Source: Eubacterium sp. (GTDB lineage Bacteria > Bacillota > Clostridia > Oscillospirales > Acutalibacteraceae). From it: DNA of 64,000 bases. Every line of letters begins with the position of its first letter. Positions within the stretch are counted from its first letter, which is position 1. Below, one piece after another: positions 1 through 64,000 of the stretch. A program made the translations under genes and the position numbers. The stretch spans positions 377,001 through 441,000 of the forward strand of contig JARHZA010000002.1 in assembly GCA_029258375.1 (NCBI GenBank), given 5' to 3'. The notes below the pieces were generated by a model that saw only the letters and a list, made by a program, of their open reading frames with translations, was not told the DNA's origin and did not search any database.

Positions 1-2811
1 GCAACTGAGGAAGAGTTTGATGAACTTTATAAAGCAATTTTGCAATTATCAGATGAAATTCCAGTAACTGCATCTGAAATTGCAGGCGTTGCTGAAGTAG
101 CTGGTCAGCTTGGCATTAAAACTAAAGATCTTATGGATTTCACTAATGTCATGATCGGTTTAGGAAAATCGACCAACCTCTCAGCAGAAGAAGCAGCATC
201 ATCACTTGCAAAATTTGCAAACGTTACAAACATGGCGTCAAAAGACTATCAAAGACTCGGTTCTACCATTGTCGATTTAGGAAACAACTTTGCAACAACA
301 GAAGCAGACATTGTCGAAATGGCAACAAGACTTGCTTCGAGCGGAACGATCACCGGCCTTACACAAAGTCAAATTCTTGCAATTGCTACTGCTTTAAATT
401 CACTTGGAATTGAAGCAGAAGCTGGTGGTTCTGCATTTAGTAAATTGCTTAAAAAAATTCAAATAGAAGTTGAAACTAATGGAAAATCATTAAAAACGTA
501 TGCTGATGTTTCTAACATGACTGTTAGCGAATTTAAAAGGCTATGGGGACAAGATGCGGTCGCTGCAATTGGAGCGTTTACAAATGGTCTCCAAGACACT
601 GAACGTAATGGTAAATCAGCAATTCAAATTCTTGATGACTTAAAGTTAAAAGAAGTTAGATTATCAAACACAATTTTAGCACTATCAACATCAAAAGGCA
701 TTTTAACCAATGCTGTAGAAACGGCGAATAATGCGTGGCGTGAAAACACAGCACTACAGGCAGAAACAGAAAAAAGATATGCGACATTAGAATCAAAAAT
801 TCAAATTGTTAAAAACAAATTACATGAAATCGGAATAACATTTGGAGAAGAGTTAATGCCTTATGTAGAAAATGCGTGTGATTGGCTCGGAGAACTTTCT
901 GAAAACTTCTCTGATTTAACTTCGGAACAAAAAGAATCAATAATTAAGACTGCTGCAGTTGTGGCAGCTATGGGTCCTCTTGTTTTTATCTTTGGAAAAG
1001 TAACCAGTGCAACAGGCAAGTTAATAACAACAGGGGGAAAACTTATCCACACAATAGGAAGATTGAAAACTGGAGAAACCGTTTTTCAGTTTCAAAAATT
1101 CAAAGATGTTTTAACAGCAACTAAAGGTGCACAAGAAGGTGTTGCAGCAGGCTCTGCTGTTTTATCGACCTCATTTGCATCGGGTGGGGCTTTGTGTTTA
1201 GGTCTTGTTGCAGTAACAGGTCTTGTAATTGGACTTGCCGCTGCTCATAAGTCACTTACTTATGGTTCAAAAGAAACACGGGAAACAATGAATAGCATGA
1301 GTGACTCTATCGACACATTTAAAAGTAAAATGGGGGAGGCTCAATCTTATGTTGACACGATTAAAGAAACACTTAAATTTAATGAAAAAGACGTTGATTT
1401 GGAACAAGAATATGAAAAAACACAAGCGAAAATCACCGCAATAGCGAATTTAGCAGCAGCCCAACGCAGAGAGTACACAGAAGAAGAAATAAAACGTTTG
1501 GAAGAGCTTTTTGATAAGTTAGATGAAATCAATGAGAAGCAGGTTGAAAAGTTGTTAGCAAATCAAAAAGGTGTTATCACGATGATTGAAAACAACAATA
1601 ACATGAGCGCTGAACAAATGGCTGACTATATCAAAACCGCTGAAGAAACTGCTGAAGAGGCTAAAAACTCAATTTTAAAACTATTCAACGAAGAATCTTT
1701 AAAACTTGACCAACTCCAAGGCGAAGAAAGAGAAAAAAGAAAGCAACAAATAAATCAGGAGAAAGATGAAAGGTTAGCAATGGTTCAGCAAATTCAAGAA
1801 GAAACTTACAATGCTGTGTTGATGAACTATGGAAAACAAAGTGAACTGAGAGAAACGATGAAGACTGCCTTCACAGAATACTCTGAAGAGATGCTTTCTA
1901 TAAACAGCCAATATATGGACATGGAGATGCAAAACACAGAAAACAACACTGGTGCATCACTTGGCAACTATATGAACTTTCTTCTAAAGAAAAAACAATT
2001 AAACGATGAGTTTAGTTCTGAATTTCTTGAAAAAAACAGCGAGTATGTCGCTCAATATTTGGCGACAGTCGATACTATGCTCCAAAAAGGTGGAACTCTT
2101 GATGATGAAAACAGAAAAATAGTAGATGCAATAATAACAGCATACGAATCAATGCCTAAAAGTTCAAGCAAAGCCTGGTCTGAAACAATGGATAGCATTA
2201 TTGCCGTAATTGAAGAACAAGATATGAAAAGCAAAGGAAACTATTTAGGAACAAGTTTTAACGAAGGCATTGAAAATGGTCTTGAAGAAAAGAAAACATC
2301 CGTGTTCGGAAAAATTAAAGAAATTGCACGCGGAATGCTTAACATTTTCAAAAAAGAACAAGATACAAACTCACCTTCAAGAAAAGCAAAATGGCTTGCC
2401 GAAATGTTTGACTTGGGAATTATTGTTGGTCTTGAAAATTCAAAAGATGACATTTATAAAAAAACAAGTGAAATTGCAAATGGTGTAATTGAGCACGCAC
2501 AAGTAGAGGCTGAAATTCCTTTAAGTGTATCTTCTGAAAAATTGTTGGCATCAAGATATGCAGCGAGTCTTGCCTCTTCAGCAAATATGCAACAAGTTTA
2601 TAACCGTACAGTTAATAACAATTATACGAACACAAACACGTACTATTCGTCAATTGCTCAATCAAATGGTCAGACGGTTGAAGAGATTAGAAGGTTTAAG
2701 GATGACTTAATGCTCCTTTTAACTCGAAATTTTAAAGAGTCGGACAATATGATAACTGAACGTGAAGCGGGGAGGATTATTAAAAAATGTCTCAAATCTG
2801 TAAGTATGTAG
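1..2811 (+). CDS. Phage tail tape measure protein (5' end outside window)
   Basis: The frame is open from base 1, so the gene is cut at its 5' end; 936 residues are visible. It sets tail length in siphoviruses and fills the tail tube. The segment around bases 940-1000 has the hydrophobic Ala-rich stretch ending in GPLVFIFGK that is typical of TP901-type tape measures. A second hydrophobic helix follows near bases 1170-1250, then about 200 residues of charged coiled coil. The C-terminus carries a repeated-looking segment ending in phage-type NSPS-like sequence (TNSPSRKAKW). It overlaps the next tail gene by 25 bases, as expected in a tail operon. Confidence 0.9.
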   Translation, partial: ATEEEFDELYKAILQLSDEIPVTASEIAGVAEVAGQLGIKTKDLMDFTNVMIGLGKSTNLSAEEAASSLAKFANVTNMASKDYQRLGSTIVDLGNNFATTEADIVEMATRLASSGTITGLTQSQILAIATALNSLGIEAEAGGSAFSKLLKKIQIEVETNGKSLKTYADVSNMTVSEFKRLWGQDAVAAIGAFTNGLQDTERNGKSAIQILDDLKLKEVRLSNTILALSTSKGILTNAVETANNAWRENTALQAETEKRYATLESKIQIVKNKLHEIGITFGEELMPYVENACDWLGELSENFSDLTSEQKESIIKTAAVVAAMGPLVFIFGKVTSATGKLITTGGKLIHTIGRLKTGETVFQFQKFKDVLTATKGAQEGVAAGSAVLSTSFASGGALCLGLVAVTGLVIGLAAAHKSLTYGSKETRETMNSMSDSIDTFKSKMGEAQSYVDTIKETLKFNEKDVDLEQEYEKTQAKITAIANLAAAQRREYTEEEIKRLEELFDKLDEINEKQVEKLLANQKGVITMIENNNNMSAEQMADYIKTAEETAEEAKNSILKLFNEESLKLDQLQGEEREKRKQQINQEKDERLAMVQQIQEETYNAVLMNYGKQSELRETMKTAFTEYSEEMLSINSQYMDMEMQNTENNTGASLGNYMNFLLKKKQLNDEFSSEFLEKNSEYVAQYLATVDTMLQKGGTLDDENRKIVDAIITAYESMPKSSSKAWSETMDSIIAVIEEQDMKSKGNYLGTSFNEGIENGLEEKKTSVFGKIKEIARGMLNIFKKEQDTNSPSRKAKWLAEMFDLGIIVGLENSKDDIYKKTSEIANGVIEHAQVEAEIPLSVSSEKLLASRYAASLASSANMQQVYNRTVNNNYTNTNTYYSSIAQSNGQTVEEIRRFKDDLMLLLTRNFKESDNMITEREAGRIIKKCLKSVSM

Positions 2812-3638
2812 CCATAGACGGTTCAGAGTTGAATTTTGGAATAGACGGTAATCTTTATTTTGGTGATGGATTAAGAAAACATTCTTATTCGTATGTTGCG
2901 CCGTATGGTCGATTATTAGGCTTTAAAAATGAAGATATAGTTGAATATCAGGCAAACATATACGTTTCAAATAAAAATTCAAATTCAACAAAACTAAAAA
3001 ATGAAATTTTTGAAACTTTTGAAAAAGATATAATTTTTAAAAACAACAACCCTCTTACATCAAAATATGGACGTCTGTACATCAATGGATATTATTTAAA
3101 CTGTTTTATTCGAGAAATGAGCGCAATAGGATATCTAAAAACTTCAAGAACGTTGCGGCAAACAGTTTCTATTATTACCGATTTTCCAAACTGGATTAAG
3201 GAGATAGAGTTTTTCTTTACTGATTTAGAAGAAGCATCAAGTGGAAAGAAATACCCCTACTCATATCCTTATTCTTACGCAACAAGAGCAGCAAAGCAGA
3301 AATTACAAAATTTCTATATAATGCCTGTCAATTTTAAAATGGAAATCTCTGCTAAAGAAGGTAAAATTGCCACAAATCCTTACGTTATCATAGGTGATCA
3401 AAAATATCAATTTAACATTAACATTCAAGATGACGAGAAGCTTATTGTTGATTCAATGAAAAAATCAATAATTCACGTTTTAAGTAATGGTGAAGTATCA
3501 GATGTTCTTTACGTCAGGGATAAATTAAGTGACATTTTCAAAAAAATCCCAATAGGGGAAAGTGATGTTTCCATATCAAAAAACACCAACATTAAGCTGA
3601 CTCTTTTGATTGAAAGGAGCGAACCAGAATGGACTTGA
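2787..3638 (+). CDS. Phage distal tail (Dit-like) protein
   Basis: This 283-residue protein directly follows the tape measure, the standard position of the distal tail protein that joins tube and baseplate in siphoviruses. A strong GGGGAGG site lies 9 bases before the ATG, inside the tape-measure frame. The N-terminal half is beta-rich with a central segment around SKYGRLYINGYYLNCFIREMS-type sequence, comparable to Dit N-domains. Assignment rests mainly on position and size; sequence similarity to the family is weak by eye. It overlaps the next gene by 10 bases. Confidence 0.65.
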   Translation: MSQICKYVAIDGSELNFGIDGNLYFGDGLRKHSYSYVAPYGRLLGFKNEDIVEYQANIYVSNKNSNSTKLKNEIFETFEKDIIFKNNNPLTSKYGRLYINGYYLNCFIREMSAIGYLKTSRTLRQTVSIITDFPNWIKEIEFFFTDLEEASSGKKYPYSYPYSYATRAAKQKLQNFYIMPVNFKMEISAKEGKIATNPYVIIGDQKYQFNINIQDDEKLIVDSMKKSIIHVLSNGEVSDVLYVRDKLSDIFKKIPIGESDVSISKNTNIKLTLLIERSEPEWT

Positions 3639-4576
3639 TAGCAATTGATGAAAACAGAAAAGAAAGATTTGTTTTAACTAATTTAAATGCAGATTTTGCC
3701 GTTGGAGACGAGAACACATTTAATATTTCGCTTCCTATTATCTTTTTTGAAAAAATGAAAAACATCAAATTTCTTTCTTTTGAAAAAACTGAATTCGGTG
3801 GGCAAATCGATTCTTATAAAATTGATACCACAAGTGACATTGTTAATTACAGTGGAAGATGTTGGAGAAAAATTATTGATGAAAAAATAATCGTTCCGCC
3901 TGAAGGGCAAGATTATTTAGTCGTTAGTGGAAAAATAACAACAATAATGCAGCAGGCATTAGTTGATGCAGGTCTTTCTGATATGTTTGAAGTTCAAAAT
4001 TTCAGCAATAAAACAATTAGCAATTTCAAATTTAACCGCTATTGCACATTGTTAGAGGGATTTAGTGCGATTGTTTCTCAAATTGACTGTGTTATTAAAT
4101 TTCAATATCAAAATGGTAAGGTGTTGATTAGCGCTGAAAAGTTAAAGGTAATTGAAATGTTCGATAATTACGATTGCCGTTTTGAAATAGAAAAAAGCAA
4201 ATCTCAAATAAACCATTTAATTTGTTTAGGTTCAGGAGAGTTGGCAAACAGGCAAGTGTTAAATCTTTTTTTAGATGAAAATAAGAATATTGTTGAAAAA
4301 CAATTTTATTTTGGAGAAGACGAAAGAACACAAATATATGATTATCCGAATGCAGAAGATATTGAGAGTTTAAAAAGCAGCGCAATTGAACGTTTTAAGG
4401 CTTTGTTAAAAGATGAAAACATTGGAATGACTTTAAATGATGTTGATCTTGAAATTGGACAATATGTAGTAGCAATTGAACATTTAACTAATACGAACGT
4501 AAAAAAAAGAATTTCAAAAAAGATTTTAACCCAAACTAACAAACAATCAATTATTAAATACGAGGTGGATGACTAA
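3629..4576 (+). CDS. Phage tail protein, Gp37-like hub/baseplate
   Basis: This 315-residue protein sits where the tail-associated hub or endopeptidase normally lies. The N-terminal segment (residues 1-110: short beta strands, then YSGRCWRKII and IVPPEGQDY) resembles the siphovirus ReqiPepy6 Gp37-like family of tail proteins. Translation is probably coupled to its neighbours: it starts within the Dit-like gene and ends TAATG with the next start. No peptidase motif is visible, so any cell-wall-cutting role would have to come from another tail protein. Confidence 0.6.
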   Translation: MDLIAIDENRKERFVLTNLNADFAVGDENTFNISLPIIFFEKMKNIKFLSFEKTEFGGQIDSYKIDTTSDIVNYSGRCWRKIIDEKIIVPPEGQDYLVVSGKITTIMQQALVDAGLSDMFEVQNFSNKTISNFKFNRYCTLLEGFSAIVSQIDCVIKFQYQNGKVLISAEKLKVIEMFDNYDCRFEIEKSKSQINHLICLGSGELANRQVLNLFLDENKNIVEKQFYFGEDERTQIYDYPNAEDIESLKSSAIERFKALLKDENIGMTLNDVDLEIGQYVVAIEHLTNTNVKKRISKKILTQTNKQSIIKYEVDD

Positions 4577-5436
4577 TGGGAATGAGATTGATCACAGGCA
4601 ACACTCTTGATACGAAAGTTCAAGCTGAAGATGATAGAGCATTAAATGCTGGAATTATAAAAAAGCAAGAATGTGTCTTTTCAGTTGGAAGTAAATTTGA
4701 ACACGAAATATTAAGCGCAAACACTATTCGAATCAAAGAAGGCGATGGAGTTATGTTTGGAGCACATTTTAGAATTCCTAAAGGCGAGTTTGAAGAAGTG
4801 AAAATCGAAACTTGCCCTGTTGGATTTAAAAGAATCGACATAATTTGTGCAAAATATAAAAAATATCAAAACACTGAAAGCTGCTCAATTGAAGTGGTTA
4901 AAGGAGTTCAAAAAAACAGAGATCCTGTAGTGCCAATTATTAAAAAAGGAAACATTTTAAACGGTGATGCCGAAAATCTTATGCCGTTAAAAATAGTGAC
5001 TTTAGATGGGGTTAACATTTCGGCAGTAGAAAATGCCTTTGTTTTAAATGATGATCTAAACATCCTTTGGGAAGGTGCGTTCTACATGATGCCAACCGAG
5101 GAGCAAACTATAAATTTGTCAGAAGAAAATGCAATAAGCAAACAGAACAATGGTGTCATTTTTGCTTTTTGTGCTTTTGACAGAAATATTTTAAAGCCAA
5201 AAGATACAGAATGGATGTATTTCTTTGTTCCAAAAAGCCATGTGATGCTCACGAAAAATGCTGGCACGGCAACAACAGGAATCTATATGTCAGATGCGTA
5301 TGCTGGTCTTTACAAATACCTTTACGTTGAAGATAGAAAAATTAGAGGATTTTCTTCAAACAGTGAAGCAGGCACGGTCAATGGTATTGCGTACAGAAAT
5401 AACGATTTTGTTTTACGATACGTAATAGGAGTGTGA
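4576..5436 (+). CDS. Phage baseplate/appendage structural protein
   Basis: The 286-residue product starts in the TAATG overlap with the upstream tail gene. The first 60 residues (LITGNT, then NAGI and a KIEGDGVMFGAHFRIP-like stretch) resemble N-terminal domains of baseplate-attached appendage proteins in clostridial siphophages, which hold a receptor-binding domain at the C-terminus. The C-terminal 120 residues are beta-rich with no motif that I recognise. Precise role is inferred from position only. Confidence 0.55.
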   Translation: MGMRLITGNTLDTKVQAEDDRALNAGIIKKQECVFSVGSKFEHEILSANTIRIKEGDGVMFGAHFRIPKGEFEEVKIETCPVGFKRIDIICAKYKKYQNTESCSIEVVKGVQKNRDPVVPIIKKGNILNGDAENLMPLKIVTLDGVNISAVENAFVLNDDLNILWEGAFYMMPTEEQTINLSEENAISKQNNGVIFAFCAFDRNILKPKDTEWMYFFVPKSHVMLTKNAGTATTGIYMSDAYAGLYKYLYVEDRKIRGFSSNSEAGTVNGIAYRNNDFVLRYVIGV

Positions 5437-5440
5437 TTTA

Positions 5441-5998
5441 ATGAAGATATCTTTTGCAAATAGAAACACTGTTAATGTAGAGATGTTTCAGTATGACTTC
5501 GGACAAACTCTTGAAATTGAAGGGTTGACACTTCCGAAAGAATTTGAAGTTCATTATCAAAACGGCACGAACACACCCGTTACCGTTAAAGGAACGTTTG
5601 ATGAAATCGAAAAAGTAGGAAAAGTCAATATTCCAGACGAATGTCTTCAGCAAGATGTTCAACAGTTTAAGGCATGGCTCTGGGTTAGTGATGAAAAGAG
5701 TGGTAAAACGATTAAAATTATTCGTTTTTATCTTCAAAGCCGTGAGAAACCGTCCAACATTCCTTTAATTTCAAGTGTTACTGAAATTAAAGGCTATGCT
5801 GATTATGTTAAGGAAAATGCAGATAAAGTTAAACAAGCAGAACAAATTGGAAAAGATTTAATGGCTAAAGCCGAAAACGGTGAGTTTAATGGTAAAACAC
5901 CAGTTAAAGGTGTTGACTATTTGACTGAAGAAGAGAAAAAGCAAATGGTGCAAGATACTATAACGGCTCTTCCTAAGTGGTCAGGTGGTGCTTACTAA
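5441..5998 (+). CDS. Phage baseplate upper-like/tail protein
   Basis: A 185-residue tail-module protein four bases after the previous gene. The N-terminal 105 residues form a compact beta domain. A short helical linker follows (residues about 118-150). The C-terminal segment contains GKTPVKGVDYLTEEE, a motif often found in BppU-like and other minor structural proteins just before a fibre domain. The fibre part is missing here, and the stop overlaps the next ATG in TAATG. It may act as an adaptor between baseplate and the fibre proteins that follow. Confidence 0.55.
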   Translation: MKISFANRNTVNVEMFQYDFGQTLEIEGLTLPKEFEVHYQNGTNTPVTVKGTFDEIEKVGKVNIPDECLQQDVQQFKAWLWVSDEKSGKTIKIIRFYLQSREKPSNIPLISSVTEIKGYADYVKENADKVKQAEQIGKDLMAKAENGEFNGKTPVKGVDYLTEEEKKQMVQDTITALPKWSGGAY

Positions 5999-6333
5999 TG
6001 CCTTATGACAAAGTGGTCGATAGCAAAAAATTAGATGACGGTCTAACTTTGATAGCGAATTCAATAAGAAACAAAACGATAATTCAAAATGAATTGGTGT
6101 TTCCAGAAGGTTTTTCAAAGGCAATAAAGTCAATAAATGAAGGCGAACACCCTATATACAATGGTCAGTATAGTGTTACGCCAAAAGCAAATGAAACAGT
6201 TCTGTTACAAACCAAAAACAAAATTTTAAAAGATAATGTAACAGTAGAAAAAGTTCCATATTTCGAAACATCAAACGATTATGGAGAAACAATTTATATA
6301 GCGAGTGAGGTAAAAGAAAATGCCAATAAATAA
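5998..6333 (+). CDS. Small phage tail/fibre-region protein
   Basis: A 111-residue protein. I chose the ATG in the TAATG overlap at 5998 because it couples translation with the upstream gene; an in-frame upstream ATG lies inside that gene. The sequence has a helix near residues 7-30, followed by a PEGFSKAI segment and a beta-rich end with the phage-tail phrase ASEVKENA. Its C-terminus overlaps the next gene by 14 bases. It resembles the small proteins found between baseplate and fibre genes in clostridial prophages; the function is unknown. Confidence 0.5.
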   Translation: MPYDKVVDSKKLDDGLTLIANSIRNKTIIQNELVFPEGFSKAIKSINEGEHPIYNGQYSVTPKANETVLLQTKNKILKDNVTVEKVPYFETSNDYGETIYIASEVKENANK

Positions 6334-6895
6334 AGTTATATTTGGTGGAGAAGTTAAACTTGATTTAACAGCAGACACAGCAACAGCAGACAAAGTTATT
6401 AAAGGAATGACTTTCCACGATAAAACAGGTGCACAAGTCACAGGAACTTGTGACTTCGATTCAAACACACAAGATGCCACTGCTGCTGTGGCCGAAATCA
6501 TAAAAGGTAAAACTGCTTATATTCGTGGTGCGAAAGTAACAGGTACAATGCCTAATAACGGTGCTATTACAGGCGAAATATCAACAAAAGAAGGAGTATA
6601 TACAGTTCCCCAGGGATTTCACGATGGCTCAGGAAAAGTAAAAATCTCTGCAGCAGAACAAGTGAAACTTGTTCCAGCAAACATTCGCCAGGGCATTACT
6701 GTTTTAGGTGTTGTTGGTAGCATGAGCGGTAGCGAGGCAGTTAAAGCTCAAACTAAGACGGTTACCCCTAAAAGCACACAGCAATCAATAACACCTGATG
6801 AAGGTTTCAACTATCTCAGCAGTGTAACGGTAAAAGCCATTCCTTATGTTGAGAGCGATAATGAGGCTGGTGGAAAGACCGTAACAATTGGTTAA
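6320..6895 (+). CDS. Phage tail fibre-like protein with DTVTA-type module
   Basis: This 191-residue protein starts with a module of about 40 residues (INKVIFGG, LDLTADTATA, HDKTGAQVTG) that is common in phage tail proteins and recurs at the start of the next gene. The rest holds further copies of similar short beta repeats ending in VTGT, such as IRGAKVTGTMPNNG and an SGKVKISA segment. Such repeats usually fold as elongated fibre segments. A likely part of the host-recognition apparatus; no receptor domain is identifiable. Confidence 0.6.
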   Translation: MPINKVIFGGEVKLDLTADTATADKVIKGMTFHDKTGAQVTGTCDFDSNTQDATAAVAEIIKGKTAYIRGAKVTGTMPNNGAITGEISTKEGVYTVPQGFHDGSGKVKISAAEQVKLVPANIRQGITVLGVVGSMSGSEAVKAQTKTVTPKSTQQSITPDEGFNYLSSVTVKAIPYVESDNEAGGKTVTIG

Positions 6896-6906
6896 GGAGT
6901 GAAACA

Positions 6907-7929
6907 ATGGCAATCAATAAAGTTGAATTTGATGGTAAGTCTTTAATAGATTTAACATCAGATACAGTCACTGCTGAAAACTTACTTAGTGGAGCAACAG
7001 CACATGACAAGGCAGGCAATCCAGTTGTCGGTATTGCAAAAATTCCAACTAAAGTTAGTGAACTGGAAAATGATAGCCAATTCGTAAATGATAAGCAAGT
7101 TTTAGAAGCCATTTATAAATTGGTAAGCCCGTATATAGTTGTTAACTCTATGCAAGGTGATTCGTTCACTATTCCTGATTGTTCCAATTTTAAACTTCAA
7201 AATTTAAAAATATTTGGCAAAACAATTCAGGATGGAGTTCCAACTCCTGAAAAGCCTGTTCCGCTAATTTCCGTTGGATATAATGGTAAAGTGCCAGTTA
7301 AAGTTGAAGAAGTATCAATCGACATTCCAACATTAAATGGTGGCATAAATGGTGTTCCAGTTCAACAAGGGGAAAATTATATATTCAACAACAAACGTTG
7401 GCTCTGCGATGAAATCGATTTGAAAAAAGGTGTTCGCATTCAAAGAATAGGACGTTTTACTTTTAATGGTTCAGAAGATTGGAAATTGCAAAGTATAAAC
7501 GAATATGGAATAGCTAATTTTGGTTTAGTAGTAAGTAATGTTGTTGAACAATCAAGTGTGAATAGGCTTGTGTGTAATAGATTTAAGTATCAAAGTACAC
7601 TGATTAGTAACACAAAAGACGAGGGCATTCTTGTATCTAATACGGTTTACATAAGAGTCAACAAAACTAAAGCCTCAACAGTAACTGCATTCAAAAAATG
7701 GCTGAAAGCTAATCCGGTTGAACTTGCCGTACCATTAGTTAACCCAGTTGAAACACCGTTAACAGAAGAAACCAAAAATTTATTAACCCGTCTAACAACC
7801 AAATATCCTCAAACCAAAGTGTCAAACACTTATGTAGCAGGCTTAGAAGCTACATATGTTGCTGACACGAAAAACTATATTGATAACAAAAACAAACCTA
7901 TAAAACAAGCAATAATTGAAAGCATATAA
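6907..7929 (+). CDS. Phage tail fibre/receptor-binding-like protein
   Basis: A 340-residue protein preceded by AAGGAG. The N-terminal 42 residues are a paralogue of the start of the upstream gene (INKVEFDG, LTSDTVTA, HDKAGNPVVG). Then comes a TKVSELENDSQFV segment, a phrase frequent in phage fibres before a shaft. The middle (residues 85-260) is a beta-sandwich-like domain with the pattern NLKIFGKTIQDGVPTPEKPVP, well known in phage tail proteins of Firmicutes. The C-terminal helix may contact the next protein. It is the best candidate for the receptor-binding protein in this window. Confidence 0.6.
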   Translation: MAINKVEFDGKSLIDLTSDTVTAENLLSGATAHDKAGNPVVGIAKIPTKVSELENDSQFVNDKQVLEAIYKLVSPYIVVNSMQGDSFTIPDCSNFKLQNLKIFGKTIQDGVPTPEKPVPLISVGYNGKVPVKVEEVSIDIPTLNGGINGVPVQQGENYIFNNKRWLCDEIDLKKGVRIQRIGRFTFNGSEDWKLQSINEYGIANFGLVVSNVVEQSSVNRLVCNRFKYQSTLISNTKDEGILVSNTVYIRVNKTKASTVTAFKKWLKANPVELAVPLVNPVETPLTEETKNLLTRLTTKYPQTKVSNTYVAGLEATYVADTKNYIDNKNKPIKQAIIESI

Positions 7930-7941
7930 GAGGTGTAATTT

Positions 7942-8340
7942 ATGTATAAAATATTTAAAGAAGTCATTTTGAGTGGAGATTTCGAACTCTCCTCAATGTT
8001 AAGAAAAATCGATACAATGTGGGTTAAGAATAAAATAACCGATGAAGAAAAGAATGAATTGATCACTTTAGCAAGAGAAAACGCAGATCCAACACTTTCT
8101 ATTGACATAATAGCAAGACTTGATGACCACGAAATGCGTCTTCGTAAACTTGAAGAGGGTGGAACTTCGCCAGCACCACCAAGTGAAGAATATCCAAATT
8201 TCGAACCAAACCATGTATATTTGAATGGGGACAAGGTTACATTTGAAGGAAAGAAATACATTTGTAAACTTCCTGAACACGTTGACAAAACAACATGGAG
8301 TCCAAAAGATTATCCACCATATTGGCAAGAAGTAATCTAA
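7942..8340 (+). CDS. Small tail protein with carbohydrate-binding-like C-terminus
   Basis: A 132-residue protein. Residues 1-75 are helical and resemble small XkdX/tail-associated proteins (SSMLRKIDTMWVKNKITDEE). After a Pro-rich linker (APPSEEYP) the C-terminal 45 residues contain Y.NGDKVTFEGKKY and W.PKDYPPYWQ, the aromatic spacing of CBM5/12-type chitin-binding domains. It may bind cell-surface sugar, but the domain call is by eye. It lies in the tail-to-lysis transition. Confidence 0.55.
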   Translation: MYKIFKEVILSGDFELSSMLRKIDTMWVKNKITDEEKNELITLARENADPTLSIDIIARLDDHEMRLRKLEEGGTSPAPPSEEYPNFEPNHVYLNGDKVTFEGKKYICKLPEHVDKTTWSPKDYPPYWQEVI

Positions 8341-8354
8341 GAGAGGTGTTATAA

Positions 8355-8444
8355 ATGATTAGTTCATTTCACTTGTTTTGGATTGTTCCATTATCCGCAG
8401 CCTTTGGAATGGTAACATTGGCATTAGTATCAATCAACAAATAA
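8355..8444 (+). CDS. Tiny phage membrane protein (29 aa)
   Basis: A 29-codon reading frame with a good GAGAGGTG site seven bases before the ATG. The product is a single hydrophobic helix (FWIVPLSAAFGMVTLALV) with a short polar end. It lies just before the holin gene, where small DUF3789-like membrane peptides are often found in clostridial prophages. Its job is unknown; an accessory role in lysis is possible but not shown by the sequence. Confidence 0.6.
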   Translation: MISSFHLFWIVPLSAAFGMVTLALVSINK

Positions 8445-8477
8445 ATTTATAATTCATAAGAAAAAGAGGTATAAAAA

Positions 8478-8984
8478 ATGAAAGTAAAAGATTTTTTTGA
8501 AGTTGCTTTAGCAACATTTTTAGGGTTTTTATCAACCTTTTGTAAACAATATGGACTGATTTTAGCAATGGTATTCGTTGTTATTATCATTGACTTTGTA
8601 ACAGGACTAATTAAAGCAAAGTTAGGTGGAAACATAGAGAGTGGAATAGCAAGAAAAGGGTTCTTTAAAAAGATAGCATTGTTTGTGGCTCTTTTCTTTG
8701 GTATGTTTCTCGATTGGTTTGCTCCTATGATGTTAAATTCGATTAACATTGAATTATCGTTCGCTATGCCGTTCGCAATGATTATTGGTTGCTACATAGT
8801 TATAAATGAGTGTATTTCCATAGCAGAAAATTTGTACGAAATAAATCCTAATACAGTTCCTAAATTTATCGTTAATTGTTTGAAGATTGCCCAGGATAAA
8901 ATAAACGGCATAGATGAAGAAAATAAAACGCAGGAAGAATCTGAAAAAATAGAAGATAGAGAGGAGCATATTTATAATGAGTAA
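8478..8984 (+). CDS. Phage holin, Phage_holin_4/TIGR01593 type
   Basis: A 168-residue membrane protein with three to four hydrophobic helices and the family hallmark IIDFVTGLIKAKL followed by RKGFFKKIA. It would form the membrane lesion that releases or activates the endolysin at the end of the lytic cycle. A charged tail of about 35 residues follows the last helix. Its stop overlaps the endolysin start by 8 bases, so the two are a classical lysis cassette. SD GAGG at 8467-8470. Confidence 0.9.
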   Translation: MKVKDFFEVALATFLGFLSTFCKQYGLILAMVFVVIIIDFVTGLIKAKLGGNIESGIARKGFFKKIALFVALFFGMFLDWFAPMMLNSINIELSFAMPFAMIIGCYIVINECISIAENLYEINPNTVPKFIVNCLKIAQDKINGIDEENKTQEESEKIEDREEHIYNE

Positions 8985-9819
8985 AATCGTTTTTGCAGTT
9001 GGCCATGGCAAATCAAGAAAAGGTGGTTACGATAGTGGCGCAACACATAATGGATATCACGAATTTAAAATTGCAAGAGAAATCGCAAAACATGCTCAAG
9101 AATATTACAATGCTCATTACAACGAACATTGCGACCTTATGAACTATGAAGGTAACTTGTCTTTAAACGATAGAATAAACAGACTTCAAGACAATACATA
9201 CGACCTTGTTGCTGAGTTTCATCTTAATGCTTCTGGTGGTTTGGGCACAGAATGTTATTACCACCATAATTCAGAAAAAGGTAAGAAGTACGCAAAACAA
9301 ATAACAGAAAATATTGCTAATGCTTTAGGTGTTAGAAATAGGGGAGCAAAAATTAGATTAAATGGAGCAGATAGAGATTTCTTTGGAATCATAAGACAAA
9401 CAAAACCTTGTGCAATTCTTATTGAAACTGTTTTCATTGATAGTTCAGACCTTGAAACAGTAAAGGATGCAGCAGGCCAAAGAAAATGTGGCGAGGCTAT
9501 CGCAAGAGCAATCGCAGCCGTTCGTGGTCTTGCTGAAAATGAAGTTGAAAACGATGTTCCAGAAGAAGAGCCAAGCAAGCCAGCAGAAACAGAAAAGCCA
9601 AAGGAGGAATTTAATATGGCAAAAACTTATAAAAACGGTTCAACACCTGAAAATGTATATGCTGATACAGCATTAAAAAATAAAATAGGTACACTTAGTA
9701 AATATGAACAGTGTGAGTGTCTTGATAAGGTGAATGGCAGATACCTTGTAAAATATAAGGTAACTGGTAAAAATATGTATAAAACAGGTTTTGTGAAATA
9801 CCACGGTGGCTTAGAATGA
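8977..9819 (+). CDS. Endolysin, N-acetylmuramoyl-L-alanine amidase (Amidase_3)
   Basis: A 280-residue endolysin that cuts the bond between MurNAc and L-Ala in peptidoglycan. Residues 1-180 form an Amidase_3 domain: VGHG near residue 8 (zinc His), the FHLNAS motif (second zinc His) and ILIETVFIDS with the catalytic Glu. A Glu/Pro/Lys linker (residues 190-213) leads to a 67-residue C-terminal domain, presumably for cell-wall binding. A strong internal Shine-Dalgarno and ATG sit exactly at the linker-domain border (see separate entry). The gene is the last of the prophage and is closed by a strong terminator. Confidence 0.92.
   Translation: MSKIVFAVGHGKSRKGGYDSGATHNGYHEFKIAREIAKHAQEYYNAHYNEHCDLMNYEGNLSLNDRINRLQDNTYDLVAEFHLNASGGLGTECYYHHNSEKGKKYAKQITENIANALGVRNRGAKIRLNGADRDFFGIIRQTKPCAILIETVFIDSSDLETVKDAAGQRKCGEAIARAIAAVRGLAENEVENDVPEEEPSKPAETEKPKEEFNMAKTYKNGSTPENVYADTALKNKIGTLSKYEQCECLDKVNGRYLVKYKVTGKNMYKTGFVKYHGGLE
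9601..9618 (+). promoter_or_regulatory. Internal RBS and start codon inside the endolysin gene
   Basis: AAGGAGG (9601-9607) lies 8 bases before an in-frame ATG (9616) at endolysin codon 214. Translation from here would yield a free 67-residue C-terminal binding domain (9616-9819). Clostridial endolysins such as CD27L and CTP1L are known to make such secondary products. That this one does so is inference from the site. Confidence 0.7.
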
Positions 9820-9821
9820 TT

Positions 9822-9859
9822 AAAAGGGAGTAGCATTACGCTACTCCCTTTTTGTTTTG
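9822..9859 (+). terminator. Rho-independent terminator after the prophage lysis cassette
   Basis: Perfect 9-bp stem GGGAGTAGC/GCTACTCCC (9826-9848) with a 5-base loop, flanked by A and T runs, followed by TTTTTGTTTTG. It ends the endolysin transcript. Related hairpins occur at 11043, 12121 and 13065. Confidence 0.9.
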
Positions 9860-9891
9860 TCAATATATTATCAAAAAATATTGAAAATGTA

Positions 9892-9920
9892 TTGACAAAA
9901 CTATTTTTGATATCTATAAT
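9892..9920 (+). promoter_or_regulatory. Consensus sigma-A promoter of the abiF RNA/gene
   Basis: TTGACA (9892-9897), 17-base spacer, TATAAT (9915-9920). Both boxes are perfect matches. Transcription would start near 9927, immediately before the structured RNA. Confidence 0.88.
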
Positions 9921-9926
9921 AAATAT

Positions 9927-9986
9927 AACATCTCCCCCGGGCCTCTATGTATTAGCATATGCACAATCGGGGGCATTCTGTTTTTA
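9927..9986 (+). ncRNA. abiF-type structured RNA upstream of the HEPN gene
   Basis: The transcript from the consensus promoter begins with a structured element: outer stem CCCCCG (9934-9939) with CGGGGG (9968-9973), an inner helix TATG/CATA around 9946-9959, and an unpaired CACAAT stretch before the 3' arm. It ends with CATTCTGTTTTT, so the hairpin is also terminator-like. A conserved RNA of this kind (abiF motif) is described upstream of AbiF genes. The layout short RNA - leaky terminator - HEPN gene resembles RNA-antitoxin systems; the antitoxin role is inference. Confidence 0.7.
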
Positions 9987-9997
9987 TGGAGACTTTT

Positions 9998-10873
9998 ATG
10001 TCTAAAGAGTTTAAAACAATCGAAGAACAATTAAGTATTCTTGAAAAAAGAGGATTGAAAATTGAGGATAAAGAAATAGCAAGGGATTTTTTGTTGCTAA
10101 ATAACTATTATAGAATTAGTGGGTATTCATTAACTTTAAGGGAACATGATATATTTTATGAAAATGTTAAATTTCAAAATATTATTGATATCTATAATTT
10201 CGATTATGAATTGCGACATATATTGTTGAAGTATATAGAGAAAATTGAAGTTTCTTTTAAATCAGTTTATGCACATTTTTTTAGTGAAATGTATGGCAAA
10301 TTAGAATATAGAAAAAGTATTAATTTTACAGATCCAACTAAGCATTTGAAATTAATTAAAAAAGTCGACGAGTTAGCAAATAAAAATATTGAATTTGAGT
10401 CGTGCTTAAAACATTATGCTATAGATTTAAAAGAAGAATATCCTATGTGGGTTTTTATTGAGTTATTTACGATTTCAGATATATCTAAAATGTATAGAAT
10501 TTCTAAGAATGAACTCAAGGAAAAAGTGGCATTCAAATTTAATTACAAAATGAGTAATGGATATGAATTTTTGGAAAAACATATGCATTCTATTACCATA
10601 ATTAGAAATTTATGCGCTCATAATAGTAGACTTTATAATAGATTATTTGTTTCAAAGCCGAATTTAAATTCTAAAGAAAAACAATTTTTAAATAGAGATG
10701 AAAATGGTGAATATGACAATTCACATTTGTTTGGATTTATTATGATTATGAGGCGCCTTTTAGAAAGAAAGGATTTTATAGATTTAAAAAAAGATATTAT
10801 TGAATTAACACATAAATATCCATTTGTTAGTTTAAAATATTATGGTTTTGGTCCGAATTGGAATGATTTATAA
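9998..10873 (+). CDS. abiF: AbiF/AbiD (Abi_2) family HEPN protein
   Basis: A 291-residue abortive-infection protein. The ATG at 9998 is chosen because GGAG (9988-9991) precedes it and because the product then starts MSKEFKTIEEQL as Abi_2 proteins do. An upstream in-frame ATG at 9959 would run through the RNA hairpin. The HEPN ribonuclease motif R-X4-H is present as RNLCAH (R203, H208), and an early YRISGY segment matches the family. Predicted action: RNA cleavage upon phage attack, held in check otherwise, possibly by the upstream RNA. It is the first gene behind the prophage lysis cassette, a common position for superinfection-exclusion cargo. Confidence 0.88.
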   Translation: MSKEFKTIEEQLSILEKRGLKIEDKEIARDFLLLNNYYRISGYSLTLREHDIFYENVKFQNIIDIYNFDYELRHILLKYIEKIEVSFKSVYAHFFSEMYGKLEYRKSINFTDPTKHLKLIKKVDELANKNIEFESCLKHYAIDLKEEYPMWVFIELFTISDISKMYRISKNELKEKVAFKFNYKMSNGYEFLEKHMHSITIIRNLCAHNSRLYNRLFVSKPNLNSKEKQFLNRDENGEYDNSHLFGFIMIMRRLLERKDFIDLKKDIIELTHKYPFVSLKYYGFGPNWNDL

Positions 10874-10882
10874 TTAGTGTCA

Positions 10883-10893
10883 TATAATATAAT
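10883..10893 (+). promoter_or_regulatory. Possible -10 element before the second RNA
   Basis: Two overlapping TATAAT hexamers (10883-10888 and 10888-10893) lie just downstream of the abiF stop. A -35 is poor (TTGGAA at 10858 with a 19-base spacer). The second RNA might instead be processed from the abiF transcript. Confidence 0.35.
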
Positions 10894-10896
10894 AAC

Positions 10897-10940
10897 AGTT
10901 CCCAAGAGCCAGATTCGGCGCAATACTTTGGGCCTTTTGT
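10897..10940 (+). ncRNA. Second abiF-RNA-like hairpin downstream of the HEPN gene
   Basis: Outer stem CCCAAG (10901-10906) pairs with CTTTGGG (10926-10932, one bulged T). An inner stem GCC/GGC (10908-10919) has a 6-base loop, and an unpaired GCAATA lies before the 3' arm. CCTTTTGTT follows. The order of parts (C-rich arm, RGCC, small hairpin, GCA(C)AAT, G-rich arm, T-rich end) repeats that of the upstream RNA at 9934-9986. Function is unknown. Confidence 0.5.
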
Positions 10941-10963
10941 TAGCGAGAGTTTTACTCTCGCTA
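10941..10963 (+). terminator. Hairpin after the second RNA
   Basis: A 9-bp stem TAGCGAGAG/CTCTCGCTA with a 5-base loop. It has no clean T run after it, so it may be a 3'-end stabiliser or part of the RNA structure rather than a terminator. Confidence 0.45.
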
Positions 10964-11040
10964 TAGTATATTAGGTTTATACTATGCAGATAATAATTAT
11001 ACGTTAAAATCTTACCATGTCAATTATATATGAAATAAAA

Positions 11041-11071
11041 AAGGGAGTAGCAAAATGCCACTCCCTTTTTT
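11041..11071. terminator. Terminator hairpin, second of four related copies
   Basis: GGGAGTAGC/GCCACTCCC (11043-11065) with loop AAAAT, one mismatch, A run before and T run after, so it can act on both strands. It is nearly identical to the hairpins at 12121 and 13065 and similar to the one at 9826. It separates the abiF unit from the membrane-protein unit. Confidence 0.8.
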
Positions 11072-11111
11072 ATTCTATTATGATATTAAACTGTTTTATA
11101 TAACTAAACAT
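11070..11111 (-). pseudogene. Decayed 5' fragment of cotJC (second copy)
   Basis: Reads MFSYIKQF and then a few residues to a stop on the minus strand. The first six codons and the DNA around the start (TATAACTAAACATAAAT on the plus strand) are the same as in the cotJC remnant at 12730-12834. No Shine-Dalgarno is left. It is followed on the minus strand by a terminator hairpin, as the other copy is. No functional product is expected. Confidence 0.5.
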
Positions 11112-11198
11112 AAATCATTTGCTGTATTATGTGATTTTTTATAATTATGTTGTTTTGTAAAATCATAATGAACACATTATTTTAAATATTTAATAAAC

Positions 11199-11227
11199 TT
11201 GTAGATTTTAGTAGTGTGCGATATACT
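11199..11227 (+). promoter_or_regulatory. Promoter of the 276-residue membrane protein gene
   Basis: TTGTAG (11199-11204), 17-base spacer, TATACT (11222-11227). It lies 33 bases upstream of the GTG start. The stretch 10964-11198 before it holds only the hairpin and cotJC fragment listed here. Confidence 0.6.
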
Positions 11228-11260
11228 GTAATGGTATAAAACGTAAAGGACTGAATAAAA

Positions 11261-12091
11261 GTGATTTGGATTATTGTTGTTACTACTTTAATTTTGCTTT
11301 TGCCTATTATAGGAATTGGTGTTGTATCAAAATTTGGAATGAATTTGTTTGAAGAACCAGAATTCTGGTATTCTTATATGTCATATTTTGGGGCGGTTGT
11401 TTTAGGCGCTATTGCCGTTTGGCAAAATAAAAATGCTCAAAAGGTAAATGAAAAACTAACAAAAGAAAATAATAATTTGCAAAAGATTATGGTTCAAAAA
11501 ATGCTACCTATAGTTAAAGTTGAATCCGTAAAAACTTTATGCACAAATACAAATACGAATAAAATTAGTAAAACTAAATTGCCAAGTAAAAATTCATATT
11601 CACTTGCTATAGTTCAGAAAATACATTTAGGAGCACAAAACAACGATGCAATACAAGATAGTAGAGACTTACGAGTAATCAAAGTGAATGTAGATGCAGA
11701 TGATAATGCTCTGTTCGAAAAGGAAGTAACATTTTCAATAAACAATATATCAGATACTTTCATACGGCATATAGAAATAGAAAAAATAGAAATTAGTGGA
11801 TATAAAGGTGCTTTTGAATATGTAGTATGTAACAATGAAATAAAAGGAAATGGAATTTCAGAGTTACTGAGTTTTAGCGATACAGTTAATTTCAAAATGA
11901 AATTTTTCTTTAATGATAAACAAAAGAAAGAATGCTGGGATAATATTTTGGGCGGTATAGCATTTACGATATATCTTACAAGCACTTCAATAAACGGAAT
12001 TAAATTTAACGAATATATTTATATAGATGTAAGCAATGAAGGAGTTTGCAAGACTTCTTATGGCGAATGGGATTTACAAGAATATAAGTAA
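11261..12091 (+). CDS. Unknown membrane-anchored protein of the accessory island
   Basis: A 276-residue protein starting at GTG, with AAAGGA 10 bases before it. Two hydrophobic helices (residues about 2-22 and 40-58) are followed by a Lys/Gln/Asn-rich coiled segment (58-85) and a soluble, beta-rich domain of about 190 residues, probably cytoplasmic. I do not recognise the family. Similar architectures (two helices, short coiled coil, soluble domain) occur among accessory proteins next to prophages. It has its own promoter and lies between two island-type terminators, so it looks like an independent cargo unit. Confidence 0.7.
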   Translation: MIWIIVVTTLILLLPIIGIGVVSKFGMNLFEEPEFWYSYMSYFGAVVLGAIAVWQNKNAQKVNEKLTKENNNLQKIMVQKMLPIVKVESVKTLCTNTNTNKISKTKLPSKNSYSLAIVQKIHLGAQNNDAIQDSRDLRVIKVNVDADDNALFEKEVTFSINNISDTFIRHIEIEKIEISGYKGAFEYVVCNNEIKGNGISELLSFSDTVNFKMKFFFNDKQKKECWDNILGGIAFTIYLTSTSINGIKFNEYIYIDVSNEGVCKTSYGEWDLQEYK

Positions 12092-12105
12092 CATAATGTG
12101 TTAAT

Positions 12106-12335
12106 TATAAATGTAAAAAAAGGAGAAGCAAAATGCCACTCCCTTTTTAGTTATTTGTTTTCTTTAATGAAATTTTCAATAGCAGCCTTAATTACACTGG
12201 CTTGTGATACACCTTTGCTTTTGCATAGTTCTTTAAATTCTGCAACTAATTCTTTTGGCAGTTCTGCTTTAACAGTGGAATAAACTTTATTATTATATCT
12301 GCGTTTAACTTCACTGCTTGTTGATGTTTTTTTGT
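12106..12335. repeat. Direct repeat copy 1 (about 230 bp)
   Basis: Starts at TATAAATGTAAAAA and contains a terminator hairpin plus most of the RHH gene. It is repeated with few substitutions at 13051-13280. The two copies are about 945 bases apart. Confidence 0.9.
12115..12148. terminator. Terminator hairpin, third of four related copies
   Basis: GGAG and AGC pair imperfectly with GCC and CTCC around loop AAAAT (12121-12144), with A and T runs outside. It serves the membrane-protein gene on the plus strand and the RHH gene on the minus strand. Confidence 0.75.
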
Positions 12336-12345
12336 TTTCAGTCAT
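12151..12345 (-). CDS. Ribbon-helix-helix (CopG/Arc-like) protein, copy 1
   Basis: A 64-residue protein with a charged N-terminal arm (residues 1-20), a beta strand (VYSTVKAELP) and two helices (ELVAEFKELCKSKGV and SQASVIKAAIENFIK). This is the RHH_1/CopG fold, which binds DNA as a dimer. A near-identical paralogue lies at 13095-13292. The start is preceded by AAGGAAG, and a 27-residue membrane peptide ends five bases upstream, so the two form an operon. It may regulate itself or the neighbouring toxin-like peptide; target unknown. Confidence 0.85.
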   Translation of the reverse strand: MTENKKTSTSSEVKRRYNNKVYSTVKAELPKELVAEFKELCKSKGVSQASVIKAAIENFIKENK

Positions 12346-12350
12346 TGTAA

Positions 12351-12434
12351 TTACTTCCTTTTTATAATTGTTACAAATGCAGCAATACTTATTGCAAGAG
12401 CAACTAAACTTATTATCAATGAAATTGTTTGCAT
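12351..12434 (-). CDS. Tiny hydrophobic peptide upstream of RHH copy 1
   Basis: A 27-codon frame: start MQTISL, one long hydrophobic helix, positively charged end IIKRK. It ends five bases before the RHH start. No strong Shine-Dalgarno is seen before its ATG, which lowers confidence. In the second module a longer membrane protein occupies the same place before the paralogous RHH gene. The peptide may be a toxin-like or anchor component. Confidence 0.45.
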   Translation of the reverse strand: MQTISLIISLVALAISIAAFVTIIKRK

Positions 12435-12456
12435 TTTATAAATAATGGTGTATAAT
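12429..12456 (+). promoter_or_regulatory. Antisense promoter facing toxin-like peptide 1
   Basis: TTGCAT (12429-12434), 16-base spacer, TATAAT (12451-12456) on the plus strand. It points into the 3' end of the toxin-like peptide gene on the minus strand. Confidence 0.55.
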
Positions 12457-12491
12457 ATCAAGTAGGAAGGGAGCATTCGCTCCCAACCGTT

Positions 12492-12587
12492 TTAGTTTTT
12501 TTTAGCCAACTTGTAAGCAATTATCGCCGTTATTAGAGCTAACAGCGAACTTATTAAGTTGGCTAAACTTGATATTAAATCAATCAC
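12492..12587 (-). CDS. Type I toxin-like hydrophobic peptide (31 aa)
   Basis: A GTG start with AGGAGG six bases upstream (12594-12599), well inside a GAGGAGAGGAGG run. The product is 31 residues: IDLISS, a Leu/Ile/Ala membrane helix, then Tyr and a basic end (KLAKKN). Size, hydrophobic helix and basic tail match small membrane toxins of type I systems in Firmicutes. It has a near-consensus promoter with a palindrome between the boxes, and a facing antisense promoter. Position next to a prophage fits, since such systems often stabilise prophages. Toxicity is inferred. Confidence 0.65.
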   Translation of the reverse strand: MIDLISSLANLISSLLALITAIIAYKLAKKN

Positions 12588-12618
12588 CGCTATCCTCCTC
12601 TCCTCATCTGATGTTTAT

Positions 12619-12647
12619 ATTATATCATACTCATACGAGTATGCCAA
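12619..12647 (-). promoter_or_regulatory. Promoter of toxin-like peptide 1 with palindromic operator
   Basis: On the minus strand: TTGGCA (12642-12647), 17-base spacer, TATAAT (12619-12624). The spacer is filled by the palindrome CATACTC-ATAC-GAGTATG as read on the plus strand (12626-12643). A dimeric repressor bound there would block RNA polymerase; the adjacent RHH protein is a candidate. Confidence 0.75.
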
Positions 12648-12690
12648 TGTTTTTTTATAAAAAAATCAAAAAATATAATTAAAAATTGTA

Positions 12691-12719
12691 AAAAGCCCCT
12701 AATTATTAGGGGCTTTTTT
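12691..12719. terminator. Bidirectional terminator between module 1 and the cotJC remnant
   Basis: Perfect 12-bp stem AAAAGCCCCTAA/TTAGGGGCTTTT with a 3-base loop and T runs on both sides. A close variant lies at 13704-13736. Confidence 0.88.
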
Positions 12720-12729
12720 ATTATCTCTT

Positions 12730-12834
12730 TTAACCGCCAAGTCCTCCATATTGACTTATTATAAGGTTTGCAGCAGCAGGATTACAGTGTTTAATGTTTA
12801 TAGGATATTGAAGTTTTTTTATATAACTAAACAT
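12730..12834 (-). pseudogene. cotJC: 5' remnant of cotJC (manganese-catalase-like coat protein)
   Basis: With an intact AAAGGAG seven bases before ATG, the minus strand encodes 34 residues that follow the CotJC N-terminus: KKLQYPINIK, then NP.AA..LIISQYGG, and then a stop where the family continues with the catalase domain. The full-length protein is about 190 residues. The fragment is followed directly by a terminator. A shorter copy of the same start is at 11070-11111. The cotJAB genes at 17.7-18.1 kb lack a cotJC neighbour. Confidence 0.7.
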
Positions 12835-12873
12835 AAATTATCTCCTTTATAGTTACTAATTTATTGTATGATT

Positions 12874-12885
12874 TATTTCGAAATA
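12874..12885. promoter_or_regulatory. Palindrome upstream of the cotJC remnant
   Basis: TATTTCGAAATA is a perfect 12-base palindrome about 40 bases before the remnant's start codon. A TTCGAA core also occurs in the spacer of the second toxin promoter (13646-13662). Regulatory role is speculative. Confidence 0.3.
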
Positions 12886-12931
12886 TGTTATTTTTATGCA
12901 AAACAAAATAATGGTTTAATTTTACACAAAA

Positions 12932-13038
12932 ACATAATGGATTAAAACCATATAAGACATTGTTCAAATAACTATACTTAAAAGTGTTTTTGTTTCCAAA
13001 TATGTATTACGGTTGTAAATGTAACACACATAAGTTGC
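12932..13038 (-). pseudogene. azlD: Duplicated fragment of the azlD 3' end
   Basis: About 105 bases match the 3' end of azlD at 13751-13860 with scattered changes and short indels; shared blocks include ATGGATTAAAACCATATAAGA, TATACTTA and GTTTCCAAATATG. It carries several substitutions and has no start, so it is a dead copy left by a duplication that also copied the TA/RHH module. Confidence 0.8.
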
Positions 13039-13050
13039 CAGCAATAGAAC

Positions 13051-13280
13051 TATAAATGTAAAAAGGGAGAAGCAAAATGCCACTCCCTTTTTAGTTATTT
13101 GTTTTCTTTAATGAAATTTTCAATAGCAGATTTAATCACACTGGCTTGTGATACGCCTTTACTTTTGCATAGTTCTTTAAATTCTGCAACTAATTCTTTT
13201 GGCAGTTCTGCTTTAACAGTAGAATAAACTTTATTATTATATCTGCGTTTAACTTCACTACTTGTTGATGTTTTTCTGTT
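13051..13280. repeat. Direct repeat copy 2 (about 230 bp)
   Basis: Second copy of the repeat at 12106-12335, covering the terminator hairpin and most of the second RHH gene. Similarity fades at the RHH start codon on one side and at TATAAATG on the other. Confidence 0.9.
13061..13092. terminator. Terminator hairpin, fourth of four related copies
   Basis: GGGAG and GC pair with GC and CTCCC (13065-13087) around loop AAAAT, with A/T runs outside. It ends the second RHH gene on the minus strand. Confidence 0.78.
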
Positions 13281-13292
13281 TTTTGTTTCCAT
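13095..13292 (-). CDS. Ribbon-helix-helix (CopG/Arc-like) protein, copy 2
   Basis: A 65-residue paralogue of the RHH protein at 12151-12345; after the first few residues only about one position differs (SVIKSAIENF against SVIKAAIENF). GGAGG stands before the start. Its 5' end overlaps the upstream membrane-protein gene by 35 bases. Near-identity at protein level with synonymous changes at DNA level suggests that both copies have been kept functional. Confidence 0.85.
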   Translation of the reverse strand: METKNRKTSTSSEVKRRYNNKVYSTVKAELPKELVAEFKELCKSKGVSQASVIKSAIENFIKENK

Positions 13293-13446
13293 TTTTTAAT
13301 ATCCTCCATAATTTTAAAATAGAATTTATAATTATGATAACTGCATTTAATAATATTATAATTTTAAGTGTAGGAGTAAACCCGTTTTGAATAGCAATTA
13401 AAAGCATTGTAATTATTGAAATAAAGAAAAAATTATTGTTTAACAC
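13258..13446 (-). CDS. Small two-helix membrane protein upstream of RHH copy 2
   Basis: I start it at GTG 13446, because AAAGGAG lies eight bases before; an in-frame ATG at 13464 contains that site within its own codons. The 62-residue product has two hydrophobic helices (FFFISIITMLLIAI and IIILLNAVIIIINSIL) and a Lys/Asn-rich tail. It overlaps the RHH start. Module 1 has only a 27-residue peptide in this place. No family is recognised. Confidence 0.6.
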   Translation of the reverse strand: MLNNNFFFISIITMLLIAIQNGFTPTLKIIILLNAVIIIINSILKLWRILKNGNKKQKNINK

Positions 13447-13475
13447 TTGTAAGACTCCTTTCATAGTGTTATAAT
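13447..13475 (+). promoter_or_regulatory. Antisense promoter facing toxin-like remnant 2
   Basis: TTGTAA (13447-13452), 17-base spacer, TATAAT (13470-13475) on the plus strand. It corresponds to the antisense promoter of module 1. Confidence 0.6.
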
Positions 13476-13521
13476 AATCATACCCACTTGAAGTGGGAGG
13501 GGCTTTCGCCCCTCAAGTTTT

Positions 13522-13614
13522 TTAGTTCTTGAAAACCATTATTACAGTTGCTAAGGTAACGATTATTTCGTAAACTGTATTGATGATTTCAAGAACTTTA
13601 TTTTTATCATTAAT
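13522..13614 (-). pseudogene. Degenerate type I toxin-like peptide, copy 2
   Basis: An open frame of about 30 codons ends in a hydrophobic helix and KN-stop (EIIVTLATVIMVFKN), in the same place as the peptide of module 1. There is no ATG, GTG or TTG at its beginning and the AGGAGG site is gone, while the promoter and the facing antisense promoter remain. An ATT start cannot be excluded. It looks like a toxin gene silenced by loss of its translation signals. Confidence 0.5.
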
Positions 13615-13639
13615 TTTATCGCTATGATATAATGTTTAT

Positions 13640-13668
13640 ATTATATCATGCTTCGAAATGTTTGATAA
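13640..13668 (-). promoter_or_regulatory. Promoter of toxin-like remnant 2
   Basis: Minus strand: TTATCA (13663-13668), 17-base spacer, TATAAT (13640-13645). The stretch TGATATAATATAAACAT is shared with the module 1 promoter, but the palindromic spacer has diverged. Confidence 0.6.
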
Positions 13669-13703
13669 GGTTTTTATTTTTATAAAATATAATTTTAAAT
13701 TTT

Positions 13704-13736
13704 AAAAAGCCCCCTAACTATTAGGGGACTTTTTTA
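13704..13736. terminator. Bidirectional terminator after azlD
   Basis: Stem AAAAAG.CCCCTAA / TTAGGGG.CTTTTTT with one mismatch; T runs on both strands. It ends azlCD on the minus strand and the putative antisense RNA of module 2 on the plus strand. Confidence 0.82.
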
Positions 13737-13744
13737 TATTTAGG

Positions 13745-14080
13745 TTATATAAAAAAATAATGGATTAAAACCATATAAGAAACTGTACCAACAGCTATAC
13801 TTAGAAGAGTGTTTCGTTTCCAAATATGAATGACGGCAGTAAGTGCAACACATATAAGTTGTGGTGCAATAATATTTATATCGCCTGTTGTTATGCCGCC
13901 AAGACAATAAATAATAAGCACACCAATTATTGCCATTGGAAGAATATCGCCAAGATATTTTATGAATTTAGGAACTTCTTTTTTGCCACCGAAAATAGCA
14001 AAAGGTATAACTCTTGTTAAAAATGTGCATACTGCAGCAACAAGAACAACTATAATAGTTTGTTTAACCGAAAGAGGCAT
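13745..14080 (-). CDS. azlD: AzlD, small subunit of branched-chain amino-acid exporter
   Basis: A 111-residue protein with four hydrophobic helices and the family motif TFLTRVIPFAIFGG near residue 20. It works with AzlC to export branched-chain amino acids or their analogues. The start follows the azlC stop by two bases, with AAGGAGG inside the azlC end, so the two are co-translated. A dead copy of its 3' end lies at 12932-13038. Confidence 0.92.
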   Translation of the reverse strand: MPLSVKQTIIVVLVAAVCTFLTRVIPFAIFGGKKEVPKFIKYLGDILPMAIIGVLIIYCLGGITTGDINIIAPQLICVALTAVIHIWKRNTLLSIAVGTVSYMVLIHYFFI

Positions 14081-14082
14081 AA

Positions 14083-14787
14083 TTATTTAACCTCCTTAAT
14101 TTGAAAAATAGGTTTAAGAGCAGATAAAAGTGCAACCGTTAGAATTAAACAAGGTAGCAAAAATCCGTCTGCACCAAAAATGAATAAACAAATTATTCCA
14201 CAAACCAATCCAATAATGCCAGGAAGTTTGCTTTTTGCTGCACGCATTTGGTCAATAAATATAACAACAAAAAGAGCAGTCATAGAAAAATCTATTCCAG
14301 TAAAATCAATTGGAATAAGTTGCCCAGCAACAGCACCTATAACTGAACCTGCAATCCAGTAGAGGTGATCAAATAAACCAATTAAATAACGTGCGTGAAC
14401 TTCGTCAACACCTTCTGGAACTTTTGAAAAAGAGGTGTTAACAGAGTATGTTTCATCAGTTAAAGTGAAAATCATAAAGGGGTATCTCCAACCACCTTTT
14501 TTAAACTTTTCTACATAAGAAAGCCCGTAAAACATATGCCTTGAATTAACAAAAAGAGTCATCATAGCAACAGTTGAAATAGGTGCAGCTGAAGATAAAA
14601 GCGAAACAAGTAAAAATTGCCCAGAACCTGCATAAACAAGAACAGACATAAAAATAGCCCACATCCAGTTATACCCAGCGTCATAAAGCATAATGCCAAA
14701 AGCAGATGCAAGAAATAGATAGCCAAATAAAACAGGTAATGACTTATTAAATGCAAATTTTAACGTTTTTGACTTACTTGTAATCAT
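14083..14787 (-). CDS. azlC: AzlC, branched-chain amino-acid permease
   Basis: A 234-residue membrane protein. The ATG at 14787 is chosen because GGGGGTG lies 6 bases before it; the frame is open further upstream, but that extension runs through the promoter. The motifs PVLFGYLFLASAFGI, YAGSGQF and VNSRHMFYGLS are typical of the AzlC family, which has seven to eight helices and forms the transport channel with AzlD. Confidence 0.93.
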   Translation of the reverse strand: MITSKSKTLKFAFNKSLPVLFGYLFLASAFGIMLYDAGYNWMWAIFMSVLVYAGSGQFLLVSLLSSAAPISTVAMMTLFVNSRHMFYGLSYVEKFKKGGWRYPFMIFTLTDETYSVNTSFSKVPEGVDEVHARYLIGLFDHLYWIAGSVIGAVAGQLIPIDFTGIDFSMTALFVVIFIDQMRAAKSKLPGIIGLVCGIICLFIFGADGFLLPCLILTVALLSALKPIFQIKEVK

Positions 14788-14832
14788 GAATTCACCCCCG
14801 TAAACTATTAAAAGAAATATAACTTCAAGTTC

Positions 14833-14861
14833 ATTATATATTAACAAAATTAAAGTTTCAA
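14833..14861 (-). promoter_or_regulatory. Promoter of azlCD
   Basis: Minus strand: TTGAAA (14856-14861), 17-base spacer, TATAAT (14833-14838), 46 bases before the azlC start. It diverges from the ppa promoter. Confidence 0.75.
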
Positions 14862-14903
14862 GGTTAAAATAACTAAAAAAGCATTTAAAACTATTGTATA
14901 AGA

Positions 14904-14933
14904 TTGTGTTTAGTGATAAAATCAAAATATAAA
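14904..14933 (+). promoter_or_regulatory. Promoter of the pyrophosphatase gene
   Basis: TTGTGT (14904-14909), 18-base spacer, TATAAA (14928-14933), 20 bases before the ATG. Confidence 0.5.
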
Positions 14934-14953
14934 TAAAGCATGGAGGTTTTTCA

Positions 14954-15508
14954 ATGAATATTTGGCACGATATATCACCTGAAAGAATTGGCAAGGATAG
15001 ATTTTATGCCGTAATTGAAATATCAAAAGGTGGTAAAAATAAATACGAACTTGATAAAGAAACAGGTATGCTAAAACTCGATAGAGTCTTATTTACCTCA
15101 ACCCACTATCCTGCAAACTATGGGTTTATTCCTCGTACATACGCAAGTGATAATGACCCTCTTGATGTTCTTGTTCTTTGTAGCGAACAAATTCAACCTA
15201 TGACTATTGTAGAATGTAAACCAATAGGTGTTCTCATTATGGAAGATGGTGGTGCAAGAGACGAAAAAATCATTGCAGTTCCAGTAAATGACCCTAACTA
15301 TAATTGTTTTGAAAATATTGATCAGTTGCCTTCACATTATTTTGAAGAAATTAGACACTTCTTTGAAGTTTACAAAACTCTTGAAAATGACAAGAGCACT
15401 TCTGTAACTGAAGTTGATGATTGTGAAGTTGCAAAAGAAATAATTGATAGTTGTATGAAAGAATATAATAGGCAGTTCGAAAAACGTTTTTATTTTAAAA
15501 ATGTATAG
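14954..15508 (+). CDS. ppa: Inorganic pyrophosphatase, family I
   Basis: A 184-residue soluble enzyme that hydrolyses pyrophosphate and pulls biosynthetic reactions forward. The signature DNDPLDVLVL (about residues 70-79) supplies the metal-binding Asp residues; THYPANYGFIPRT and the downstream ARDEKIIAVP segment also match the family. GGAGG precedes the start. Its stop overlaps the first codons of the next gene. Confidence 0.95.
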   Translation: MNIWHDISPERIGKDRFYAVIEISKGGKNKYELDKETGMLKLDRVLFTSTHYPANYGFIPRTYASDNDPLDVLVLCSEQIQPMTIVECKPIGVLIMEDGGARDEKIIAVPVNDPNYNCFENIDQLPSHYFEEIRHFFEVYKTLENDKSTSVTEVDDCEVAKEIIDSCMKEYNRQFEKRFYFKNV

Positions 15509-17630
15509 CAATATAGATATGTGTAAGTATAAGTGTGTTAATAACTATTTAAAAAGGATACTTTTAATTATTCTTGCTTTGCTAATAAGCATAATAACAC
15601 CTCTTTATGCTTTTGCGTCATCAGATAATAAAGAAAACTTAATTTCACTTAATAATAAAGCAAGAAATGTTGCAGAAAAATATAGTAATGTTGAAAGAGA
15701 AGTTTATGGTAAAAGTTATATGGGCAGGGACCTTGAAGCATATATCATAAACGGTCTTGGCGATAATAGCAAAACTATTTTTTGCACTTTTGCTATACAT
15801 GGATTTGAAGATTTTTATGACAATGATGGAAAAGTTCTTACAAAGTGTGCTAATGATTTAATTGAACATTATGCTGAAAATCCAGTCTATTTAAAAAATT
15901 GTAGGTTGGTTATAGTTCCTTGTGTTAATCCAGATGGAACTATTGATGGTAAGAATAATAACAGAGCAAATTCAACTGCGTTTGGCAGATGCACTGCCGA
16001 TCATGTTGATATGAATAGAGATTTTAGAAGTGATCTTTTTAAAGCACAGGAAAGTAGGGCTTTAAGAGATTTAATAGAAAAATATGATCCATATATTTTT
16101 ATTGATTTTCACGGTTGGTTAAATAGTGTTTTAGGTAATCCTGAACTTGTAAGTGCTTTTCGTAGCACAAACAATATTTCAAGAGATCAAAGCAATAGAT
16201 ATGGAATTGAAAAAGGTTATCTATTTGGTTGGGTTAAAGATAATTTCGGCTCAAAATCTGCTCTTGTTGAGTTTAAAGATCCAAAAAGTGTAGATTATAA
16301 AAACGTAGCAAAAGGACTTGAAAAATCAATTTCAAATCTTTCAGATTATATTGAATCTTCAAGTATTCCAAAAGTTAATAAAGTAAATGGAAACCTTTTA
16401 GATGGCAAAATTCCTCTTTCATGGGATTGTTTACCAGATGTTAGAGGATATGAGATTCAGTGGAATCAAAATGGCAAATGGGAAAATTATGCATATGTTA
16501 ATCAAAATCGTATTTTGATTCAAAATCTTAACGAAAATGAAACGTATTTCTTTAGAGTAAGAGGATATAGATATATTAGTGGGTATTGGGTTTATTCATC
16601 AAATTGGTCTGATCCTATATGTTACTCAAAGGGGCAGCAGGTGTTTGGCTGGTTTGATTTGAATGGCAAAAGATATTATTTTGATGAAAACGGCTCAATG
16701 CTAAAAGGATTTCAAAAAATAGAAAACAATTTGTATTATTTTGATGATAACGGCGTAATGTATAAAGGCTGGTGTTATGATGGCGAATGCTGGAGATATT
16801 TTAAAGATACAGGTGAAATGGCAATAGGCTTTGAAACTGTAAATAAAGTAAAATATTATTTTAACGAATCAGGAAAAATGATAACAGGTTGGCGTTTTAT
16901 AAACGATAAGTGGTATTATTTTGAAAGTTCTGGTGCAATGCATAAAGGCTGGTTGAAATTGAATGGTTGCAAATACTATTTCAATGATAATGGCGAAATG
17001 GAAGTTGGCATTGAAACTATAAAAAAAGAAAAGTATTGTTTTAATGATTCAGGTGCAATGGTAACAGGCTGGCGCTTTGTAAATGATAAGTGGTACTATT
17101 TTGAAAGTGATGGCAAAGCTCATATTGGCTGGTTAAAGAAAAATGATATTTGGTATTATTTCAACAAAAATGCTGAAATGGCAGTAGGTTTAGAAACTGT
17201 AAATAACGAAAAATATTATTTCAATGAATTGGGAGAAATGATAACAGGCTGGCGCTATGTAAATGATAAATGGTATTATTTTGAAAGTTATGGTGGCGCT
17301 CATGTCGGCTGGTTAAAAAAAGATAATAATTGGTACTATTTCAACCAAAATGCTGAGATGCTAATTGGCTTAAATAATATAAACAATCAAAAATATTATT
17401 TTAATGAGCTTGGCGAAATGATAACTGGTTGGCGTTATGTAAATGACAATTGGTATTATTTTAATGGTAGCGGAGAAGCTATTAGTGGCTTTAAAACTAT
17501 AAAAGGTTCAACTTATTATTTCTTTAATGATGGAAAAATGGCTACCGGAATCCAAATTATAGATGGTAAAGAATATGATTTTGGCACAGATGGTGTATGC
17601 TGTAACAAAACAACAATTAAAGTAGCTTAA
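15501..17630 (+). CDS. Secreted M14 carboxypeptidase with choline-binding-type repeats
   Basis: A 709-residue exported protein. Order: signal sequence (residues 15-41), zinc carboxypeptidase domain (about 45-290), fibronectin-like domain (about 300-375) and about 15 aromatic repeats of some 20 residues (383-700, pattern GW...YYF...G.M..G). Zinc ligands H100, E103 (HGFE) and H204 (DFHGW) and catalytic E257 (LVEFKDP) are all present, so the peptidase should be active. The repeats belong to the CW_binding_1 type, which hold proteins on choline-containing or similar wall polymers. Probable substrate is peptidoglycan peptide or a surface protein. No good Shine-Dalgarno precedes the ATG, so the start is uncertain. 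Confidence 0.88.
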   Translation: MYSNIDMCKYKCVNNYLKRILLIILALLISIITPLYAFASSDNKENLISLNNKARNVAEKYSNVEREVYGKSYMGRDLEAYIINGLGDNSKTIFCTFAIHGFEDFYDNDGKVLTKCANDLIEHYAENPVYLKNCRLVIVPCVNPDGTIDGKNNNRANSTAFGRCTADHVDMNRDFRSDLFKAQESRALRDLIEKYDPYIFIDFHGWLNSVLGNPELVSAFRSTNNISRDQSNRYGIEKGYLFGWVKDNFGSKSALVEFKDPKSVDYKNVAKGLEKSISNLSDYIESSSIPKVNKVNGNLLDGKIPLSWDCLPDVRGYEIQWNQNGKWENYAYVNQNRILIQNLNENETYFFRVRGYRYISGYWVYSSNWSDPICYSKGQQVFGWFDLNGKRYYFDENGSMLKGFQKIENNLYYFDDNGVMYKGWCYDGECWRYFKDTGEMAIGFETVNKVKYYFNESGKMITGWRFINDKWYYFESSGAMHKGWLKLNGCKYYFNDNGEMEVGIETIKKEKYCFNDSGAMVTGWRFVNDKWYYFESDGKAHIGWLKKNDIWYYFNKNAEMAVGLETVNNEKYYFNELGEMITGWRYVNDKWYYFESYGGAHVGWLKKDNNWYYFNQNAEMLIGLNNINNQKYYFNELGEMITGWRYVNDNWYYFNGSGEAISGFKTIKGSTYYFFNDGKMATGIQIIDGKEYDFGTDGVCCNKTTIKVA

Positions 17631-17643
17631 TTAAATAAAAACA

Positions 17644-17676
17644 AAATCGCCTTGCGTTTTGCAGGGCGATTTTTTA
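17644..17676. terminator. Bidirectional terminator between the M14 gene and cotJB
   Basis: 12-bp stem AAATCGCCTTGC/GCAGGGCGATTT with a GTTTT loop and T run. It serves the two convergent genes and shows that cotJB is the last gene of its transcript. Confidence 0.9.
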
Positions 17677-17913
17677 TTATTGATTATCCCAAGGCCACGG
17701 GTCTTTTAGCCATTCATCACTGTTGCCGTCACTTAGTGTGATTGGTCCAAATTGTTCTTCAAATTCTTCTTTTAATTCTTCATATTGCTTTGCGTATTTT
17801 TTGTATAATTTTTGGGCTTCTTTATTGTCAAGGTGTGTGTCAAGATAAACTCTCATTTCCCACATTGCAAACTGAACTGAAGAAAGTCTTAAAAGCATTT
17901 GTTCTCTGCTCAA
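17677..17913 (-). CDS. cotJB: Spore coat protein CotJB
   Basis: A 78-residue protein starting at TTG inside the cotJA stop (TTGA overlap). The sequence LLRLSSVQFAMWEMRVYLDTH followed by a YEELKEEFEEQFGPIT region and a Trp/Pro end matches CotJB. In sporulating Firmicutes cotJA-cotJB-cotJC form one mother-cell operon for inner-coat proteins. Here a terminator follows directly and cotJC is absent. Confidence 0.92.
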   Translation of the reverse strand: MSREQMLLRLSSVQFAMWEMRVYLDTHLDNKEAQKLYKKYAKQYEELKEEFEEQFGPITLSDGNSDEWLKDPWPWDNQ

Positions 17914-18122
17914 TATAGTACCCCCTTACCAGTAAATGGTTTGTTAAGTTCTGGAAAAAGTGTCCCTTCACAAAGTGCCTTTTTTTCTTCATCGTATGTT
18001 ACTGCTTGTTGCTGAAAAGGAACGTAGGCCATAGTAACTGTTGCATCACTTGGAAAAGGTGTTAAAAGTTTATTGCTTTTATTTAAAAAAGATGGATTAA
18101 ACATATCTTCGTATTTTTCCAT
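17910..18122 (-). CDS. cotJA: Spore coat associated protein CotJA
   Basis: A 70-residue protein with the CotJA pattern: LAMAYVPFQ-like TMAYVPFQQQ, YDEEKKALCEGTLFPELNKPF. Short acidic N-terminus. GGAG lies 8 bases before the ATG. It is the first gene of the truncated cotJ operon. A mother-cell sigma factor promoter is expected upstream (18130-18180) but no match is clear enough to mark. Confidence 0.92.
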   Translation of the reverse strand: MEKYEDMFNPSFLNKSNKLLTPFPSDATVTMAYVPFQQQAVTYDEEKKALCEGTLFPELNKPFTGKGVLY

Positions 18123-18275
18123 TTATTTAATCTCCTTTCTTTTTTCATAATATGCAAATTTGCGAAAAATGACAAATAAGAGAAAAAACTTTTTTTACAT
18201 ATAATGGATTAAGATGTTTAAATTATTAAAGTTGAGGTCAAAATATAAATGAACTAAAAAACGAGGGTGATTATA

Positions 18276-18617
18276 ATGACAGTTAAACGTGGCGAAATAT
18301 ATTATGCAGATTTAAGTCCTGTTGTAGGTTCTGAGCAGGGTGGAGTAAGACCTGTTTTAATCGTTCAAAATGATATAGGAAACAGATTTTCGCCAACGGT
18401 AATCGCCGCCGCAATAACAAGTCAAAAAGATAAAAACAATCTTCCAACACACATAGAAGTGGATGCAAGAGATTGTGGTCTTTCGAAAGATAGTATAGTT
18501 CTTCTTGAACAAGTCCGTACAATAGATAAACGCAGACTTCGTGAAAGAATGGGTTCGCTTGACGGCGGAGATATGGGAAAAGTAAATGAGGCTTTGTCCG
18601 TTTCTTTTGGACTGTAA
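18276..18617 (+). CDS. mazF: MazF/NdoA-type mRNA endoribonuclease toxin
   Basis: A 114-residue PemK/MazF protein. The ATG at 18276 is chosen for its GAGGGTG site six bases before; a GTG nine bases upstream overlaps that site. RGEIYYADLSPVVGSEQGGVRPVLIVQND is the conserved start of the family, and TQIRTIDKRRL-type sequence (EQVRTIDKRRL) is near the C-terminus. It cleaves specific mRNA sequences under stress. No antitoxin gene adjoins it; in many Clostridia MazF is encoded without one or near alr. Confidence 0.92.
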   Translation: MTVKRGEIYYADLSPVVGSEQGGVRPVLIVQNDIGNRFSPTVIAAAITSQKDKNNLPTHIEVDARDCGLSKDSIVLLEQVRTIDKRRLRERMGSLDGGDMGKVNEALSVSFGL

Positions 18618-18633
18618 TATCATTAAATTATGT

Positions 18634-18667
18634 GAATAACTCTTTTTGAGTTATTCATTTTTTATTT
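18634..18667 (+). terminator. Terminator after mazF
   Basis: 9-bp stem GAATAACTC/GAGTTATTC with TTTTT loop, followed by ATTTTTTATTT. Confidence 0.88.
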
Positions 18668-18750
18668 ATTACAAAATAGTCATTTAAAAAGATAATTATT
18701 GTGTTATTATATATTTAAAATTATTTGTATATTGTTTTGAGGTTTGGAAT

Positions 18751-19425
18751 ATGAATATTTTTCTTCTTGAAGATGATGCATCAATTGCAATGGGACTTCA
18801 GTATTCACTAAGTAAAGAGGGTTATGAAACAACACTTGTAACAAATGTTAAAGATGCTTTAAAACTTGTTGATGAAAAAGAATTTGATCTTTATATTTTA
18901 GATTTAACTTTGCCAGATGGTAGTGGTTATGATGTTTGCAAATCAATAAAAGTTAAGGGCGATTACCCTGTAATATTTTTAACTGCTTTTGATGATGAAG
19001 TTAATGTTGTTATGGGCTTTGATCTCGGTGCAGATGATTATATTTCAAAACCATTTCGTATCAATGAACTAATGGCAAGAATAAAAAGTGTTCTTAGACG
19101 TTATAAAAGTGAAAGTGGCAAAAAAGGAATAATCGAAATTCACGGTCTTGTTATTAATACTAACGAAGCAAAAGTTTATAAAGACGGCAAAGAAATTGTA
19201 TTAACTGCAATGGAATATAGGCTACTTTTAATTTTAATAAATAATCAAGGAAAAATTCTTTCAAGAAATCAACTCCTTGAAAGTTTGTGGGATATAGACG
19301 GCATTTTTGTTAACGATAATACATTAACAGTTTATATCAAAAGACTAAGAAGTAAGATTGAAGATGATGCAGATAATCCGAAAATTATAAAAACTGTTCG
19401 TAAAATGGGGTATATATTAGAATGA
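18751..19425 (+). CDS. OmpR/PhoB-family response regulator
   Basis: A 224-residue regulator: receiver domain (residues 1-115; acidic pocket E7-D8-D9, phosphoacceptor D51, Lys in YISKPF) and a winged-helix DNA-binding domain (about 125-224) ending in the common RKMGYILE. It overlaps the kinase gene by 4 bases. With the kinase and ABC transporter that follow it resembles BceRS-type peptide-antibiotic sensing systems. Direct repeats in front of the ABC operon are candidate binding sites. Confidence 0.93.
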   Translation: MNIFLLEDDASIAMGLQYSLSKEGYETTLVTNVKDALKLVDEKEFDLYILDLTLPDGSGYDVCKSIKVKGDYPVIFLTAFDDEVNVVMGFDLGADDYISKPFRINELMARIKSVLRRYKSESGKKGIIEIHGLVINTNEAKVYKDGKEIVLTAMEYRLLLILINNQGKILSRNQLLESLWDIDGIFVNDNTLTVYIKRLRSKIEDDADNPKIIKTVRKMGYILE

Positions 19426-20423
19426 TAAGAAGATATAAAGATTATTTTATTGTGCTTTCAATAAGTATTGTTTTAACAGTGGCAGGTTTTATTGTATTTG
19501 CTTTTAGTAATATAAAATTAGCAATTTTATTTCTTTTGTTTGCAGTGGCAATTATTGCGTTTTTCTCTTTCATTACATATAAACGGATAAATGAAATTAG
19601 GCAGCTTTCAGAATATCTTGCAAGAATAAATGACGGCGAGTTTGACCTTGATATTCAAGATAATAAAGAGGGCGAACTTAGTATTTTAAAAAATAATATA
19701 TATAAAGTTGTTGTAAAACTTCGCTCACAGTCAGAACTGCTTTTAAAAGATAAAACTTATCTTGCAGATTCACTTGCAGATATTTCTCATCAACTAAAAA
19801 CACCAATAACTTCAATTACAATGATGACCGATTTGTTAAAACAAGAAACAGATGAAGATAAAAAAGAAGAATTTATTGAAGTTATAGATAGCCAGCTTTT
19901 AAGAATGAATTGGTTAATTGTAACCTTGTTGAAGTTATCTAAAATTGATTCAGGTGCAATAGAATTTAAAAAAGAAAAAACAAGCCTAAAAACAGTTATA
20001 GATAAATCATTAAAACAATTTTTAGTAAATGCAGAAGTGCGTAATATAGAAATCAAAACAAATTGCACAGATGATATTTATGCAAAAATAGATCAAAACT
20101 GGTTTGTAGAGGCGATTTCTAATATTATTAAAAATTGTATGGAACATACTGAAAATGGTGGCAAATTAGAAATAAATGTTTCAGAAACTCCAATTTACAC
20201 AACAATAACTATTAAAGATAATGGTTGTGGCATAGATGAAGAAGATTTGCCACATATTTTTGAACGTTTTTATCAGGGTAAAAATCATTCCGAATCAAGC
20301 ATAGGAATAGGGCTTGCGTTAAGTAAGGCTATTTTTAATAGATCTGGTGCAGCAGTTGATGTTAAAAGTGAAATTGGTGTCGGTACTCAGTTTGATATTA
20401 AGGTTTATAAAACAATTATCTAA
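19422..20423 (+). CDS. Sensor histidine kinase
   Basis: A 333-residue membrane kinase. Two helices (residues 8-28 and 32-52) are separated by only a few residues, so there is almost no extracellular sensor, as in intramembrane-sensing BceS-like kinases. H123 in ISHQLKTPIT is the phosphorylation site; N-box (IKNCMEHT), G1 (DNGCGI) and G2 (GIGLAL) boxes follow. Such kinases usually sense through the partner ABC permease. Confidence 0.92.
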   Translation: MIRRYKDYFIVLSISIVLTVAGFIVFAFSNIKLAILFLLFAVAIIAFFSFITYKRINEIRQLSEYLARINDGEFDLDIQDNKEGELSILKNNIYKVVVKLRSQSELLLKDKTYLADSLADISHQLKTPITSITMMTDLLKQETDEDKKEEFIEVIDSQLLRMNWLIVTLLKLSKIDSGAIEFKKEKTSLKTVIDKSLKQFLVNAEVRNIEIKTNCTDDIYAKIDQNWFVEAISNIIKNCMEHTENGGKLEINVSETPIYTTITIKDNGCGIDEEDLPHIFERFYQGKNHSESSIGIGLALSKAIFNRSGAAVDVKSEIGVGTQFDIKVYKTII

Positions 20424-20460
20424 TCAATTATCTTTGTTCTAAATTTATAAAAAAATCAAA

Positions 20461-20516
20461 AGTGACTAAATTGTAATTAAAATTGTCACTTAACTGTAAG
20501 TTTACACTGGTATAGT
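20461..20516 (+). promoter_or_regulatory. Direct repeats and -10 upstream of the ABC operon
   Basis: TTGTAA (20471), TTGTCA (20483) and CTGTAA (20494) are spaced 11-12 bases, about one helical turn, as in binding sites of OmpR-type regulators. AGTGAC/GTCACT (20461, 20485) form an inverted pair. TATAGT at 20511 is a plausible -10. Confidence 0.45.
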
Positions 20517-20544
20517 TTTTGTTGTAAACGAAAGGAGAAATACA

Positions 20545-21225
20545 ATGGAAATTCTTAATGTTAATAACTTATGTAAAACTTACGGCAAAGGTGATACAGC
20601 AGTAAAGGCCCTTGATAATGTTTCATTTTCTGTACCAAAAGGTCAGTTTGTTGCAATCGTAGGTCCTTCTGGTTCAGGTAAATCAACTCTTCTTCATATT
20701 TTGGGTGGTGTAGATACTCCAACAAGTGGCAATGTTTTTGTTGAGGGCACAGATATTTCAAAACTTAACGAAACAACACTTGCAGTTTTTAGAAGAAGAC
20801 AAATAGGTCTTATTTATCAGTTCTATAACTTAATTCCAATTTTAACTGTTGAAGAAAATATTACTCTTCCAATTCTTCTTGACGGTCAAAAAGTAAATCA
20901 AAAGAAACTTGATCTTCTTGTAGATGTTCTTGGTCTTAAAGAAAGATTAAAGCATCTTCCAAACCAACTTTCAGGTGGTCAGCAACAACGTGTTTCAATA
21001 GGTCGTGCTCTTATGAATAACCCTGCGCTTGTTCTTGCCGACGAACCAACAGGTAACCTTGATAGCCAAAACAGTAAAGAAATTATGGAACTTTTAAGAA
21101 CAGTTAATAAAGAAAATAATCAAACTGTTATCATCATCACCCACGATGAAAGAATAGCTATGAGTGCAGATAGAGTTATTTCTATTGAAGATGGCAAAAT
21201 CGTTAAAGATGAGGTGATGAGATAG
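20545..21225 (+). CDS. ABC transporter ATP-binding protein (BceA-like)
   Basis: A 226-residue ATPase of the MacB/LolD/BceA group: Walker A GPSGSGKST (residues 40-48), signature LSGGQQQR, Walker [13 protein letters not shown] and switch His in THDERIA. AAAGGAG precedes the start. The stop overlaps the permease start (TAGTG), so the two subunits are made together. Together with the RR/HK pair it forms a peptide-resistance-type module. Confidence 0.95.
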   Translation: MEILNVNNLCKTYGKGDTAVKALDNVSFSVPKGQFVAIVGPSGSGKSTLLHILGGVDTPTSGNVFVEGTDISKLNETTLAVFRRRQIGLIYQFYNLIPILTVEENITLPILLDGQKVNQKKLDLLVDVLGLKERLKHLPNQLSGGQQQRVSIGRALMNNPALVLADEPTGNLDSQNSKEIMELLRTVNKENNQTVIIITHDERIAMSADRVISIEDGKIVKDEVMR

Positions 21226-23807
21226 TGAATATTATAAACAAACTCACACTTCGTCACATTGCAGAAAACAAAAAAAGAACAATTATAACTGTAATTGGTA
21301 TTATTATTTCTGTTGCAATGATAACAGCGGTTACAACAAGTTTTCAAACTTTTTTAAATTTCTTTCAACAAGATAAAATTAGAGTGTCAGGAAATTGGCA
21401 TTATCAGTTTAGTGAAGTAACTCCTGATGAATATGACAAACTTTTAAAAGCAGATAATGTTGGCGAAGTTGCTATCAAAAATATAGATTCAAGAATTAAA
21501 ATTGGCAACGAAGATATAAATGCCTTTAACGGTGGTATTCTTGAAAGTGTAAACGAAATTTACTTAAAAAACTTTAATCTAACTGTTACAAAAGGTTCAT
21601 TTCCTAAAAATAAAAATGAAATAATTGTTTCAAAAGCATTTATAGACCAAAATAATCTTAACTGGCAAATAGGTGATACTGTTACTATTGATAAAGGTGT
21701 TAGAATTTATGACGGCGAACCTATTGTAAGTGATTACAAAAGTTATATAAGTGGCGAAATTTTTGAAAAAACAGAATCTGCCCAATATACCATATCAGGT
21801 TTTTATGATGTTGCAGATTCTAATGGTAACGACTCTGATAGTTACACAAAAATCAACAGGGTTTATACAGCGTTTGACACATCATCAAATCAAAGTATGC
21901 AAACTGTATTTGTAAAAGCAGAAAAATTAAATCATAAAATATATCAAAATATTGATGATGTTGCAAAAGAAATTGGCAAAAGTGAAGAAAATACCGTTAT
22001 AAATACAACTCTTATTTCATTTAGTGGTATTTTTGATGCAAAAGACCCATTTTGCTTAACAATGTATGGTGTTCTTGCAGTTATAATGACCTTAATTTTA
22101 ATTGCATCTGTTGAACTTATTTACAACGCCTTTGCATTTTCACTTGCAGAAAAAAGCAAATATCTTGGTATGCTTGCAAGTGTTGGTGCAACAAAATCTC
22201 AGAAAAGAGCATCAATTTATTTTGAAGGTTTAATTTTGGGTGCTATTGGTATTCCACTTGGTCTTTTAGCCGGCACAGGTGCAATGGCAATAACATTTAA
22301 AGCAATTGGCCCTCTTCTTACATTTGAACAGTTTGGTTTTGCTGGTCAGTTAAAATATATAGTAACTTTCCCAGCACTTTTGGCAGGTGTAATTATTAGT
22401 GTAATTACTATTGCAATCTCTTCATATATTCCTGCAAAAAAAGCATCTAAAACTACTGCTATTAACGCTATTAGAAAAACAGATAGCGTAAAACTAAAAG
22501 CAAAAAAGCTTAAAACAAGCAAGTTAACAAGAAAATTATTTGGATTTGAAGGCGAACTTGCACTTAAAAATATTAAACGAACTGGCAGAAAATCAAGAAT
22601 CATAACTGCATCAATTGCACTTTCAGTAATTCTTTTCTTAACAGTTAATAGTTTTGCATCTTTGTTTGGCTCATCATTCAATATGATGCTTGATCAATAT
22701 GATCATAATTATCAAATCAATTATAAAGATGAATACAGTGATGAAGTAAAAAAAGGTATAGATGATTATTCTGGCATCAAACTAAAAAGATTTTTAAGTT
22801 CAGATATTATTACTGCAGAAAATATGGCATCAGTAAGAACAGAAGAGTTTAAGAATTATATAGGTAAAGATGCAGTTGATGATGTTTCAGATGTATTTTA
22901 TGTATATTCTTATGATGATGAAAGTTTCAAAACATTTTGTAAAGAAAATGGTATTGATTCAAAAAAATATTTTGATGATAATGGATTTAAAGCAATACTT
23001 TTGAATAGTATTCAAGCAAGAGACTATGACGGCAAAAAGTTTACAACTATAAAAGTATATGATGATTCAAACTTAAAGGGTAGTTCTTATAATTTCGTAG
23101 TTAGTGATGATGATTCAGAAGAAACAAAAAATGTTTCTTTAAAAATTTCAGATGTATTAGATAGTACAGAATCAAAAAGTATTACAACTGGATTTATACC
23201 AATTTTGATTACAACCGAAAACAATCTTAAAGAAATATTAAGTGGTTACCGTCAAACAAAATACGATTCTGCTTGTTTAGATGTTACAGATGCGTCAGCA
23301 TTCGATAAATACATTAAAGAATATATAAAAGAAAATTCAATTACAGATGTATCTTGTGATAATATTGAAGCAAATGCAAATACAATGAATAATATGTTTA
23401 CAATTATGTATGTGTTTATTTATGGTTTCATTGTAACTATGACTCTTGTTTCAATAGCCAATATCCTAAACACAATTTCAACAGGTATTGAAAACAGAAG
23501 AAGAGAGTTTGCTATGTTTAAATCTGTTGGACTTGATAAAAAAGGATTTAGAAAAATGATTTCTTTTGAAAGTATTTTCTATGGCTTAAATGCACTCCTT
23601 TATGGTTTGCCAATAAGTGTTGCACTCCATTTCCTTCTTTATTACTTGTTAAATAGTTCAACAACTATTGAGTTTACTTTCCCTTGGCAAATGTATATAG
23701 TTGTTATCGTTGCAGTTTTTGCAATCGTTTCTCTGTCACTTCTTTTATCAGTCAATAAAATTAAGAATGATAATATTATTGAAACGTTAAAATCTGATGA
23801 TAACTAA
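21225..23807 (+). CDS. ABC transporter permease with two FtsX domains
   Basis: An 860-residue membrane protein: N-terminal helix (residues 16-40), a large extracellular domain (about 45-285), FtsX-type three-helix unit (285-420), another helix (about 462-485), a second extracellular domain (490-710) and a second FtsX unit (715-850). It is longer than typical BceB (about 650 residues), because of two extracellular domains rather than one. It probably acts in defence against membrane- or wall-active peptides or exports a peptide. It starts at GTG inside the ATPase stop. Confidence 0.9.
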   Translation: MNIINKLTLRHIAENKKRTIITVIGIIISVAMITAVTTSFQTFLNFFQQDKIRVSGNWHYQFSEVTPDEYDKLLKADNVGEVAIKNIDSRIKIGNEDINAFNGGILESVNEIYLKNFNLTVTKGSFPKNKNEIIVSKAFIDQNNLNWQIGDTVTIDKGVRIYDGEPIVSDYKSYISGEIFEKTESAQYTISGFYDVADSNGNDSDSYTKINRVYTAFDTSSNQSMQTVFVKAEKLNHKIYQNIDDVAKEIGKSEENTVINTTLISFSGIFDAKDPFCLTMYGVLAVIMTLILIASVELIYNAFAFSLAEKSKYLGMLASVGATKSQKRASIYFEGLILGAIGIPLGLLAGTGAMAITFKAIGPLLTFEQFGFAGQLKYIVTFPALLAGVIISVITIAISSYIPAKKASKTTAINAIRKTDSVKLKAKKLKTSKLTRKLFGFEGELALKNIKRTGRKSRIITASIALSVILFLTVNSFASLFGSSFNMMLDQYDHNYQINYKDEYSDEVKKGIDDYSGIKLKRFLSSDIITAENMASVRTEEFKNYIGKDAVDDVSDVFYVYSYDDESFKTFCKENGIDSKKYFDDNGFKAILLNSIQARDYDGKKFTTIKVYDDSNLKGSSYNFVVSDDDSEETKNVSLKISDVLDSTESKSITTGFIPILITTENNLKEILSGYRQTKYDSACLDVTDASAFDKYIKEYIKENSITDVSCDNIEANANTMNNMFTIMYVFIYGFIVTMTLVSIANILNTISTGIENRRREFAMFKSVGLDKKGFRKMISFESIFYGLNALLYGLPISVALHFLLYYLLNSSTTIEFTFPWQMYIVVIVAVFAIVSLSLLLSVNKIKNDNIIETLKSDDN

Positions 23808-23855
23808 AAATAAAATTAAATAAGTTTTTTACAGTGTTTATTGTATAAAAACAAC

Positions 23856-23893
23856 AGCAGGTAAAGTTTACTAAATTTTACCTGCTTTTTTTG
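23856..23893 (+). terminator. Terminator after the ABC permease
   Basis: 10-bp stem AGCAGGTAAA/TTTACCTGCT, then TTTTTTTG. Confidence 0.9.
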
Positions 23894-23923
23894 TTTAAGA
23901 TGTATTAAAAACTAATTGTATAA

Positions 23924-23992
23924 ACAACTTGTAATAATTGTATAAAAAATATTCAAAAACAAGTTGTAAATTGTTAATATTTTTGGTATAAT
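23924..23992 (+). promoter_or_regulatory. Promoter and inverted repeat upstream of the sugar transporter
   Basis: TTGTAA (23964-23969), 17-base spacer, TATAAT (23987-23992). Two perfect 9-base arms ACAACTTGT (23924-23932) and ACAAGTTGT (23959-23967) form an inverted repeat whose right arm overlaps the -35 box. This is a candidate operator for a sugar-responsive repressor or activator. Confidence 0.65.
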
Positions 23993-24037
23993 ATTTCCCG
24001 TTGTCATGTCATTTGAAATTTTAAAGGAGGCGTTTAA

Positions 24038-26455
24038 ATGTCAGAAACATCAAGCTTGAAAACAAAAATTTCAGGCGTACTTGACAGTGTTAAGTACTAT
24101 TGGAATGAACCACCAAAGGGTAAGTATATGCCATTTAAAGAAATTGTTGCGTATGCTTTTGGTGGTATTGGTTCATACTTCCTCATTTCTATGGGTACTG
24201 CACTTCTTGTAAACACTACAAATATGATAGTAGGTGGCGCTATTGGCGTTGACGCTATGGATATGTACATACTTTATCTTATAGCTACACTTGCTAACAT
24301 ACCATTAACAGCAATTAGAGCAAATATGATCGATAATACTCGTGGTAAACAGGGTAAATATCGTCCATACTTGCTTTCAATGGGTCTTCCAACAGCAATT
24401 ATAGCAGTTGCTTATGTGTGGTTCCCTTATGAGATCATGGGTAATTTCTTCCCAGGTCAGATATTCGGTAAGTCAGGTGGATACGTTGCTACTTGTGCAA
24501 TGGTATTATTGTTCAACTTACTTTTACAATTCTTCTTCAACTTCTTTAATGATGCTTATACAAACCTTATTCACGTTCTTTCTCCAAACACACAAGAACG
24601 TACAGATGTTTTAGCAATTAAGTCAGTTGTTTATTCACTTGCTCCATCAATCATTAACATTGTATTACCACTTATTGCTCAATTCGCAACAAATAATGAT
24701 TTGTACGATATTAGAGTATACAGAATTGCATACCCTATATTTGCAGTTGTAGGTATGCTTCTTACAATAGTGGTATTTGCAAACACACAAGAAAAAATCG
24801 TTCAAGCAAAAACTCACACAATCCAAATTAGCTTTATTGATTCATTTAAAGAAGTTGCTAAAAACAAATACTTCTGGATCATTGCACTTGCAGGTTGGGT
24901 TGGTTTCCTTGAAAGTGCATACGGCAACATTTTAACTTGGTCATATAACTATGGTCATACTTGTAATGGTGCTCAGTTTGCTATTATTCAAACATTAACT
25001 GGTAACGCAGCTCTTTGGGGTATGCTCCTTGCTCCTATTTGTATTCGTAAATGGGGCAAAAAGAAAGTTCTTATCTCAGTTAACTTTGCTAATATAGTTT
25101 GTATCTTAGCAATGCTTATTAATATGAAGAGTATTTGGTGGCTCTTCATCTGCGTATACTTCAACTGGATGGTTGGTGCTTTTGAACAGATTACAGCACC
25201 TGCAATTCAGGCAGATATTCGTGACTATCAACAATATAGATCAGGTGAAAGAATTGACGGTATGTTCTCAACAGTTATGACTGTTGGTAACCTCGTTACA
25301 TTACTTACATCTGCTATTTTACCAGCAGTTCAAAAATCTTATGGTGTATACGAAGGAAACGGCTTTGCAAAACCATTTGATATTCTTGATGTAAATAATT
25401 CTGATTTACTTTATAAATTGATGTTTGCCCTTATTTTAATGGCAGCAGTTGGTGCGTTCTTAAATATGGTTCCATATTTCTTCTATGACTTTAACGAAAA
25501 GAAACAAAAGAGCGTTATCAGAGTTCTTCAACTTCGTTCATTATTCGAAGATTATGGAAACAAAGCACTTAAAAACCGTCAAATAGTTGAAGCTATTGAC
25601 ATGGTTAACAATGCAAAAGAAATGGCAGTTGCTGAGCCAAAAGATGTTTCAAAAGACATTTATAAAAATGTTTCTGACAAAGCAGCTCGTAAAGAAGCAA
25701 AGAAACAATACAAAGCAAATATTGAATTTAACGAAGAAATTGAAATTTCAAAGTTCGTTTGTCAAGAATTAAACAAATTTGATACTGAATTTGTTCAACG
25801 TCAATCAAAAATTTACAAAGAAATCTTTAATGATGGTTTAGATGGCATTAAAAACATTTCTATTGAAAAAATGACTGCTCAACTTGCAAAAGCAAAGGCA
25901 ATGCCAAAAACAACAGAAGAAGAAAAAGAAGTTCGTAAATTTGAAATTCAAATTGCTAAGAGAATGATTTCTGCTAAAAAAGCATACGACAAGTATTTTG
26001 GTTCAATCAAAGAATTTGTAGAACCAGAAATGGCTACTTTAACAGATCTCTTTGACCAAGAAGATGCTATTGATGAAAAGATTGCTGAACTTGAAAAAGA
26101 AAAAGCAATTGCACGTAAAGAAAAGGACGATGAAAAAGTTCGTGAATACGCTGCTGAAATCAAGAAGTTAAAGGCAGAAAGCAAAGTTATTGATTCTAAA
26201 TCTAAGGCAGTTCAAGATGAATTTGCTAAATTTAACCGTGCTGCTAAGCCTTATAACGATGCAAGAAAGTTCTTAATTCAAGAAGAAAACTTCAAGCACT
26301 TTGACGAAATCGCTGCTCTTTACGATGAAGCTAAAGAAAAAGCTGATCAAGAAGACCGTGAAAGAGAAGAAATGATGGCTAAAAAACGTGCTGAAGAAGA
26401 AGCAGAGTTAGCAAAGAGAAAAGCAGAAAAAGCTGCAAAGAAAAATAAGAAATAA
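24038..26455 (+). CDS. GPH-family sugar:cation symporter with long coiled-coil tail
   Basis: An 805-residue protein. Residues 30-485 form a 12-helix transporter of the glycoside-pentoside-hexuronide group (segments AYAFGGIGSYF, DNTRGKQGKYRPYL and GERIDGMFST). A cytoplasmic tail of about 320 residues follows (485-805): very rich in Lys, Glu and Ala, with no Pro over long stretches, so probably coiled coil. Normal GPH transporters have about 450-500 residues. An alpha-glucosidase gene follows, so an alpha-glucoside or maltodextrin is a likely substrate. AAAGGAGG stands before the ATG. Confidence 0.88.
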   Translation: MSETSSLKTKISGVLDSVKYYWNEPPKGKYMPFKEIVAYAFGGIGSYFLISMGTALLVNTTNMIVGGAIGVDAMDMYILYLIATLANIPLTAIRANMIDNTRGKQGKYRPYLLSMGLPTAIIAVAYVWFPYEIMGNFFPGQIFGKSGGYVATCAMVLLFNLLLQFFFNFFNDAYTNLIHVLSPNTQERTDVLAIKSVVYSLAPSIINIVLPLIAQFATNNDLYDIRVYRIAYPIFAVVGMLLTIVVFANTQEKIVQAKTHTIQISFIDSFKEVAKNKYFWIIALAGWVGFLESAYGNILTWSYNYGHTCNGAQFAIIQTLTGNAALWGMLLAPICIRKWGKKKVLISVNFANIVCILAMLINMKSIWWLFICVYFNWMVGAFEQITAPAIQADIRDYQQYRSGERIDGMFSTVMTVGNLVTLLTSAILPAVQKSYGVYEGNGFAKPFDILDVNNSDLLYKLMFALILMAAVGAFLNMVPYFFYDFNEKKQKSVIRVLQLRSLFEDYGNKALKNRQIVEAIDMVNNAKEMAVAEPKDVSKDIYKNVSDKAARKEAKKQYKANIEFNEEIEISKFVCQELNKFDTEFVQRQSKIYKEIFNDGLDGIKNISIEKMTAQLAKAKAMPKTTEEEKEVRKFEIQIAKRMISAKKAYDKYFGSIKEFVEPEMATLTDLFDQEDAIDEKIAELEKEKAIARKEKDDEKVREYAAEIKKLKAESKVIDSKSKAVQDEFAKFNRAAKPYNDARKFLIQEENFKHFDEIAALYDEAKEKADQEDREREEMMAKKRAEEEAELAKRKAEKAAKKNKK

Positions 26456-26553
26456 TCAATAAAAAATCACTCAAAATTTTGTTAGATTTAATAGTTCGTT
26501 TTTCAATTACATAATTGATTTTTAACTTTTATTGATTTACAATATAATTATGG

Positions 26554-26594
26554 TACTGGCGATTTATAACTGAATAAATCGCCAGTATTTTTTT
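26554..26594 (+). terminator. Terminator after the sugar transporter
   Basis: Perfect 14-bp stem TACTGGCGATTTAT/ATAAATCGCCAGTA with a 6-base loop and seven T. A TATAAT (26543-26548) precedes it, but no fitting -35 was found. Confidence 0.92.
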
Positions 26595-26616
26595 ATAATT
26601 TTGGGGGTGTGCTTTT

Positions 26617-28275
26617 ATGGAAAATAAATGGTACAAAGAAATGTCTGTATATCAAATTTGGCCACGTTCTTTTTGTGATGGCAACGGAGACGGTATCGGT
26701 GATTTGCTTGGTGTCTATTCAAAGCTTGATTACATAAAAGACTTAGGCGTTGACTGTATTTGGTTTTCACCACTTTATCCTTCTCCAAATGCAGATTTCG
26801 GTTATGATATTGCAGATTATAAAAATATACATCCAGAATATGGCGATCTTGAACTTTTTAAAAAGGTTCTTGACGGTGCCCACGAAAGAGGTCTGAAAGT
26901 TATAATGGACCTTGTAGTGAATCATTCATCTGATGAGTGTGAGTGGTTTATTCAAAGTAAAGATAAAAATTCACCTTATGCCGACTATTATTTTTGGCGA
27001 AAAGGTAAAGGCAACAAACCACCAAATAACTGGTTAAGTATGTTTGAAGGTAAGGCGTGGGAATTTGATAAAACAAGGGGCGAATATTATCTTCATACAT
27101 TTGCAAAAAAACAACCAGATTTAAACCACGATAATCCTAAACTTCGTCAAGAAGTTAAAGATGTTATGCGTTTTTGGCTTGATATTGGTGTAGATGGTTT
27201 CCGTGAGGACGTTATTACATTTATTTCTAAAAGAGAAGGTTTGCCAAATGGTTTTCCAATTCCTTCAGCTTGTGGTATGGAACATTATTTGAATGGCCCT
27301 AATATTCATAAATATTTAAAAGAGTATAGGGAAGTTGCAGAGGAATACGATTGTTTCTGCGTAGGTGAAGCACCTCTTATGACACCAAAAACTGCCTTGA
27401 AATATATTAAAGAGGGAAAAGATCAAGAACTCGATCTAATGTTCCATTTTCAGCACATGGAGGCGGACTGTATCCTTATGGACTTCCTTCATACACCATT
27501 TAGACTCAAGAAAATGAAACAGGCTTTTACCAGGTGGCAAAAAGATTTGAAAGGTAAAGCGTGGAATACTCTTTACTTAGAAAATCACGATCATCCAAGA
27601 ATTATTAGCCGTTACGGAAGTGAAAAATATAGAACAGAAAGTGGTAAAATGCTTGCTGCAATGTATATTTTGCAACAGGGCACACCATTTATATATCAAG
27701 GTCAAGAAATAGGTATGACAAATATTACACTTCCAAGCCTTGATATGTATCAAGATGTTTTTGTAAAAAATAACTATAATGTTTTTGTAAAAATACTTGG
27801 CGAAAAAATGTGTGATAAACTTGCAAAAGTTTCAACAAGAGATAATGCAAGAACACCTGTTCAGTGGGACGATAGCGAAAATGCTGGTTTTACAACTGGA
27901 ACTCCTTGGTTCTATGTAAATCCAAACTATAAAGAAATAAATGCAAAAAAAGAAATGGAAGATCCTAATTCTATCCTTAATTTTTATAAAAAACTTTTGC
28001 GTTTTAGAAAAGAAAACAGAATTGTAATAGATGGTGACTATAAAGAATACTACAAAAATAGCAATAATTTTTATGTTTATGAAAGAACACTAAATAAGCA
28101 AAGAATGCTTGTAATTTGTTCATTTACTGAAAAAGAACTAAATTTTGTTGCTCCAAAAGGGTATATACTCGAAAATGGCGAAAAAGTTCTTGGCAACTAT
28201 GATACTAAGTCTCTTTCATCAAATAGCTTTAAAACTCGCCCATACGAACTAAGAGTTTATATGTTTGAAGATTGA
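26617..28275 (+). CDS. Alpha-glucosidase (GH13, oligo-1,6-glucosidase-like)
   Basis: A 552-residue cytoplasmic GH13 enzyme that releases glucose from short alpha-glucans. Conserved region II GFREDV carries nucleophile D198, GEAPL the acid E251, and ENHDHPR the transition-state Asp. DGNGDGIGDL near the N-terminus and the calcium-like loop are typical of subfamily 31 (oligo-1,6-glucosidase/alpha-glucosidase). A phosphotrehalase cannot be excluded. GGGGGTG precedes the ATG. It follows the sugar transporter, separated by a terminator. Confidence 0.9.
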   Translation: MENKWYKEMSVYQIWPRSFCDGNGDGIGDLLGVYSKLDYIKDLGVDCIWFSPLYPSPNADFGYDIADYKNIHPEYGDLELFKKVLDGAHERGLKVIMDLVVNHSSDECEWFIQSKDKNSPYADYYFWRKGKGNKPPNNWLSMFEGKAWEFDKTRGEYYLHTFAKKQPDLNHDNPKLRQEVKDVMRFWLDIGVDGFREDVITFISKREGLPNGFPIPSACGMEHYLNGPNIHKYLKEYREVAEEYDCFCVGEAPLMTPKTALKYIKEGKDQELDLMFHFQHMEADCILMDFLHTPFRLKKMKQAFTRWQKDLKGKAWNTLYLENHDHPRIISRYGSEKYRTESGKMLAAMYILQQGTPFIYQGQEIGMTNITLPSLDMYQDVFVKNNYNVFVKILGEKMCDKLAKVSTRDNARTPVQWDDSENAGFTTGTPWFYVNPNYKEINAKKEMEDPNSILNFYKKLLRFRKENRIVIDGDYKEYYKNSNNFYVYERTLNKQRMLVICSFTEKELNFVAPKGYILENGEKVLGNYDTKSLSSNSFKTRPYELRVYMFED

Positions 28276-28390
28276 TTTTTAATTTAACTTTTATATTTTG
28301 TAGTTGATTTTATATTGTTTTTTTGTTTTAATATATAAAAACTTAAAGAATTTAATTCAAAATTATTAAAGTTAATTTAGAGGTGTCATT

Positions 28391-28900
28391 ATGCAAAAAA
28401 TTGCTCAGTTTGAAAAAGTAAGTTTTCAACAATTCGAAAAGGATTTTGTTAAAAACTTTCCTGATATAAAAGATGTAAAAGCTGTTTATGATTCAATCAA
28501 GTTGCCAAAAAGAGCAACAACAGGCTCAGCAGGATATGATTTTTACGCACCTGTTGAACTTGTTATCAAAAAAGGCGAATCAATTCTTATTCCAACTGGC
28601 ATTCGCTCAAAAATTGAAGACGGCTGGGTTTTAAAAATTTATCCACGTTCTGGTCTCGGCTTTAAGCACAGAGTTCAACTTGATAACACAGTTGGCATAA
28701 TTGATGCCGACTATTATAATTCATCAAATGAAGGTCATATTATGATAAAACTTTCTTGTGATGCACACGATGATGAACATTTAGTAACTGTTAATGCTGG
28801 CGACGGATTTGCACAAGGAATTTTTCTTCAGTTTGGCATTACTTTTGATGATGAAACAGATGGAATTCGTGACGGTGGATTTGGCTCAACAACCAAGTAA
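28391..28900 (+). CDS. dut: dUTP diphosphatase
   Basis: A 169-residue trimeric-type dUTPase that hydrolyses dUTP to dUMP and so keeps uracil out of DNA. The motifs are in order: SAGYDFYAP, PRSGLGFK, a GIIDADYYN uracil-binding hairpin, GDGFAQGIF and the C-terminal P-loop-like GGFGSTTK. The N-terminal 40 residues are an extra segment compared with E. coli Dut. GAGGTG precedes the start. Confidence 0.92.
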   Translation: MQKIAQFEKVSFQQFEKDFVKNFPDIKDVKAVYDSIKLPKRATTGSAGYDFYAPVELVIKKGESILIPTGIRSKIEDGWVLKIYPRSGLGFKHRVQLDNTVGIIDADYYNSSNEGHIMIKLSCDAHDDEHLVTVNAGDGFAQGIFLQFGITFDDETDGIRDGGFGSTTK

Positions 28901-28953
28901 CAATCAAATTTCACTTTTTTTTCAACTCTTTTATACATAATTTGATAAAATAC

Positions 28954-28982
28954 TTGACTTTTTTGTTTTATTTGTTTATAAT
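28954..28982 (+). promoter_or_regulatory. Promoter of rpsU
   Basis: TTGACT (28954-28959), 17-base spacer, TATAAT (28977-28982). The leader that follows (28990-29045) can form small hairpins GAATA/TATTC and CCTG/CAGG and ends in the long SD GGAGGGAGGG. Confidence 0.85.
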
Positions 28983-29045
28983 CTTGCTCGGAATATGAAA
29001 AGAGTATTCAAATACCCCTGACACAGGTCGGAGGGAGGGAATTTA

Positions 29046-29222
29046 GTGAGCCAAGTTAAAATCAAGGAAAATGAAACTCTTGACAGCGCACTTCGCCGTT
29101 TCAAGCGTCAAACTTCTCGTGATGGCATTATTCAAGAAGTACGTAAAAGAGAACATTACGAAAAGCCATCTGTTGCTCGTAAGAAGAAGAGCGAGGCTGC
29201 TCGTAAAAGAAAGTATAAGTAA
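29046..29222 (+). CDS. rpsU: 30S ribosomal protein S21
   Basis: A GTG start with GGAGGGAGGG before it gives 58 residues: [19 protein letters not shown], then [12 protein letters not shown] and a Lys/Arg-rich end. This is ribosomal protein S21, a small basic protein of the 30S platform used in initiation. It is too short to be caught by size-limited gene calls. It has its own promoter and stands before aroQ. Confidence 0.95.
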
Positions 29223-29235
29223 TATACAACATAAG

Positions 29236-29270
29236 AAGGGGATAAGCTATGCTTGTCCCCTTAAATTTTA
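29236..29270 (+). terminator. Hairpin after rpsU
   Basis: 12-bp stem AAGGGGATAAGC/GCTTGTCCCCTT (one G-T pair) with TAT loop; followed by AAATTTTATTT, a weak T tract. Probably a partial terminator before aroQ. Confidence 0.65.
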
Positions 29271-29291
29271 TTTAATTGTATCGGAGCTTTT

Positions 29292-29729
29292 ATGAAAAAG
29301 ATATTAGTTTTGAATGGCCCAAACCTAAATATGACGGGCATAAGAAAAAAAGGTGTTTACGGTGGCGAAACACTTAAAGAAATAAACGAAGAACTCAAAA
29401 TCTACGGTAAGGCACACGGTGCAAAAATGTATTTTTTTCAGTCTAATCACGAAGGAGATATAATTGATGTTATTCATCAAAGCAAAGATGATTATGACGG
29501 TGTTGTAATCAATGCTGGTGCATATACGCATTATTCTTATGCGATTCGTGATGCTATTGAATCTGTTGAAGAATACACGCCTTTTGTTGAAGTTCATATG
29601 AGCAATATTCACGAAAGGGAAGATTTTAGAAAAATATCTGTTATTACTGATGTTTGCGTAAAACAAATTTGTGGTTACGGTAAAGACAGTTATAAAATGG
29701 GTATTGATTTATTATTAGAAATATTATAA
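29292..29729 (+). CDS. aroQ: 3-dehydroquinate dehydratase, type II
   Basis: A 145-residue dodecameric-type enzyme of the shikimate pathway, making 3-dehydroshikimate from 3-dehydroquinate. LNGPNLN at residues 7-13, active-site Tyr 23 in GVYGG, QSNHEGD (50-56), INAGAYTH (73-80) and catalytic H102 in VEVHMSN are all present. It lies between rpsU and efp; no other shikimate gene is nearby. Confidence 0.95.
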   Translation: MKKILVLNGPNLNMTGIRKKGVYGGETLKEINEELKIYGKAHGAKMYFFQSNHEGDIIDVIHQSKDDYDGVVINAGAYTHYSYAIRDAIESVEEYTPFVEVHMSNIHEREDFRKISVITDVCVKQICGYGKDSYKMGIDLLLEIL

Positions 29730-29773
29730 AATAAAAATGTAAAATAATTAGTAAACACACGGAGGTATAAATT

Positions 29774-30331
29774 ATGGTAACAGCAGGCGATTTCAGAAAT
29801 GGCGTTACTTTTGAAATGGATGGTCAGGTTTACCAGATTATCGAATTCCAGCACGTTAAACCAGGTAAAGGTGCTGCTTTTGTAAGAACAAAAATTAAAA
29901 ACGTAATTCAAGGTTCAGTAGTTGAAAAAACTTTCAACCCAACTGAAAAATTCCCAACTGCTTTCATTGAAAGAAAAGAAATGGTATATTCATATAACGA
30001 TGATGGTCTTTATTACTTCATGGATCAGGAAACATTCGATATGATTCCTGTTGGTGAAGCTGATTTAAGCGATAACTTCAGATTTGTAAAAGAAAACGAC
30101 GTTTGCCGTATTCTTTCATACAAAGGTAAAGTATTTGGTGTTGAACCACCAACATTCGTAACACTTGAAGTTACAAAGACTGATCCAGGATTCAAGGGCA
30201 ACACAGCAACAAATACTCTTAAACCTGCTACTCTTGAAACTGGTGCTGAAATCCGTGTTCCTCTTTTCATTAACGAGGGCGATTCTATCCGTGTAGACAC
30301 AAGAACTTGTGAATATATGGAAAGAGCATAA
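29774..30331 (+). CDS. efp: Translation elongation factor P
   Basis: A 185-residue three-domain EF-P that relieves ribosome stalling at proline runs. The KOW-like domain I holds the tip KPGKGAAF with the modifiable K32; the C-terminus ends in [17 protein letters not shown], the family signature. GGAGG lies 10 bases before the ATG. No modification enzyme (EpmA/EarP type) is in the window. Confidence 0.97.
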
Positions 30332-30363
30332 TTAAGCATAATTTTTTTAAGGAGTGATCATTT

Positions 30364-30777
30364 ATGACAACTGTTGAAAGCCTTGGTTACCTTAAAGGTC
30401 TCCTTGATGGACTTGATCTTGATGGCAACAAAAAAGAAACAAAAATCTACAAAGCAATAATTGATGTTCTTGATAATCTCACAAACGACATCGAAGATGT
30501 TCATGAAGATATTGAAGTTCTTGGCGAACAAATCGATGAAATTGATGAAGATCTTGCAGACGTAGAAGAATATATCATGGATGAAGATGATTTCTGTGAT
30601 TGTGACTGCGATTGTTGCGACGATGAAGATGAAGGTGTATATGAACTTGAATGCCCAGCTTGTGGAGCAGAAATTGAAGTTGATGAAGACACAATCATCG
30701 AAGGTGGAATTGATTGTCCTTCTTGTGGCGAATTCCTTGAATTCGAAGTAGAAGAAGATGAAAAACCAGAAGAATAA
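30364..30777 (+). CDS. Acidic protein with CD1247-type N-terminus and zinc ribbon
   Basis: A 137-residue, very acidic protein. Residues 1-70 (SLGYLKGLLDGLDLD, then a heptad-like helix with Asp/Glu/Ile) match the CD1247 N-terminal domain seen throughout Clostridia. A Cys/Asp cluster (CDCDCDCCDDED, about 79-90) follows, then a zinc ribbon with CPAC and CPSC. It may bind metal or RNA polymerase/ribosome components; no function is established. It sits after efp, with GGAG eight bases before the start. Confidence 0.75.
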   Translation: MTTVESLGYLKGLLDGLDLDGNKKETKIYKAIIDVLDNLTNDIEDVHEDIEVLGEQIDEIDEDLADVEEYIMDEDDFCDCDCDCCDDEDEGVYELECPACGAEIEVDEDTIIEGGIDCPSCGEFLEFEVEEDEKPEE

Positions 30778-30813
30778 TTATTCTTAAAATATAATATATT
30801 ATTTATTAAAATT

Positions 30814-30850
30814 GGCTCGCCGTTATAATTTAATAATGGCGAGTTTTTTA
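30814..30850 (+). terminator. Terminator after the acidic zinc-ribbon gene
   Basis: 11-bp stem CTCGCCGTTAT/ATAATGGCGAG with one G-T pair, then TTTTTT. Confidence 0.92.
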
Positions 30851-30863
30851 TAAAGGTGAAAAA

Positions 30864-31940
30864 ATGAGCAAAAAAAGTAAAGTTATTAAAGGGTTAAAAA
30901 TTACAGTGTGTGTTATTCTCGCTTTAGTTTTAGTAGTTTTAGCAGTGTTGTTTTTTCCTTTAAAAGGTAAAGAACACATTGAGATTTGGGGAGCTGATCA
31001 ACAGTTCGATATTAGTAAAATTCAAACTGTTGAAAAAGAGGGCGTAGAATTTAAAATTCTTGTTGTGGCAGATACTCAGTTGTGGACAGATCAAATTGAA
31101 AATAAAAAATGTTATGAAGAAATGGATAAACTTGTTGATAAAACAAAACCTGATATGATAGTAACAGTTGGCGATAATGTATCTGCATTTGAATCAAGAT
31201 TTTCAAATGGTAAATTTGCAAAGAAAATGGATTCTTATGGTGTTCCATGGGCACCAGTGTTTGGTAACCACGATGGCGAAGTGGCTGGAACTTCTCTTAA
31301 CTGGATGGCAGACCAATTTATGAAGGGCAAAAACTGCTTGTTCCAAAAAGGTCCTTCAAATTTATATGGTTCTGGCAACTACGTTGTAAATATAACACAA
31401 GATGGCAAGCCAATTTATTCCCTTTATATGTTTGATAATGGTAGATATATAAAGTATGACGAAGAAACTACCAAAGAAGTTTATATGGGTTATGAACAAA
31501 TTGCTTGGTATGAATGGAATGTAAAAGGAATGAATGAGGCAGTTGGTTCAAACGTACCTTCAATGACTTTTTCACATTTTGCACAACCTGAATTCAAAGA
31601 TGCAGTTGAAAAGTATGGTGTGAAAAATGAAGACGGAAGTTATACTATTCCATCAGAATATGGTTTTGGTAAATGTATGTATCTTCCAAGTGCTCCAATT
31701 GTAAATTCTGGTTTTGTTAAAAAATGTAAAGAACTTGGTTCAACTAAGTATATTTTCTGCGGTCACGATCACGAAAATAATGCAAGCGTAACAGAAGATG
31801 GAATTACTTATACATATGGTCTTAAAACAGGTCCTTCTCCAATTCCTTGGAACTCTGCAACAGAAACAGGGGGAACACTCGTTACACTTGATCAAAACAA
31901 TGAAGTGAAAATTGAACACGTTGTTATTAGTGAAAAATAA
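30864..31940 (+). CDS. Membrane-anchored calcineurin-like phosphoesterase
   Basis: A 358-residue protein with an N-terminal membrane helix (residues 10-33; no clear cleavage site) and an extracellular metallophosphoesterase domain. Metal ligands are seen in VADTQLW, TVGDNVS, FGNHDGE, and CGHDHEN near the C-terminus. Order and spacing resemble purple-acid-phosphatase/PhoD-like secreted enzymes. The substrate could be a nucleotide or another phosphate ester. AAAGGTG precedes the start. Confidence 0.88.
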   Translation: MSKKSKVIKGLKITVCVILALVLVVLAVLFFPLKGKEHIEIWGADQQFDISKIQTVEKEGVEFKILVVADTQLWTDQIENKKCYEEMDKLVDKTKPDMIVTVGDNVSAFESRFSNGKFAKKMDSYGVPWAPVFGNHDGEVAGTSLNWMADQFMKGKNCLFQKGPSNLYGSGNYVVNITQDGKPIYSLYMFDNGRYIKYDEETTKEVYMGYEQIAWYEWNVKGMNEAVGSNVPSMTFSHFAQPEFKDAVEKYGVKNEDGSYTIPSEYGFGKCMYLPSAPIVNSGFVKKCKELGSTKYIFCGHDHENNASVTEDGITYTYGLKTGPSPIPWNSATETGGTLVTLDQNNEVKIEHVVISEK

Positions 31941-31946
31941 CATAAT

Positions 31947-31982
31947 AAAAAGGCTTTAACTTTATCGTTAAAGCCTTTTTTA
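31947..31982. terminator. Bidirectional terminator between convergent genes
   Basis: 14-bp stem AAAAAGGCTTTAAC/GTTAAAGCCTTTTT with loop TTTATC. Confidence 0.93.
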
Positions 31983-31999
31983 GTTAAAAAATAAGAATT

Positions 32000-32287
32000 T
32001 TATTTTCCAACTGCATTTTTGGCAGCATCTCCAGTTTTACTTGCCGCTTCGCTTAAATCTGTTGCAGCGTTACTTGCGTTTTTAGATGCTTTTTCAGATG
32101 CCTTTGTTAAATCTTCTTGCATTTTATTTGTTGTTGATGTTGTTGTGCTTGTTGAAGGCATTGTAGTAGTTGTTGTGGTGGTTGTAGTAGTTGTTGTTGT
32201 CTCTTTGTTGTTATTGTTACCGCAACCAACAAAAACAGCAGAAATAACTGCAACTGTCATAATTAAAACTAAAATTTTTCTTTTCAT
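32000..32287 (-). CDS. Small lipoprotein with a threonine run
   Basis: A 95-residue protein with a lipoprotein signal peptide (lipobox VFVGC, Cys 22). After NNNNKE there are 13 consecutive Thr residues, then further Thr/Ser, and an amphipathic Ala/Ser/Lys helix to the end. The Thr run is coded by mixed ACA/ACT/ACC codons, so it is unlikely to slip. It is probably a surface lipoprotein with a possibly glycosylated stalk. GGGAG precedes the start. Function unknown. Confidence 0.75.
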   Translation of the reverse strand: MKRKILVLIMTVAVISAVFVGCGNNNNKETTTTTTTTTTTTTMPSTSTTTSTTNKMQEDLTKASEKASKNASNAATDLSEAASKTGDAAKNAVGK

Positions 32288-32356
32288 AAAAAGTTACTCC
32301 CTTTCGAAAATAGTATTCCTATTTGTATTGATTTTATTCTGTAAATTTTTTTACCA

Positions 32357-33688
32357 TTATTTTGTTAATGTTCCATTATCTGAATAAAGTAGTAAAAGAA
32401 TATTTTCTTCTTCTCCAGTTATTGCATTTATATAGATTAAAACTTCTTGATTATTTTCTTTGTTTTTACAGTGAAATTGATAACAGTATTCTTCATTTCC
32501 ATCTTTTTTAGGAATTAAACACATTTTAGTTGATATTACATCAACGTTAGAAGATAGTTTGTTTCTTGCTTCATCTTCATTTATTTTGTTTTTAAACTCT
32601 TTTCTATCTCTGTGGTTTGTTAAATATCCTTTTGCTTCAATAGAAAATAATTCGCCACCATCTAATGAAATGCCAACTTTAATTAAATCTGTATATCTTA
32701 TTACGCCATTTTCACTGTATGCAAAATTTATAACACAAATATTATTTGAAACTGAATAGTAGGTTTTAACCATATTTTTATAGCCTAAGTCATTTAGATA
32801 TGATGACGCAATTTCAATTGCACTTTCTTCGGAAATTGTGCTTGTTTTAACTTTGTTTGAAGAAATTATATATGCAATATATCCTCCGTTTTTTGTGACG
32901 GCAACAGTATAGCCATCAAAAATATAATCATAGCAAGGAATTAAACCGAATTCCTCACATTGAAATTCTATATTGTCTGTGTCTACGCCTAATGCTTTAG
33001 CAGCATATTCTTTTCCATCATCTTTTGAAATTTTTTCTGAATTTTTTAACAGCTCAGATTCCCTATTTAAAACAGCATCTGCAAACGGACCATCATAAAG
33101 AAGTGTAGGGTAATCTGAAAAAGTTTCTTCAGCTTCATCAAAACTAATTGAAATATTAGATAGTTTTAAATCCTTGTTTTTATTTTTCACTTCGTTTTCA
33201 GTAATTCGTTCGCCTAAAGCACATTTGTGAACCATATTGTTTATATGCTCAGAATATTTTCTTGAATAATTTAAAAACATATTAAGATTTGAATACTCTT
33301 CGCCTGTAATTTTTTCTCCATTTTGAATCTTTGCAGAAAGGTATTTAGCATAGTCGCCAGCTTGACTTAAAAATTTATATTCGCCACTTAAATTCATTTG
33401 ATCAACCGGTAAATGAGAAAGTGCTTTTTTTGCAGAATTACATTCAGAGTATAAATCTTCTGAAATACTTGTCATCATAGCAGGTGTAGATGCGTAAGTG
33501 CTTTTAATTAAGTTAGTTTCAATTGTATCAAGGCATTCTGATAGTTCGGTAAGACTTTGTTGATACGATGCCTCAAGTTTTGCCTGATAAAGTTTGCTTT
33601 GATTGTTGCCTATAATTGCATAAGTAGTAAGCACTGCTACAATACAAACACTAAACGAAAAAATCCTAATAACACTCCGTTTTTTCAT
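32357..33688 (-). CDS. ypeB: Germination protein YpeB
   Basis: A 443-residue spore protein. The ATG at 33688 follows GGAGG by 9 bases; an upstream in-frame ATG at 33739 is less likely. A membrane helix (about residues 8-27) is followed by a helical YpeB domain and C-terminal PepSY-like repeats (EEATEIAxxYL-like EESAIEIASSYL). YpeB anchors and stabilises the cortex-lytic enzyme SleB in dormant spores. sleB, often adjacent, is not in this window. The lipoprotein gene lies downstream on the same strand. Confidence 0.9.
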   Translation of the reverse strand: MKKRSVIRIFSFSVCIVAVLTTYAIIGNNQSKLYQAKLEASYQQSLTELSECLDTIETNLIKSTYASTPAMMTSISEDLYSECNSAKKALSHLPVDQMNLSGEYKFLSQAGDYAKYLSAKIQNGEKITGEEYSNLNMFLNYSRKYSEHINNMVHKCALGERITENEVKNKNKDLKLSNISISFDEAEETFSDYPTLLYDGPFADAVLNRESELLKNSEKISKDDGKEYAAKALGVDTDNIEFQCEEFGLIPCYDYIFDGYTVAVTKNGGYIAYIISSNKVKTSTISEESAIEIASSYLNDLGYKNMVKTYYSVSNNICVINFAYSENGVIRYTDLIKVGISLDGGELFSIEAKGYLTNHRDRKEFKNKINEDEARNKLSSNVDVISTKMCLIPKKDGNEEYCYQFHCKNKENNQEVLIYINAITGEEENILLLLYSDNGTLTK

Positions 33689-33756
33689 TTTTATCAATCC
33701 TCCAACAACATTTTGCCCTCTATTGTCAAAATAATGCAAAAAAATTTAAAAATGTT

Positions 33757-33784
33757 TTGATACTGCTGGTATTTGTGATATAAT
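33757..33784 (+). promoter_or_regulatory. Promoter of proBA
   Basis: TTGATA (33757-33762), 16-base spacer, TATAAT (33779-33784), 31 bases before proB. Confidence 0.65.
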
Positions 33785-33815
33785 TAAATAACTTATAAAA
33801 TGGAGAAGTATGTAA

Positions 33816-34601
33816 ATGTCTGAAATTAGTGGTAAAAAGAGAATAGTTGTTAAGGTTGGAACATCTACTTTAACTCATAATACAGGAAAGATGAACATAG
33901 CAAGAATAGCAAAACTTGTGTCTGTTCTTTCTGATTTAAAAAATGAGGGTAACGAGGTAATTCTTGTATCATCTGGTGCAATCGGTGTTGGAACAAGCAG
34001 ACTTCGTTTAACAGAAAAACCAAAGGAAACAAAATGTTTGCAAGCAGCTGCTGCAGTAGGTCAATGTGAACTTATGTTCCTTTATGATAAATTGTTTTCA
34101 GAATACGGTGTTGTTGTTAGTCAGTTGCTATTTACCTCTGATGCTCTTGATAACGAAAAAAGTAAAGCACATCTTATTGATACTTTTAATCAACTTTTAG
34201 AATATGATTGTGTTCCAATTGTAAATGAAAATGACTCTGTTTCTGTCGAAGAACTTTTAAATGGCGATAATGATTGCCTATCTGCAACTGTTGCCACTAT
34301 AACGGATTCTGATTTGTTAATTCTTTTAACAGATACAGATGGTCTTTATGATAGTAACCCTTCTAAAAATCCTAATGCCCAATTGATTGAAAGAGTTGAA
34401 GAAATTAACGATCATATTCGTTCAATTGCAGGCGGAGCAGGAGAAAAGGGAACTGGTGGCTTTGTTACAAAGATTAGAGCAGCAGAAATAGCAACTTCAG
34501 CAGGCGTTCCTGTTGTAATTATGAATGGTTCAAAGCCAACCGATATATATAAAGTATTAAATGGCAAATCTATTGGAACTTATTTTGAGGCGGTAAAATA
34601 A
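33816..34601 (+). CDS. proB: Glutamate 5-kinase
   Basis: A 261-residue enzyme for the first step of proline synthesis. KVGTSTLTH at residues 13-21, LVSSGAIGVG, NENDSVS and GTGGFVTKIRAAEIA fit the amino-acid-kinase fold. The C-terminal PUA domain of E. coli ProB (367 residues) is missing, a variant common in Clostridia. The stop overlaps the proA start in TAATG. Confidence 0.95.
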   Translation: MSEISGKKRIVVKVGTSTLTHNTGKMNIARIAKLVSVLSDLKNEGNEVILVSSGAIGVGTSRLRLTEKPKETKCLQAAAAVGQCELMFLYDKLFSEYGVVVSQLLFTSDALDNEKSKAHLIDTFNQLLEYDCVPIVNENDSVSVEELLNGDNDCLSATVATITDSDLLILLTDTDGLYDSNPSKNPNAQLIERVEEINDHIRSIAGGAGEKGTGGFVTKIRAAEIATSAGVPVVIMNGSKPTDIYKVLNGKSIGTYFEAVK

Positions 34602-35836
34602 TGATTACTCTTGGTAAAAATGCACTTGTTGCAAAAGATTTTCTTTCAACAGTAACTGAAAAGCAAAAAAATGATGCTCTTGTTTCAATTTCAAAAGCAT
34701 TAAGAGAAAATAGTCAAACAATAATTGATGCAAACAAAATTGATATTGAAAACGGCAAAAAAGCAGGTCTTAGCAGTGGTCTACTTGATAGACTTATGCT
34801 TGATGAAAAACGTATTAACGATATTGCAGATAGCGTTTTAGATGTTGTTAATTTGCCAGAACCTTGTGGATTGGTGCTTGATGAAATTGAGCGACCAAAT
34901 GGTCTTAAAATTAAAAAAGTATCTGTGCCAATTGGTGTTATAGGTATTATTTATGAGGCTCGCCCAAATGTAACTGCCGACGCAGCTGTTTTATGTTTAA
35001 AAAGTTCAAATGCAGTAATTCTTCGTGGCGGTAAAGAGGCAATAAATTCTAATATTGCCATTGCAAGCGTTTTAAGATCTGCTATAAAAGAAGTTGGTTT
35101 TGATGAAAACTGTATTCAACTTGTTACAGATACTTCAAGGGAATCTGCAAATGCTATGATGAAACTTGATGGATATCTTGATTGCCTAATTCCTCGTGGT
35201 GGTAAAAATCTTATTAAAAACGTTGTTCAAAATTCAACCGTTCCAGTTATCGAAACTGGTTCAGGCAACTGTCATATTTACGTTGATGATAGTGCAGATA
35301 TTGATATGGCAGCAAAAATAATTTTCAATGCCAAAACACAAAGAATAGGTGTTTGTAACGCTTGTGAAAGTCTTGTTATAAATTCGTCAATAATAAATAA
35401 GGCAATGCCTAAAATTAAAGAACTTCTTGATACTAAAAATGTTGAAATTCGTGGTGATGAACGTGCAATGATTTCTTGTGATGGTATTTTGCCTGCAAGT
35501 GAAAGCGATTTTGGCACAGAGTATCTTGATTATATAATTAGCGTTAAAACTGTTGATACTCTTGATGAGGCAATAAAACATATCAATAAATATTCAACTC
35601 GCCACAGTGAGGCTATAATTACACAGAATGAAGAAAATGCACAAAAGTTTATGGCTCGTGTTGATTCTTCATCTGTTTATGTTAATGCTTCAACAAGATT
35701 CACAGATGGTGGCGAATTCGGACTCGGTGCTGAAATTGGTATTTCAACACAAAAACTTCACGCAAGAGGTCCAATGGGACTTCGTGAACTCACAACTACT
35801 AAATATCTTGTTTTTGGTAATGGTCAAACAAGATAA
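34601..35836 (+). CDS. proA: Glutamate-5-semialdehyde dehydrogenase
   Basis: A 411-residue gamma-glutamyl phosphate reductase, second step of proline synthesis. IYEARPNVTADAA, LCLKSSNAVILRGGKEA, IPRGG and VCNACESLVI (catalytic Cys) are hallmarks. C-terminal TRFTDGGEFGLGAEIGISTQ-type sequence is also conserved. Translationally coupled to proB. No proC in the window. Confidence 0.96.
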   Translation: MITLGKNALVAKDFLSTVTEKQKNDALVSISKALRENSQTIIDANKIDIENGKKAGLSSGLLDRLMLDEKRINDIADSVLDVVNLPEPCGLVLDEIERPNGLKIKKVSVPIGVIGIIYEARPNVTADAAVLCLKSSNAVILRGGKEAINSNIAIASVLRSAIKEVGFDENCIQLVTDTSRESANAMMKLDGYLDCLIPRGGKNLIKNVVQNSTVPVIETGSGNCHIYVDDSADIDMAAKIIFNAKTQRIGVCNACESLVINSSIINKAMPKIKELLDTKNVEIRGDERAMISCDGILPASESDFGTEYLDYIISVKTVDTLDEAIKHINKYSTRHSEAIITQNEENAQKFMARVDSSSVYVNASTRFTDGGEFGLGAEIGISTQKLHARGPMGLRELTTTKYLVFGNGQTR

Positions 35837-35869
35837 ATTTATAAAAATAGAATTGTAAAGGAGATAATC

Positions 35870-37312
35870 TTGGATAAATATAAAAAACTCGCCTCTAATA
35901 CAATAATTTTTGCAATAGGAACATTCTCTTCTAAATTGCTATCACTCGTATTAACTTTCTTCTATACCCGTGTTATGGATACGGGTTCGTTCGGTGGTGC
36001 AACACTTATTCAAAATGCAGTTAATATTCTTGTTCCTATCGTAACTCTTGCAGTTAACTCTGCTGCGCTTCGATTTGCCCTTGATAAAAATAGTAATAAA
36101 AAGGGTGTGTTTACAACAGGTGTTGCAACAACTTTAATAGGTTTTGCAATTTTCTGCTTGTTCTCTCCACTTGTTGTAAAAATAAATATTAACGACTTTA
36201 ATTTAGGTCAATATGCAATATTGCTTTATTTAATGCTTCTTGGCTCATCGCTTCGCCAACTTTGCCAACAGTTTGTTCGTGGTTCTGGTTACGTTAAACT
36301 TTATGCTGTTGACGGTGTAATAGCAACTGCAACATCAGCAGGCTTTACATTCCTTTATCTTGGTGGATTTAAGTGGGGCATTTATGGATATATTCTTGCT
36401 ATATTTACAAGCGATATGTTATCAGTAGCATTTATGTTTCTAATGGCAAAACTTTGGCGTTATCTTGACTTTAAAAAAGGTTTAAAGAAAGATACAGTAG
36501 TTCCAATGTTAAAATATTGTATTCCACTTATTCCTACTATAGTTCTTTGGTGGATTATAAATGTTTCAGACCAGTATATGGTAACTTATTTTAGTGGTGT
36601 ATCGTTAAGTGGTCTTTATACTGCATCATATAAAATTCCAAACTTTGTTATTATATTTTCTTCTATATTTATTGATGCTTGGCAGTTGTCTGCTGTTGAT
36701 GAATACGATAATAAGGATAAAGGAATTTTCTTTACAAAGGTATTTAAAGTTTACAGTGGTGCACTCTTTGCAATAGGTGCAGTTCTTATTGTTACAAGCA
36801 GAATTGTAACAAGTATTTATCTTGGTGTGGATTATTATGAATCATGGAGATATGTTCCAATCTTAGTAATCGCAACAACATTCTCTTGCCTTGTTAACTT
36901 CTATGCGTCAGTTTATATGGCAGAAAAGAAGAGCGTTTTATCTATGCTTACCGCAGGAAGTGGCGCTGTTATAAATATTATTTTAAATCTTGTTTTAATT
37001 CCAAAATATGAGGCTTATGGTGCTGCATTTGCAACTGCGGTTTCATTTGTTGTTGTATTTATTATTCGTGCTATAAATACTAAAAAGTTTGTTGAAATTA
37101 AAATAGATTTCGTAAGACTTATTGGTTCTGCTCTTTTATTAGTAGGTATGGCTGTGATTATGATTACAGAAGCAGGTGGCGGCGAATGGCAAAGTTTTGG
37201 TATAACACTTGTGCTTGCTTTAGTTCTTTTTGTTATGAATTTTAAAGCAGTTATTGATATTGTTCGTCTTCTTTTGGATAAATTTATAAAAAAAAGAGGA
37301 AAAAAGGCTTAA
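35870..37312 (+). CDS. Polysaccharide flippase (MOP/Wzx-like)
   Basis: A 480-residue membrane protein with about 14 helices and the N-terminal pattern LASNTIIFAIGTFSSKLLS of the polysaccharide-biosynthesis/MOP family. It would flip lipid-linked sugars across the membrane. The TTG start has AAAGGAG six bases upstream. No glycosyltransferase adjoins it, so the substrate cannot be guessed. It follows proA by 33 bases and may be read through from the same promoter. Confidence 0.88.
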   Translation: MDKYKKLASNTIIFAIGTFSSKLLSLVLTFFYTRVMDTGSFGGATLIQNAVNILVPIVTLAVNSAALRFALDKNSNKKGVFTTGVATTLIGFAIFCLFSPLVVKININDFNLGQYAILLYLMLLGSSLRQLCQQFVRGSGYVKLYAVDGVIATATSAGFTFLYLGGFKWGIYGYILAIFTSDMLSVAFMFLMAKLWRYLDFKKGLKKDTVVPMLKYCIPLIPTIVLWWIINVSDQYMVTYFSGVSLSGLYTASYKIPNFVIIFSSIFIDAWQLSAVDEYDNKDKGIFFTKVFKVYSGALFAIGAVLIVTSRIVTSIYLGVDYYESWRYVPILVIATTFSCLVNFYASVYMAEKKSVLSMLTAGSGAVINIILNLVLIPKYEAYGAAFATAVSFVVVFIIRAINTKKFVEIKIDFVRLIGSALLLVGMAVIMITEAGGGEWQSFGITLVLALVLFVMNFKAVIDIVRLLLDKFIKKRGKKA

Positions 37313-37331
37313 ATCTATAACTCCGTTACTA

Positions 37332-37360
37332 TTGAAAAACCTAAAATTTTAGTTTATAAT
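37332..37360 (+). promoter_or_regulatory. Promoter of glgP
   Basis: TTGAAA (37332-37337), 17-base spacer, TATAAT (37355-37360), 57 bases before the ATG. Confidence 0.75.
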
Positions 37361-37417
37361 TAACAAATAAATTAAGAAAAACTTAGTTTAATATTATTTT
37401 TTTTGGAGGATTTGTAT

Positions 37418-39916
37418 ATGAAATCAACAATTTCTGTTTCCCAGGCAAAGAAAATGATTAACGACAAATTAAGCCATTTTTTTGGTGTAACCCCAGAAAC
37501 TGCAACTGATGAGCAGTATTACAAAGCAGTTGCGATGATAGTTCGTGAAGAACTTGCAACAATGAATAGCGATTTTCGTAAAACTGCAGAAGGTCAGGAT
37601 TCTAAGCAAATTTATTATCTTTGTATGGAATTCCTTATGGGCCGTTCACTTAAAAATAACCTCTACAATCTTGATTTAACAGATGTTTTTGATGAAGCAC
37701 TTGATAGCTTTGGAATCAAACTTGAAAAACTTTATGAGCAAGAGCCAGATGCTGGGCTCGGTAATGGTGGTCTTGGCAGACTTGCTGCTTGTTATCTTGA
37801 TGGACTTGCAACTAACGGATTTAAGTCAATGGGATATTCAATTCGTTACGAAGCAGGTATATTTAAGCAAAAACTTATTGATGGTTGGCAAACTGAATTA
37901 CCAGACTTTTGGTTACCTGGTGGAGATGTGTGGCTTGTTCCTCGTGAGGAAAGAGCAGTTGACATTAACTTTGAAGGCTGGGTAGACGAAAGTTGGGACG
38001 GCGATTATCATCACGTTACACTTCGTGATTGTAACACAGTTAAGGCAGTTCCTTATGATATGTACGTTTCAGGTAAGGGCGAAGGTGTTTCTCGTCTTCG
38101 TTTGTGGGCATCAAGTAAACCTGAACTTGATATGAGCCTTTTCAATCAAGGTTCATTTGTTAAAGCAATGGAACAATCTGCAATGGCAGAGGCAATTTCA
38201 AAAGTTCTTTATCCTTCTGATAACTCACCAGAGGGTAAATCTCTTAGACTTCGTCAGCAGTATTTCCTTGTTTCAGCATCAATTCAAGATATTATCCAAC
38301 GTCATTTAACTAAATATGGCACTCTTGATAATCTTCCTGATAAAGTAGCAATTCATATTAACGATACACATCCAACAATGGCAATTCCAGAACTTATGAG
38401 AATTATGCTCGATGAATGTGGTTATGGCTGGGATGAAGCGTGGAGCATTGTTACAAGAACTGTTGCTTACACAAATCACACAGTTATGAAAGAGGCCCTT
38501 GAGTGTTGGAGTGAAGAACTTTATAGTAGACTTCTTCCTCGTATTTATCAAATTACAAGAGAAATAGATAATCGTTTTCGCTCTTATGTTTGGGGTGCAA
38601 CTTTTGATGCAGATAAAGTTGAACGAATGGCTATAATTTCTGGCGGAGTAGTTCGTATGGCGAACTTATGTGTTGCTGGTTCTCACTCAGTTAATGGTGT
38701 TTCATCACTTCATTCAGAAATTCTTAAAGACACAGTGTTTAATGATTTTTACACTATCACACCTGATAAATTTAAAAACGTTACAAATGGTATTGCTTTT
38801 AGAAGATGGATTTGTCAGTCAAACCCAGAACTTACTAAATTTATTACAGAACTTATTGGTGATGGATTTATCACAAAAAGTGATGAACTCTTAAAACTTC
38901 GTGATTATAAAGACGATAAGCAAGTTCTTGAAACACTTAGAAAAATTAAATATAACAACAAAGTTCGTTTTGCTGAAGTTGTTAAAAAGAGAAATGGAAT
39001 TGAACTTGATCCTAATTCTCTTTTTGATGTTCAAGTTAAAAGACTTCATGAATATAAACGTCAAAGTTTAAATATTCTCAATATTATTGCAGAATATCAA
39101 ATGCTCAAAGCAAATCCTAATATGGAATTTGAGCCAAGAACTTATATTTTTGCGTCTAAAGCAGCTCCGGGCTATTTTATGGCAAAGAAAACTATTGAAC
39201 TTATTGATTCTCTTTCAAAACTCATCAATAATGATCCTGATATTAAGGGCAGAATCAAAGTTGTGTTTATGGAAGAATATAATGTAAGCCTTGCAGAAGT
39301 TCTTATGCCTGCTGCTGATATTTCCGAACAAATTTCACTTGCCGGTACAGAGGCATCTGGCACAGGTAATATGAAACTTATGCTTAATGGTGCAGTTACA
39401 CTTGGTACTCTTGATGGTGCTAATGTTGAAATTGCAGATGCTGTTGGCGAAGATAATATATTCATTTTTGGTATGAAAACTCCAGAAGTTGAACAACTTC
39501 GCAGAAATGGTTACCATCCTGGTGATTATATAAGTAATAATCCTGTTCTTAAAAATGTAATTGATTTAATTAACACTGGCATTAACGGTAAAGGATTTAG
39601 AGAGATTTCTTCAAATCTTATGAACGTTGATCCTTATATGGCGCTTGCAGATTTTGCAGATTACCAAAAGGCACAAATTGCAACTGCAAATGCTTATAAA
39701 GATAAAGATGCTTTTGCAAAAATGTCACTTATGAATATTAGTGGTGCAGGAATATTTAGTGCAGACCGTTCAATAATGGATTATGCTAATAATATTTGGC
39801 ACACAAAGCCAGTTCATTTTGAAGAAAAAATTGTAAAAAAAGAAATAGAGCCTAAAACTCAAAAATCTTCAAAAAAATCAAGTTCTAAAAAAGGAACAAA
39901 AAAGTCAAATAAATAA
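37418..39916 (+). CDS. glgP: Glycogen/alpha-glucan phosphorylase
   Basis: An 832-residue enzyme that releases glucose-1-phosphate from alpha-1,4-glucans. ATG 37418 is chosen for GGAGG at 37405. GLGNGGLGRLAACYLD near residue 120, the NVDDTHP-like NDTHPTMAIPELMR and the pyridoxal-phosphate lysine in EASGTGNMKLMLNGA are diagnostic. A short Lys/Ser-rich tail (about 30 residues) follows the enzyme domain. Together with the GH13 enzymes it points to storage or use of glycogen and maltodextrin. Confidence 0.96.
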   Translation: MKSTISVSQAKKMINDKLSHFFGVTPETATDEQYYKAVAMIVREELATMNSDFRKTAEGQDSKQIYYLCMEFLMGRSLKNNLYNLDLTDVFDEALDSFGIKLEKLYEQEPDAGLGNGGLGRLAACYLDGLATNGFKSMGYSIRYEAGIFKQKLIDGWQTELPDFWLPGGDVWLVPREERAVDINFEGWVDESWDGDYHHVTLRDCNTVKAVPYDMYVSGKGEGVSRLRLWASSKPELDMSLFNQGSFVKAMEQSAMAEAISKVLYPSDNSPEGKSLRLRQQYFLVSASIQDIIQRHLTKYGTLDNLPDKVAIHINDTHPTMAIPELMRIMLDECGYGWDEAWSIVTRTVAYTNHTVMKEALECWSEELYSRLLPRIYQITREIDNRFRSYVWGATFDADKVERMAIISGGVVRMANLCVAGSHSVNGVSSLHSEILKDTVFNDFYTITPDKFKNVTNGIAFRRWICQSNPELTKFITELIGDGFITKSDELLKLRDYKDDKQVLETLRKIKYNNKVRFAEVVKKRNGIELDPNSLFDVQVKRLHEYKRQSLNILNIIAEYQMLKANPNMEFEPRTYIFASKAAPGYFMAKKTIELIDSLSKLINNDPDIKGRIKVVFMEEYNVSLAEVLMPAADISEQISLAGTEASGTGNMKLMLNGAVTLGTLDGANVEIADAVGEDNIFIFGMKTPEVEQLRRNGYHPGDYISNNPVLKNVIDLINTGINGKGFREISSNLMNVDPYMALADFADYQKAQIATANAYKDKDAFAKMSLMNISGAGIFSADRSIMDYANNIWHTKPVHFEEKIVKKEIEPKTQKSSKKSSSKKGTKKSNK

Positions 39917-39926
39917 TAAAATAATT

Positions 39927-39950
39927 AAGGACGGTTCTGCCGTCCTTTTT
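39927..39950 (+). terminator. Terminator after glgP
   Basis: 8-bp stem AAGGACGG/CCGTCCTT with loop TTCTG, then TTT. Confidence 0.8.
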
Positions 39951-39971
39951 GACGTGATAGCGTGATTGTTT

Positions 39972-41822
39972 ATGCAAATTTTTAATTCAAGAAAAACTGA
40001 ATATAAATCAAAAATATCAGCAATTGCAACAGACGAAAAAGTGAAGCTTAGAATAGTTGTGCCACGCTCAATGTGTTGCTCGGGAGCACATCTTGCAGTT
40101 CATAAGGATGAAGAAGAAACAGTCTATTATGGAATGTTTTGGGCAGGTATGTGTGGAAATGATGAAGAATATTGGGAGTTGCATTTTTACGCAACTACAC
40201 CAGGTTTGTATTTTTATCATTTTGAACTTGATACCCCTTGGGGCAAAACTATGCTAAAAAATGTTGGTGGAGGAATTGGAGATTTTAATGTAGACGGAAC
40301 AGATTTTCAGCAAACTGTTTACGATAAAAATTTTAAAACACCCGATTTTCTTAAAGGCGGAATTATTTATCAAATTTTTCCAGATAGATTTTTCAATAGT
40401 GGCACACCAAAGAAAAATGTTCCAAAAACTCGTGTAATTCGAAATTGGGGCGAAGAACCATATTGGCAAGAACAGCAGATGAAAGGCTTTTGGAACAATG
40501 ATTATTTTGGTGGAGATTTAAAAGGAATAGAACGGAAACTTGATTATATTAAAAGTCTTGGTGTTTCCTGCATTTACCTAAATCCTATTTTTGAAGCAAA
40601 TTCAAATCATCGTTACGATACTGCTGATTATGAAAAAATAGATTCACTTCTTGGTAATGAAGATGATTTAAAATCGCTTTGTGAAAAAGCAAAATTAAAA
40701 GGCATATCAATTGTGTTAGATGGTGTTTTTTCTCATACTGGGTGTGATTCAAAGTATTTTAATATGTACAGTCGCTACGATAGTGTTGGTGCGTATAATA
40801 GTAAATCAAGCCCTTATTTTAGCTGGTATAAATTTATTGATTATCCAAATAAATACCATAGTTGGTGGGGAATAAAATTACTTCCAGAAGTAATTGAAGA
40901 AAATGAAAGTTATCGACAGTATATTTGTGGTAAAGACGGTATTTTGAGAAAATGGCTTAAACTTGGAATAAGTGGATGGCGTCTTGATGTGGCAGATGAA
41001 TTGCCAGATGTGTTTTTAGACGATTTGCGAAAAGCAGTAAAAGAAGAAAATGAAAATGCAATTATTATTGGCGAAGTTTGGGAAGATGCAACAAATAAAT
41101 TTGCCTATGGCAAAAGACGAAAATATCTTCTTGGCGAAGAACTTGATTCAGTTATGAATTATCCTTTTGCAAATGCGGTTCTTAATTTTGTAAAATACGG
41201 TGGCGCAGATTCATTTTTTAATAGCATAATGTCTATTGTTGAAAACTATCCACCTTGTGTGTTAAATGTTTTAATGAATCATATTGGCACACACGATACT
41301 GAGCGTGCTATAACAAGACTTGCAGGAGAAAATTCAAGTGGTTACGGCAGACCGTGGCAACATGAACATAATATTCTTTCAGATGGTGATTACCTAAAAG
41401 GTGTATCAATGATGAAAATTGCAAGTTTAATTCAATATACATTACCAGGTGTGCCAAGCCTTTACTATGGGGACGAGGCAGGAATGCAGGGCAGAAAAGA
41501 CCCATTTAACAGGGGTTGTTACCCTTGGGGTAATGAAAATAAAGAACTTGTTAAGTGGTATAGACGCCTTGGCGAAATTAGAAACGGATTAAGCGCCTTT
41601 AAAACTGGCGAATTTATTCCAATGTTCAGTTTTTATAATACCATCGCGTATAAGCGTGTTTCTAAAGAAAATGAAGTGCTTATTGCTGTTAATAATTCTG
41701 CCGATACAGTTGATGTGTACGTTGGTGCAGAATGGGATAATGCCTATAACTTTTTTGATCCTGTTTCAAAAGATGGATATATAAGGCTTGATGCTTATCG
41801 CTACACGGTTCTTTCAAAGTAG
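39972..41822 (+). CDS. GH13 amylase (neopullulanase/cyclomaltodextrinase-like)
   Basis: A 616-residue cytoplasmic enzyme. N-terminal beta domain (residues 1-115, CBM34-like), GH13 barrel (about 125-530) and C-terminal beta domain. YQIFPDRFF, catalytic D339 in SGWRLDVADE, E368 in IIIGEVWED and the HDTER motif are present. The N-domain and YFGGDLKGI segment match subfamily 20 (maltogenic amylase, neopullulanase). The ATG at 39972 lacks a clear Shine-Dalgarno; a TTG at 39966 is the alternative. It lies 22 bases after the glgP terminator. Confidence 0.9.
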   Translation: MQIFNSRKTEYKSKISAIATDEKVKLRIVVPRSMCCSGAHLAVHKDEEETVYYGMFWAGMCGNDEEYWELHFYATTPGLYFYHFELDTPWGKTMLKNVGGGIGDFNVDGTDFQQTVYDKNFKTPDFLKGGIIYQIFPDRFFNSGTPKKNVPKTRVIRNWGEEPYWQEQQMKGFWNNDYFGGDLKGIERKLDYIKSLGVSCIYLNPIFEANSNHRYDTADYEKIDSLLGNEDDLKSLCEKAKLKGISIVLDGVFSHTGCDSKYFNMYSRYDSVGAYNSKSSPYFSWYKFIDYPNKYHSWWGIKLLPEVIEENESYRQYICGKDGILRKWLKLGISGWRLDVADELPDVFLDDLRKAVKEENENAIIIGEVWEDATNKFAYGKRRKYLLGEELDSVMNYPFANAVLNFVKYGGADSFFNSIMSIVENYPPCVLNVLMNHIGTHDTERAITRLAGENSSGYGRPWQHEHNILSDGDYLKGVSMMKIASLIQYTLPGVPSLYYGDEAGMQGRKDPFNRGCYPWGNENKELVKWYRRLGEIRNGLSAFKTGEFIPMFSFYNTIAYKRVSKENEVLIAVNNSADTVDVYVGAEWDNAYNFFDPVSKDGYIRLDAYRYTVLSK

Positions 41823-41871
41823 TGTTGCTTAGTTAATTATCAATTCAAATAAATAACTGCGTGTATAATAT

Positions 41872-41907
41872 AATGCCGAGGCTTTACACTTTGGCATTTA
41901 TTTTTTT
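41872..41907 (+). terminator. Terminator after the GH13 amylase
   Basis: 8-bp stem AATGCCGA/TTTGGCATT (one G-T pair), then a run of seven T after A. Confidence 0.75.
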
Positions 41908-41958
41908 ATATTTATACCTTCTTTAGGTAAATTAGTAACAAAACTTTGTGATTTAATA

Positions 41959-41987
41959 TGTACAATTTATTATTATTATGATATACT
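41959..41987 (+). promoter_or_regulatory. Promoter of aspS
   Basis: TGTACA (41959-41964), 17-base spacer, TATACT (41982-41987). No T-box or other riboswitch pattern is seen in the leader. Confidence 0.5.
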
Positions 41988-42057
41988 ATTACGGAAATTA
42001 TTGTGGAGTGTTATGTTCTCCAGAAAAATAGCATACATAATGGAAAGGAATACTATT

Positions 42058-43812
42058 ATGGCATATAGAACTCATAATTGTAATGAACTTACTTTTGATA
42101 ATCTTAACGAACACGTAGAACTCGCTGGTTGGGTAGATACTATTCGTGACCACGGTGGCGTTGCTTTTATCGACCTTCGTGACGAATATGGTGTAACTCA
42201 AGTAGTTGTTAATGATAGTGACTTAATCAATCACCTAAAAAAAGAAAGTGTTATTTCTGTTGAAGGTGTAGTTGTTAAACGTGACGAAGAAACTGTAAAC
42301 AAAAAGATTGCAACAGGCGAACTTGAAGTAAAAGTAGATAAGTTAACTGTTCTTGGTGCTTGCACCGAAAATCTTCCTTTTGAAATTGCAGAATCAAAAG
42401 AAACAAGAGAAGATGTAAGATTAACTTATCGTTTCCTCGATTTAAGAAATAAAGCAGTTCACGATAACATTATTTTTAGAAGCAATGTAATTTCATTTCT
42501 TCGTCAAAAAATGACAGAAATGGGCTTTACAGAAATTACAACTCCAATCTTAACTTGCTCATCTCCAGAAGGCGCAAGAGACTATATTATCCCAAGCCGT
42601 AAGCACGAAGGCAAATTCTATGCTCTTCCACAAGCACCACAGCAGTTTAAACAACTTCTTATGGTTTCAGGCTTTGATAAATACTTCCAAATTGCTCCTT
42701 GTTTCCGTGATGAAGATGCAAGAGCAGATCGTTCACCTGGTGAATTCTATCAGCTTGACTTTGAAATGGCTTTTGCAACACAAGAAGATGTATTTGAAGT
42801 TGCTGAAGAAGTTTTATACGATACATTTACAAAATTTGGTAATGGCAAAAAAGTTAGCCCTGCACCATTCGTAAGGATTCCATTTGAAGAAGCAATGCTT
42901 AAATACGGTACAGATAAACCTGATTTAAGAAACCCACTTATCATTACTGATCTTACAGACTTCTTCTCAAAGGTTGAATTTAAAGCATTTAAAGGCAGAC
43001 CTACTCGTGGTATAGTTGTTCCTAACGGTGCAAAGCAGAGCAAAGGCTGGTTCGAAAAACTTACTCAGTTTGCTATGGATATCGGTATGAAAGGTCTTGG
43101 ATACATTACTGTTCTTGAAGACGGTTCATATAAAGGACCTATTGATAAGTTCTTATCTCCAGAACAAAGAGTTGAACTTAAAGAAATGCTCGATCTTAAA
43201 ACAGATGATACTCTCTTCTTTATTTGTGATACTCCAAAACACGTTAATGACTTTGCAGGTCAAATGAGAACAGAAATCGCAAATCGTCTTGATTTAATTG
43301 ATAAAGATAGATTTGAACTCTGCTACATTACTGACTTCCCAATGTTTGAAAAAGATGAAGATGGCAAACTTATCTTCACACATAACCCATTCTCAATGCC
43401 ACAAGGCGAAATGGACGCACTTCTTAATGAAGATCCGCTCAAAATCAAAGCATATCAATACGATATTGTTTGTAACGGTGTTGAACTTTCATCTGGTGCA
43501 GTTCGTAACCATCGCCCAGACGTTATGGTAAAAGCATTTGAAATGGCTGGTTATACAGAAGAAACTGTTAAGGAAAAATTCGGTGCTCTTTACAACGCAT
43601 TCCACTATGGTGCACCACCTCACGCAGGTATGGCTCCAGGTGTAGACAGAATGATTATGCTTCTTCAAGATGAAGAAAATATCCGTGAAGTTATTGCATT
43701 CCCAATGAACTCAAATGCTCAAGATATGCTTCTTGGTGCTCCAAACACAGTTACAGAAATGCAACTTCGTGAAACTCACATTAAACTTCGCAGACCAGCA
43801 CCAGAAAAATAA
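42058..43812 (+). CDS. aspS: Aspartyl-tRNA synthetase
   Basis: A 584-residue class II synthetase with OB-fold anticodon-binding domain, catalytic core and the bacterial GAD insertion. Motif 2 FRDEDARADRSPGEFYQLD and motif 3 GAPPHAGMAPGVDR are present. ATG 42058 has GGAAAGGAA eight bases upstream. The gatCAB genes follow, so the cell makes Asn-tRNA and/or Gln-tRNA by amidation; AspRS may be non-discriminating, but sequence alone does not decide this here. Confidence 0.97.
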   Translation: MAYRTHNCNELTFDNLNEHVELAGWVDTIRDHGGVAFIDLRDEYGVTQVVVNDSDLINHLKKESVISVEGVVVKRDEETVNKKIATGELEVKVDKLTVLGACTENLPFEIAESKETREDVRLTYRFLDLRNKAVHDNIIFRSNVISFLRQKMTEMGFTEITTPILTCSSPEGARDYIIPSRKHEGKFYALPQAPQQFKQLLMVSGFDKYFQIAPCFRDEDARADRSPGEFYQLDFEMAFATQEDVFEVAEEVLYDTFTKFGNGKKVSPAPFVRIPFEEAMLKYGTDKPDLRNPLIITDLTDFFSKVEFKAFKGRPTRGIVVPNGAKQSKGWFEKLTQFAMDIGMKGLGYITVLEDGSYKGPIDKFLSPEQRVELKEMLDLKTDDTLFFICDTPKHVNDFAGQMRTEIANRLDLIDKDRFELCYITDFPMFEKDEDGKLIFTHNPFSMPQGEMDALLNEDPLKIKAYQYDIVCNGVELSSGAVRNHRPDVMVKAFEMAGYTEETVKEKFGALYNAFHYGAPPHAGMAPGVDRMIMLLQDEENIREVIAFPMNSNAQDMLLGAPNTVTEMQLRETHIKLRRPAPEK

Positions 43813-43825
43813 TAGAACTTAAACG

Positions 43826-43857
43826 TATTAGGCAATTAAATTTTTAGTTGCCTAATA
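43826..43857 (+). terminator. Hairpin after aspS
   Basis: 10-bp stem TATTAGGCAA/TTGCCTAATA; only GTTGTAT follows, so termination may be partial and gatCAB may be read through. Confidence 0.6.
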
Positions 43858-43928
43858 GTTGTATAAAAAACAAATAACAAAAAACTTTTAATATAAAGTT
43901 AAAACAAAATAAATTGGAGGATTAAGTA

Positions 43929-44216
43929 ATGCAGATTACTCCCGATTTAATTAAATATCTTGAATCCCTTGGAAGAATTACTCTTACAGAGGAAGAAGAG
44001 AAAAAAGTAGGTAAAGAACTTCAAGACATTCTTACATATATTGATATGTTAAACGAACTTGATACAGATGGCGTTGAGGCTATGAGCCACGCTTTTCCTA
44101 TAACTAACGTTCTTCGTAAGGATGAAGTTAAAGATTCAATGACACCAGACGAAATTGTTGCAAACGCACCTGAAAGTCAAGACGGTATGTTTGTAGTACC
44201 AAAAACTGTTGAATAA
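43929..44216 (+). CDS. gatC: Asp-tRNA(Asn)/Glu-tRNA(Gln) amidotransferase subunit C
   Basis: A 95-residue clamp subunit that holds GatA and GatB together. LITEEEEKKVGKEL-like sequence (residues 20-35), EAMSHAFPITNVLRKDEV and the C-terminal DGMFVVPKTVE are conserved. GGAGG stands before the start. First gene of gatCAB. Confidence 0.95.
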   Translation: MQITPDLIKYLESLGRITLTEEEEKKVGKELQDILTYIDMLNELDTDGVEAMSHAFPITNVLRKDEVKDSMTPDEIVANAPESQDGMFVVPKTVE

Positions 44217-44229
44217 GGGGGAGCAGATT

Positions 44230-45696
44230 GTGGAAATTTATGAAATGACTGCTCTTGAAGTAGCAGAAAAAATTAGAAATAAAGAGATTACAGCAGTTGA
44301 TGCAGTAAATTCAGTTGCAAAAGCAGTTGAAGAAAAAGACGGCACATATAATTGTTATACTCACTTTAATAAAGAACTTGCTTTAGAAAAAGCAGAACAA
44401 GCGCAAAAACTTATTGATGATGGCAAGGCAACTTCAATTCTTGCAGGTGTACCAGTTGCAGTAAAAGATAATATCTGCACAAAAGGTGATGTTACTTCTT
44501 GCTCATCAAAAATTCTTTATAATTTTAAACCACCTTATGATGCAACTGTTATTAAGAAAATGGAAGTAGCAGGCATAGTTCCTTGTGGTAAAGTTAATAT
44601 GGACGAGTTTGCAATGGGTTCAACAACAGAAACATCTTTTTATGGTGCAACAAAGAACCCTTGGGATGTAACAAGAGTTCCTGGTGGTTCTTCAGGTGGT
44701 GCTGCTGCATCAGTTGCAGCTGAAGAAAGTATTATTGCACTTGGTTCAGATACAGGTGGCTCAATTCGTCAACCTTGTTCATTCTGTGGCGTAACAGGGT
44801 TAAAACCTACTTATGGCGCAGTTTCACGTTATGGTCTTATTGCTTATGCATCATCACTTGACCAAATTGGACCTATTGGTAAAAATGCTCTTGATGTTGC
44901 AGCAATGTTTTCTGTAATTAGTGGTAAAGATGAAAAAGACGCAACTTCAATGGAAGGTAATCCTTTTTCACTTGATGATATTAAAAATGCAACGGATTTA
45001 AAAGGTAAAAAAATCGGTATTCCTTCAGATTATTTTGGTGAAGGTATCAACGAAGAAGTTGCAAAAAGTGTTATGGCAGCAGCAGAAACACTTAAATCAT
45101 TAGGTGCAGAAGTTGAAGAATTTTCAATGCCAATCGTAAAATATGCAATTCCAACATATTATATTATCGCTTGTGCAGAGGCTTGCTCAAACCTTTCAAG
45201 ATTTGACGGTATCAAATATGGCTACAAGTCTGATAGTGCAGAAAGCCTTCGTGACGTTTACTTTAAATCACGTTCAGAAGGTTTTGGAATGGAAGTTAAA
45301 AAGCGTATTATGCTTGGTAACTTCGTTCTTTCAAGTGGTTATTTTGATGCTTATTATAAAAAGGCACTTCAAGCAAAAGGTCTTATTGTTAAGGCATTTA
45401 ACGAAGCATTCCAAAAATATGATTTCTTACTTGGTCCTGTTGCACCAACAACAGCACTAAAGTTAGGCGAAGGTTTAAGTGACCCACTCGCAATGTATCT
45501 TGGCGATATTTATACTGTTATGATAAATATTGCAGGTCTTCCATCACTTGCATTACCTTGTGGATTTGATAGTAACAATATGCCAATTGGTATGCAGTTA
45601 ATTGGTAAACCATTTCAAGAAAGAACAATACTTAAAGCCGGCAATGCTTACCAGTCTGTTACAGATTGGCACAGCAAAAAGCCAAATCTTATTTAA
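44230..45696 (+). CDS. gatA: Asp-tRNA(Asn)/Glu-tRNA(Gln) amidotransferase subunit A
   Basis: A 488-residue amidase that frees ammonia from glutamine or asparagine. The GTG at 44230 is chosen for the AGGGGGAG site six bases before; ATG 44245 is an alternative. Catalytic triad context is intact: AVKDNICTKG (Lys), GGSSGGAAASVAA (cis-Ser) and GSDTGGSIRQP (nucleophilic Ser). It lies 13 bases after gatC. Confidence 0.96.
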   Translation: MEIYEMTALEVAEKIRNKEITAVDAVNSVAKAVEEKDGTYNCYTHFNKELALEKAEQAQKLIDDGKATSILAGVPVAVKDNICTKGDVTSCSSKILYNFKPPYDATVIKKMEVAGIVPCGKVNMDEFAMGSTTETSFYGATKNPWDVTRVPGGSSGGAAASVAAEESIIALGSDTGGSIRQPCSFCGVTGLKPTYGAVSRYGLIAYASSLDQIGPIGKNALDVAAMFSVISGKDEKDATSMEGNPFSLDDIKNATDLKGKKIGIPSDYFGEGINEEVAKSVMAAAETLKSLGAEVEEFSMPIVKYAIPTYYIIACAEACSNLSRFDGIKYGYKSDSAESLRDVYFKSRSEGFGMEVKKRIMLGNFVLSSGYFDAYYKKALQAKGLIVKAFNEAFQKYDFLLGPVAPTTALKLGEGLSDPLAMYLGDIYTVMINIAGLPSLALPCGFDSNNMPIGMQLIGKPFQERTILKAGNAYQSVTDWHSKKPNLI

Positions 45697-45707
45697 GGAG
45701 GAGTAAA

Positions 45708-47141
45708 ATGAAATATTCTACCGTATGTGGACTTGAAGTTCATACAGAATTATCAACAAAAACAAAAATCTTTTGCTCCTGCTCAACAGAGTTCGGTGGC
45801 GAACCAAATACACACGTTTGTGAAATTTGTTCAGGTATGCCAGGAACACTTCCAGTTTTAAATGAAAGAGTTCTTGAATTTGCAGTTAGAACAGGTCTTG
45901 CAACAAATTGTGAAATTACAATGTATAATAAGTTTGATAGAAAAAACTATTTCTACCCAGACTTACCAAAAGCTTATCAAATTAGCCAACTTTATCTTCC
46001 AATTTGCCGTAATGGTTATATTGAAATTAACGATAGTATCAACGGTGGCAAGAAAAAAGTTAGAATTCACGAAATTCATATGGAAGAAGATGCCGGTAAA
46101 CTTATCCACGACGAATGGTCAGATTGCACGCTTGTAAACTATAACCGTTGTGGTGTGCCTCTTCTTGAAATTGTTTCTGAGCCTGATATTGCATCTGCAG
46201 ATGAAGCAGTTGAATATGTAGAAAAACTTCGTGAAATTCTTCAATTCTGTGGTGTTTCAGACTGTAAAATGCAAGAAGGTTCACTTCGTGCAGACGTTAA
46301 CGTTTCAGTTATGGAAAAGGGTGCAACAGAGTTTGGTACTCGTACAGAAATGAAAAATATCAACTCTTTCAAGGCAATTCATAACGCAATTGAAACAGAA
46401 TCACAACGTCAAATAGAACTTATTGAAGACGGCGAAAAAGTTGTTCAAGAAACACGCCGTTGGGATGATTCAAAGGGTACTTCTTATGCAATGAGAAGTA
46501 AAGAAGATGCTCAAGACTATAAGTATTTCCCAGATCCAGATCTTCCTCCTGTAAGCCTTACAGAAGAGTATGTAAATGGAATTAGAGAATCACTTCCAGA
46601 ACTTCCAGAAGTAAAAAAACAACGTTATATGAAAGAATTTAATCTTTCAGAATACGATACATCAATGATTTGTTCTTCAACAGCTTATGTAAAACTTTTT
46701 GAAAGAACAGTTGAAATTACAAAAAATCCAAAAGATAGTGCAAACTGGATTATGGGCGAACTTATGAAAATGCTCAACGACAGTCAAACACTTCCAGAAA
46801 ATATGAATTTCCGTATGGATTCTCTTGGCGAAATTATCAATCTTTTAAATGGCAACAAAATTAGCCGTGACTCTGCTAAAAAAGTTTTCAAAGCAGTTTT
46901 CGAAAGTGACGTTATTCCAGCCGATTATGTAAAAGAAAACAATATGGAAATGGTTTCTGATACTGGTGCAATTAAAGCAGTTATTGAAGAAGTGCTCGCT
47001 AATAACCAAAAAGCAGTTGATGAGTATAAGGGCGGTAAAGAAGCATCTTTCAATTACCTTATTGGTCAGTCAATGCGTGCTTTAAGAGGTAAAGCTCCTG
47101 CAAGTGAAGTTACAAATATTTTAAAGGAAATTCTTGGATAA
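45708..47141 (+). CDS. gatB: Asp-tRNA(Asn)/Glu-tRNA(Gln) amidotransferase subunit B
   Basis: A 477-residue subunit that activates the tRNA-bound acid with ATP and carries out amidation. CGLEVHTELSTKTKIFC, the CxC zinc-site cysteines, IHMEEDAGK and RADVNVS are typical. C-terminal YqeY-like helical domain is present. ATG 45708 follows AAGGAGGAG; the frame extends upstream into gatA but without such a site. Confidence 0.97.
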   Translation: MKYSTVCGLEVHTELSTKTKIFCSCSTEFGGEPNTHVCEICSGMPGTLPVLNERVLEFAVRTGLATNCEITMYNKFDRKNYFYPDLPKAYQISQLYLPICRNGYIEINDSINGGKKKVRIHEIHMEEDAGKLIHDEWSDCTLVNYNRCGVPLLEIVSEPDIASADEAVEYVEKLREILQFCGVSDCKMQEGSLRADVNVSVMEKGATEFGTRTEMKNINSFKAIHNAIETESQRQIELIEDGEKVVQETRRWDDSKGTSYAMRSKEDAQDYKYFPDPDLPPVSLTEEYVNGIRESLPELPEVKKQRYMKEFNLSEYDTSMICSSTAYVKLFERTVEITKNPKDSANWIMGELMKMLNDSQTLPENMNFRMDSLGEIINLLNGNKISRDSAKKVFKAVFESDVIPADYVKENNMEMVSDTGAIKAVIEEVLANNQKAVDEYKGGKEASFNYLIGQSMRALRGKAPASEVTNILKEILG

Positions 47142-47160
47142 AATTTTTAAAAATATTTTA

Positions 47161-47197
47161 AAACACCTTGGCAACAATAATGCCGAGGTGTTTTTTT
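47161..47197 (+). terminator. Terminator after gatB whose 3' arm contains the spoVAD SD
   Basis: 13-bp stem AAACACCTTGGCA/TGCCGAGGTGTTT (one G-T pair), followed by T to base 47197. GAGGTG (47185-47190), the ribosome-binding site of spoVAD, lies completely within the 3' arm, and the ATG comes right after the T run. Confidence 0.9.
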
Positions 47198-48199
47198 ATG
47201 AACATAAAAGGAAAAACAATATTATTTGATAATCCACCTGTTATTGTTGGTTCAGCAGGTGTATGTGGAAAAAAAGAAGGCGAAGGACCTCTTGCAAACG
47301 ATTTTGATGCAGTTTTTGAAGATACTACAATGGGGCAACAGTCATATGAACTTGCTGAATCTGCAATGCTTCACGATGCTATAATTCGAGCTGCAACTAA
47401 AGCAGAAGTAAGTATGGCAGATGTTAATTTTATATTGAGTGGGGATCTTCTCAATCAGTGTATGGGCAGTGCATTTGCAATAAAAGATTTGCAAATTCCA
47501 TCAATCGGTCTTTACGGTGCGTGTTCAACAATGGCACTATCGCTTTCAGTTGGCTCTATGCTTGTTGATGCTGGCGCAAAATGCGTTATTGCAGGCACAT
47601 CAAGTCATTTTTGCTCATCTGAAAGGCAGTTTCGTTATCCGCTTGAATATGGTGGGCAAAGGCCACCTACTGCACAGTGGACTGTTACAGGTGCAGGTTC
47701 AGCAGTTATTAAATCAAACTGTAAAGGAGTTAAAATTAGGGCTGTTTCAATTGGAACAATTTGTGATTTAGGTGTAACAGATGTTAATAATATGGGTGCA
47801 GCAATGGCACCAGCAGCTGAAAAAACTATTTTTGAATTCTTAAAAGACACAAACACAAATCCATCAGATTACGATTTAATTTTAACTGGTGATTTAGGAT
47901 ATACAGGAAGCCAACTTTTATATCAGTTACTCGAAGAAGAGCATAATTTGGATATAAGAGCAGTTCATAATGATTGTGGTTTAATGATTTTTAATTTAGA
48001 AGAACAAGATGTTAACAGTGGCGGTTCTGGCTGTGGTTGTAGCGCATCTGTTCTTTGTTCTCATATTTTTAAGCAAATGAATCAAAATAAACTCAAAAAA
48101 GTTCTTTTTGTTGCAACAGGGGCACTTTTGTCTCCAACCTCGGTTAAACAAGGAAATACAATTCCAAGCATAGCGCACGCCGTTTTGCTGGAGGTGTAG
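47198..48199 (+). CDS. spoVAD: Stage V sporulation protein AD
   Basis: A 333-residue thiolase-fold protein that binds dipicolinic acid for uptake into the forespore. VIVGSAGVCGKKEGEGPL near residue 15, GLYGACSTMALSL and ERQFRYPLEYGGQRPPTAQWTVTGAG are SpoVAD signatures. The start at 47198 has GAGGTG seven bases before, within the upstream terminator. spoVAC and spoVAE, usually in the same operon, lie separately downstream. Confidence 0.95.
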   Translation: MNIKGKTILFDNPPVIVGSAGVCGKKEGEGPLANDFDAVFEDTTMGQQSYELAESAMLHDAIIRAATKAEVSMADVNFILSGDLLNQCMGSAFAIKDLQIPSIGLYGACSTMALSLSVGSMLVDAGAKCVIAGTSSHFCSSERQFRYPLEYGGQRPPTAQWTVTGAGSAVIKSNCKGVKIRAVSIGTICDLGVTDVNNMGAAMAPAAEKTIFEFLKDTNTNPSDYDLILTGDLGYTGSQLLYQLLEEEHNLDIRAVHNDCGLMIFNLEEQDVNSGGSGCGCSASVLCSHIFKQMNQNKLKKVLFVATGALLSPTSVKQGNTIPSIAHAVLLEV

Positions 48200-48201
48200 T
48201 T

Positions 48202-48360
48202 ATGGATTTATTTAATAATATTAAGTTTTTTGATGCTTTAAAAAAAATAATTGATTCGCTTTATATAATTATAACTATCATAAGAGTTTTAGCCGTAGTA
48301 TTTTTAATTCTTCAAGCAATAGTGTTAATAACAGAAAATCCAAGAATAAAAATTAAATAA
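48202..48360 (+). CDS. Small single-helix membrane protein after spoVAD
   Basis: A 52-residue frame two bases after the spoVAD stop, with GGAGGTG inside the spoVAD end. A long hydrophobic helix (residues about 16-45) with one Arg and a basic end (RIKIK). It is probably co-expressed with spoVAD in the forespore. No family recognised. Confidence 0.65.
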   Translation: MDLFNNIKFFDALKKIIDSLYIIITIIRVLAVVFLILQAIVLITENPRIKIK

Positions 48361-48369
48361 TCAATAAAT

Positions 48370-48398
48370 AAAAGCGGAGTGATTATCACACCGCTTTT
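48370..48398. terminator. Bidirectional terminator between spoVAD unit and spoVAC
   Basis: Stem AAAAGCGG.GTGA / TCAC.CCGCTTTT with one A-A mismatch and TTA loop. Confidence 0.88.
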
Positions 48399-48408
48399 AC
48401 TAATTTAG

Positions 48409-48852
48409 TTAGTATAGTTTAAAAATATAAATTATTAAGCCATAAATAAAAGAAGTTCCAATTCCATAAACTAAAACTGGGCCTGCAATAGAAAACATTT
48501 GTGCAGCCGTTCCAAGAATCATACCTTCATGTTTAAATTCAAGAGCAGGTGAAACAACTGAATTTGCAAATCCTGTTATAGGAACTATCGTTCCTGCTCC
48601 TGCGTGGCGTGCAATTTTGTCAAATACACCTATACCAGTTAAAATAGCAGTAATAATAATTATTATGCTTGGTGTTGCTATTCTAACTTGTTCTTCATTA
48701 AGGCCTATATTTTTAAAAATTGTGTTTAATAATTGTCCAAAACAACAAATGCCTCCACCAAATAAAAAAGCTTTAAGGCAGTTTAAAGCAATTGGCGAAT
48801 TCGGTGACGCTTTATCTGTCATTTTGCTATATTTTTCTTTGCTAATACTCAT
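48409..48852 (-). CDS. spoVAC: Stage V sporulation protein AC
   Basis: A 147-residue membrane protein with about four helices; CLKAFLFGGGICCFGQLL, GVFDKIARHAGAGTIVPITGFANSV and KHEGMILGTAAQMF are SpoVAC signatures. It forms a mechanosensitive channel part for dipicolinic acid movement. It runs opposite to spoVAD and spoVAE, unlike the usual spoVAC-D-E operon. GAGGTG precedes its start. Confidence 0.95.
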   Translation of the reverse strand: MSISKEKYSKMTDKASPNSPIALNCLKAFLFGGGICCFGQLLNTIFKNIGLNEEQVRIATPSIIIIITAILTGIGVFDKIARHAGAGTIVPITGFANSVVSPALEFKHEGMILGTAAQMFSIAGPVLVYGIGTSFIYGLIIYIFKLY

Positions 48853-48990
48853 TTAACCACCTCAATTTTAAAGTAATATTTATATTATTATTTTTATATA
48901 ATCATTTATTCATTTTGCTTGACAAAATTGTTTTTGTATGCAATATTAAGTAATACTAATAGTAGTTTGTTGTTTTAAAATGGTGGTATT

Positions 48991-49737
48991 ATGCATCTTA
49001 TAGAAGTAAAAAATATTTATAAAATATATAATCCTGGCGAAAATCAAGTAAATGCACTTGATGGTGTTTCGCTTGCAATTGATGAGGGTGAATTTGTTGC
49101 CATAATAGGTCAATCTGGTTCTGGAAAATCAACTCTTATGAATATGCTTGGCTTTCTCGATGTCCCAACAAGCGGAGAGTATTATATAAACGGTAAGCAC
49201 GCAGAAGATTTAACTGATGATGAGATGAGCGAAATAAGAAATGTTGAAATAGGCTTTATATTTCAAGGATTTAACTTAATTTCATCACTTACTGCTCTTG
49301 AAAATGTTGAGCTTCCACTTGTTTATAGAGGAATGTCAAAAAGTGAAAGAAAAGAAAAATCTATTGAAGCACTTAAAAAAGTGGGCCTTGAAAAGAGAAT
49401 GAATCATCTTCCAGCAGCACTTTCTGGAGGTCAGCAACAACGTGTTGCAGTAGCTCGTGCAATTGCTGCTGCACCACCTGTAATTTTAGCAGATGAACCA
49501 ACTGGTAATCTTGATACAAAGTCTACAAAAGAAGTTATGAAAATACTTCACAATTTAAAAGATGAGGGCAGAACTGTTATAGTAATTACACACGATAATG
49601 AAATTGCAGAGCAAGCAGAACGTGTAATTAGAATTAGAGACGGTAAAATTGTGGAAGATTATATAAACCCAGGTTTTGAAGAAAAATATGGCAGAGAATC
49701 AAAGAAAGATAATAAAAATCCAATAGACCAATCATAA
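48991..49737 (+). CDS. ABC transporter ATP-binding protein (LolD/MacB-like), orphan
   Basis: A 248-residue ATPase: Walker [10 protein letters not shown] (residues 40-48), LSGGQQQR, Walker [13 protein letters not shown] and THDNEIA. It is of the group that works with FtsX-type permeases, yet no permease gene adjoins it; the next gene is spoVAE. A promoter-like TTGACA (48920) with AATATT 17 bases on lies upstream. The C-terminal 25 residues are charged. Confidence 0.92.
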
Positions 49738-49744
49738 TTAGAAT

Positions 49745-49785
49745 AAATCATCTGTTTTAGTAAAAAATAAAACAGGTGATTTTTT
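49745..49785 (+). terminator. Terminator whose 3' arm contains the spoVAE SD
   Basis: 15-bp stem AAATCATCTGTTTTA/TAAAACAGGTGATTT (one T-G pair), then T6. AGGTGA (49774-49779) in the 3' arm is the only ribosome-binding site of spoVAE; the ATG follows the T run directly. Confidence 0.88.
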
Positions 49786-50139
49786 ATGATGTTTTTGAAG
49801 GCTTTTTTAGTTGGCGGAATTATATGCGTAATAGGTCAACTTTTAATTGATTTAACAAAGTTAACACCTGCAAAAATTCTTGTTTTATTTGTTTGTTTGG
49901 GTGTTGTTTTAGGTGGCTTTGGAATATATGATAAACTTGTTGATTTTGCAGGTGCAGGCGCAACAATTCCGCTAACTGGTTTTGGCAATGCACTTGCAAA
50001 TGGTGTAAAAAAAGCAGTTGCCGAAAACGGTTTTATTGGTGTCGTTACAGGTGGTTTTACTGCTTGTGCCGGTGGGGTAACAGTGGCAATGTTATCAGGA
50101 CTTATAGTGTCAATGATAGCAAGACCAAAGGATAAATAA
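49786..50139 (+). CDS. spoVAE: Stage V sporulation protein AE
   Basis: A 117-residue membrane protein with about four helices: FLKAFLVGGIICVIGQLL, YDKLVDFAGAGATIPLTGFGNAL and a C-terminal MLSGLIVSMI helix mark SpoVAE (SpoVAEb). Part of the dipicolinic-acid channel. It is related to SpoVAC in the N-terminal segment. Start arrangement is as at spoVAD: terminator arm as ribosome-binding site. Confidence 0.95.
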   Translation: MMFLKAFLVGGIICVIGQLLIDLTKLTPAKILVLFVCLGVVLGGFGIYDKLVDFAGAGATIPLTGFGNALANGVKKAVAENGFIGVVTGGFTACAGGVTVAMLSGLIVSMIARPKDK

Positions 50140-50165
50140 GTGCGACAAAAGTCGATATAATTTTA

Positions 50166-50194
50166 TTGAAATTCTAATTTCTTTGTGATAATAT
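50166..50194 (+). promoter_or_regulatory. Promoter of the SCP2-domain gene
   Basis: TTGAAA (50166-50171), 17-base spacer, TAATAT (50189-50194). Confidence 0.6.
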
Positions 50195-50227
50195 TAAATT
50201 ATAAAATATAACAAGGAGGAATTTCAT

Positions 50228-50557
50228 ATGGCTGCTATGACTTACGAATCAATTGTAGAAACTGTTAGAAAAAAATTTAGTAAATTTGATGCGAGTTCTG
50301 TTCCTGGAACACTTGCGTACCAGTTCAATATTACAGGTAAAGTTGAAGGCACTTTTTATGTAGAGTTTAAGGACGGTAAGGTTAATGTTGAGCCTTATGA
50401 ATATTATGATCGTAACGCTATAATCATTATGAATGGAACAAATCTCCTTAAATTGATGAAGGGTAAACTTGATCCGGTTCTTGCTTTTACAACAGGCAAA
50501 ATTCAAGTTGATGGAGATATGGAATCAGCACTTGAACTCATTAAATTCATAGGTTAA
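50228..50557 (+). CDS. SCP2 sterol-binding-domain protein
   Basis: A 109-residue single-domain protein with AAGGAGG before the start. LAYQFNITGKVEGTFYVEFKDGKVNVEPYE and LLKLMKGKLDPVLAFTTGKIQVDGDM match the SCP2/sterol-carrier fold, which binds lipids or acyl chains. In Clostridia such stand-alone proteins are common and have no assigned function. It stands alone between a terminator and its own promoter. Confidence 0.88.
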   Translation: MAAMTYESIVETVRKKFSKFDASSVPGTLAYQFNITGKVEGTFYVEFKDGKVNVEPYEYYDRNAIIIMNGTNLLKLMKGKLDPVLAFTTGKIQVDGDMESALELIKFIG

Positions 50558-50586
50558 AATTTATTTTACAATGTAAATTTTATTAG

Positions 50587-50617
50587 ATAACCGTTAGATT
50601 TTCTAACGGTTATTTTT
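50587..50617 (+). terminator. Terminator after the SCP2-domain gene
   Basis: Perfect 12-bp stem ATAACCGTTAGA/TCTAACGGTTAT with TTT loop, then TTTTG. Confidence 0.92.
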
Positions 50618-50689
50618 GTGTAATATGTATGTATTTTTTATTTTTAATTTTATGTTTTGCACAAACAATTTTTTAATTATTTAATATGC

Positions 50690-50718
50690 TTGTATTAGTA
50701 TTTTGTTTAATATATAAT
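50690..50718 (+). promoter_or_regulatory. Promoter of the GH3 gene
   Basis: TTGTAT (50690-50695), 17-base spacer, TATAAT (50713-50718). Confidence 0.7.
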
Positions 50719-50758
50719 ATATTTTAATGTTTTTTAGATTAAAGTTGGAGGGAAACAA

Positions 50759-53218
50759 ATGAAACACCCTGAAATAGTAGGTAAAATGAGCCTTGAACAA
50801 AAGGCAAAATTTGTTACTGGTGATGATTATTGGCACGCTCCTTGCGATGAACAATTAGGATTACCAAGAATTATGTTAACTGATGGTCCTCACGGATTAA
50901 GAAAGAAAAATCCAGAAGGTAAGGGTATCGGTCTTGGAGATTCAGTTCCAGCAACTTGTATGCCACCGGCATCAATGTCTGCTTGTTCTTGGGATGAAGA
51001 TCTTCTTAAAAAAGAAGGCGAAGCTCTTGCAGAAGAATGTTTAGCAGAAAAAGTATCTGTTATTCTTGGACCTGGCACAAATATTAAACGTTCTCCTGTT
51101 TGCGGACGTAACTTTGAGTATTTTTCAGAAGATCCATTTCTTGCAGGTAAAATGTCTGCAAATCTTATAAATGGTTGCCAATCAAAGGGTGTTGGCACAT
51201 CTTTAAAGCACTTTGCTTGTAACTCACAAGAAGCTTATCGTATGATTGTTAATGAAGTTATTGATGAACGTACAATTAGAGAAATATATTTCCCTGCATT
51301 TGAAATAGCTGTTAAAGAGGCTCAGCCTTGGACAATTATGAACTCATATAACCGTATCAATGGTGTTTACGCTTCTCAAAATGATTGGCTTCAAAACAAA
51401 GTTGCAAGAGAAGAGTGGGGCTTTGAAGGTTTGTTTGTAACAGACTGGGGTGCATCTGTTGACCGTGTTCCAGGACTTAAAGCAGGCACAGACCTTGAAA
51501 TGCCATCATCATTAGAACTTAATGTTCCTAAAATCGTTAATGCAGTTAAAAATGGTACACTTGATGAAAGAGTACTTAATGAAAGAGTTGATAAGGTTGT
51601 AGATTTAATTATGAAATCTAAACCAGCACTCGAAAAAGATTATACATACGATGTTGAAGAACATCATCAACTTGCTGCAAGAGTGGCAGAGGGTTCAATG
51701 GTTCTTCTTAAAAACGAAGAAAATATACTTCCTCTTAAAGCAGGTAAAAAAGTTGCAGTAATTGGCGAAATGGCAAAAGCTCCTCGTTATCAAGGCCCTG
51801 GTTCTTCTGTTATTAAGCCAACAAAAATCTCAAATGCTTATGACGAACTTAAAGCACTTGATGTTGACGTTGTTTATGCACAAGGCTATTATAAAGCAGA
51901 ACCTAAAAAAGATAGAATTCCAGATTCTCAACTTCTTGCAGAAGCAGTTAATGCTGCTAAAATGGCAGATGTTGCAGTTATCTTTGCAGGTCTTCCAGAA
52001 GGTCTTGAAGCAGAAGGATATGATAGACTTAATATTGATATGCCAGAAACTCATAATAAACTCATTTCAGAAGTTGCAAAAGTTCAGCCTAACACAGTTG
52101 TAGTTCTTGCAGGTGGTTCAGTAGTTCTTATGCCATGGGTAAATGAAGTAAAGGGTATCCTTAATTCTGGTCTTGGTGGTCAAGCAACAGGTATTGCAGT
52201 TGCAAATATCCTTACTGGTAAAGTTAACCCAAGTGGTAAAACTGCTGAAACATATCCTCTTGCTTATGAAGATAACCCAGTTTATGGCAACTATCCTGGC
52301 GAACCAATAGTTTCTGAACATAAAGAAAGTGTTTACATCGGTTATCGTTATTATGATACTGCTGAAAAAGAAGTTCTTTTCCCATTTGGTCACGGACTTT
52401 CTTATACAACTTTTGAATATAGTAATATTAAAGTTTCTTCAAACAAAATCAAAGATACAGATTCTGTTGAAGTTTCCTTTAAAATTAAAAATACAGGCGA
52501 CGTTGATGGTGCAGAAGTTGCAGAAGTCTATGTTGCCGACTTAGAATCAACAATCTTCCGTCCTAAAAAAGAACTTCGTGCATTCAAAAAAGTATTTCTT
52601 AAAGCAGGCGAAGAACAAACAGTTTCTGTTACCCTTGATAAACGTGCATTTGCTTATTACAATGTAAACATCAATGATTGGCATGTTGAAACAGGTGAGT
52701 TTGATATTCTTGTTGGTTCTTCAAGCCGTGATATTAGACTTACAAAAACTATCACTGTTACATCAACTGTTGATGCTGAAATTCCTAACTTTAAAGAAAC
52801 TGCACCAGCATATTATACTGCTGATATTAAAGCAATTGATGATGCTCAGTGGACTGCAGTTTATGGCAAGGAACTTCCTTCTCGTGAGCGTGATCTCACA
52901 AAGAAAATTGATGTTTATTGCTGCCTTGAAGATGCACGCCATACAAAGTGGGGCGCTAAGATTTGTAAACTTGTTACAGGTGTTTCTGCTGGCGGCGGTG
53001 CAAATGTTGGTGATGGTGCAATGCTTCAAGCAATGGCACTTCAAATTCCAATTAGAAACTTTATTGCAATGTCAGCAGGTGCATTTGATGAAAAAATGGC
53101 ACAGGGATTGATAGAGATTCTTAATGACGATACTAAAACATCTGCCGGTGTTGGTAAAATACTTGCAGGTATTCCTCGAGCAATCAAAAAAATTCCATAT
53201 CTCATCAAATCAATCTAA
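50759..53218 (+). CDS. Glycoside hydrolase family 3, beta-glucosidase-like
   Basis: An 819-residue cytoplasmic enzyme (no signal peptide). N-terminal barrel with KHFACNSQE and nucleophile D229 in GFEGLFVTDWG; the second alpha/beta domain follows (about 320-560), then an FnIII-like domain (560-680). The final 130 residues are an extra segment with no known motif. Substrate is probably a plant-derived beta-glucoside, but GH3 enzymes vary (xylosidase, arabinosidase). GGAGG precedes the start. Confidence 0.92.
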   Translation: MKHPEIVGKMSLEQKAKFVTGDDYWHAPCDEQLGLPRIMLTDGPHGLRKKNPEGKGIGLGDSVPATCMPPASMSACSWDEDLLKKEGEALAEECLAEKVSVILGPGTNIKRSPVCGRNFEYFSEDPFLAGKMSANLINGCQSKGVGTSLKHFACNSQEAYRMIVNEVIDERTIREIYFPAFEIAVKEAQPWTIMNSYNRINGVYASQNDWLQNKVAREEWGFEGLFVTDWGASVDRVPGLKAGTDLEMPSSLELNVPKIVNAVKNGTLDERVLNERVDKVVDLIMKSKPALEKDYTYDVEEHHQLAARVAEGSMVLLKNEENILPLKAGKKVAVIGEMAKAPRYQGPGSSVIKPTKISNAYDELKALDVDVVYAQGYYKAEPKKDRIPDSQLLAEAVNAAKMADVAVIFAGLPEGLEAEGYDRLNIDMPETHNKLISEVAKVQPNTVVVLAGGSVVLMPWVNEVKGILNSGLGGQATGIAVANILTGKVNPSGKTAETYPLAYEDNPVYGNYPGEPIVSEHKESVYIGYRYYDTAEKEVLFPFGHGLSYTTFEYSNIKVSSNKIKDTDSVEVSFKIKNTGDVDGAEVAEVYVADLESTIFRPKKELRAFKKVFLKAGEEQTVSVTLDKRAFAYYNVNINDWHVETGEFDILVGSSSRDIRLTKTITVTSTVDAEIPNFKETAPAYYTADIKAIDDAQWTAVYGKELPSRERDLTKKIDVYCCLEDARHTKWGAKICKLVTGVSAGGGANVGDGAMLQAMALQIPIRNFIAMSAGAFDEKMAQGLIEILNDDTKTSAGVGKILAGIPRAIKKIPYLIKSI

Positions 53219-53233
53219 CATTTATTTTTAATA

Positions 53234-53267
53234 AAAAGCAGACGGTCTAATGATTGTCTGCTTTTAT
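53234..53267 (+). terminator. Terminator after the GH3 gene
   Basis: 10-bp stem AAAAGCAGAC/GTCTGCTTTT with a 12-base loop, then ATT. Confidence 0.8.
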
Positions 53268-53324
53268 TTATTGCGATTAAGTATTTAATAGTTTATAATA
53301 TCTAAAAGATATGGCGGTGATAAA

Positions 53325-53996
53325 ATGAAAAAGGTTTTAATAACAGGTGGTGCTACCGGAATTGGAAAAGCAACAGCACAGTTGTTTTTAGAAAAAGGTT
53401 ATGATGTTTATATAACTTATAATAAAACACTTCCTGATTTTGACGGAGTAACTGCAATTAAGTGTGATATTTCAAATGTTGAAGATATTAAAAATTTGTT
53501 TAGCAATTTTAAATCACTTGATGTATTAGTAAATAATGCAGGTGTTAGCATTATAAAAATGATAAACGATATTACAGAAGAAGATTATAATTATCTAATG
53601 GATGTGAATTCAAAAGCAGTTTATTTTTGTTCAAAAGAGGCAGTTTCTCTTATGTTAAAAAATCATAGCGGTGCAATTATAAATATTAGTTCAATGTGGG
53701 GCGAAGTCGGTGCATCTTGCGAAACACTTTATTCAATGAGCAAAGCAGGTGTAATAGGTCTTACAAAGGCACTTGCAAAAGAACTTGCACCAAGTGGTGT
53801 AACTGTTAACTGTGTTTCTCCAGGTATAATTGATACAAGAATGAATTCTGATTTTTCAAAAGAAGAATTAGCCGAAGAGGTTCCACTTGAAAGACTTGGT
53901 CAACCTTTAGATATAGCAAAAGCAGTTTTGTTTTTTGCAGAAAACAATTATATAACCGGGCAAGATCTTTCTGTAAGTGGTGGAATAATAATTTAA
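53325..53996 (+). CDS. Short-chain dehydrogenase/reductase (FabG-like)
   Basis: A 223-residue NAD(P)-dependent oxidoreductase. TGGATGIGKA (residues 7-16) binds the cofactor, NNAG is at 70-73, and the catalytic Ser (ISSMWG), Y136 and K140 (YSMSK) are present. The C-terminal GQDLSVSGG fits FabG-type enzymes. It stands alone, not in a fatty-acid operon, so it may act on another carbonyl compound. GGCGGTGA precedes the start. Confidence 0.9.
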   Translation: MKKVLITGGATGIGKATAQLFLEKGYDVYITYNKTLPDFDGVTAIKCDISNVEDIKNLFSNFKSLDVLVNNAGVSIIKMINDITEEDYNYLMDVNSKAVYFCSKEAVSLMLKNHSGAIINISSMWGEVGASCETLYSMSKAGVIGLTKALAKELAPSGVTVNCVSPGIIDTRMNSDFSKEELAEEVPLERLGQPLDIAKAVLFFAENNYITGQDLSVSGGIII

Positions 53997-54069
53997 AAAT
54001 ATAATTTCGTTGTAACACTTCTTTCTGCTTTTCATAGTATGTTTTAGAAAAGCGAAAGGGGGTAAGACA

Positions 54070-54201
54070 ATGGGTTGCGGTTGTAACAATGGTTGCGGTT
54101 GCGGTGGAAATTCATGGATTGTAATTCTTATTATAATTCTCCTTCTCTGCGGCGGTTTCGGTAATTGCGGATGCGGTGATAACTGTGGATGCGGTTGCTA
54201 A
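54070..54201 (+). CDS. Cys/Gly-rich small membrane peptide (YjcZ/sporulation-type)
   Basis: A 43-residue frame with AAAGGGGG eight bases before ATG. GCGC...NGCGCGG at the N-terminus, one hydrophobic helix (WIVILIIILLL), and CGGFGNCGCG..CGCGC at the C-terminus. Ten cysteines flank the helix. Similar peptides are frequent in spore-forming Clostridia and resemble YjcZ-like spore proteins; a role in spore coat or metal binding is inferred. Too short for size-limited gene finding. Confidence 0.7.
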   Translation: MGCGCNNGCGCGGNSWIVILIIILLLCGGFGNCGCGDNCGCGC

Positions 54202-54270
54202 TTAGTTAATAAAATAGCTATTAAAAAATGATATTTATTATCATAAAACACTTAATAGCAAACACCAAAG

Positions 54271-54312
54271 GTCCTAAGAGTAGTTTAGACTATTCTTAGG
54301 ACTGTTTTTTTA
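54271..54312 (+). terminator. Terminator after the Cys/Gly-rich peptide
   Basis: 14-bp stem GTCCTAAGAGTAGT/ACTATTCTTAGGAC (one G-T pair), then TGTTTTTTT. Confidence 0.93.
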
Positions 54313-54371
54313 CTGATATTATAAAAAACATATTAAAATAGTATGAAATTTAAAAAATTTCAAAAAAACTC

Positions 54372-54400
54372 TTGACGAATTTAATTAAATGTTGTAAACT
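54372..54400 (+). promoter_or_regulatory. Promoter of the DUF3793-flavodoxin unit
   Basis: TTGACG (54372-54377), 17-base spacer, TAAACT (54395-54400). The first palindromic box lies 11 bases downstream, at the expected transcription start. Confidence 0.65.
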
Positions 54401-54410
54401 TACAAATGTA

Positions 54411-54426
54411 GTTAGCAGTTGCTAAC
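54411..54426. promoter_or_regulatory. Palindromic operator 1 (TTAGCA-type)
   Basis: GTTAGCA-GT-TGCTAAC, a perfect palindrome at the likely start of transcription. Boxes of the TTAGCA(N2)TGCTAA kind resemble sites of DtxR-like metal regulators. Confidence 0.65.
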
Positions 54427-54507
54427 TATTGATTATAAACAAACAAAGCTCAAAACAATATTATTAAGGTTGTTTTACTTTATATGTTTATTTTTTTTGG
54501 TTTGATA

Positions 54508-54523
54508 GTTAGCAGTTGCTAAC
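54508..54523. promoter_or_regulatory. Palindromic operator 2 (TTAGCA-type)
   Basis: Identical 16-base palindrome to operator 1, 97 bases downstream. The leader between them (54427-54507) holds no gene, only AT-rich sequence with a weak AAACAA/TTGTTT hairpin. Confidence 0.65.
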
Positions 54524-54606
54524 CATTAAATTCATTGAATTAAACATCATATAAGTAAATAATCAAACTCCTTTCAAAAAAATTTAGTATATTTTTTTAT
54601 CCTTCA

Positions 54607-54622
54607 GTTAGCCAATGCTAAC
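54607..54622. promoter_or_regulatory. Palindromic operator 3 (variant)
   Basis: GTTAGC-CAAT-GCTAAC, 99 bases after operator 2 and 72 bases before the DUF3793 ribosome-binding region. The stretch 54524-54606 is AT-rich without a gene. Confidence 0.6.
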
Positions 54623-54693
54623 TATCCGAACCAAATGATAACTATAAAGTTTAATCATCTTAGTAAAATTAACTGAGCTTGTTGGGAGTAAAT

Positions 54694-55248
54694 ATGTTAG
54701 ATAATATTCTTGCAAACCACTGTGCGCCAGCGCTTGCTGGTATAAAGCCATCAAACATTGTATCGTGTTTTAAAGAAGAAAATGCGAATATTGTGGAAGA
54801 TGTTAAAGAACTAAATCAAAAACTTAATAGCAAGGATATTTATATAGAAGTTTTATGTGAGTGTTCTAAAAGATTTCTATTGATTGTTTATAGAAAAGAG
54901 AAATTAACGCAGCACTTAAATAAAAAAGAAATAAAAGATTTTCTTGTCTCATATGGCTATGATAAAAATTATAGTTTGCAAGATTATTTAAAAAGACTCA
55001 GTAAACGCATAAATTGTAACGAGGATTTTCCACACGAAATTGGTGCTTTTTTAGGTTATCCGCTCGAAGACGTAAAATGCTTTATTGAGGATAAAGGCAA
55101 AGATTGTCTTTACATAGGTGAATGGAAAGTTTATACAGATCTTGAAAATGCTAAAAAGACTTTTTGCAGATATAAAAACTGTAAAAAAGCACTTTCCGAA
55201 AGAGTTGGGAAAGGTCAAAGACTTGAACAAATTTTTCATGCTGCTTAA
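54694..55248 (+). CDS. DUF3793 family protein
   Basis: A 184-residue protein with the family start LANHCAPALAGIKPSNIVS; the ATG follows GGGAG by five bases. Central ...RKEKLTQHL and HEIGAFLGYPLEDVKCFIEDKG segments are conserved in the family, as is the Cys-containing C-terminus. Its function is unknown; in Clostridia it commonly neighbours iron-uptake (feo) or flavodoxin genes. The three palindromes upstream and the flavodoxin downstream fit a metal-responsive unit. Confidence 0.82.
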   Translation: MLDNILANHCAPALAGIKPSNIVSCFKEENANIVEDVKELNQKLNSKDIYIEVLCECSKRFLLIVYRKEKLTQHLNKKEIKDFLVSYGYDKNYSLQDYLKRLSKRINCNEDFPHEIGAFLGYPLEDVKCFIEDKGKDCLYIGEWKVYTDLENAKKTFCRYKNCKKALSERVGKGQRLEQIFHAA

Positions 55249-55314
55249 ATTTGATGCATATTATCTAAGGATAATTTGACATATATTATTTTAATTATCG
55301 GAGGTATTTTGCCA

Positions 55315-55746
55315 ATGAGCAAAATGGCAATTATTTATTGGAGTAGCACAGGTAATACAGAAGCTATGGCTAATGCTGTATACGAAGCTGCAAAAGAAGT
55401 TAATTCAGATGTAACATTATTTAATGTGTCAGATATTTCATCAAGTGATGCTACATCATATGATACAATAGTTTTAGGATGCCCAGCAATGGGTGCAGAA
55501 GAACTTGAAGAGGGCGAATTTGAACCGTTCTTTTCTGACCTTGAAAGTTCACTTGGTGGCAAAAATGTGGGCTTATTTGGTTCTTATGGTTGGGGAGATG
55601 GCGAATGGATGCGTCTTTGGACAGATAGAGTATCATCAGCAGGTGCAAAGCTTGTTATAGATGAAGGCGTAATCGCAAACGAAACACCAGATGATGATGC
55701 ACTTGAACAGTGCCGTCAACTTGGTAAAACAGCAGCTTCTCTTTAA
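55315..55746 (+). CDS. Flavodoxin
   Basis: A 143-residue electron carrier with the FMN phosphate loop WSSTGNTEAMA near the N-terminus, GCPAMGAEELEEGEFEPF and the second FMN loop FGSYGWGDGEWM. It replaces ferredoxin when iron is short. ATG 55315 lies 9-10 bases after GGAGG; the frame extends upstream with a weaker start. It follows the DUF3793 gene by 66 bases and is probably co-transcribed. Confidence 0.93.
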   Translation: MSKMAIIYWSSTGNTEAMANAVYEAAKEVNSDVTLFNVSDISSSDATSYDTIVLGCPAMGAEELEEGEFEPFFSDLESSLGGKNVGLFGSYGWGDGEWMRLWTDRVSSAGAKLVIDEGVIANETPDDDALEQCRQLGKTAASL

Positions 55747-55780
55747 TTTATTTATTTTGTTATAATTCTCTTTGTTAAAT

Positions 55781-55828
55781 AGCGAATCTCCTCCTAACTT
55801 TGTGGGAGGGGATTTGCTTTTATTTTTA
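55781..55828 (+). terminator. Terminator after flavodoxin
   Basis: About 14-bp stem AGCGAATCTCCTCC/GGGAGGGGATTTGCT with G-T pairs, then TTTATTTTTATT. Confidence 0.85.
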
Positions 55829-55939
55829 TTTAAAATAAAAATTTTAAATAATTAAAAACTTAAACATTTTCTTTGTCTTTTGTGGAAATTAGTACGTTTT
55901 TTTTCTTTTGAAAAAAATTTAAAAAAATAAAAAAATATT

Positions 55940-55969
55940 CTTGACTTTTACTGACCTTTGTGATATAAC
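55940..55969 (+). promoter_or_regulatory. Promoter of the ctsR operon overlapped by a CtsR box
   Basis: TTGACT (55941-55946), 17-base spacer, TATAAC (55964-55969). On the minus strand 55940-55956 read GGTCAGT-AAA-AGTCAAG, a CtsR box covering the -35. Confidence 0.85.
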
Positions 55970-55979
55970 AATGATAGAA

Positions 55980-55996
55980 AGTCAAGGAAAGTCAAA
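55980..55996 (+). promoter_or_regulatory. CtsR operator
   Basis: AGTCAAG-GAA-AGTCAAA: two heptads with a 3-base spacer, as in the CtsR consensus, just after the -10. A further half site (GTCAAAG on the minus strand) lies near 56016-56022. Together they indicate autoregulation by CtsR. Confidence 0.88.
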
Positions 55997-56063
55997 GTCA
56001 GAAATAATTTAAAGAACTTTGACAAAACAAAAGACTAATAGAATATAAGGAGTGATTGGAAAA

Positions 56064-56513
56064 ATGAAGATGACTGATGTTATCGCCAATATGATTCTTG
56101 ATATGTTTGACGAAGATAACAGCACAATTCAAATTCAACGAAACGATCTTGCATCGCGAATTGGATGTGTTCCAAGCCAAATTAACTATGTAATAACTTC
56201 TCGTTTTACACCTGAACAAGGTTACAGAATAGAAAGTCGCCGTGGTGGTGGCGGATGTATATATATAACACGTGCAGAAACAAAAAACTCAGCAATTGTT
56301 GCACTAATAAATAGTATAGGCACATCAATTGATGAGCGTTCTGCAAAGGCAAATATTTATAATCTTAACTATCAAAATCTTATTGATGATAAAACTGCAA
56401 AAGTATTGGTAGCAGCAATTGCAGACAGCAATATGCGAGGGCTTCCTACAGAAGTTAAAAATAGTATAAGAGCAAAACAATTTAAACAAATGTTAACTGC
56501 ATATATTGATTAG
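56064..56513 (+). CDS. ctsR: Class III stress repressor CtsR
   Basis: A 149-residue winged-helix repressor. IANMILDMFDE, the helix-turn-helix NDLASRIGCVPSQINYVITSRFTPEQGY and the conserved RRGGGGCIYI wing are all present. ATG 56064 lies 10 bases after AAGGAG. It represses its own operon through the boxes upstream until McsB phosphorylates or heat inactivates it. Confidence 0.96.
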   Translation: MKMTDVIANMILDMFDEDNSTIQIQRNDLASRIGCVPSQINYVITSRFTPEQGYRIESRRGGGGCIYITRAETKNSAIVALINSIGTSIDERSAKANIYNLNYQNLIDDKTAKVLVAAIADSNMRGLPTEVKNSIRAKQFKQMLTAYID

Positions 56514-56565
56514 TGTAAACAGATTGTAGTTAACAGTTTTAATAATTTGAAAGGATGATTATATT

Positions 56566-57072
56566 ATGAAATGTCAACATTGTAATGAAAAAGAAGCAAC
56601 AACATATATTAAAAAGAATATAAACGGCAAAGTCACAGAAATGCACCTTTGCAGTGATTGTGCAAACGAACTTGGCGTTATGGATGAGTTTTCAACAGAA
56701 AACTTTTTTGCAGATACTTTCTTTGGCAACTTCCTTGGCGCAGGTATTCCAGCAATGAATGTTTTAACAGGCGTTGATAGATGTGAATATTGTGGTTCAA
56801 CTTTTAATGATATTGTTAAAAGTGGAAAAGTAGGTTGTGCACATTGTTATTCAAAGTTTGATGATAAACTCGAACCTTCTATTGTTAAAATTCATGGCAA
56901 AACAAGCCACGTTGGTAAGAATGTAAGTTATACAGAAATTCCAGATAAGGAAGATAAAAAAGACCAAATTAAAAGTCTTAAAGAAGATTTAAAACTTGCA
57001 GTTCAAGAACAACGATTCGAAGACGCAGCAATTTTGCGAGATAAGATTAAAGATTTAACACAGGAGGCTTAA
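56566..57072 (+). CDS. mcsA: McsA, zinc-finger activator of McsB
   Basis: A 168-residue protein with two pairs of CxxC motifs (CQHC, CSDC, then CEYC and CAHC) and a C-terminal UVR motif (LKEDLKLAVQEQRFEDAAILRDKIKDL). McsA binds and activates the arginine kinase McsB. Start preceded by AAAGGATG; stop two bases before mcsB. Confidence 0.95.
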   Translation: MKCQHCNEKEATTYIKKNINGKVTEMHLCSDCANELGVMDEFSTENFFADTFFGNFLGAGIPAMNVLTGVDRCEYCGSTFNDIVKSGKVGCAHCYSKFDDKLEPSIVKIHGKTSHVGKNVSYTEIPDKEDKKDQIKSLKEDLKLAVQEQRFEDAAILRDKIKDLTQEA

Positions 57073-57074
57073 CA

Positions 57075-58067
57075 ATGAGTAAGTGGTTTAATGGTATAGG
57101 AAATGATAATGATGTAGTGCTTTTTTCAAAAGTAAGACTTGCAAGAAATTTAAATGACACACCTTTTAAATCAAGAATGAGTAAAGATATTAAAAAAAGC
57201 ACAGTAAAAAAACTTTATGCTTCAATCAAAAACTCATCTCTTGCAGGTGATTTTAACCTTGTAGATTTAGCGGAAAATTCCGATATTAAAGCAATATCTT
57301 ATGCTGAAAAACAGTATATTAGTCCAGAATTTGCAAAGGAAAAAGGTTCTTTTCTTATTTCACATAATGAGGATGTATCAATTATGCTTTGTGAAGAGGA
57401 TCATATAAGAATAACTGCATTTGCTTCTGGTTTTGATACAGAAGGTGCATATAAACTTGCTGATAACGTAGATAATGTTTTTATAGAAAGTTTGCCAATT
57501 GCTTTTGATGAAAAGCTTGGTTTCTTAACAGCAAGTCCAATAAATATAGGCACAGGACTTAAAGTTTCCGTAGCACTCCATTTACCAGCAATAAAGTCAA
57601 ATGGTGGTATTGCAAGATTATCATCAATGGTTGGTAAACTTGGTTTATCACTTCGCCCACTTTATAGTGAAAACGGTGCGTTTTATCTTTTAACAAATCA
57701 AGTTTCATTAGGTTTAACAGAGAAATCTGCTATTGATAATATTAACGCAGTAACAGTTCAAATTATTAGGCAAGAAAGAAATTTGCGTGATGTTATGAAA
57801 AATAGTGAAGCTTGGGAGGATAAATTATACAGAAGTATGGGCACACTCAAGATGGCAAGAAGATTAGAGTTCAGCGAATTCATTGAACTTATATCTGATG
57901 TTAGACTTGGCATAGCTCTTGGTTTCTTTAACACAGATATAGGTGTGATTGGAAGTTTAATTCACACTCTTGCAAATGGAACAGTTCTGTCTGATGAAGA
58001 TAGTGAAGATGAACCAGAACTTGCACCTAAACTTAGAGCAAAAATTATAAGAGAAAATTTAAACTGA
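57075..58067 (+). CDS. mcsB: Protein-arginine kinase McsB
   Basis: A 330-residue enzyme of the phosphagen-kinase fold that tags proteins with phosphoarginine for ClpC. KVRLARNL near residue 19, HNEDVSIMLCEEDHIRI and SPINIGTGLKVSVALHLPA are conserved; the nucleophile-region Cys common in guanidino kinases is absent, as usual in McsB. GGAGG precedes the ATG within the mcsA end. Confidence 0.96.
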   Translation: MSKWFNGIGNDNDVVLFSKVRLARNLNDTPFKSRMSKDIKKSTVKKLYASIKNSSLAGDFNLVDLAENSDIKAISYAEKQYISPEFAKEKGSFLISHNEDVSIMLCEEDHIRITAFASGFDTEGAYKLADNVDNVFIESLPIAFDEKLGFLTASPINIGTGLKVSVALHLPAIKSNGGIARLSSMVGKLGLSLRPLYSENGAFYLLTNQVSLGLTEKSAIDNINAVTVQIIRQERNLRDVMKNSEAWEDKLYRSMGTLKMARRLEFSEFIELISDVRLGIALGFFNTDIGVIGSLIHTLANGTVLSDEDSEDEPELAPKLRAKIIRENLN

Positions 58068-58090
58068 TTAAGAGGAATTGTTCCTCTTAA
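58068..58090 (+). terminator. Intercistronic hairpin between mcsB and clpC
   Basis: Perfect 10-bp stem TTAAGAGGAA/TTCCTCTTAA with TTG loop, starting right after the mcsB stop. Only TTT follows, so it is more likely an attenuator or mRNA-stability element than a full stop. The AAGGAGG of clpC lies just beyond. Confidence 0.55.
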
Positions 58091-58107
58091 TTTAAGGAGG
58101 AATATAT

Positions 58108-60528
58108 ATGTACAGATTTAATAGTTTTACACAAAAAGCAAATGACGTTTTAAACCTTGCAATTAAAGCAGCAGAAAATTTTGGCCACAATTATGTTGGC
58201 ACAGAACATATTTTATTAGGTATTCTTAAAGAAGGTACTGGTTCAAGTGCAACACTTTTAAATGAAAAAGGTGTAACACTTGAAAAAATAGAACAAATTA
58301 TGAAAGAAAATATTGGTGTGGGAATGCCAACAAATCTTTCACCAGAAGATTTTACACCAAGAAGTAAAAGGGTAATTGAAATCAGTTTCCAAATAGCAAG
58401 AGGTATGCGTAATTCTTTTGTAGGAACAGAACACATTTTACTTTCTTTACTTAGAGAAAGGGATTCTTATGCAGTTAGATTCCTTAATGTTTGTGGAATT
58501 GATGAAGAACTTCTACTTGAAGAAATTTGTTCTTCATTTGGAAAAAATGATATTAACTCAAAAGATGGTGTAAAAGGTAAAGGAAAAAGTAATACCCCAA
58601 CACTTGATGAATTTGGTAAAGATTTAACAGAACTTGCAAGAGAGGGTAAAATTGATCCAGTAATTGGCAGAGATAAAGAAATTGAAAGAGTAATCCAAAT
58701 CTTATCTCGTAGAACAAAAAACAACCCTTGCCTTATTGGCGAACCAGGTGTAGGTAAAACAGCAATTGCAGAGGGACTTGCATTAAAGATTGTTAAAAAT
58801 GAAGTACCAGAACTTCTTGAGAATAAAAAAATTGTATCTCTTGATTTGACTTCAATGGTAGCAGGCACAAAGTACCGTGGTGATTTTGAAGAAAGAATCA
58901 AAAAAGCAATGGATGAAGTAAAAAATGCAAAAGATGTAATTTTGTTCATTGATGAAGTTCACACAATTATGGGCGCAGGTTCAGCAGAGGGTGCAGTTGA
59001 CGCAGCCAATATACTCAAGCCTTCACTTGCTCGTGGAGAAATTCAGGTTATTGGTGCAACAACAATTGATGAATACAGAAAGAATATTGAAAAAGATGCA
59101 GCACTTGAGCGTCGTTTCCAAAGTGTTCTTGTAGGCGAACCTACCGAGGAAGAAACAGTTAAAATTTTGAAAGGTCTTCGTGATAAATATGAGGCTCACC
59201 ATAAAGTAAAAATTACTGATGAAGCAATTGAAACTGCTGTTAAAATGAGTTCTCGCTATATTGCAGATCGTTTTCTTCCAGACAAGGCAATTGACCTTGT
59301 TGATGAAGCTGCTTCAAGAGTAAGATTAAAAGCATTTACTGCACCACCAAATCTTAAAGAAATGGATCTTGAAATTAAGCGTTTAAATGAAGAAAAGGCA
59401 GATGCTATAAGAAGCCAAGATTACGAAAGTGCAGCAAAAATTAGAGATAAAGAAAAAGATCTTCAAAAGTTGCTTGATGAAGAAAGGGAAAAATGGAAAA
59501 ATAGTTCTTCACACGATGTAAAAGAAGTTACAACGGAAGATATTGCATCTGTTGTTTCTGCTTGGTCAGGTATTCCTGTAAATCAACTTACAAAAGAAGA
59601 ATCAGAACGACTTCTTAATATGGAACAAATTCTTCACGAAAGAATTGTTGGTCAGGATAAAGCAGTTGCTTCAATTGCAAAAGCAATTCGCCGTGGCAGA
59701 GCAGGGCTTAAAAATCCAAAAAGACCACTTGGTTCATTTATTTTCCTTGGCCCAACAGGTGTTGGTAAAACAGAACTTTGTAAAACTCTTGCAGAGGCTA
59801 TGTTTGGAAATGAAGACGCAATTATCAAACTTGATATGAGTGAATATATGGAAAAGCACACTGTATCTAAACTCATTGGTGCGCCTCCAGGATATGTTGG
59901 ATTTGATGAAGGTGGTCAGCTTACAGAAAAAATTAGAAGAAAACCTTATTCAGTAGTTCTTTTTGATGAAATTGAAAAAGCACACCCAGATGTATTTAAT
60001 ATGTTACTTCAAATTCTTGAAGATGGTGTATTAACAGATTCACAGGGCAGAAAAGTTTCATTTAAAAATTCAATAATCATTATGACTTCAAACGTTGGTG
60101 CATCAAAGATTACAGATAGAAAATCTGCACTTGGTTTTGGAGAAAATGAAGATGAAAATGAAAGTATCGAAAATCTTGTTATGGCAGATTTAAAGAAAAC
60201 TTTTAAACCAGAATTTTTAAACAGAGTAGACGAAATCATAGTATTTAATCAACTTCAAAAGGACGACATTAAAGAAATCGCAAGAAGAATGCTTAAAACT
60301 CTTAAAAAGAGACTTTCAGATCTTGATATTGATGCTGAGTTTACAGAAGATGCAATAACTGCTCTTGCTGAAGCAGGCTTTGATAAAGATTATGGTGCAA
60401 GACCTTTACGTAGAGCAATTCAGCAAAAGATCGAAGATCCTCTTTCAGAACTTCTTCTTGAAGATAAAATTAAAAAGAATTCAAAATGTAAAGTTGATTT
60501 CAAAGATGGTAAATTCATTTTTGAATAA
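58108..60528 (+). CDS. clpC: ATP-dependent Clp protease ATPase ClpC
   Basis: An 806-residue Hsp100 unfoldase. Double Clp_N domain (residues 1-145), first AAA domain with GEPGVGKT, a UVR-containing middle domain (KADAIRSQDYESAAKIRDKEK) and second AAA domain with GPTGVGKT, ending in the D2-small domain. It feeds phosphoarginine-tagged proteins to ClpP. Last gene of the CtsR operon. Confidence 0.97.
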   Translation: MYRFNSFTQKANDVLNLAIKAAENFGHNYVGTEHILLGILKEGTGSSATLLNEKGVTLEKIEQIMKENIGVGMPTNLSPEDFTPRSKRVIEISFQIARGMRNSFVGTEHILLSLLRERDSYAVRFLNVCGIDEELLLEEICSSFGKNDINSKDGVKGKGKSNTPTLDEFGKDLTELAREGKIDPVIGRDKEIERVIQILSRRTKNNPCLIGEPGVGKTAIAEGLALKIVKNEVPELLENKKIVSLDLTSMVAGTKYRGDFEERIKKAMDEVKNAKDVILFIDEVHTIMGAGSAEGAVDAANILKPSLARGEIQVIGATTIDEYRKNIEKDAALERRFQSVLVGEPTEEETVKILKGLRDKYEAHHKVKITDEAIETAVKMSSRYIADRFLPDKAIDLVDEAASRVRLKAFTAPPNLKEMDLEIKRLNEEKADAIRSQDYESAAKIRDKEKDLQKLLDEEREKWKNSSSHDVKEVTTEDIASVVSAWSGIPVNQLTKEESERLLNMEQILHERIVGQDKAVASIAKAIRRGRAGLKNPKRPLGSFIFLGPTGVGKTELCKTLAEAMFGNEDAIIKLDMSEYMEKHTVSKLIGAPPGYVGFDEGGQLTEKIRRKPYSVVLFDEIEKAHPDVFNMLLQILEDGVLTDSQGRKVSFKNSIIIMTSNVGASKITDRKSALGFGENEDENESIENLVMADLKKTFKPEFLNRVDEIIVFNQLQKDDIKEIARRMLKTLKKRLSDLDIDAEFTEDAITALAEAGFDKDYGARPLRRAIQQKIEDPLSELLLEDKIKKNSKCKVDFKDGKFIFE

Positions 60529-60532
60529 AAAT

Positions 60533-60562
60533 AAAAGGCATCGCTTTTGCGGTGCCTTTTTT
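60533..60562 (+). terminator. Terminator after clpC
   Basis: 12-bp stem AAAAGGCATCGC/GCGGTGCCTTTT (one G-T pair), loop TTTT, then TT. Confidence 0.88.
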
Positions 60563-60739
60563 ACATTGTTAGAAATATGTAATTAAAAAAGTTTGCTGTT
60601 TATTAAAAACTATTGCTATTAAAGAATTGTTAACAGTTAATTGACATAAATTTGACAAAGTGAAGATATAATTTGAAAAACAAAGTGATAAAACGTTAAA
60701 ACTTGTTTCGTTTTAAGTTGATTATAAAGGAGTTAATAT

Positions 60740-62011
60740 ATGAAAAAAGATTTTCCACAAATTCCCGTAGACAATGCGGGAAAAATATACCCCTGCATTA
60801 TAAGGTCAAACTATTCTCCTCAGTTCAGACTTTGTGCAACTATGACAGAAGAAATAAACGAAAATGCTTTGCGCAGTGCAGTTTCAGTTTTACGAGAAAG
60901 ATTTCCATATATCTACGCAAAACTAAGAACTGGTAAAAATTGGGATATGCTTGAGCATACAAAAGTATTGCCAGAAATAAGATATGGAATTTACCCAATG
61001 TTCAGTGATTTTAATATTTTTGATAATGATGCGCCATTATTTCGTGTTTTGTACGAAGATAAAACAATTGCAATAGAAATATTTCATTCTGTCACAGATG
61101 GCACAGGTGGTATGGTCTATTTTAAAACACTAATTGCGTATTATCTTGATTATTGTGGTCATAAAACAGAAAAAGATAACGGTGCATTAAATGCAGAAGA
61201 CAAAGTATCTAAAGAGGAAATTGAAGATTCGTTTCAAAAACTTTATGATAAGAAAAAATGTGCAAAAAGAGCTTCACCTAACGCTTATCAAACAAAATTT
61301 GGCGATAAAAGAAAAGATAATACTTGTGTAACTAAATTGTCACTTGATGTTAGCGAACTTAAAGAAATGATTTCTAATAGATATAATTGCACAGTTACAC
61401 AGTATCTTCTTGCAGTTTATTTTAAAACTTTTATTGAAATACAAAATAAGAAAAAAAGCATATATAAAGCACCAATAGTAATTAGTGCCCCAATAAATTT
61501 AAGAAATGTATTTGAATCTTCAACACAAAGAAATTTTGCAATGATTTGCAATATAACACTCAAAAATAAAAAACAAGAACTTAGTTTTGATGAAATACTT
61601 GAAAAAGTTATTAAAGAACAACAAAATGGTATGGATAAAGATTATTTACGCGCACTTGTTAGCAGAAATTTAAAAGATGAAAAGCAGTGGATTGCTGCAA
61701 TAACCTCTATGCGTCTAAAACGTCCAATAATGAAAAAAGCTATTGATTACTACGGAGAAAAGAAAAATACATCTCAACTTTCAAATCTTGGTTATGTAAA
61801 ACTTCCTACTGGTTCAGAAAACTATGTTGAGGAGCTTGGGTTTAGTATAAATCCCCAGTTACTTAATTCTCATATATGTTCAGTTGTGGCAACAAAAAAT
61901 ATATTAAATATTATTTTTTCTTCAAAATACGAAGACAGAACTTTGCCAGAAATTTTTAAAAATGCTCTTGAAAATGATGGTTTAAAAGTAAAAGGTGTAA
62001 TCTTTGATTGA
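60740..62011 (+). CDS. Condensation-domain/alcohol acetyltransferase-like protein
   Basis: A 423-residue protein of the CoA-dependent acyltransferase superfamily. The HxxxD catalytic motif is present as HSVTDG (H116, D120), and the second half has the usual ISAPINLRN segment (DFGWG-like region not clear). Such stand-alone proteins (AATase/PapA-like) transfer acyl groups to an alcohol or amine. No NRPS or PKS gene is nearby; the next gene is a TetR regulator. AAAGGAG precedes the start. Confidence 0.75.
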   Translation: MKKDFPQIPVDNAGKIYPCIIRSNYSPQFRLCATMTEEINENALRSAVSVLRERFPYIYAKLRTGKNWDMLEHTKVLPEIRYGIYPMFSDFNIFDNDAPLFRVLYEDKTIAIEIFHSVTDGTGGMVYFKTLIAYYLDYCGHKTEKDNGALNAEDKVSKEEIEDSFQKLYDKKKCAKRASPNAYQTKFGDKRKDNTCVTKLSLDVSELKEMISNRYNCTVTQYLLAVYFKTFIEIQNKKKSIYKAPIVISAPINLRNVFESSTQRNFAMICNITLKNKKQELSFDEILEKVIKEQQNGMDKDYLRALVSRNLKDEKQWIAAITSMRLKRPIMKKAIDYYGEKKNTSQLSNLGYVKLPTGSENYVEELGFSINPQLLNSHICSVVATKNILNIIFSSKYEDRTLPEIFKNALENDGLKVKGVIFD

Positions 62012-62180
62012 TTTTAAATTGTTAAAAATTTATTCCAATTGTTAGATAAAAATTAAAAATATGTCTAAAAAATTAACTTTTTATATATATGCTTGTTTGT
62101 ATTATATAATAGTGTTAAAATGTCTAAAATATTAAGGGTACAAAATTATATAAGTAAGAAAAAAGAATAGGGTGTATAAT

Positions 62181-62777
62181 ATGGGATATGTAAAAAAACA
62201 ATGTTCAGATAAAACGTGTAAAATGTTAGCAAATGCATTAAAAGAACAAATGCATAAAACTTCATTTGATAAAATTTCTGTAACAGACATAACAAATCAG
62301 TGCGGATTTCATCGCCAAACATTTTACTATCATTTTGAAGATAAATATCAATTACTTGATTGGATAGTTTATAAAGATCTTATTGAACCATTAACAGAGG
62401 GAATAACTCTTGATAATATGTATGATAAACTTTATGATTTATTTACATCAATGATTAACGATAAAAAGTTTTATCAAAGTACATTAAAAATTAGTTTTAA
62501 TGAAATTTCAAAATACATTAGCAAAGTTGCAATGGAAGTGTTTACTAATGTTCTTGAAGAAATAGAAAAAGATTTGGGAATAGAATCTGTTGATGAAGAA
62601 AATATGATTTCTGCTGAATTTTTTGGTTATGGTATTTCAGGTGTTGTTTTGGGCTGGGCTCAAAAAGGAATGAAAGAATCACCAGAAACAATGGTTACAA
62701 GAGTAGAAAATATTATTACTGCTTGCAAAAAGATTGCAGTTGAAAGATATTTATCAAATATGAAAAAAGATCAATAA
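62181..62777 (+). CDS. TetR/AcrR-family regulator
   Basis: A 198-residue regulator. The N-terminal helix-turn-helix is FDKISVTDITNQCGFHRQTFYYHFEDKY, the DhaS-like subgroup pattern (RQTFYYHF). The C-terminal ligand domain is all-helical. ATG 62181 is chosen; a GTG nine bases before is an alternative. It may control the acyltransferase-like gene upstream, 169 bases away, same strand; no palindrome stands out. Confidence 0.9.
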   Translation: MGYVKKQCSDKTCKMLANALKEQMHKTSFDKISVTDITNQCGFHRQTFYYHFEDKYQLLDWIVYKDLIEPLTEGITLDNMYDKLYDLFTSMINDKKFYQSTLKISFNEISKYISKVAMEVFTNVLEEIEKDLGIESVDEENMISAEFFGYGISGVVLGWAQKGMKESPETMVTRVENIITACKKIAVERYLSNMKKDQ

Positions 62778-62783
62778 TATAAA

Positions 62784-62817
62784 AAAAGACGTGCAGTTTT
62801 TAAATTGCACGTCTTTT
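62784..62817. terminator. Bidirectional terminator between convergent genes
   Basis: 12-bp stem AAAAGACGTGCA/TGCACGTCTTTT with a 10-base AT-rich loop. Confidence 0.9.
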
Positions 62818-62837
62818 GCTATTTTAAATATTAAATT

Positions 62838-63308
62838 TTAAATTGATGCGTTAATTGTAACTATTCCGGCATTTGTTATATCAACCATACCATAACGTCC
62901 GTCACAAACAGCACCAGGATTTAAAAAGTGTATGCCGTCAATATAATCTCTATATGGGGTATGAGTATGTCCAAAAAGAACTATATCAACTTTCTGCTTT
63001 TTAGCTTCGTTTATAATCATATCATATCCCATTTTAACGTTAAATGTATGACCGTGGCAAAACATAACTTTTTTATTGTTTGCTTCAATTATGCTAACTG
63101 TTGGCATAGTTGAATACCAGTCTGTGTTTCCTGCAACACGTTTTAAATTAAATCTGTTTCCAAAAAATATTTCTATATCTTCAAAATCATCGCCGTCATT
63201 GCAATCGCCAAGGCTTATAAATAAGTCTGTGTCATCAATATGAGTTTCAATTATATCAAAAAGATTTCCTTTTCTTCCATGGCTATCAGAAATTACAAGT
63301 ATTCTCAT
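62838..63308 (-). CDS. YfcE/MJ0936-type metallophosphoesterase
   Basis: A 156-residue phosphodiesterase with two-metal site: DSHG (residues 8-11), GDCNDG, GNTDW, CHGH and GHTHTPY. The compact size and motifs match the YfcE/MJ0936 group, which acts on phosphodiesters in vitro; natural substrates are mostly unknown. It runs opposite to its neighbours. Confidence 0.92.
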   Translation of the reverse strand: MRILVISDSHGRKGNLFDIIETHIDDTDLFISLGDCNDGDDFEDIEIFFGNRFNLKRVAGNTDWYSTMPTVSIIEANNKKVMFCHGHTFNVKMGYDMIINEAKKQKVDIVLFGHTHTPYRDYIDGIHFLNPGAVCDGRYGMVDITNAGIVTINASI

Positions 63309-63374
63309 TCATACAACACCTTTTACAATCATAAGTATTTATTGTAATTATACTAAAAGAAAAAGGTGAATACA

Positions 63375-63626
63375 ATGAGTCAAATGAATTTTAATGATGA
63401 ACAAATGAAAAAATTGATGAAAAATGCGTCAAAAAAAACAGGCGTGGATTTAAATAAAATGAAAACTGCAGCAGATAACGGTAATCTTGATGATTTTATA
63501 GGAAAAAATTTATCACCAGAGGCAAGTAAAAAAGTTAAATCAATTTTATCAGATAAATCAAGTGCAGAAAAATTATTAAGTACACCAGAAGCAAGAGAAC
63601 TATTAAAAAAACTAATGAAGGATTAA
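63375..63626 (+). CDS. Small helical protein, unknown
   Basis: An 83-residue, Lys/Asn/Ser-rich protein with AAAGGTG seven bases before the ATG at 63375. Short amphipathic helices (MKKLMKNASKKTGV, EASKKVKSIL, AREL LKKLMKD) are spaced by loops with LSPEA and STPEA. No membrane segment. It is followed three bases later by an Asn-rich protein gene, so the two are probably co-translated. No family recognised. Confidence 0.65.
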   Translation: MSQMNFNDEQMKKLMKNASKKTGVDLNKMKTAADNGNLDDFIGKNLSPEASKKVKSILSDKSSAEKLLSTPEARELLKKLMKD

Positions 63627-63629
63627 CGT

Positions 63630-64000
63630 ATGGAAGATTTAAATGATATTATAGCAAGTTTATCAGCAGATGATATAAATATGTTAAAAGGCGTTGCATC
63701 CTCTATTTTAGGGGATGCAGGCAGTGAAGATACAAAGAAAAATAATAATCAAAATATAAACAAAAATTCTAATTTAAACGTTAGTAATCAAAATAATAAT
63801 TCAAGCAATAATATTCAAAATACAATAAATAGTCTTTTAAACGGCAATTCAAATAACAATCAAAATACACAGCAGTCAAATAATTTTAACTTAAATTCAC
63901 TTGGATTGAATGCCGATGATTTTAAAATGATGATGAAAGCAAAAACAATTTTTGAAAAAATGAATAAAACATCAGATAAAAATACAGATTTAATTCTTGC
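63630..64000 (+). CDS. Asparagine-rich protein (3' end outside window)
   Basis: The ATG at 63630 has GAAGGA upstream, three bases after the previous stop. About 123 residues are visible: a helical start (LNDIIASLSADDINMLKGVASSI-like), then about 50 residues dominated by Asn, Gln and Ser, and a second helical part (LNADDFKMMMKAKTIFEKM). The LSADD/LNADD phrases at both ends suggest an internal duplication with an Asn-rich linker. Function unknown; the gene runs off the edge. Confidence 0.7.
   Translation, partial: MEDLNDIIASLSADDINMLKGVASSILGDAGSEDTKKNNNQNINKNSNLNVSNQNNNSSNNIQNTINSLLNGNSNNNQNTQQSNNFNLNSLGLNADDFKMMMKAKTIFEKMNKTSDKNTDLIL

Follow-up and report, generated by a model that had tools for sequence, protein, structure and literature searches.

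The 64,000-nt stretch of DNA under study (the window) harbours an abiF-like gene which, with its promoter and an upstream structured RNA, forms the feature reported at 9892-10873; a second structured RNA lies just past the stop codon. The ORFs upstream match phage tail tape measure, minor tail protein, tail fibre, holin and endolysin families, and by this homology the left part of the window is a prophage. The predicted phage-borne position after the lysis genes is thereby borne out, and homology as well as comparative evidence support the view that the abiF-like unit is a prophage moron. On its left the module is bordered by an intrinsic terminator after the endolysin gene (9822-9853, plus strand, with a 13-pair stem and a T-run), on its right by a terminator-like direct repeat (11039-11070, plus strand) that is 88% identical to the first. 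Units similar to these flanking terminators recur in the host genome (G000 C3:389099, C3:390060 and C2:352848). After the module follows a gene for a 276-aa protein (11261-12091), for which Pfam, PADLOC, NCBIfam and PHROG searches gave no match at the limits applied. Two near-identical ribbon-helix-helix (CopG) proteins are encoded about 0.75 kb apart on the minus strand (12151-12345 and 13095-13292), and an ORF at 18267-18617 resembles the MazF/EndoA endoribonuclease by eye.

The consensus promoter that had been read from the sequence is a sigma-70 promoter on the plus strand (9892-9920) with a -35 box TTGACA (9892-9897) and a -10 box TATAAT (9915-9920); it matches the consensus at 12 of 12 positions and has a 17-nt spacer. 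From it a start site near 9927 is expected. A promoter scan of the region returned 10 sites with at least 9 of 12 matches, compared to 11.0 in shuffled sequences. Two of these 10 sites are perfect, namely this promoter and one on the minus strand (11023-10996). The latter faces left, across the hairpins that follow abiF and in the direction of the abiF 3' end, and may possibly give rise to an antisense RNA. Downstream of the plus-strand promoter lie, on the same strand, the upstream RNA with its U-tract (RNA A, 9927-9985), the abiF-like gene (9998-10873), a -10-like box TATAAT read from the sequence (10883-10888), the second abiF-like hairpin (RNA B, 10894-10943) and a further hairpin (10942-10962). 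Both RNAs are supported by a model match and by covariation in relatives. The last hairpin occupies the position of an intrinsic terminator in most relatives and has a poor T-run in the window.

The best start of the gene is the ATG at 9998, preceded by a GGAG ribosome-binding site (9988-9991), which gives a product of 291 amino acids. The Abi_2 domain PF07751 matches the protein with 142.7 bits against a Pfam cut-off of 25.6 (translation taken from the ATG at 9986). Further matches were obtained to AbiD of PADLOC (E 2.2e-74) and to a PHROG abortive infection protein (E 3.3e-59). Sequence comparison with solved structures pointed to PbAbiF (8vz6, E 7.6e-21), and a Foldseek search with an AlphaFold2 model (pLDDT 94.9) gave this same entry, 'PbAbiF dimer bound to ncRNA', as the only match at E <= 0.001 (E 5.5e-14, TM-score 0.84). 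The HEPN R-X4-H motif was correctly predicted at R203-H208; it reads RNLCAH and is encoded at 10604-10621. Residues R203, N204, A207 and H208 are invariant across 16 aligned sequences, the window protein among them; in a wider set of 39, the first three remain invariant and H208 is found in at least 90%. Pfam domain, HEPN motif and modelled fold all place the protein in the AbiF/Abi_2 family, and by homology it is likely an RNA-cutting AbiF-family toxin and a relative of Cas13. A scan of viral sequences with the window protein as single query found no relative.

The compact hairpin predicted at 9934-9973 proved exact to the base. In the outer stem, CCCCCG (9934-9939) pairs with CGGGGG (9968-9973), followed inwards by GC 9941-9942 with GC 9961-9962 and by an apical stem of AUGU (9947-9950) with GCAU (9955-9958). 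As a single sequence this fold is modestly above chance (z -1.6; 9 of 200 shuffles were equally stable), and comparison with relatives was therefore used. The same hairpin recurs at the equivalent position upstream of the gene in relatives. In an alignment of 57 upstream RNAs 87.9% of the cells are paired, and 72 cells are changed on both sides compared to 25.5 in column shuffles; the covariation score was matched by none of 500 shuffles. Covariation in homologues is thus present, as the prediction of a functional RNA implied. Pairing drops to 35-58% when partners are slid by 1-3 columns. One pair is G-C in the window and A-U in 48 of the 57 rows. The RNAalifold consensus moves part of the outer stem by one column, which probably reflects misalignment of some rows at that point. 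A model built from the 57 rows, window included (R2), scores the window RNA, itself a training row, with 74.6 bits, and finds RNA A upstream of the gene at E <= 1e-4 in 77 of 84 loci, a set which includes the 57 training rows and near-copies. The misses are L078, for which the set contains no upstream DNA, L104, whose match begins at residue 28, and five distant loci (L111, L112, L116, L126 and L127). A weak R2 match elsewhere in the window (13703-13743, 20.2 bits, E 0.02) is probably due to chance.

It had been noted that an abiF RNA motif (in Rfam, family RF03085) occurs upstream of such genes, and a leaky terminator had been proposed between the upstream RNA and the gene. By-eye comparison with the RF03085 consensus showed the same architecture in RNA A, i.e. 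an outer stem, a short inner stem in the same order, the GCCUCU...AUGC core and a 3' bulge. RNA A of the window differs from RF03085 by an additional apical stem, and it stays below the Rfam gathering score (37 bits). A scan of the region alone gave 28 matches up to E 5, none of them to RF03085, and a search of 100 host-family genomes with RF03085 gave nothing above the cut-off; the phiC2 locus, used as positive control, scored 37.6. RNA A was left outside RF03085 because the gathering threshold was not reached. The T-rich tract is present as a U-tract at 9981-9985, 7 nt past the stem, but a terminator scan called nothing behind RNA A, its sole match being 9822-9852, and the leaky terminator is therefore unproven. 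A different RNA, consisting of a GTGTTGC-type hairpin and a separate terminator, was seen by eye in front of the Abi_2 genes of L018, L022, L025, L029 and L035; this RNA of another Abi_2 clade may be a further antitoxin class.

Beyond the original prediction lies RNA B. Its outer stem in the window is formed by 10901-10905 with 10928-10932 and its inner stem by 10908-10910 with 10917-10919. The window and its relatives share the consensus RAC-UCCYAYGAGCC-loop-GGCGCAAUACURURGG. Across an alignment of 43 rows, no cell of the 5-bp outer stem is left unpaired and four of its five pairs are doubly changed; the inner stem is 98.4% paired. RNAalifold recovered both stems unprompted. A conserved basal stem was considered and dropped (50.6% of cells paired). 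For the whole structure tried, basal stem included, four of five covariation measures were above shuffles, and further pair types were below them (11 versus 12.6). An alignment of 16 rows was too diverse for scanning and one of 5 rows was used. Model R1, trained on RNA B alone (43 rows, window included), scores the window copy, again a training row, with 59.1 bits and finds RNA B in 53 of the 84 loci at E < 1e-6, the 43 training rows among them. The gap between stop codon and RNA B measures 31-32 nt in 36 of these 53 loci and 20 nt in the window; in L113, where the frame is broken, it is 903 nt. A -10-like hexamer (at least 5 of 6 matches, within the 16 nt before RNA B) was found in 45 of the 53 loci compared to about 12 in shuffles. 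A terminator pattern follows RNA B in 42 of them compared to 1.9 in mononucleotide shuffles; this pattern is lenient and counts the window despite its poor T-run. Two other roles for RNA B were dropped, that of a CRISPR-like guide on account of the variable loop, which spans at most 9 alignment columns, and that of an antisense RNA on account of the terminators behind it, which run on the plus strand.

The occurrence of RNA B is closely tied to the gene. A search with R1 over 398 host-family genomes, under strict filters by which weak matches can be lost, yielded 6 matches at E < 1e-10, all directly after an abi gene, and these 6 genomes are the ones with the best protein matches. Another 19 matches up to E 0.1 did not exceed 21.5 bits. 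Since all strong matches lie beside an abi gene and the rest score so low, RNA B is not a common hairpin. In a tree of 90 proteins, 49 of the 59 rows of one clade (SH-aLRT 98) have RNA B or a B-like copy, as does 1 of the 31 rows outside that clade. Left out of the tree were 6 duplicates, a further 7 rows that were near-copies or had cut ends, and ORFs under the length limit, which include broken or truncated genes. The distribution fits one origin of RNA B followed by several losses, read from a quick tree in which gain and loss are not distinguishable. Absence from 10 of the 59 clade rows indicates that RNA B is dispensable.

The two RNAs look like paralogues when their models are compared. 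Applied to the 514 kb of the 84 loci, R1 gave, next to the 53 RNA B copies, 64 weaker matches (E 0.0012-0.28), of which 62 fall on RNA A although R1 was trained without any A. Conversely, R2 reports 22 RNA B positions, some weakly. As each model re-finds the other RNA, RNA B appears to have the antitoxin-type fold. The 3' bulge differs, being GCAAUAC in RNA B versus ACAC in RNA A, and hybrid downstream copies bearing the bulge of RNA A occur in L067, L083, L089 and L094.

Solitary copies of both types were found in other viruses. Virus contigs were searched with two core patterns. Twenty stretches were obtained for RNA A, of which 13 are real by R2 (>33 bits); 3 of these adjoin an abi gene and 10 are without one. 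The RNA B pattern gave 116 stretches, and among the 80 examined 5 are real by R1, two adjoining abi (L238 and L252) and three without. This first RNA B pattern was too loose, and a stricter one added none. L306 (21.1 bits) was not counted as solitary RNA A, although its flanks form a stem. Furthermore, the bacterial genome G162 carries RNA A without any Abi_2 match. A PF07751 search of whole records was negative in all 14 records with solitary A or B (13 viral plus G162) and positive in 2 of 2 controls. The 14 records are partly dependent, L183 and L187 being related, as are L305, L310, L311 and L313. None of the virus records searched whole, here and for the classical type below, was rated 90% complete, and the absence of Abi_2 from them can therefore be incomplete. 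At Rfam thresholds neither RNA A nor RNA B was called in the window, nor were the solitary copies in the 9 loci, out of the 14, that were scanned; blastn searches of phages and of plasmids, each with two single RNAs, were of no use (plasmid matches of 25 nt, E 0.1).

Where tested, the genes next to the solitary RNAs are phage genes. In L187 the RNA lies between the genes for the portal and the major head protein. Other neighbours are an integrase (L209), a large terminase (L309) and a head maturation protease (L256). The L312 RNA has its own TATAAT and a repressor-like regulator gene nearby. The solitary A RNA is kept in two related phages (L183 3155-3216 and L187 7089-7150), and by eye a terminator-like hairpin stands behind the L187 copy. 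The virus record of L315 (150 kb) has no Abi_2 and shows, by eye, a tandem pair of abiF-like hairpins (1464-1570), in a CRISPR-repeat-like arrangement of which only the first hairpin was scored by the model.

Classical RF03085-type RNAs show the same phenomenon. The classical core AGCCTCTCAACGATGC occurs in at least 120 virus stretches, of which 80 were examined; 56 of the 80 have the outer stem by our own rule, and for 55 of these 56 a home-made HMM detected no Abi within the stretch examined. Fifty records (49 of the 56 plus L344) were searched whole. Among the matches listed, PF07751 was found in 1 of the 50, and RF03085 was above its cut-off in 39 and below it in 11. At least 38 virus records thus harbour a curated RF03085 RNA without an Abi_2 gene. 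The outer stem is present in 42 of 61 distinct hits among the matches listed, compared to a mean of 11.7 and a maximum of 22 in 500 permutations of the 3' flanks, a procedure that takes no account of relatedness among hits. These hits have 26 different 5' arms, again among the matches listed. The stems are real as a set, and about one fifth of the hits would obey the stem rule by chance (11.7 of 61 permuted). A tRNA gene lies within 200 nt of 20 of the 69 solitary RNAs among the matches listed, compared to 2.8 at random. This association shrinks when related flanks are clustered: the 69 RNAs form 37 flank clusters, of which 6 are near a tRNA gene compared to 1.22 at random, likewise among the matches listed. 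In all six the RNA is on the same strand as the tRNA genes, and the association is suggestive, not strong. The complete genome of cyanophage S-CREM1 (178 kb) carries a single RF03085 RNA, flanked directly by tRNA-Asn on one side and tRNA-Gly on the other, and has no PF07751 match at E <= 1. One abiF sRNA has been reported for this lytic phage, like the solitary copies described here, with a general remark on a possible function in infection (PMC9964418; repeated in PMC12197685). In the part of that description available, no role as antitoxin mimic is given (PMC9964418).

Earlier publications describe AbiF together with an antitoxin RNA upstream of its gene and connect it with Cas13 (PMC12373285; PMC12165695; PMC12737573). 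AbiF_Cd of the C. difficile prophage phi027 is reported to be toxic and to be countered by RCd22, an RNA antitoxin identified by toxicity assays and co-purification, and R202 and H207 mutants in the same HEPN motif lose toxicity (PMC12373285). In both AbiF_Cd/RCd22, as far as it is described in the available text, and the window, an Abi_2 HEPN protein is encoded after or within the phage lysis genes in the order promoter, structured RNA, gene, and the RNAs share the same type of hairpin core. In RCd22 two tandem motifs lie upstream of the gene and the terminator is separate, whereas in the window RNA A is upstream and RNA B lies downstream behind a -10 box of its own. The protein of phiC2, for which 99.88% identity to AbiF_Cd is reported (PMC12373285), shares 31.6% identity with the window protein, and a search of the phiC2 locus (L032) found no RNA B. 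The PbAbiF-AbiFr complex (PDB 8VZ6; Zilberzwige-Tal et al., Cell 2025) resembles the window unit in fold and sequence and is described as a HEPN dimer with two RNAs, one bound per monomer (PMC12373285); identity in the fold alignment is only 24%. Like type III-like TA systems, the unit has a structured RNA directly upstream of the gene, on the same strand and under one promoter. The tandem upstream repeats are absent: there is one upstream motif, and the second copy lies downstream. For this reason the unit is not filed as canonical type III and is proposed to work like one.

Taken together, homology and the covarying RNA directly upstream argue for an RNA-controlled HEPN toxin of the AbiF family, as the original prediction had it; the suggestion that the RNA guides the nuclease found no support. 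The two related hairpin RNAs that flank the gene probably keep the AbiF-like toxin in check. We consider it probable that the unit is a prophage-borne, RNA-neutralised AbiF HEPN toxin between two paralogous RNAs, and that solitary phage copies of these RNAs neutralise the AbiF of a host. In this model the AbiF-type HEPN ribonuclease would act as a dimer. The strong promoter would mostly give RNA A, starting a few bases on, instead of toxin mRNA, and read-through past RNA A would yield little toxin. RNA B would be a second ligand, made separately, as it usually has its own -10 box before it and a terminator after it. RNA A and RNA B may fill the two sites of the dimer together, or RNA B may top up the antitoxin; with two RNAs bound in the PbAbiF dimer, a complex holding one A and one B suggests itself. 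A superinfecting phage that upsets transcription would then release free AbiF, which would cut RNA and stop growth. In counter-defence, phages without AbiF would carry a solitary A, B or classical abiF RNA and soak up the AbiF of the host.

By analogy, the solitary phage RNAs may be regarded as decoys, an 'RNA anti-AbiF'. The pseudo-ToxI of phage PhiTE is a similar case. RNA anti-CRISPRs (Racrs) have been reported to block CRISPR-Cas systems, and in the available part of a survey candidates are named for all types except type VI (PMC10651486). Like Racrs, the solitary copies are phage-borne versions of an RNA element bound by a host defence protein, present in phage records without the defence gene, most of these virus records being fragments. 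Unlike in the case of Racrs, for which blocking has been demonstrated, the link to AbiF is drawn here by analogy. More tentatively, and at somewhat less than an even chance, AbiF may be engaged in an RNA arms race, in which one clade employs two different antitoxin RNAs, encoded on either side of the gene and perhaps each serving one monomer of the dimer, and many phages, lytic ones included, carry stolen or mimicked solitary copies of the inhibitor, sometimes abutting tRNA genes.

Other readings of RNA B and RNA A have to be weighed against this antitoxin model. RNA B could be a 3' untranslated element of the abiF mRNA, serving protection, processing or termination and not antitoxin-like. A constant spacing of 31-32 nt from the stop codon (36 of 53 loci) and the terminator pattern behind RNA B (42 of 53) agree with such an element. 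We nevertheless regard it as unlikely, as R1 re-finds RNA A and R2 re-finds RNA B at 22 positions, a -10 box stands ahead of RNA B in 45 of 53 loci, and RNA B occurs solitarily in three virus records without the gene. It is still less probable that RNA B is an anti-antitoxin or activator, displacing RNA A and freeing the toxin. Its 3' bulge, GCAAUAC instead of ACAC, may be the counterpart of a bulge in PbAbiFr that is reported to be inhibitory (PMC12737573), and RNA B is placed downstream, seemingly under separate control; but the hybrid copies with the bulge of RNA A sit at about the same downstream place, and solitary RNA B in phages fits neutralising better than activating. The least credible of these readings, to be entertained with strong reservation, takes RNA A for a transcription attenuator that acts in cis only and is never bound by the toxin. 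A hairpin and U-tract directly before the ribosome-binding site are what it predicts. No terminator pattern was called behind RNA A, however, and much of the conserved core (CUCU...AU, ACAC) is unpaired, as expected of protein binding and not of termination; moreover, the C. difficile RNA is reported to act in trans and to bind the protein (PMC12373285).

The solitary phage RNAs could also be decaying remnants of lost abiF modules or have an unrelated phage function, and not inhibit AbiF. This explanation is a serious one, to which we give a chance not far short of even: the A- and B-type records are few and some are interrelated, the virus records are mostly fragments, and many classical hits come from related phages (69 RNAs in 37 flank clusters among the matches listed). 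Against decay, stems are kept while the sequence changes (42 of 61 versus 11.7 permuted, with 26 different 5' arms, among the matches listed). The L312 RNA has its own TATAAT and L315 the tandem pair seen by eye, and the L187 copy is flanked by portal and major head protein genes that look intact.

In the titles and opening lines of abstracts covered by a literature search, no downstream paralogue and no solitary AbiF-inhibitor RNAs were mentioned. The novelty of RNA B and of the solitary inhibitors is provisional, since the main AbiF paper (Cell 2025) lay outside this search. A- and B-type RNAs are missed by annotators, Rfam thresholds calling none in the window. AbiF is the proposed ancestor of Cas13, which raises the question of how an antitoxin RNA encoded in cis turned into a crRNA with a transcript of its own. 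The present clade, where a duplicate of the RNA lies beyond the other end of the gene and mostly has its own promoter box in front, would be a concrete and testable intermediate. If the solitary copies block AbiF, mimicry of defence RNAs would extend beyond CRISPR to HEPN abortive-infection toxins, and the phage RNAs would provide a ready set of natural inhibitors.
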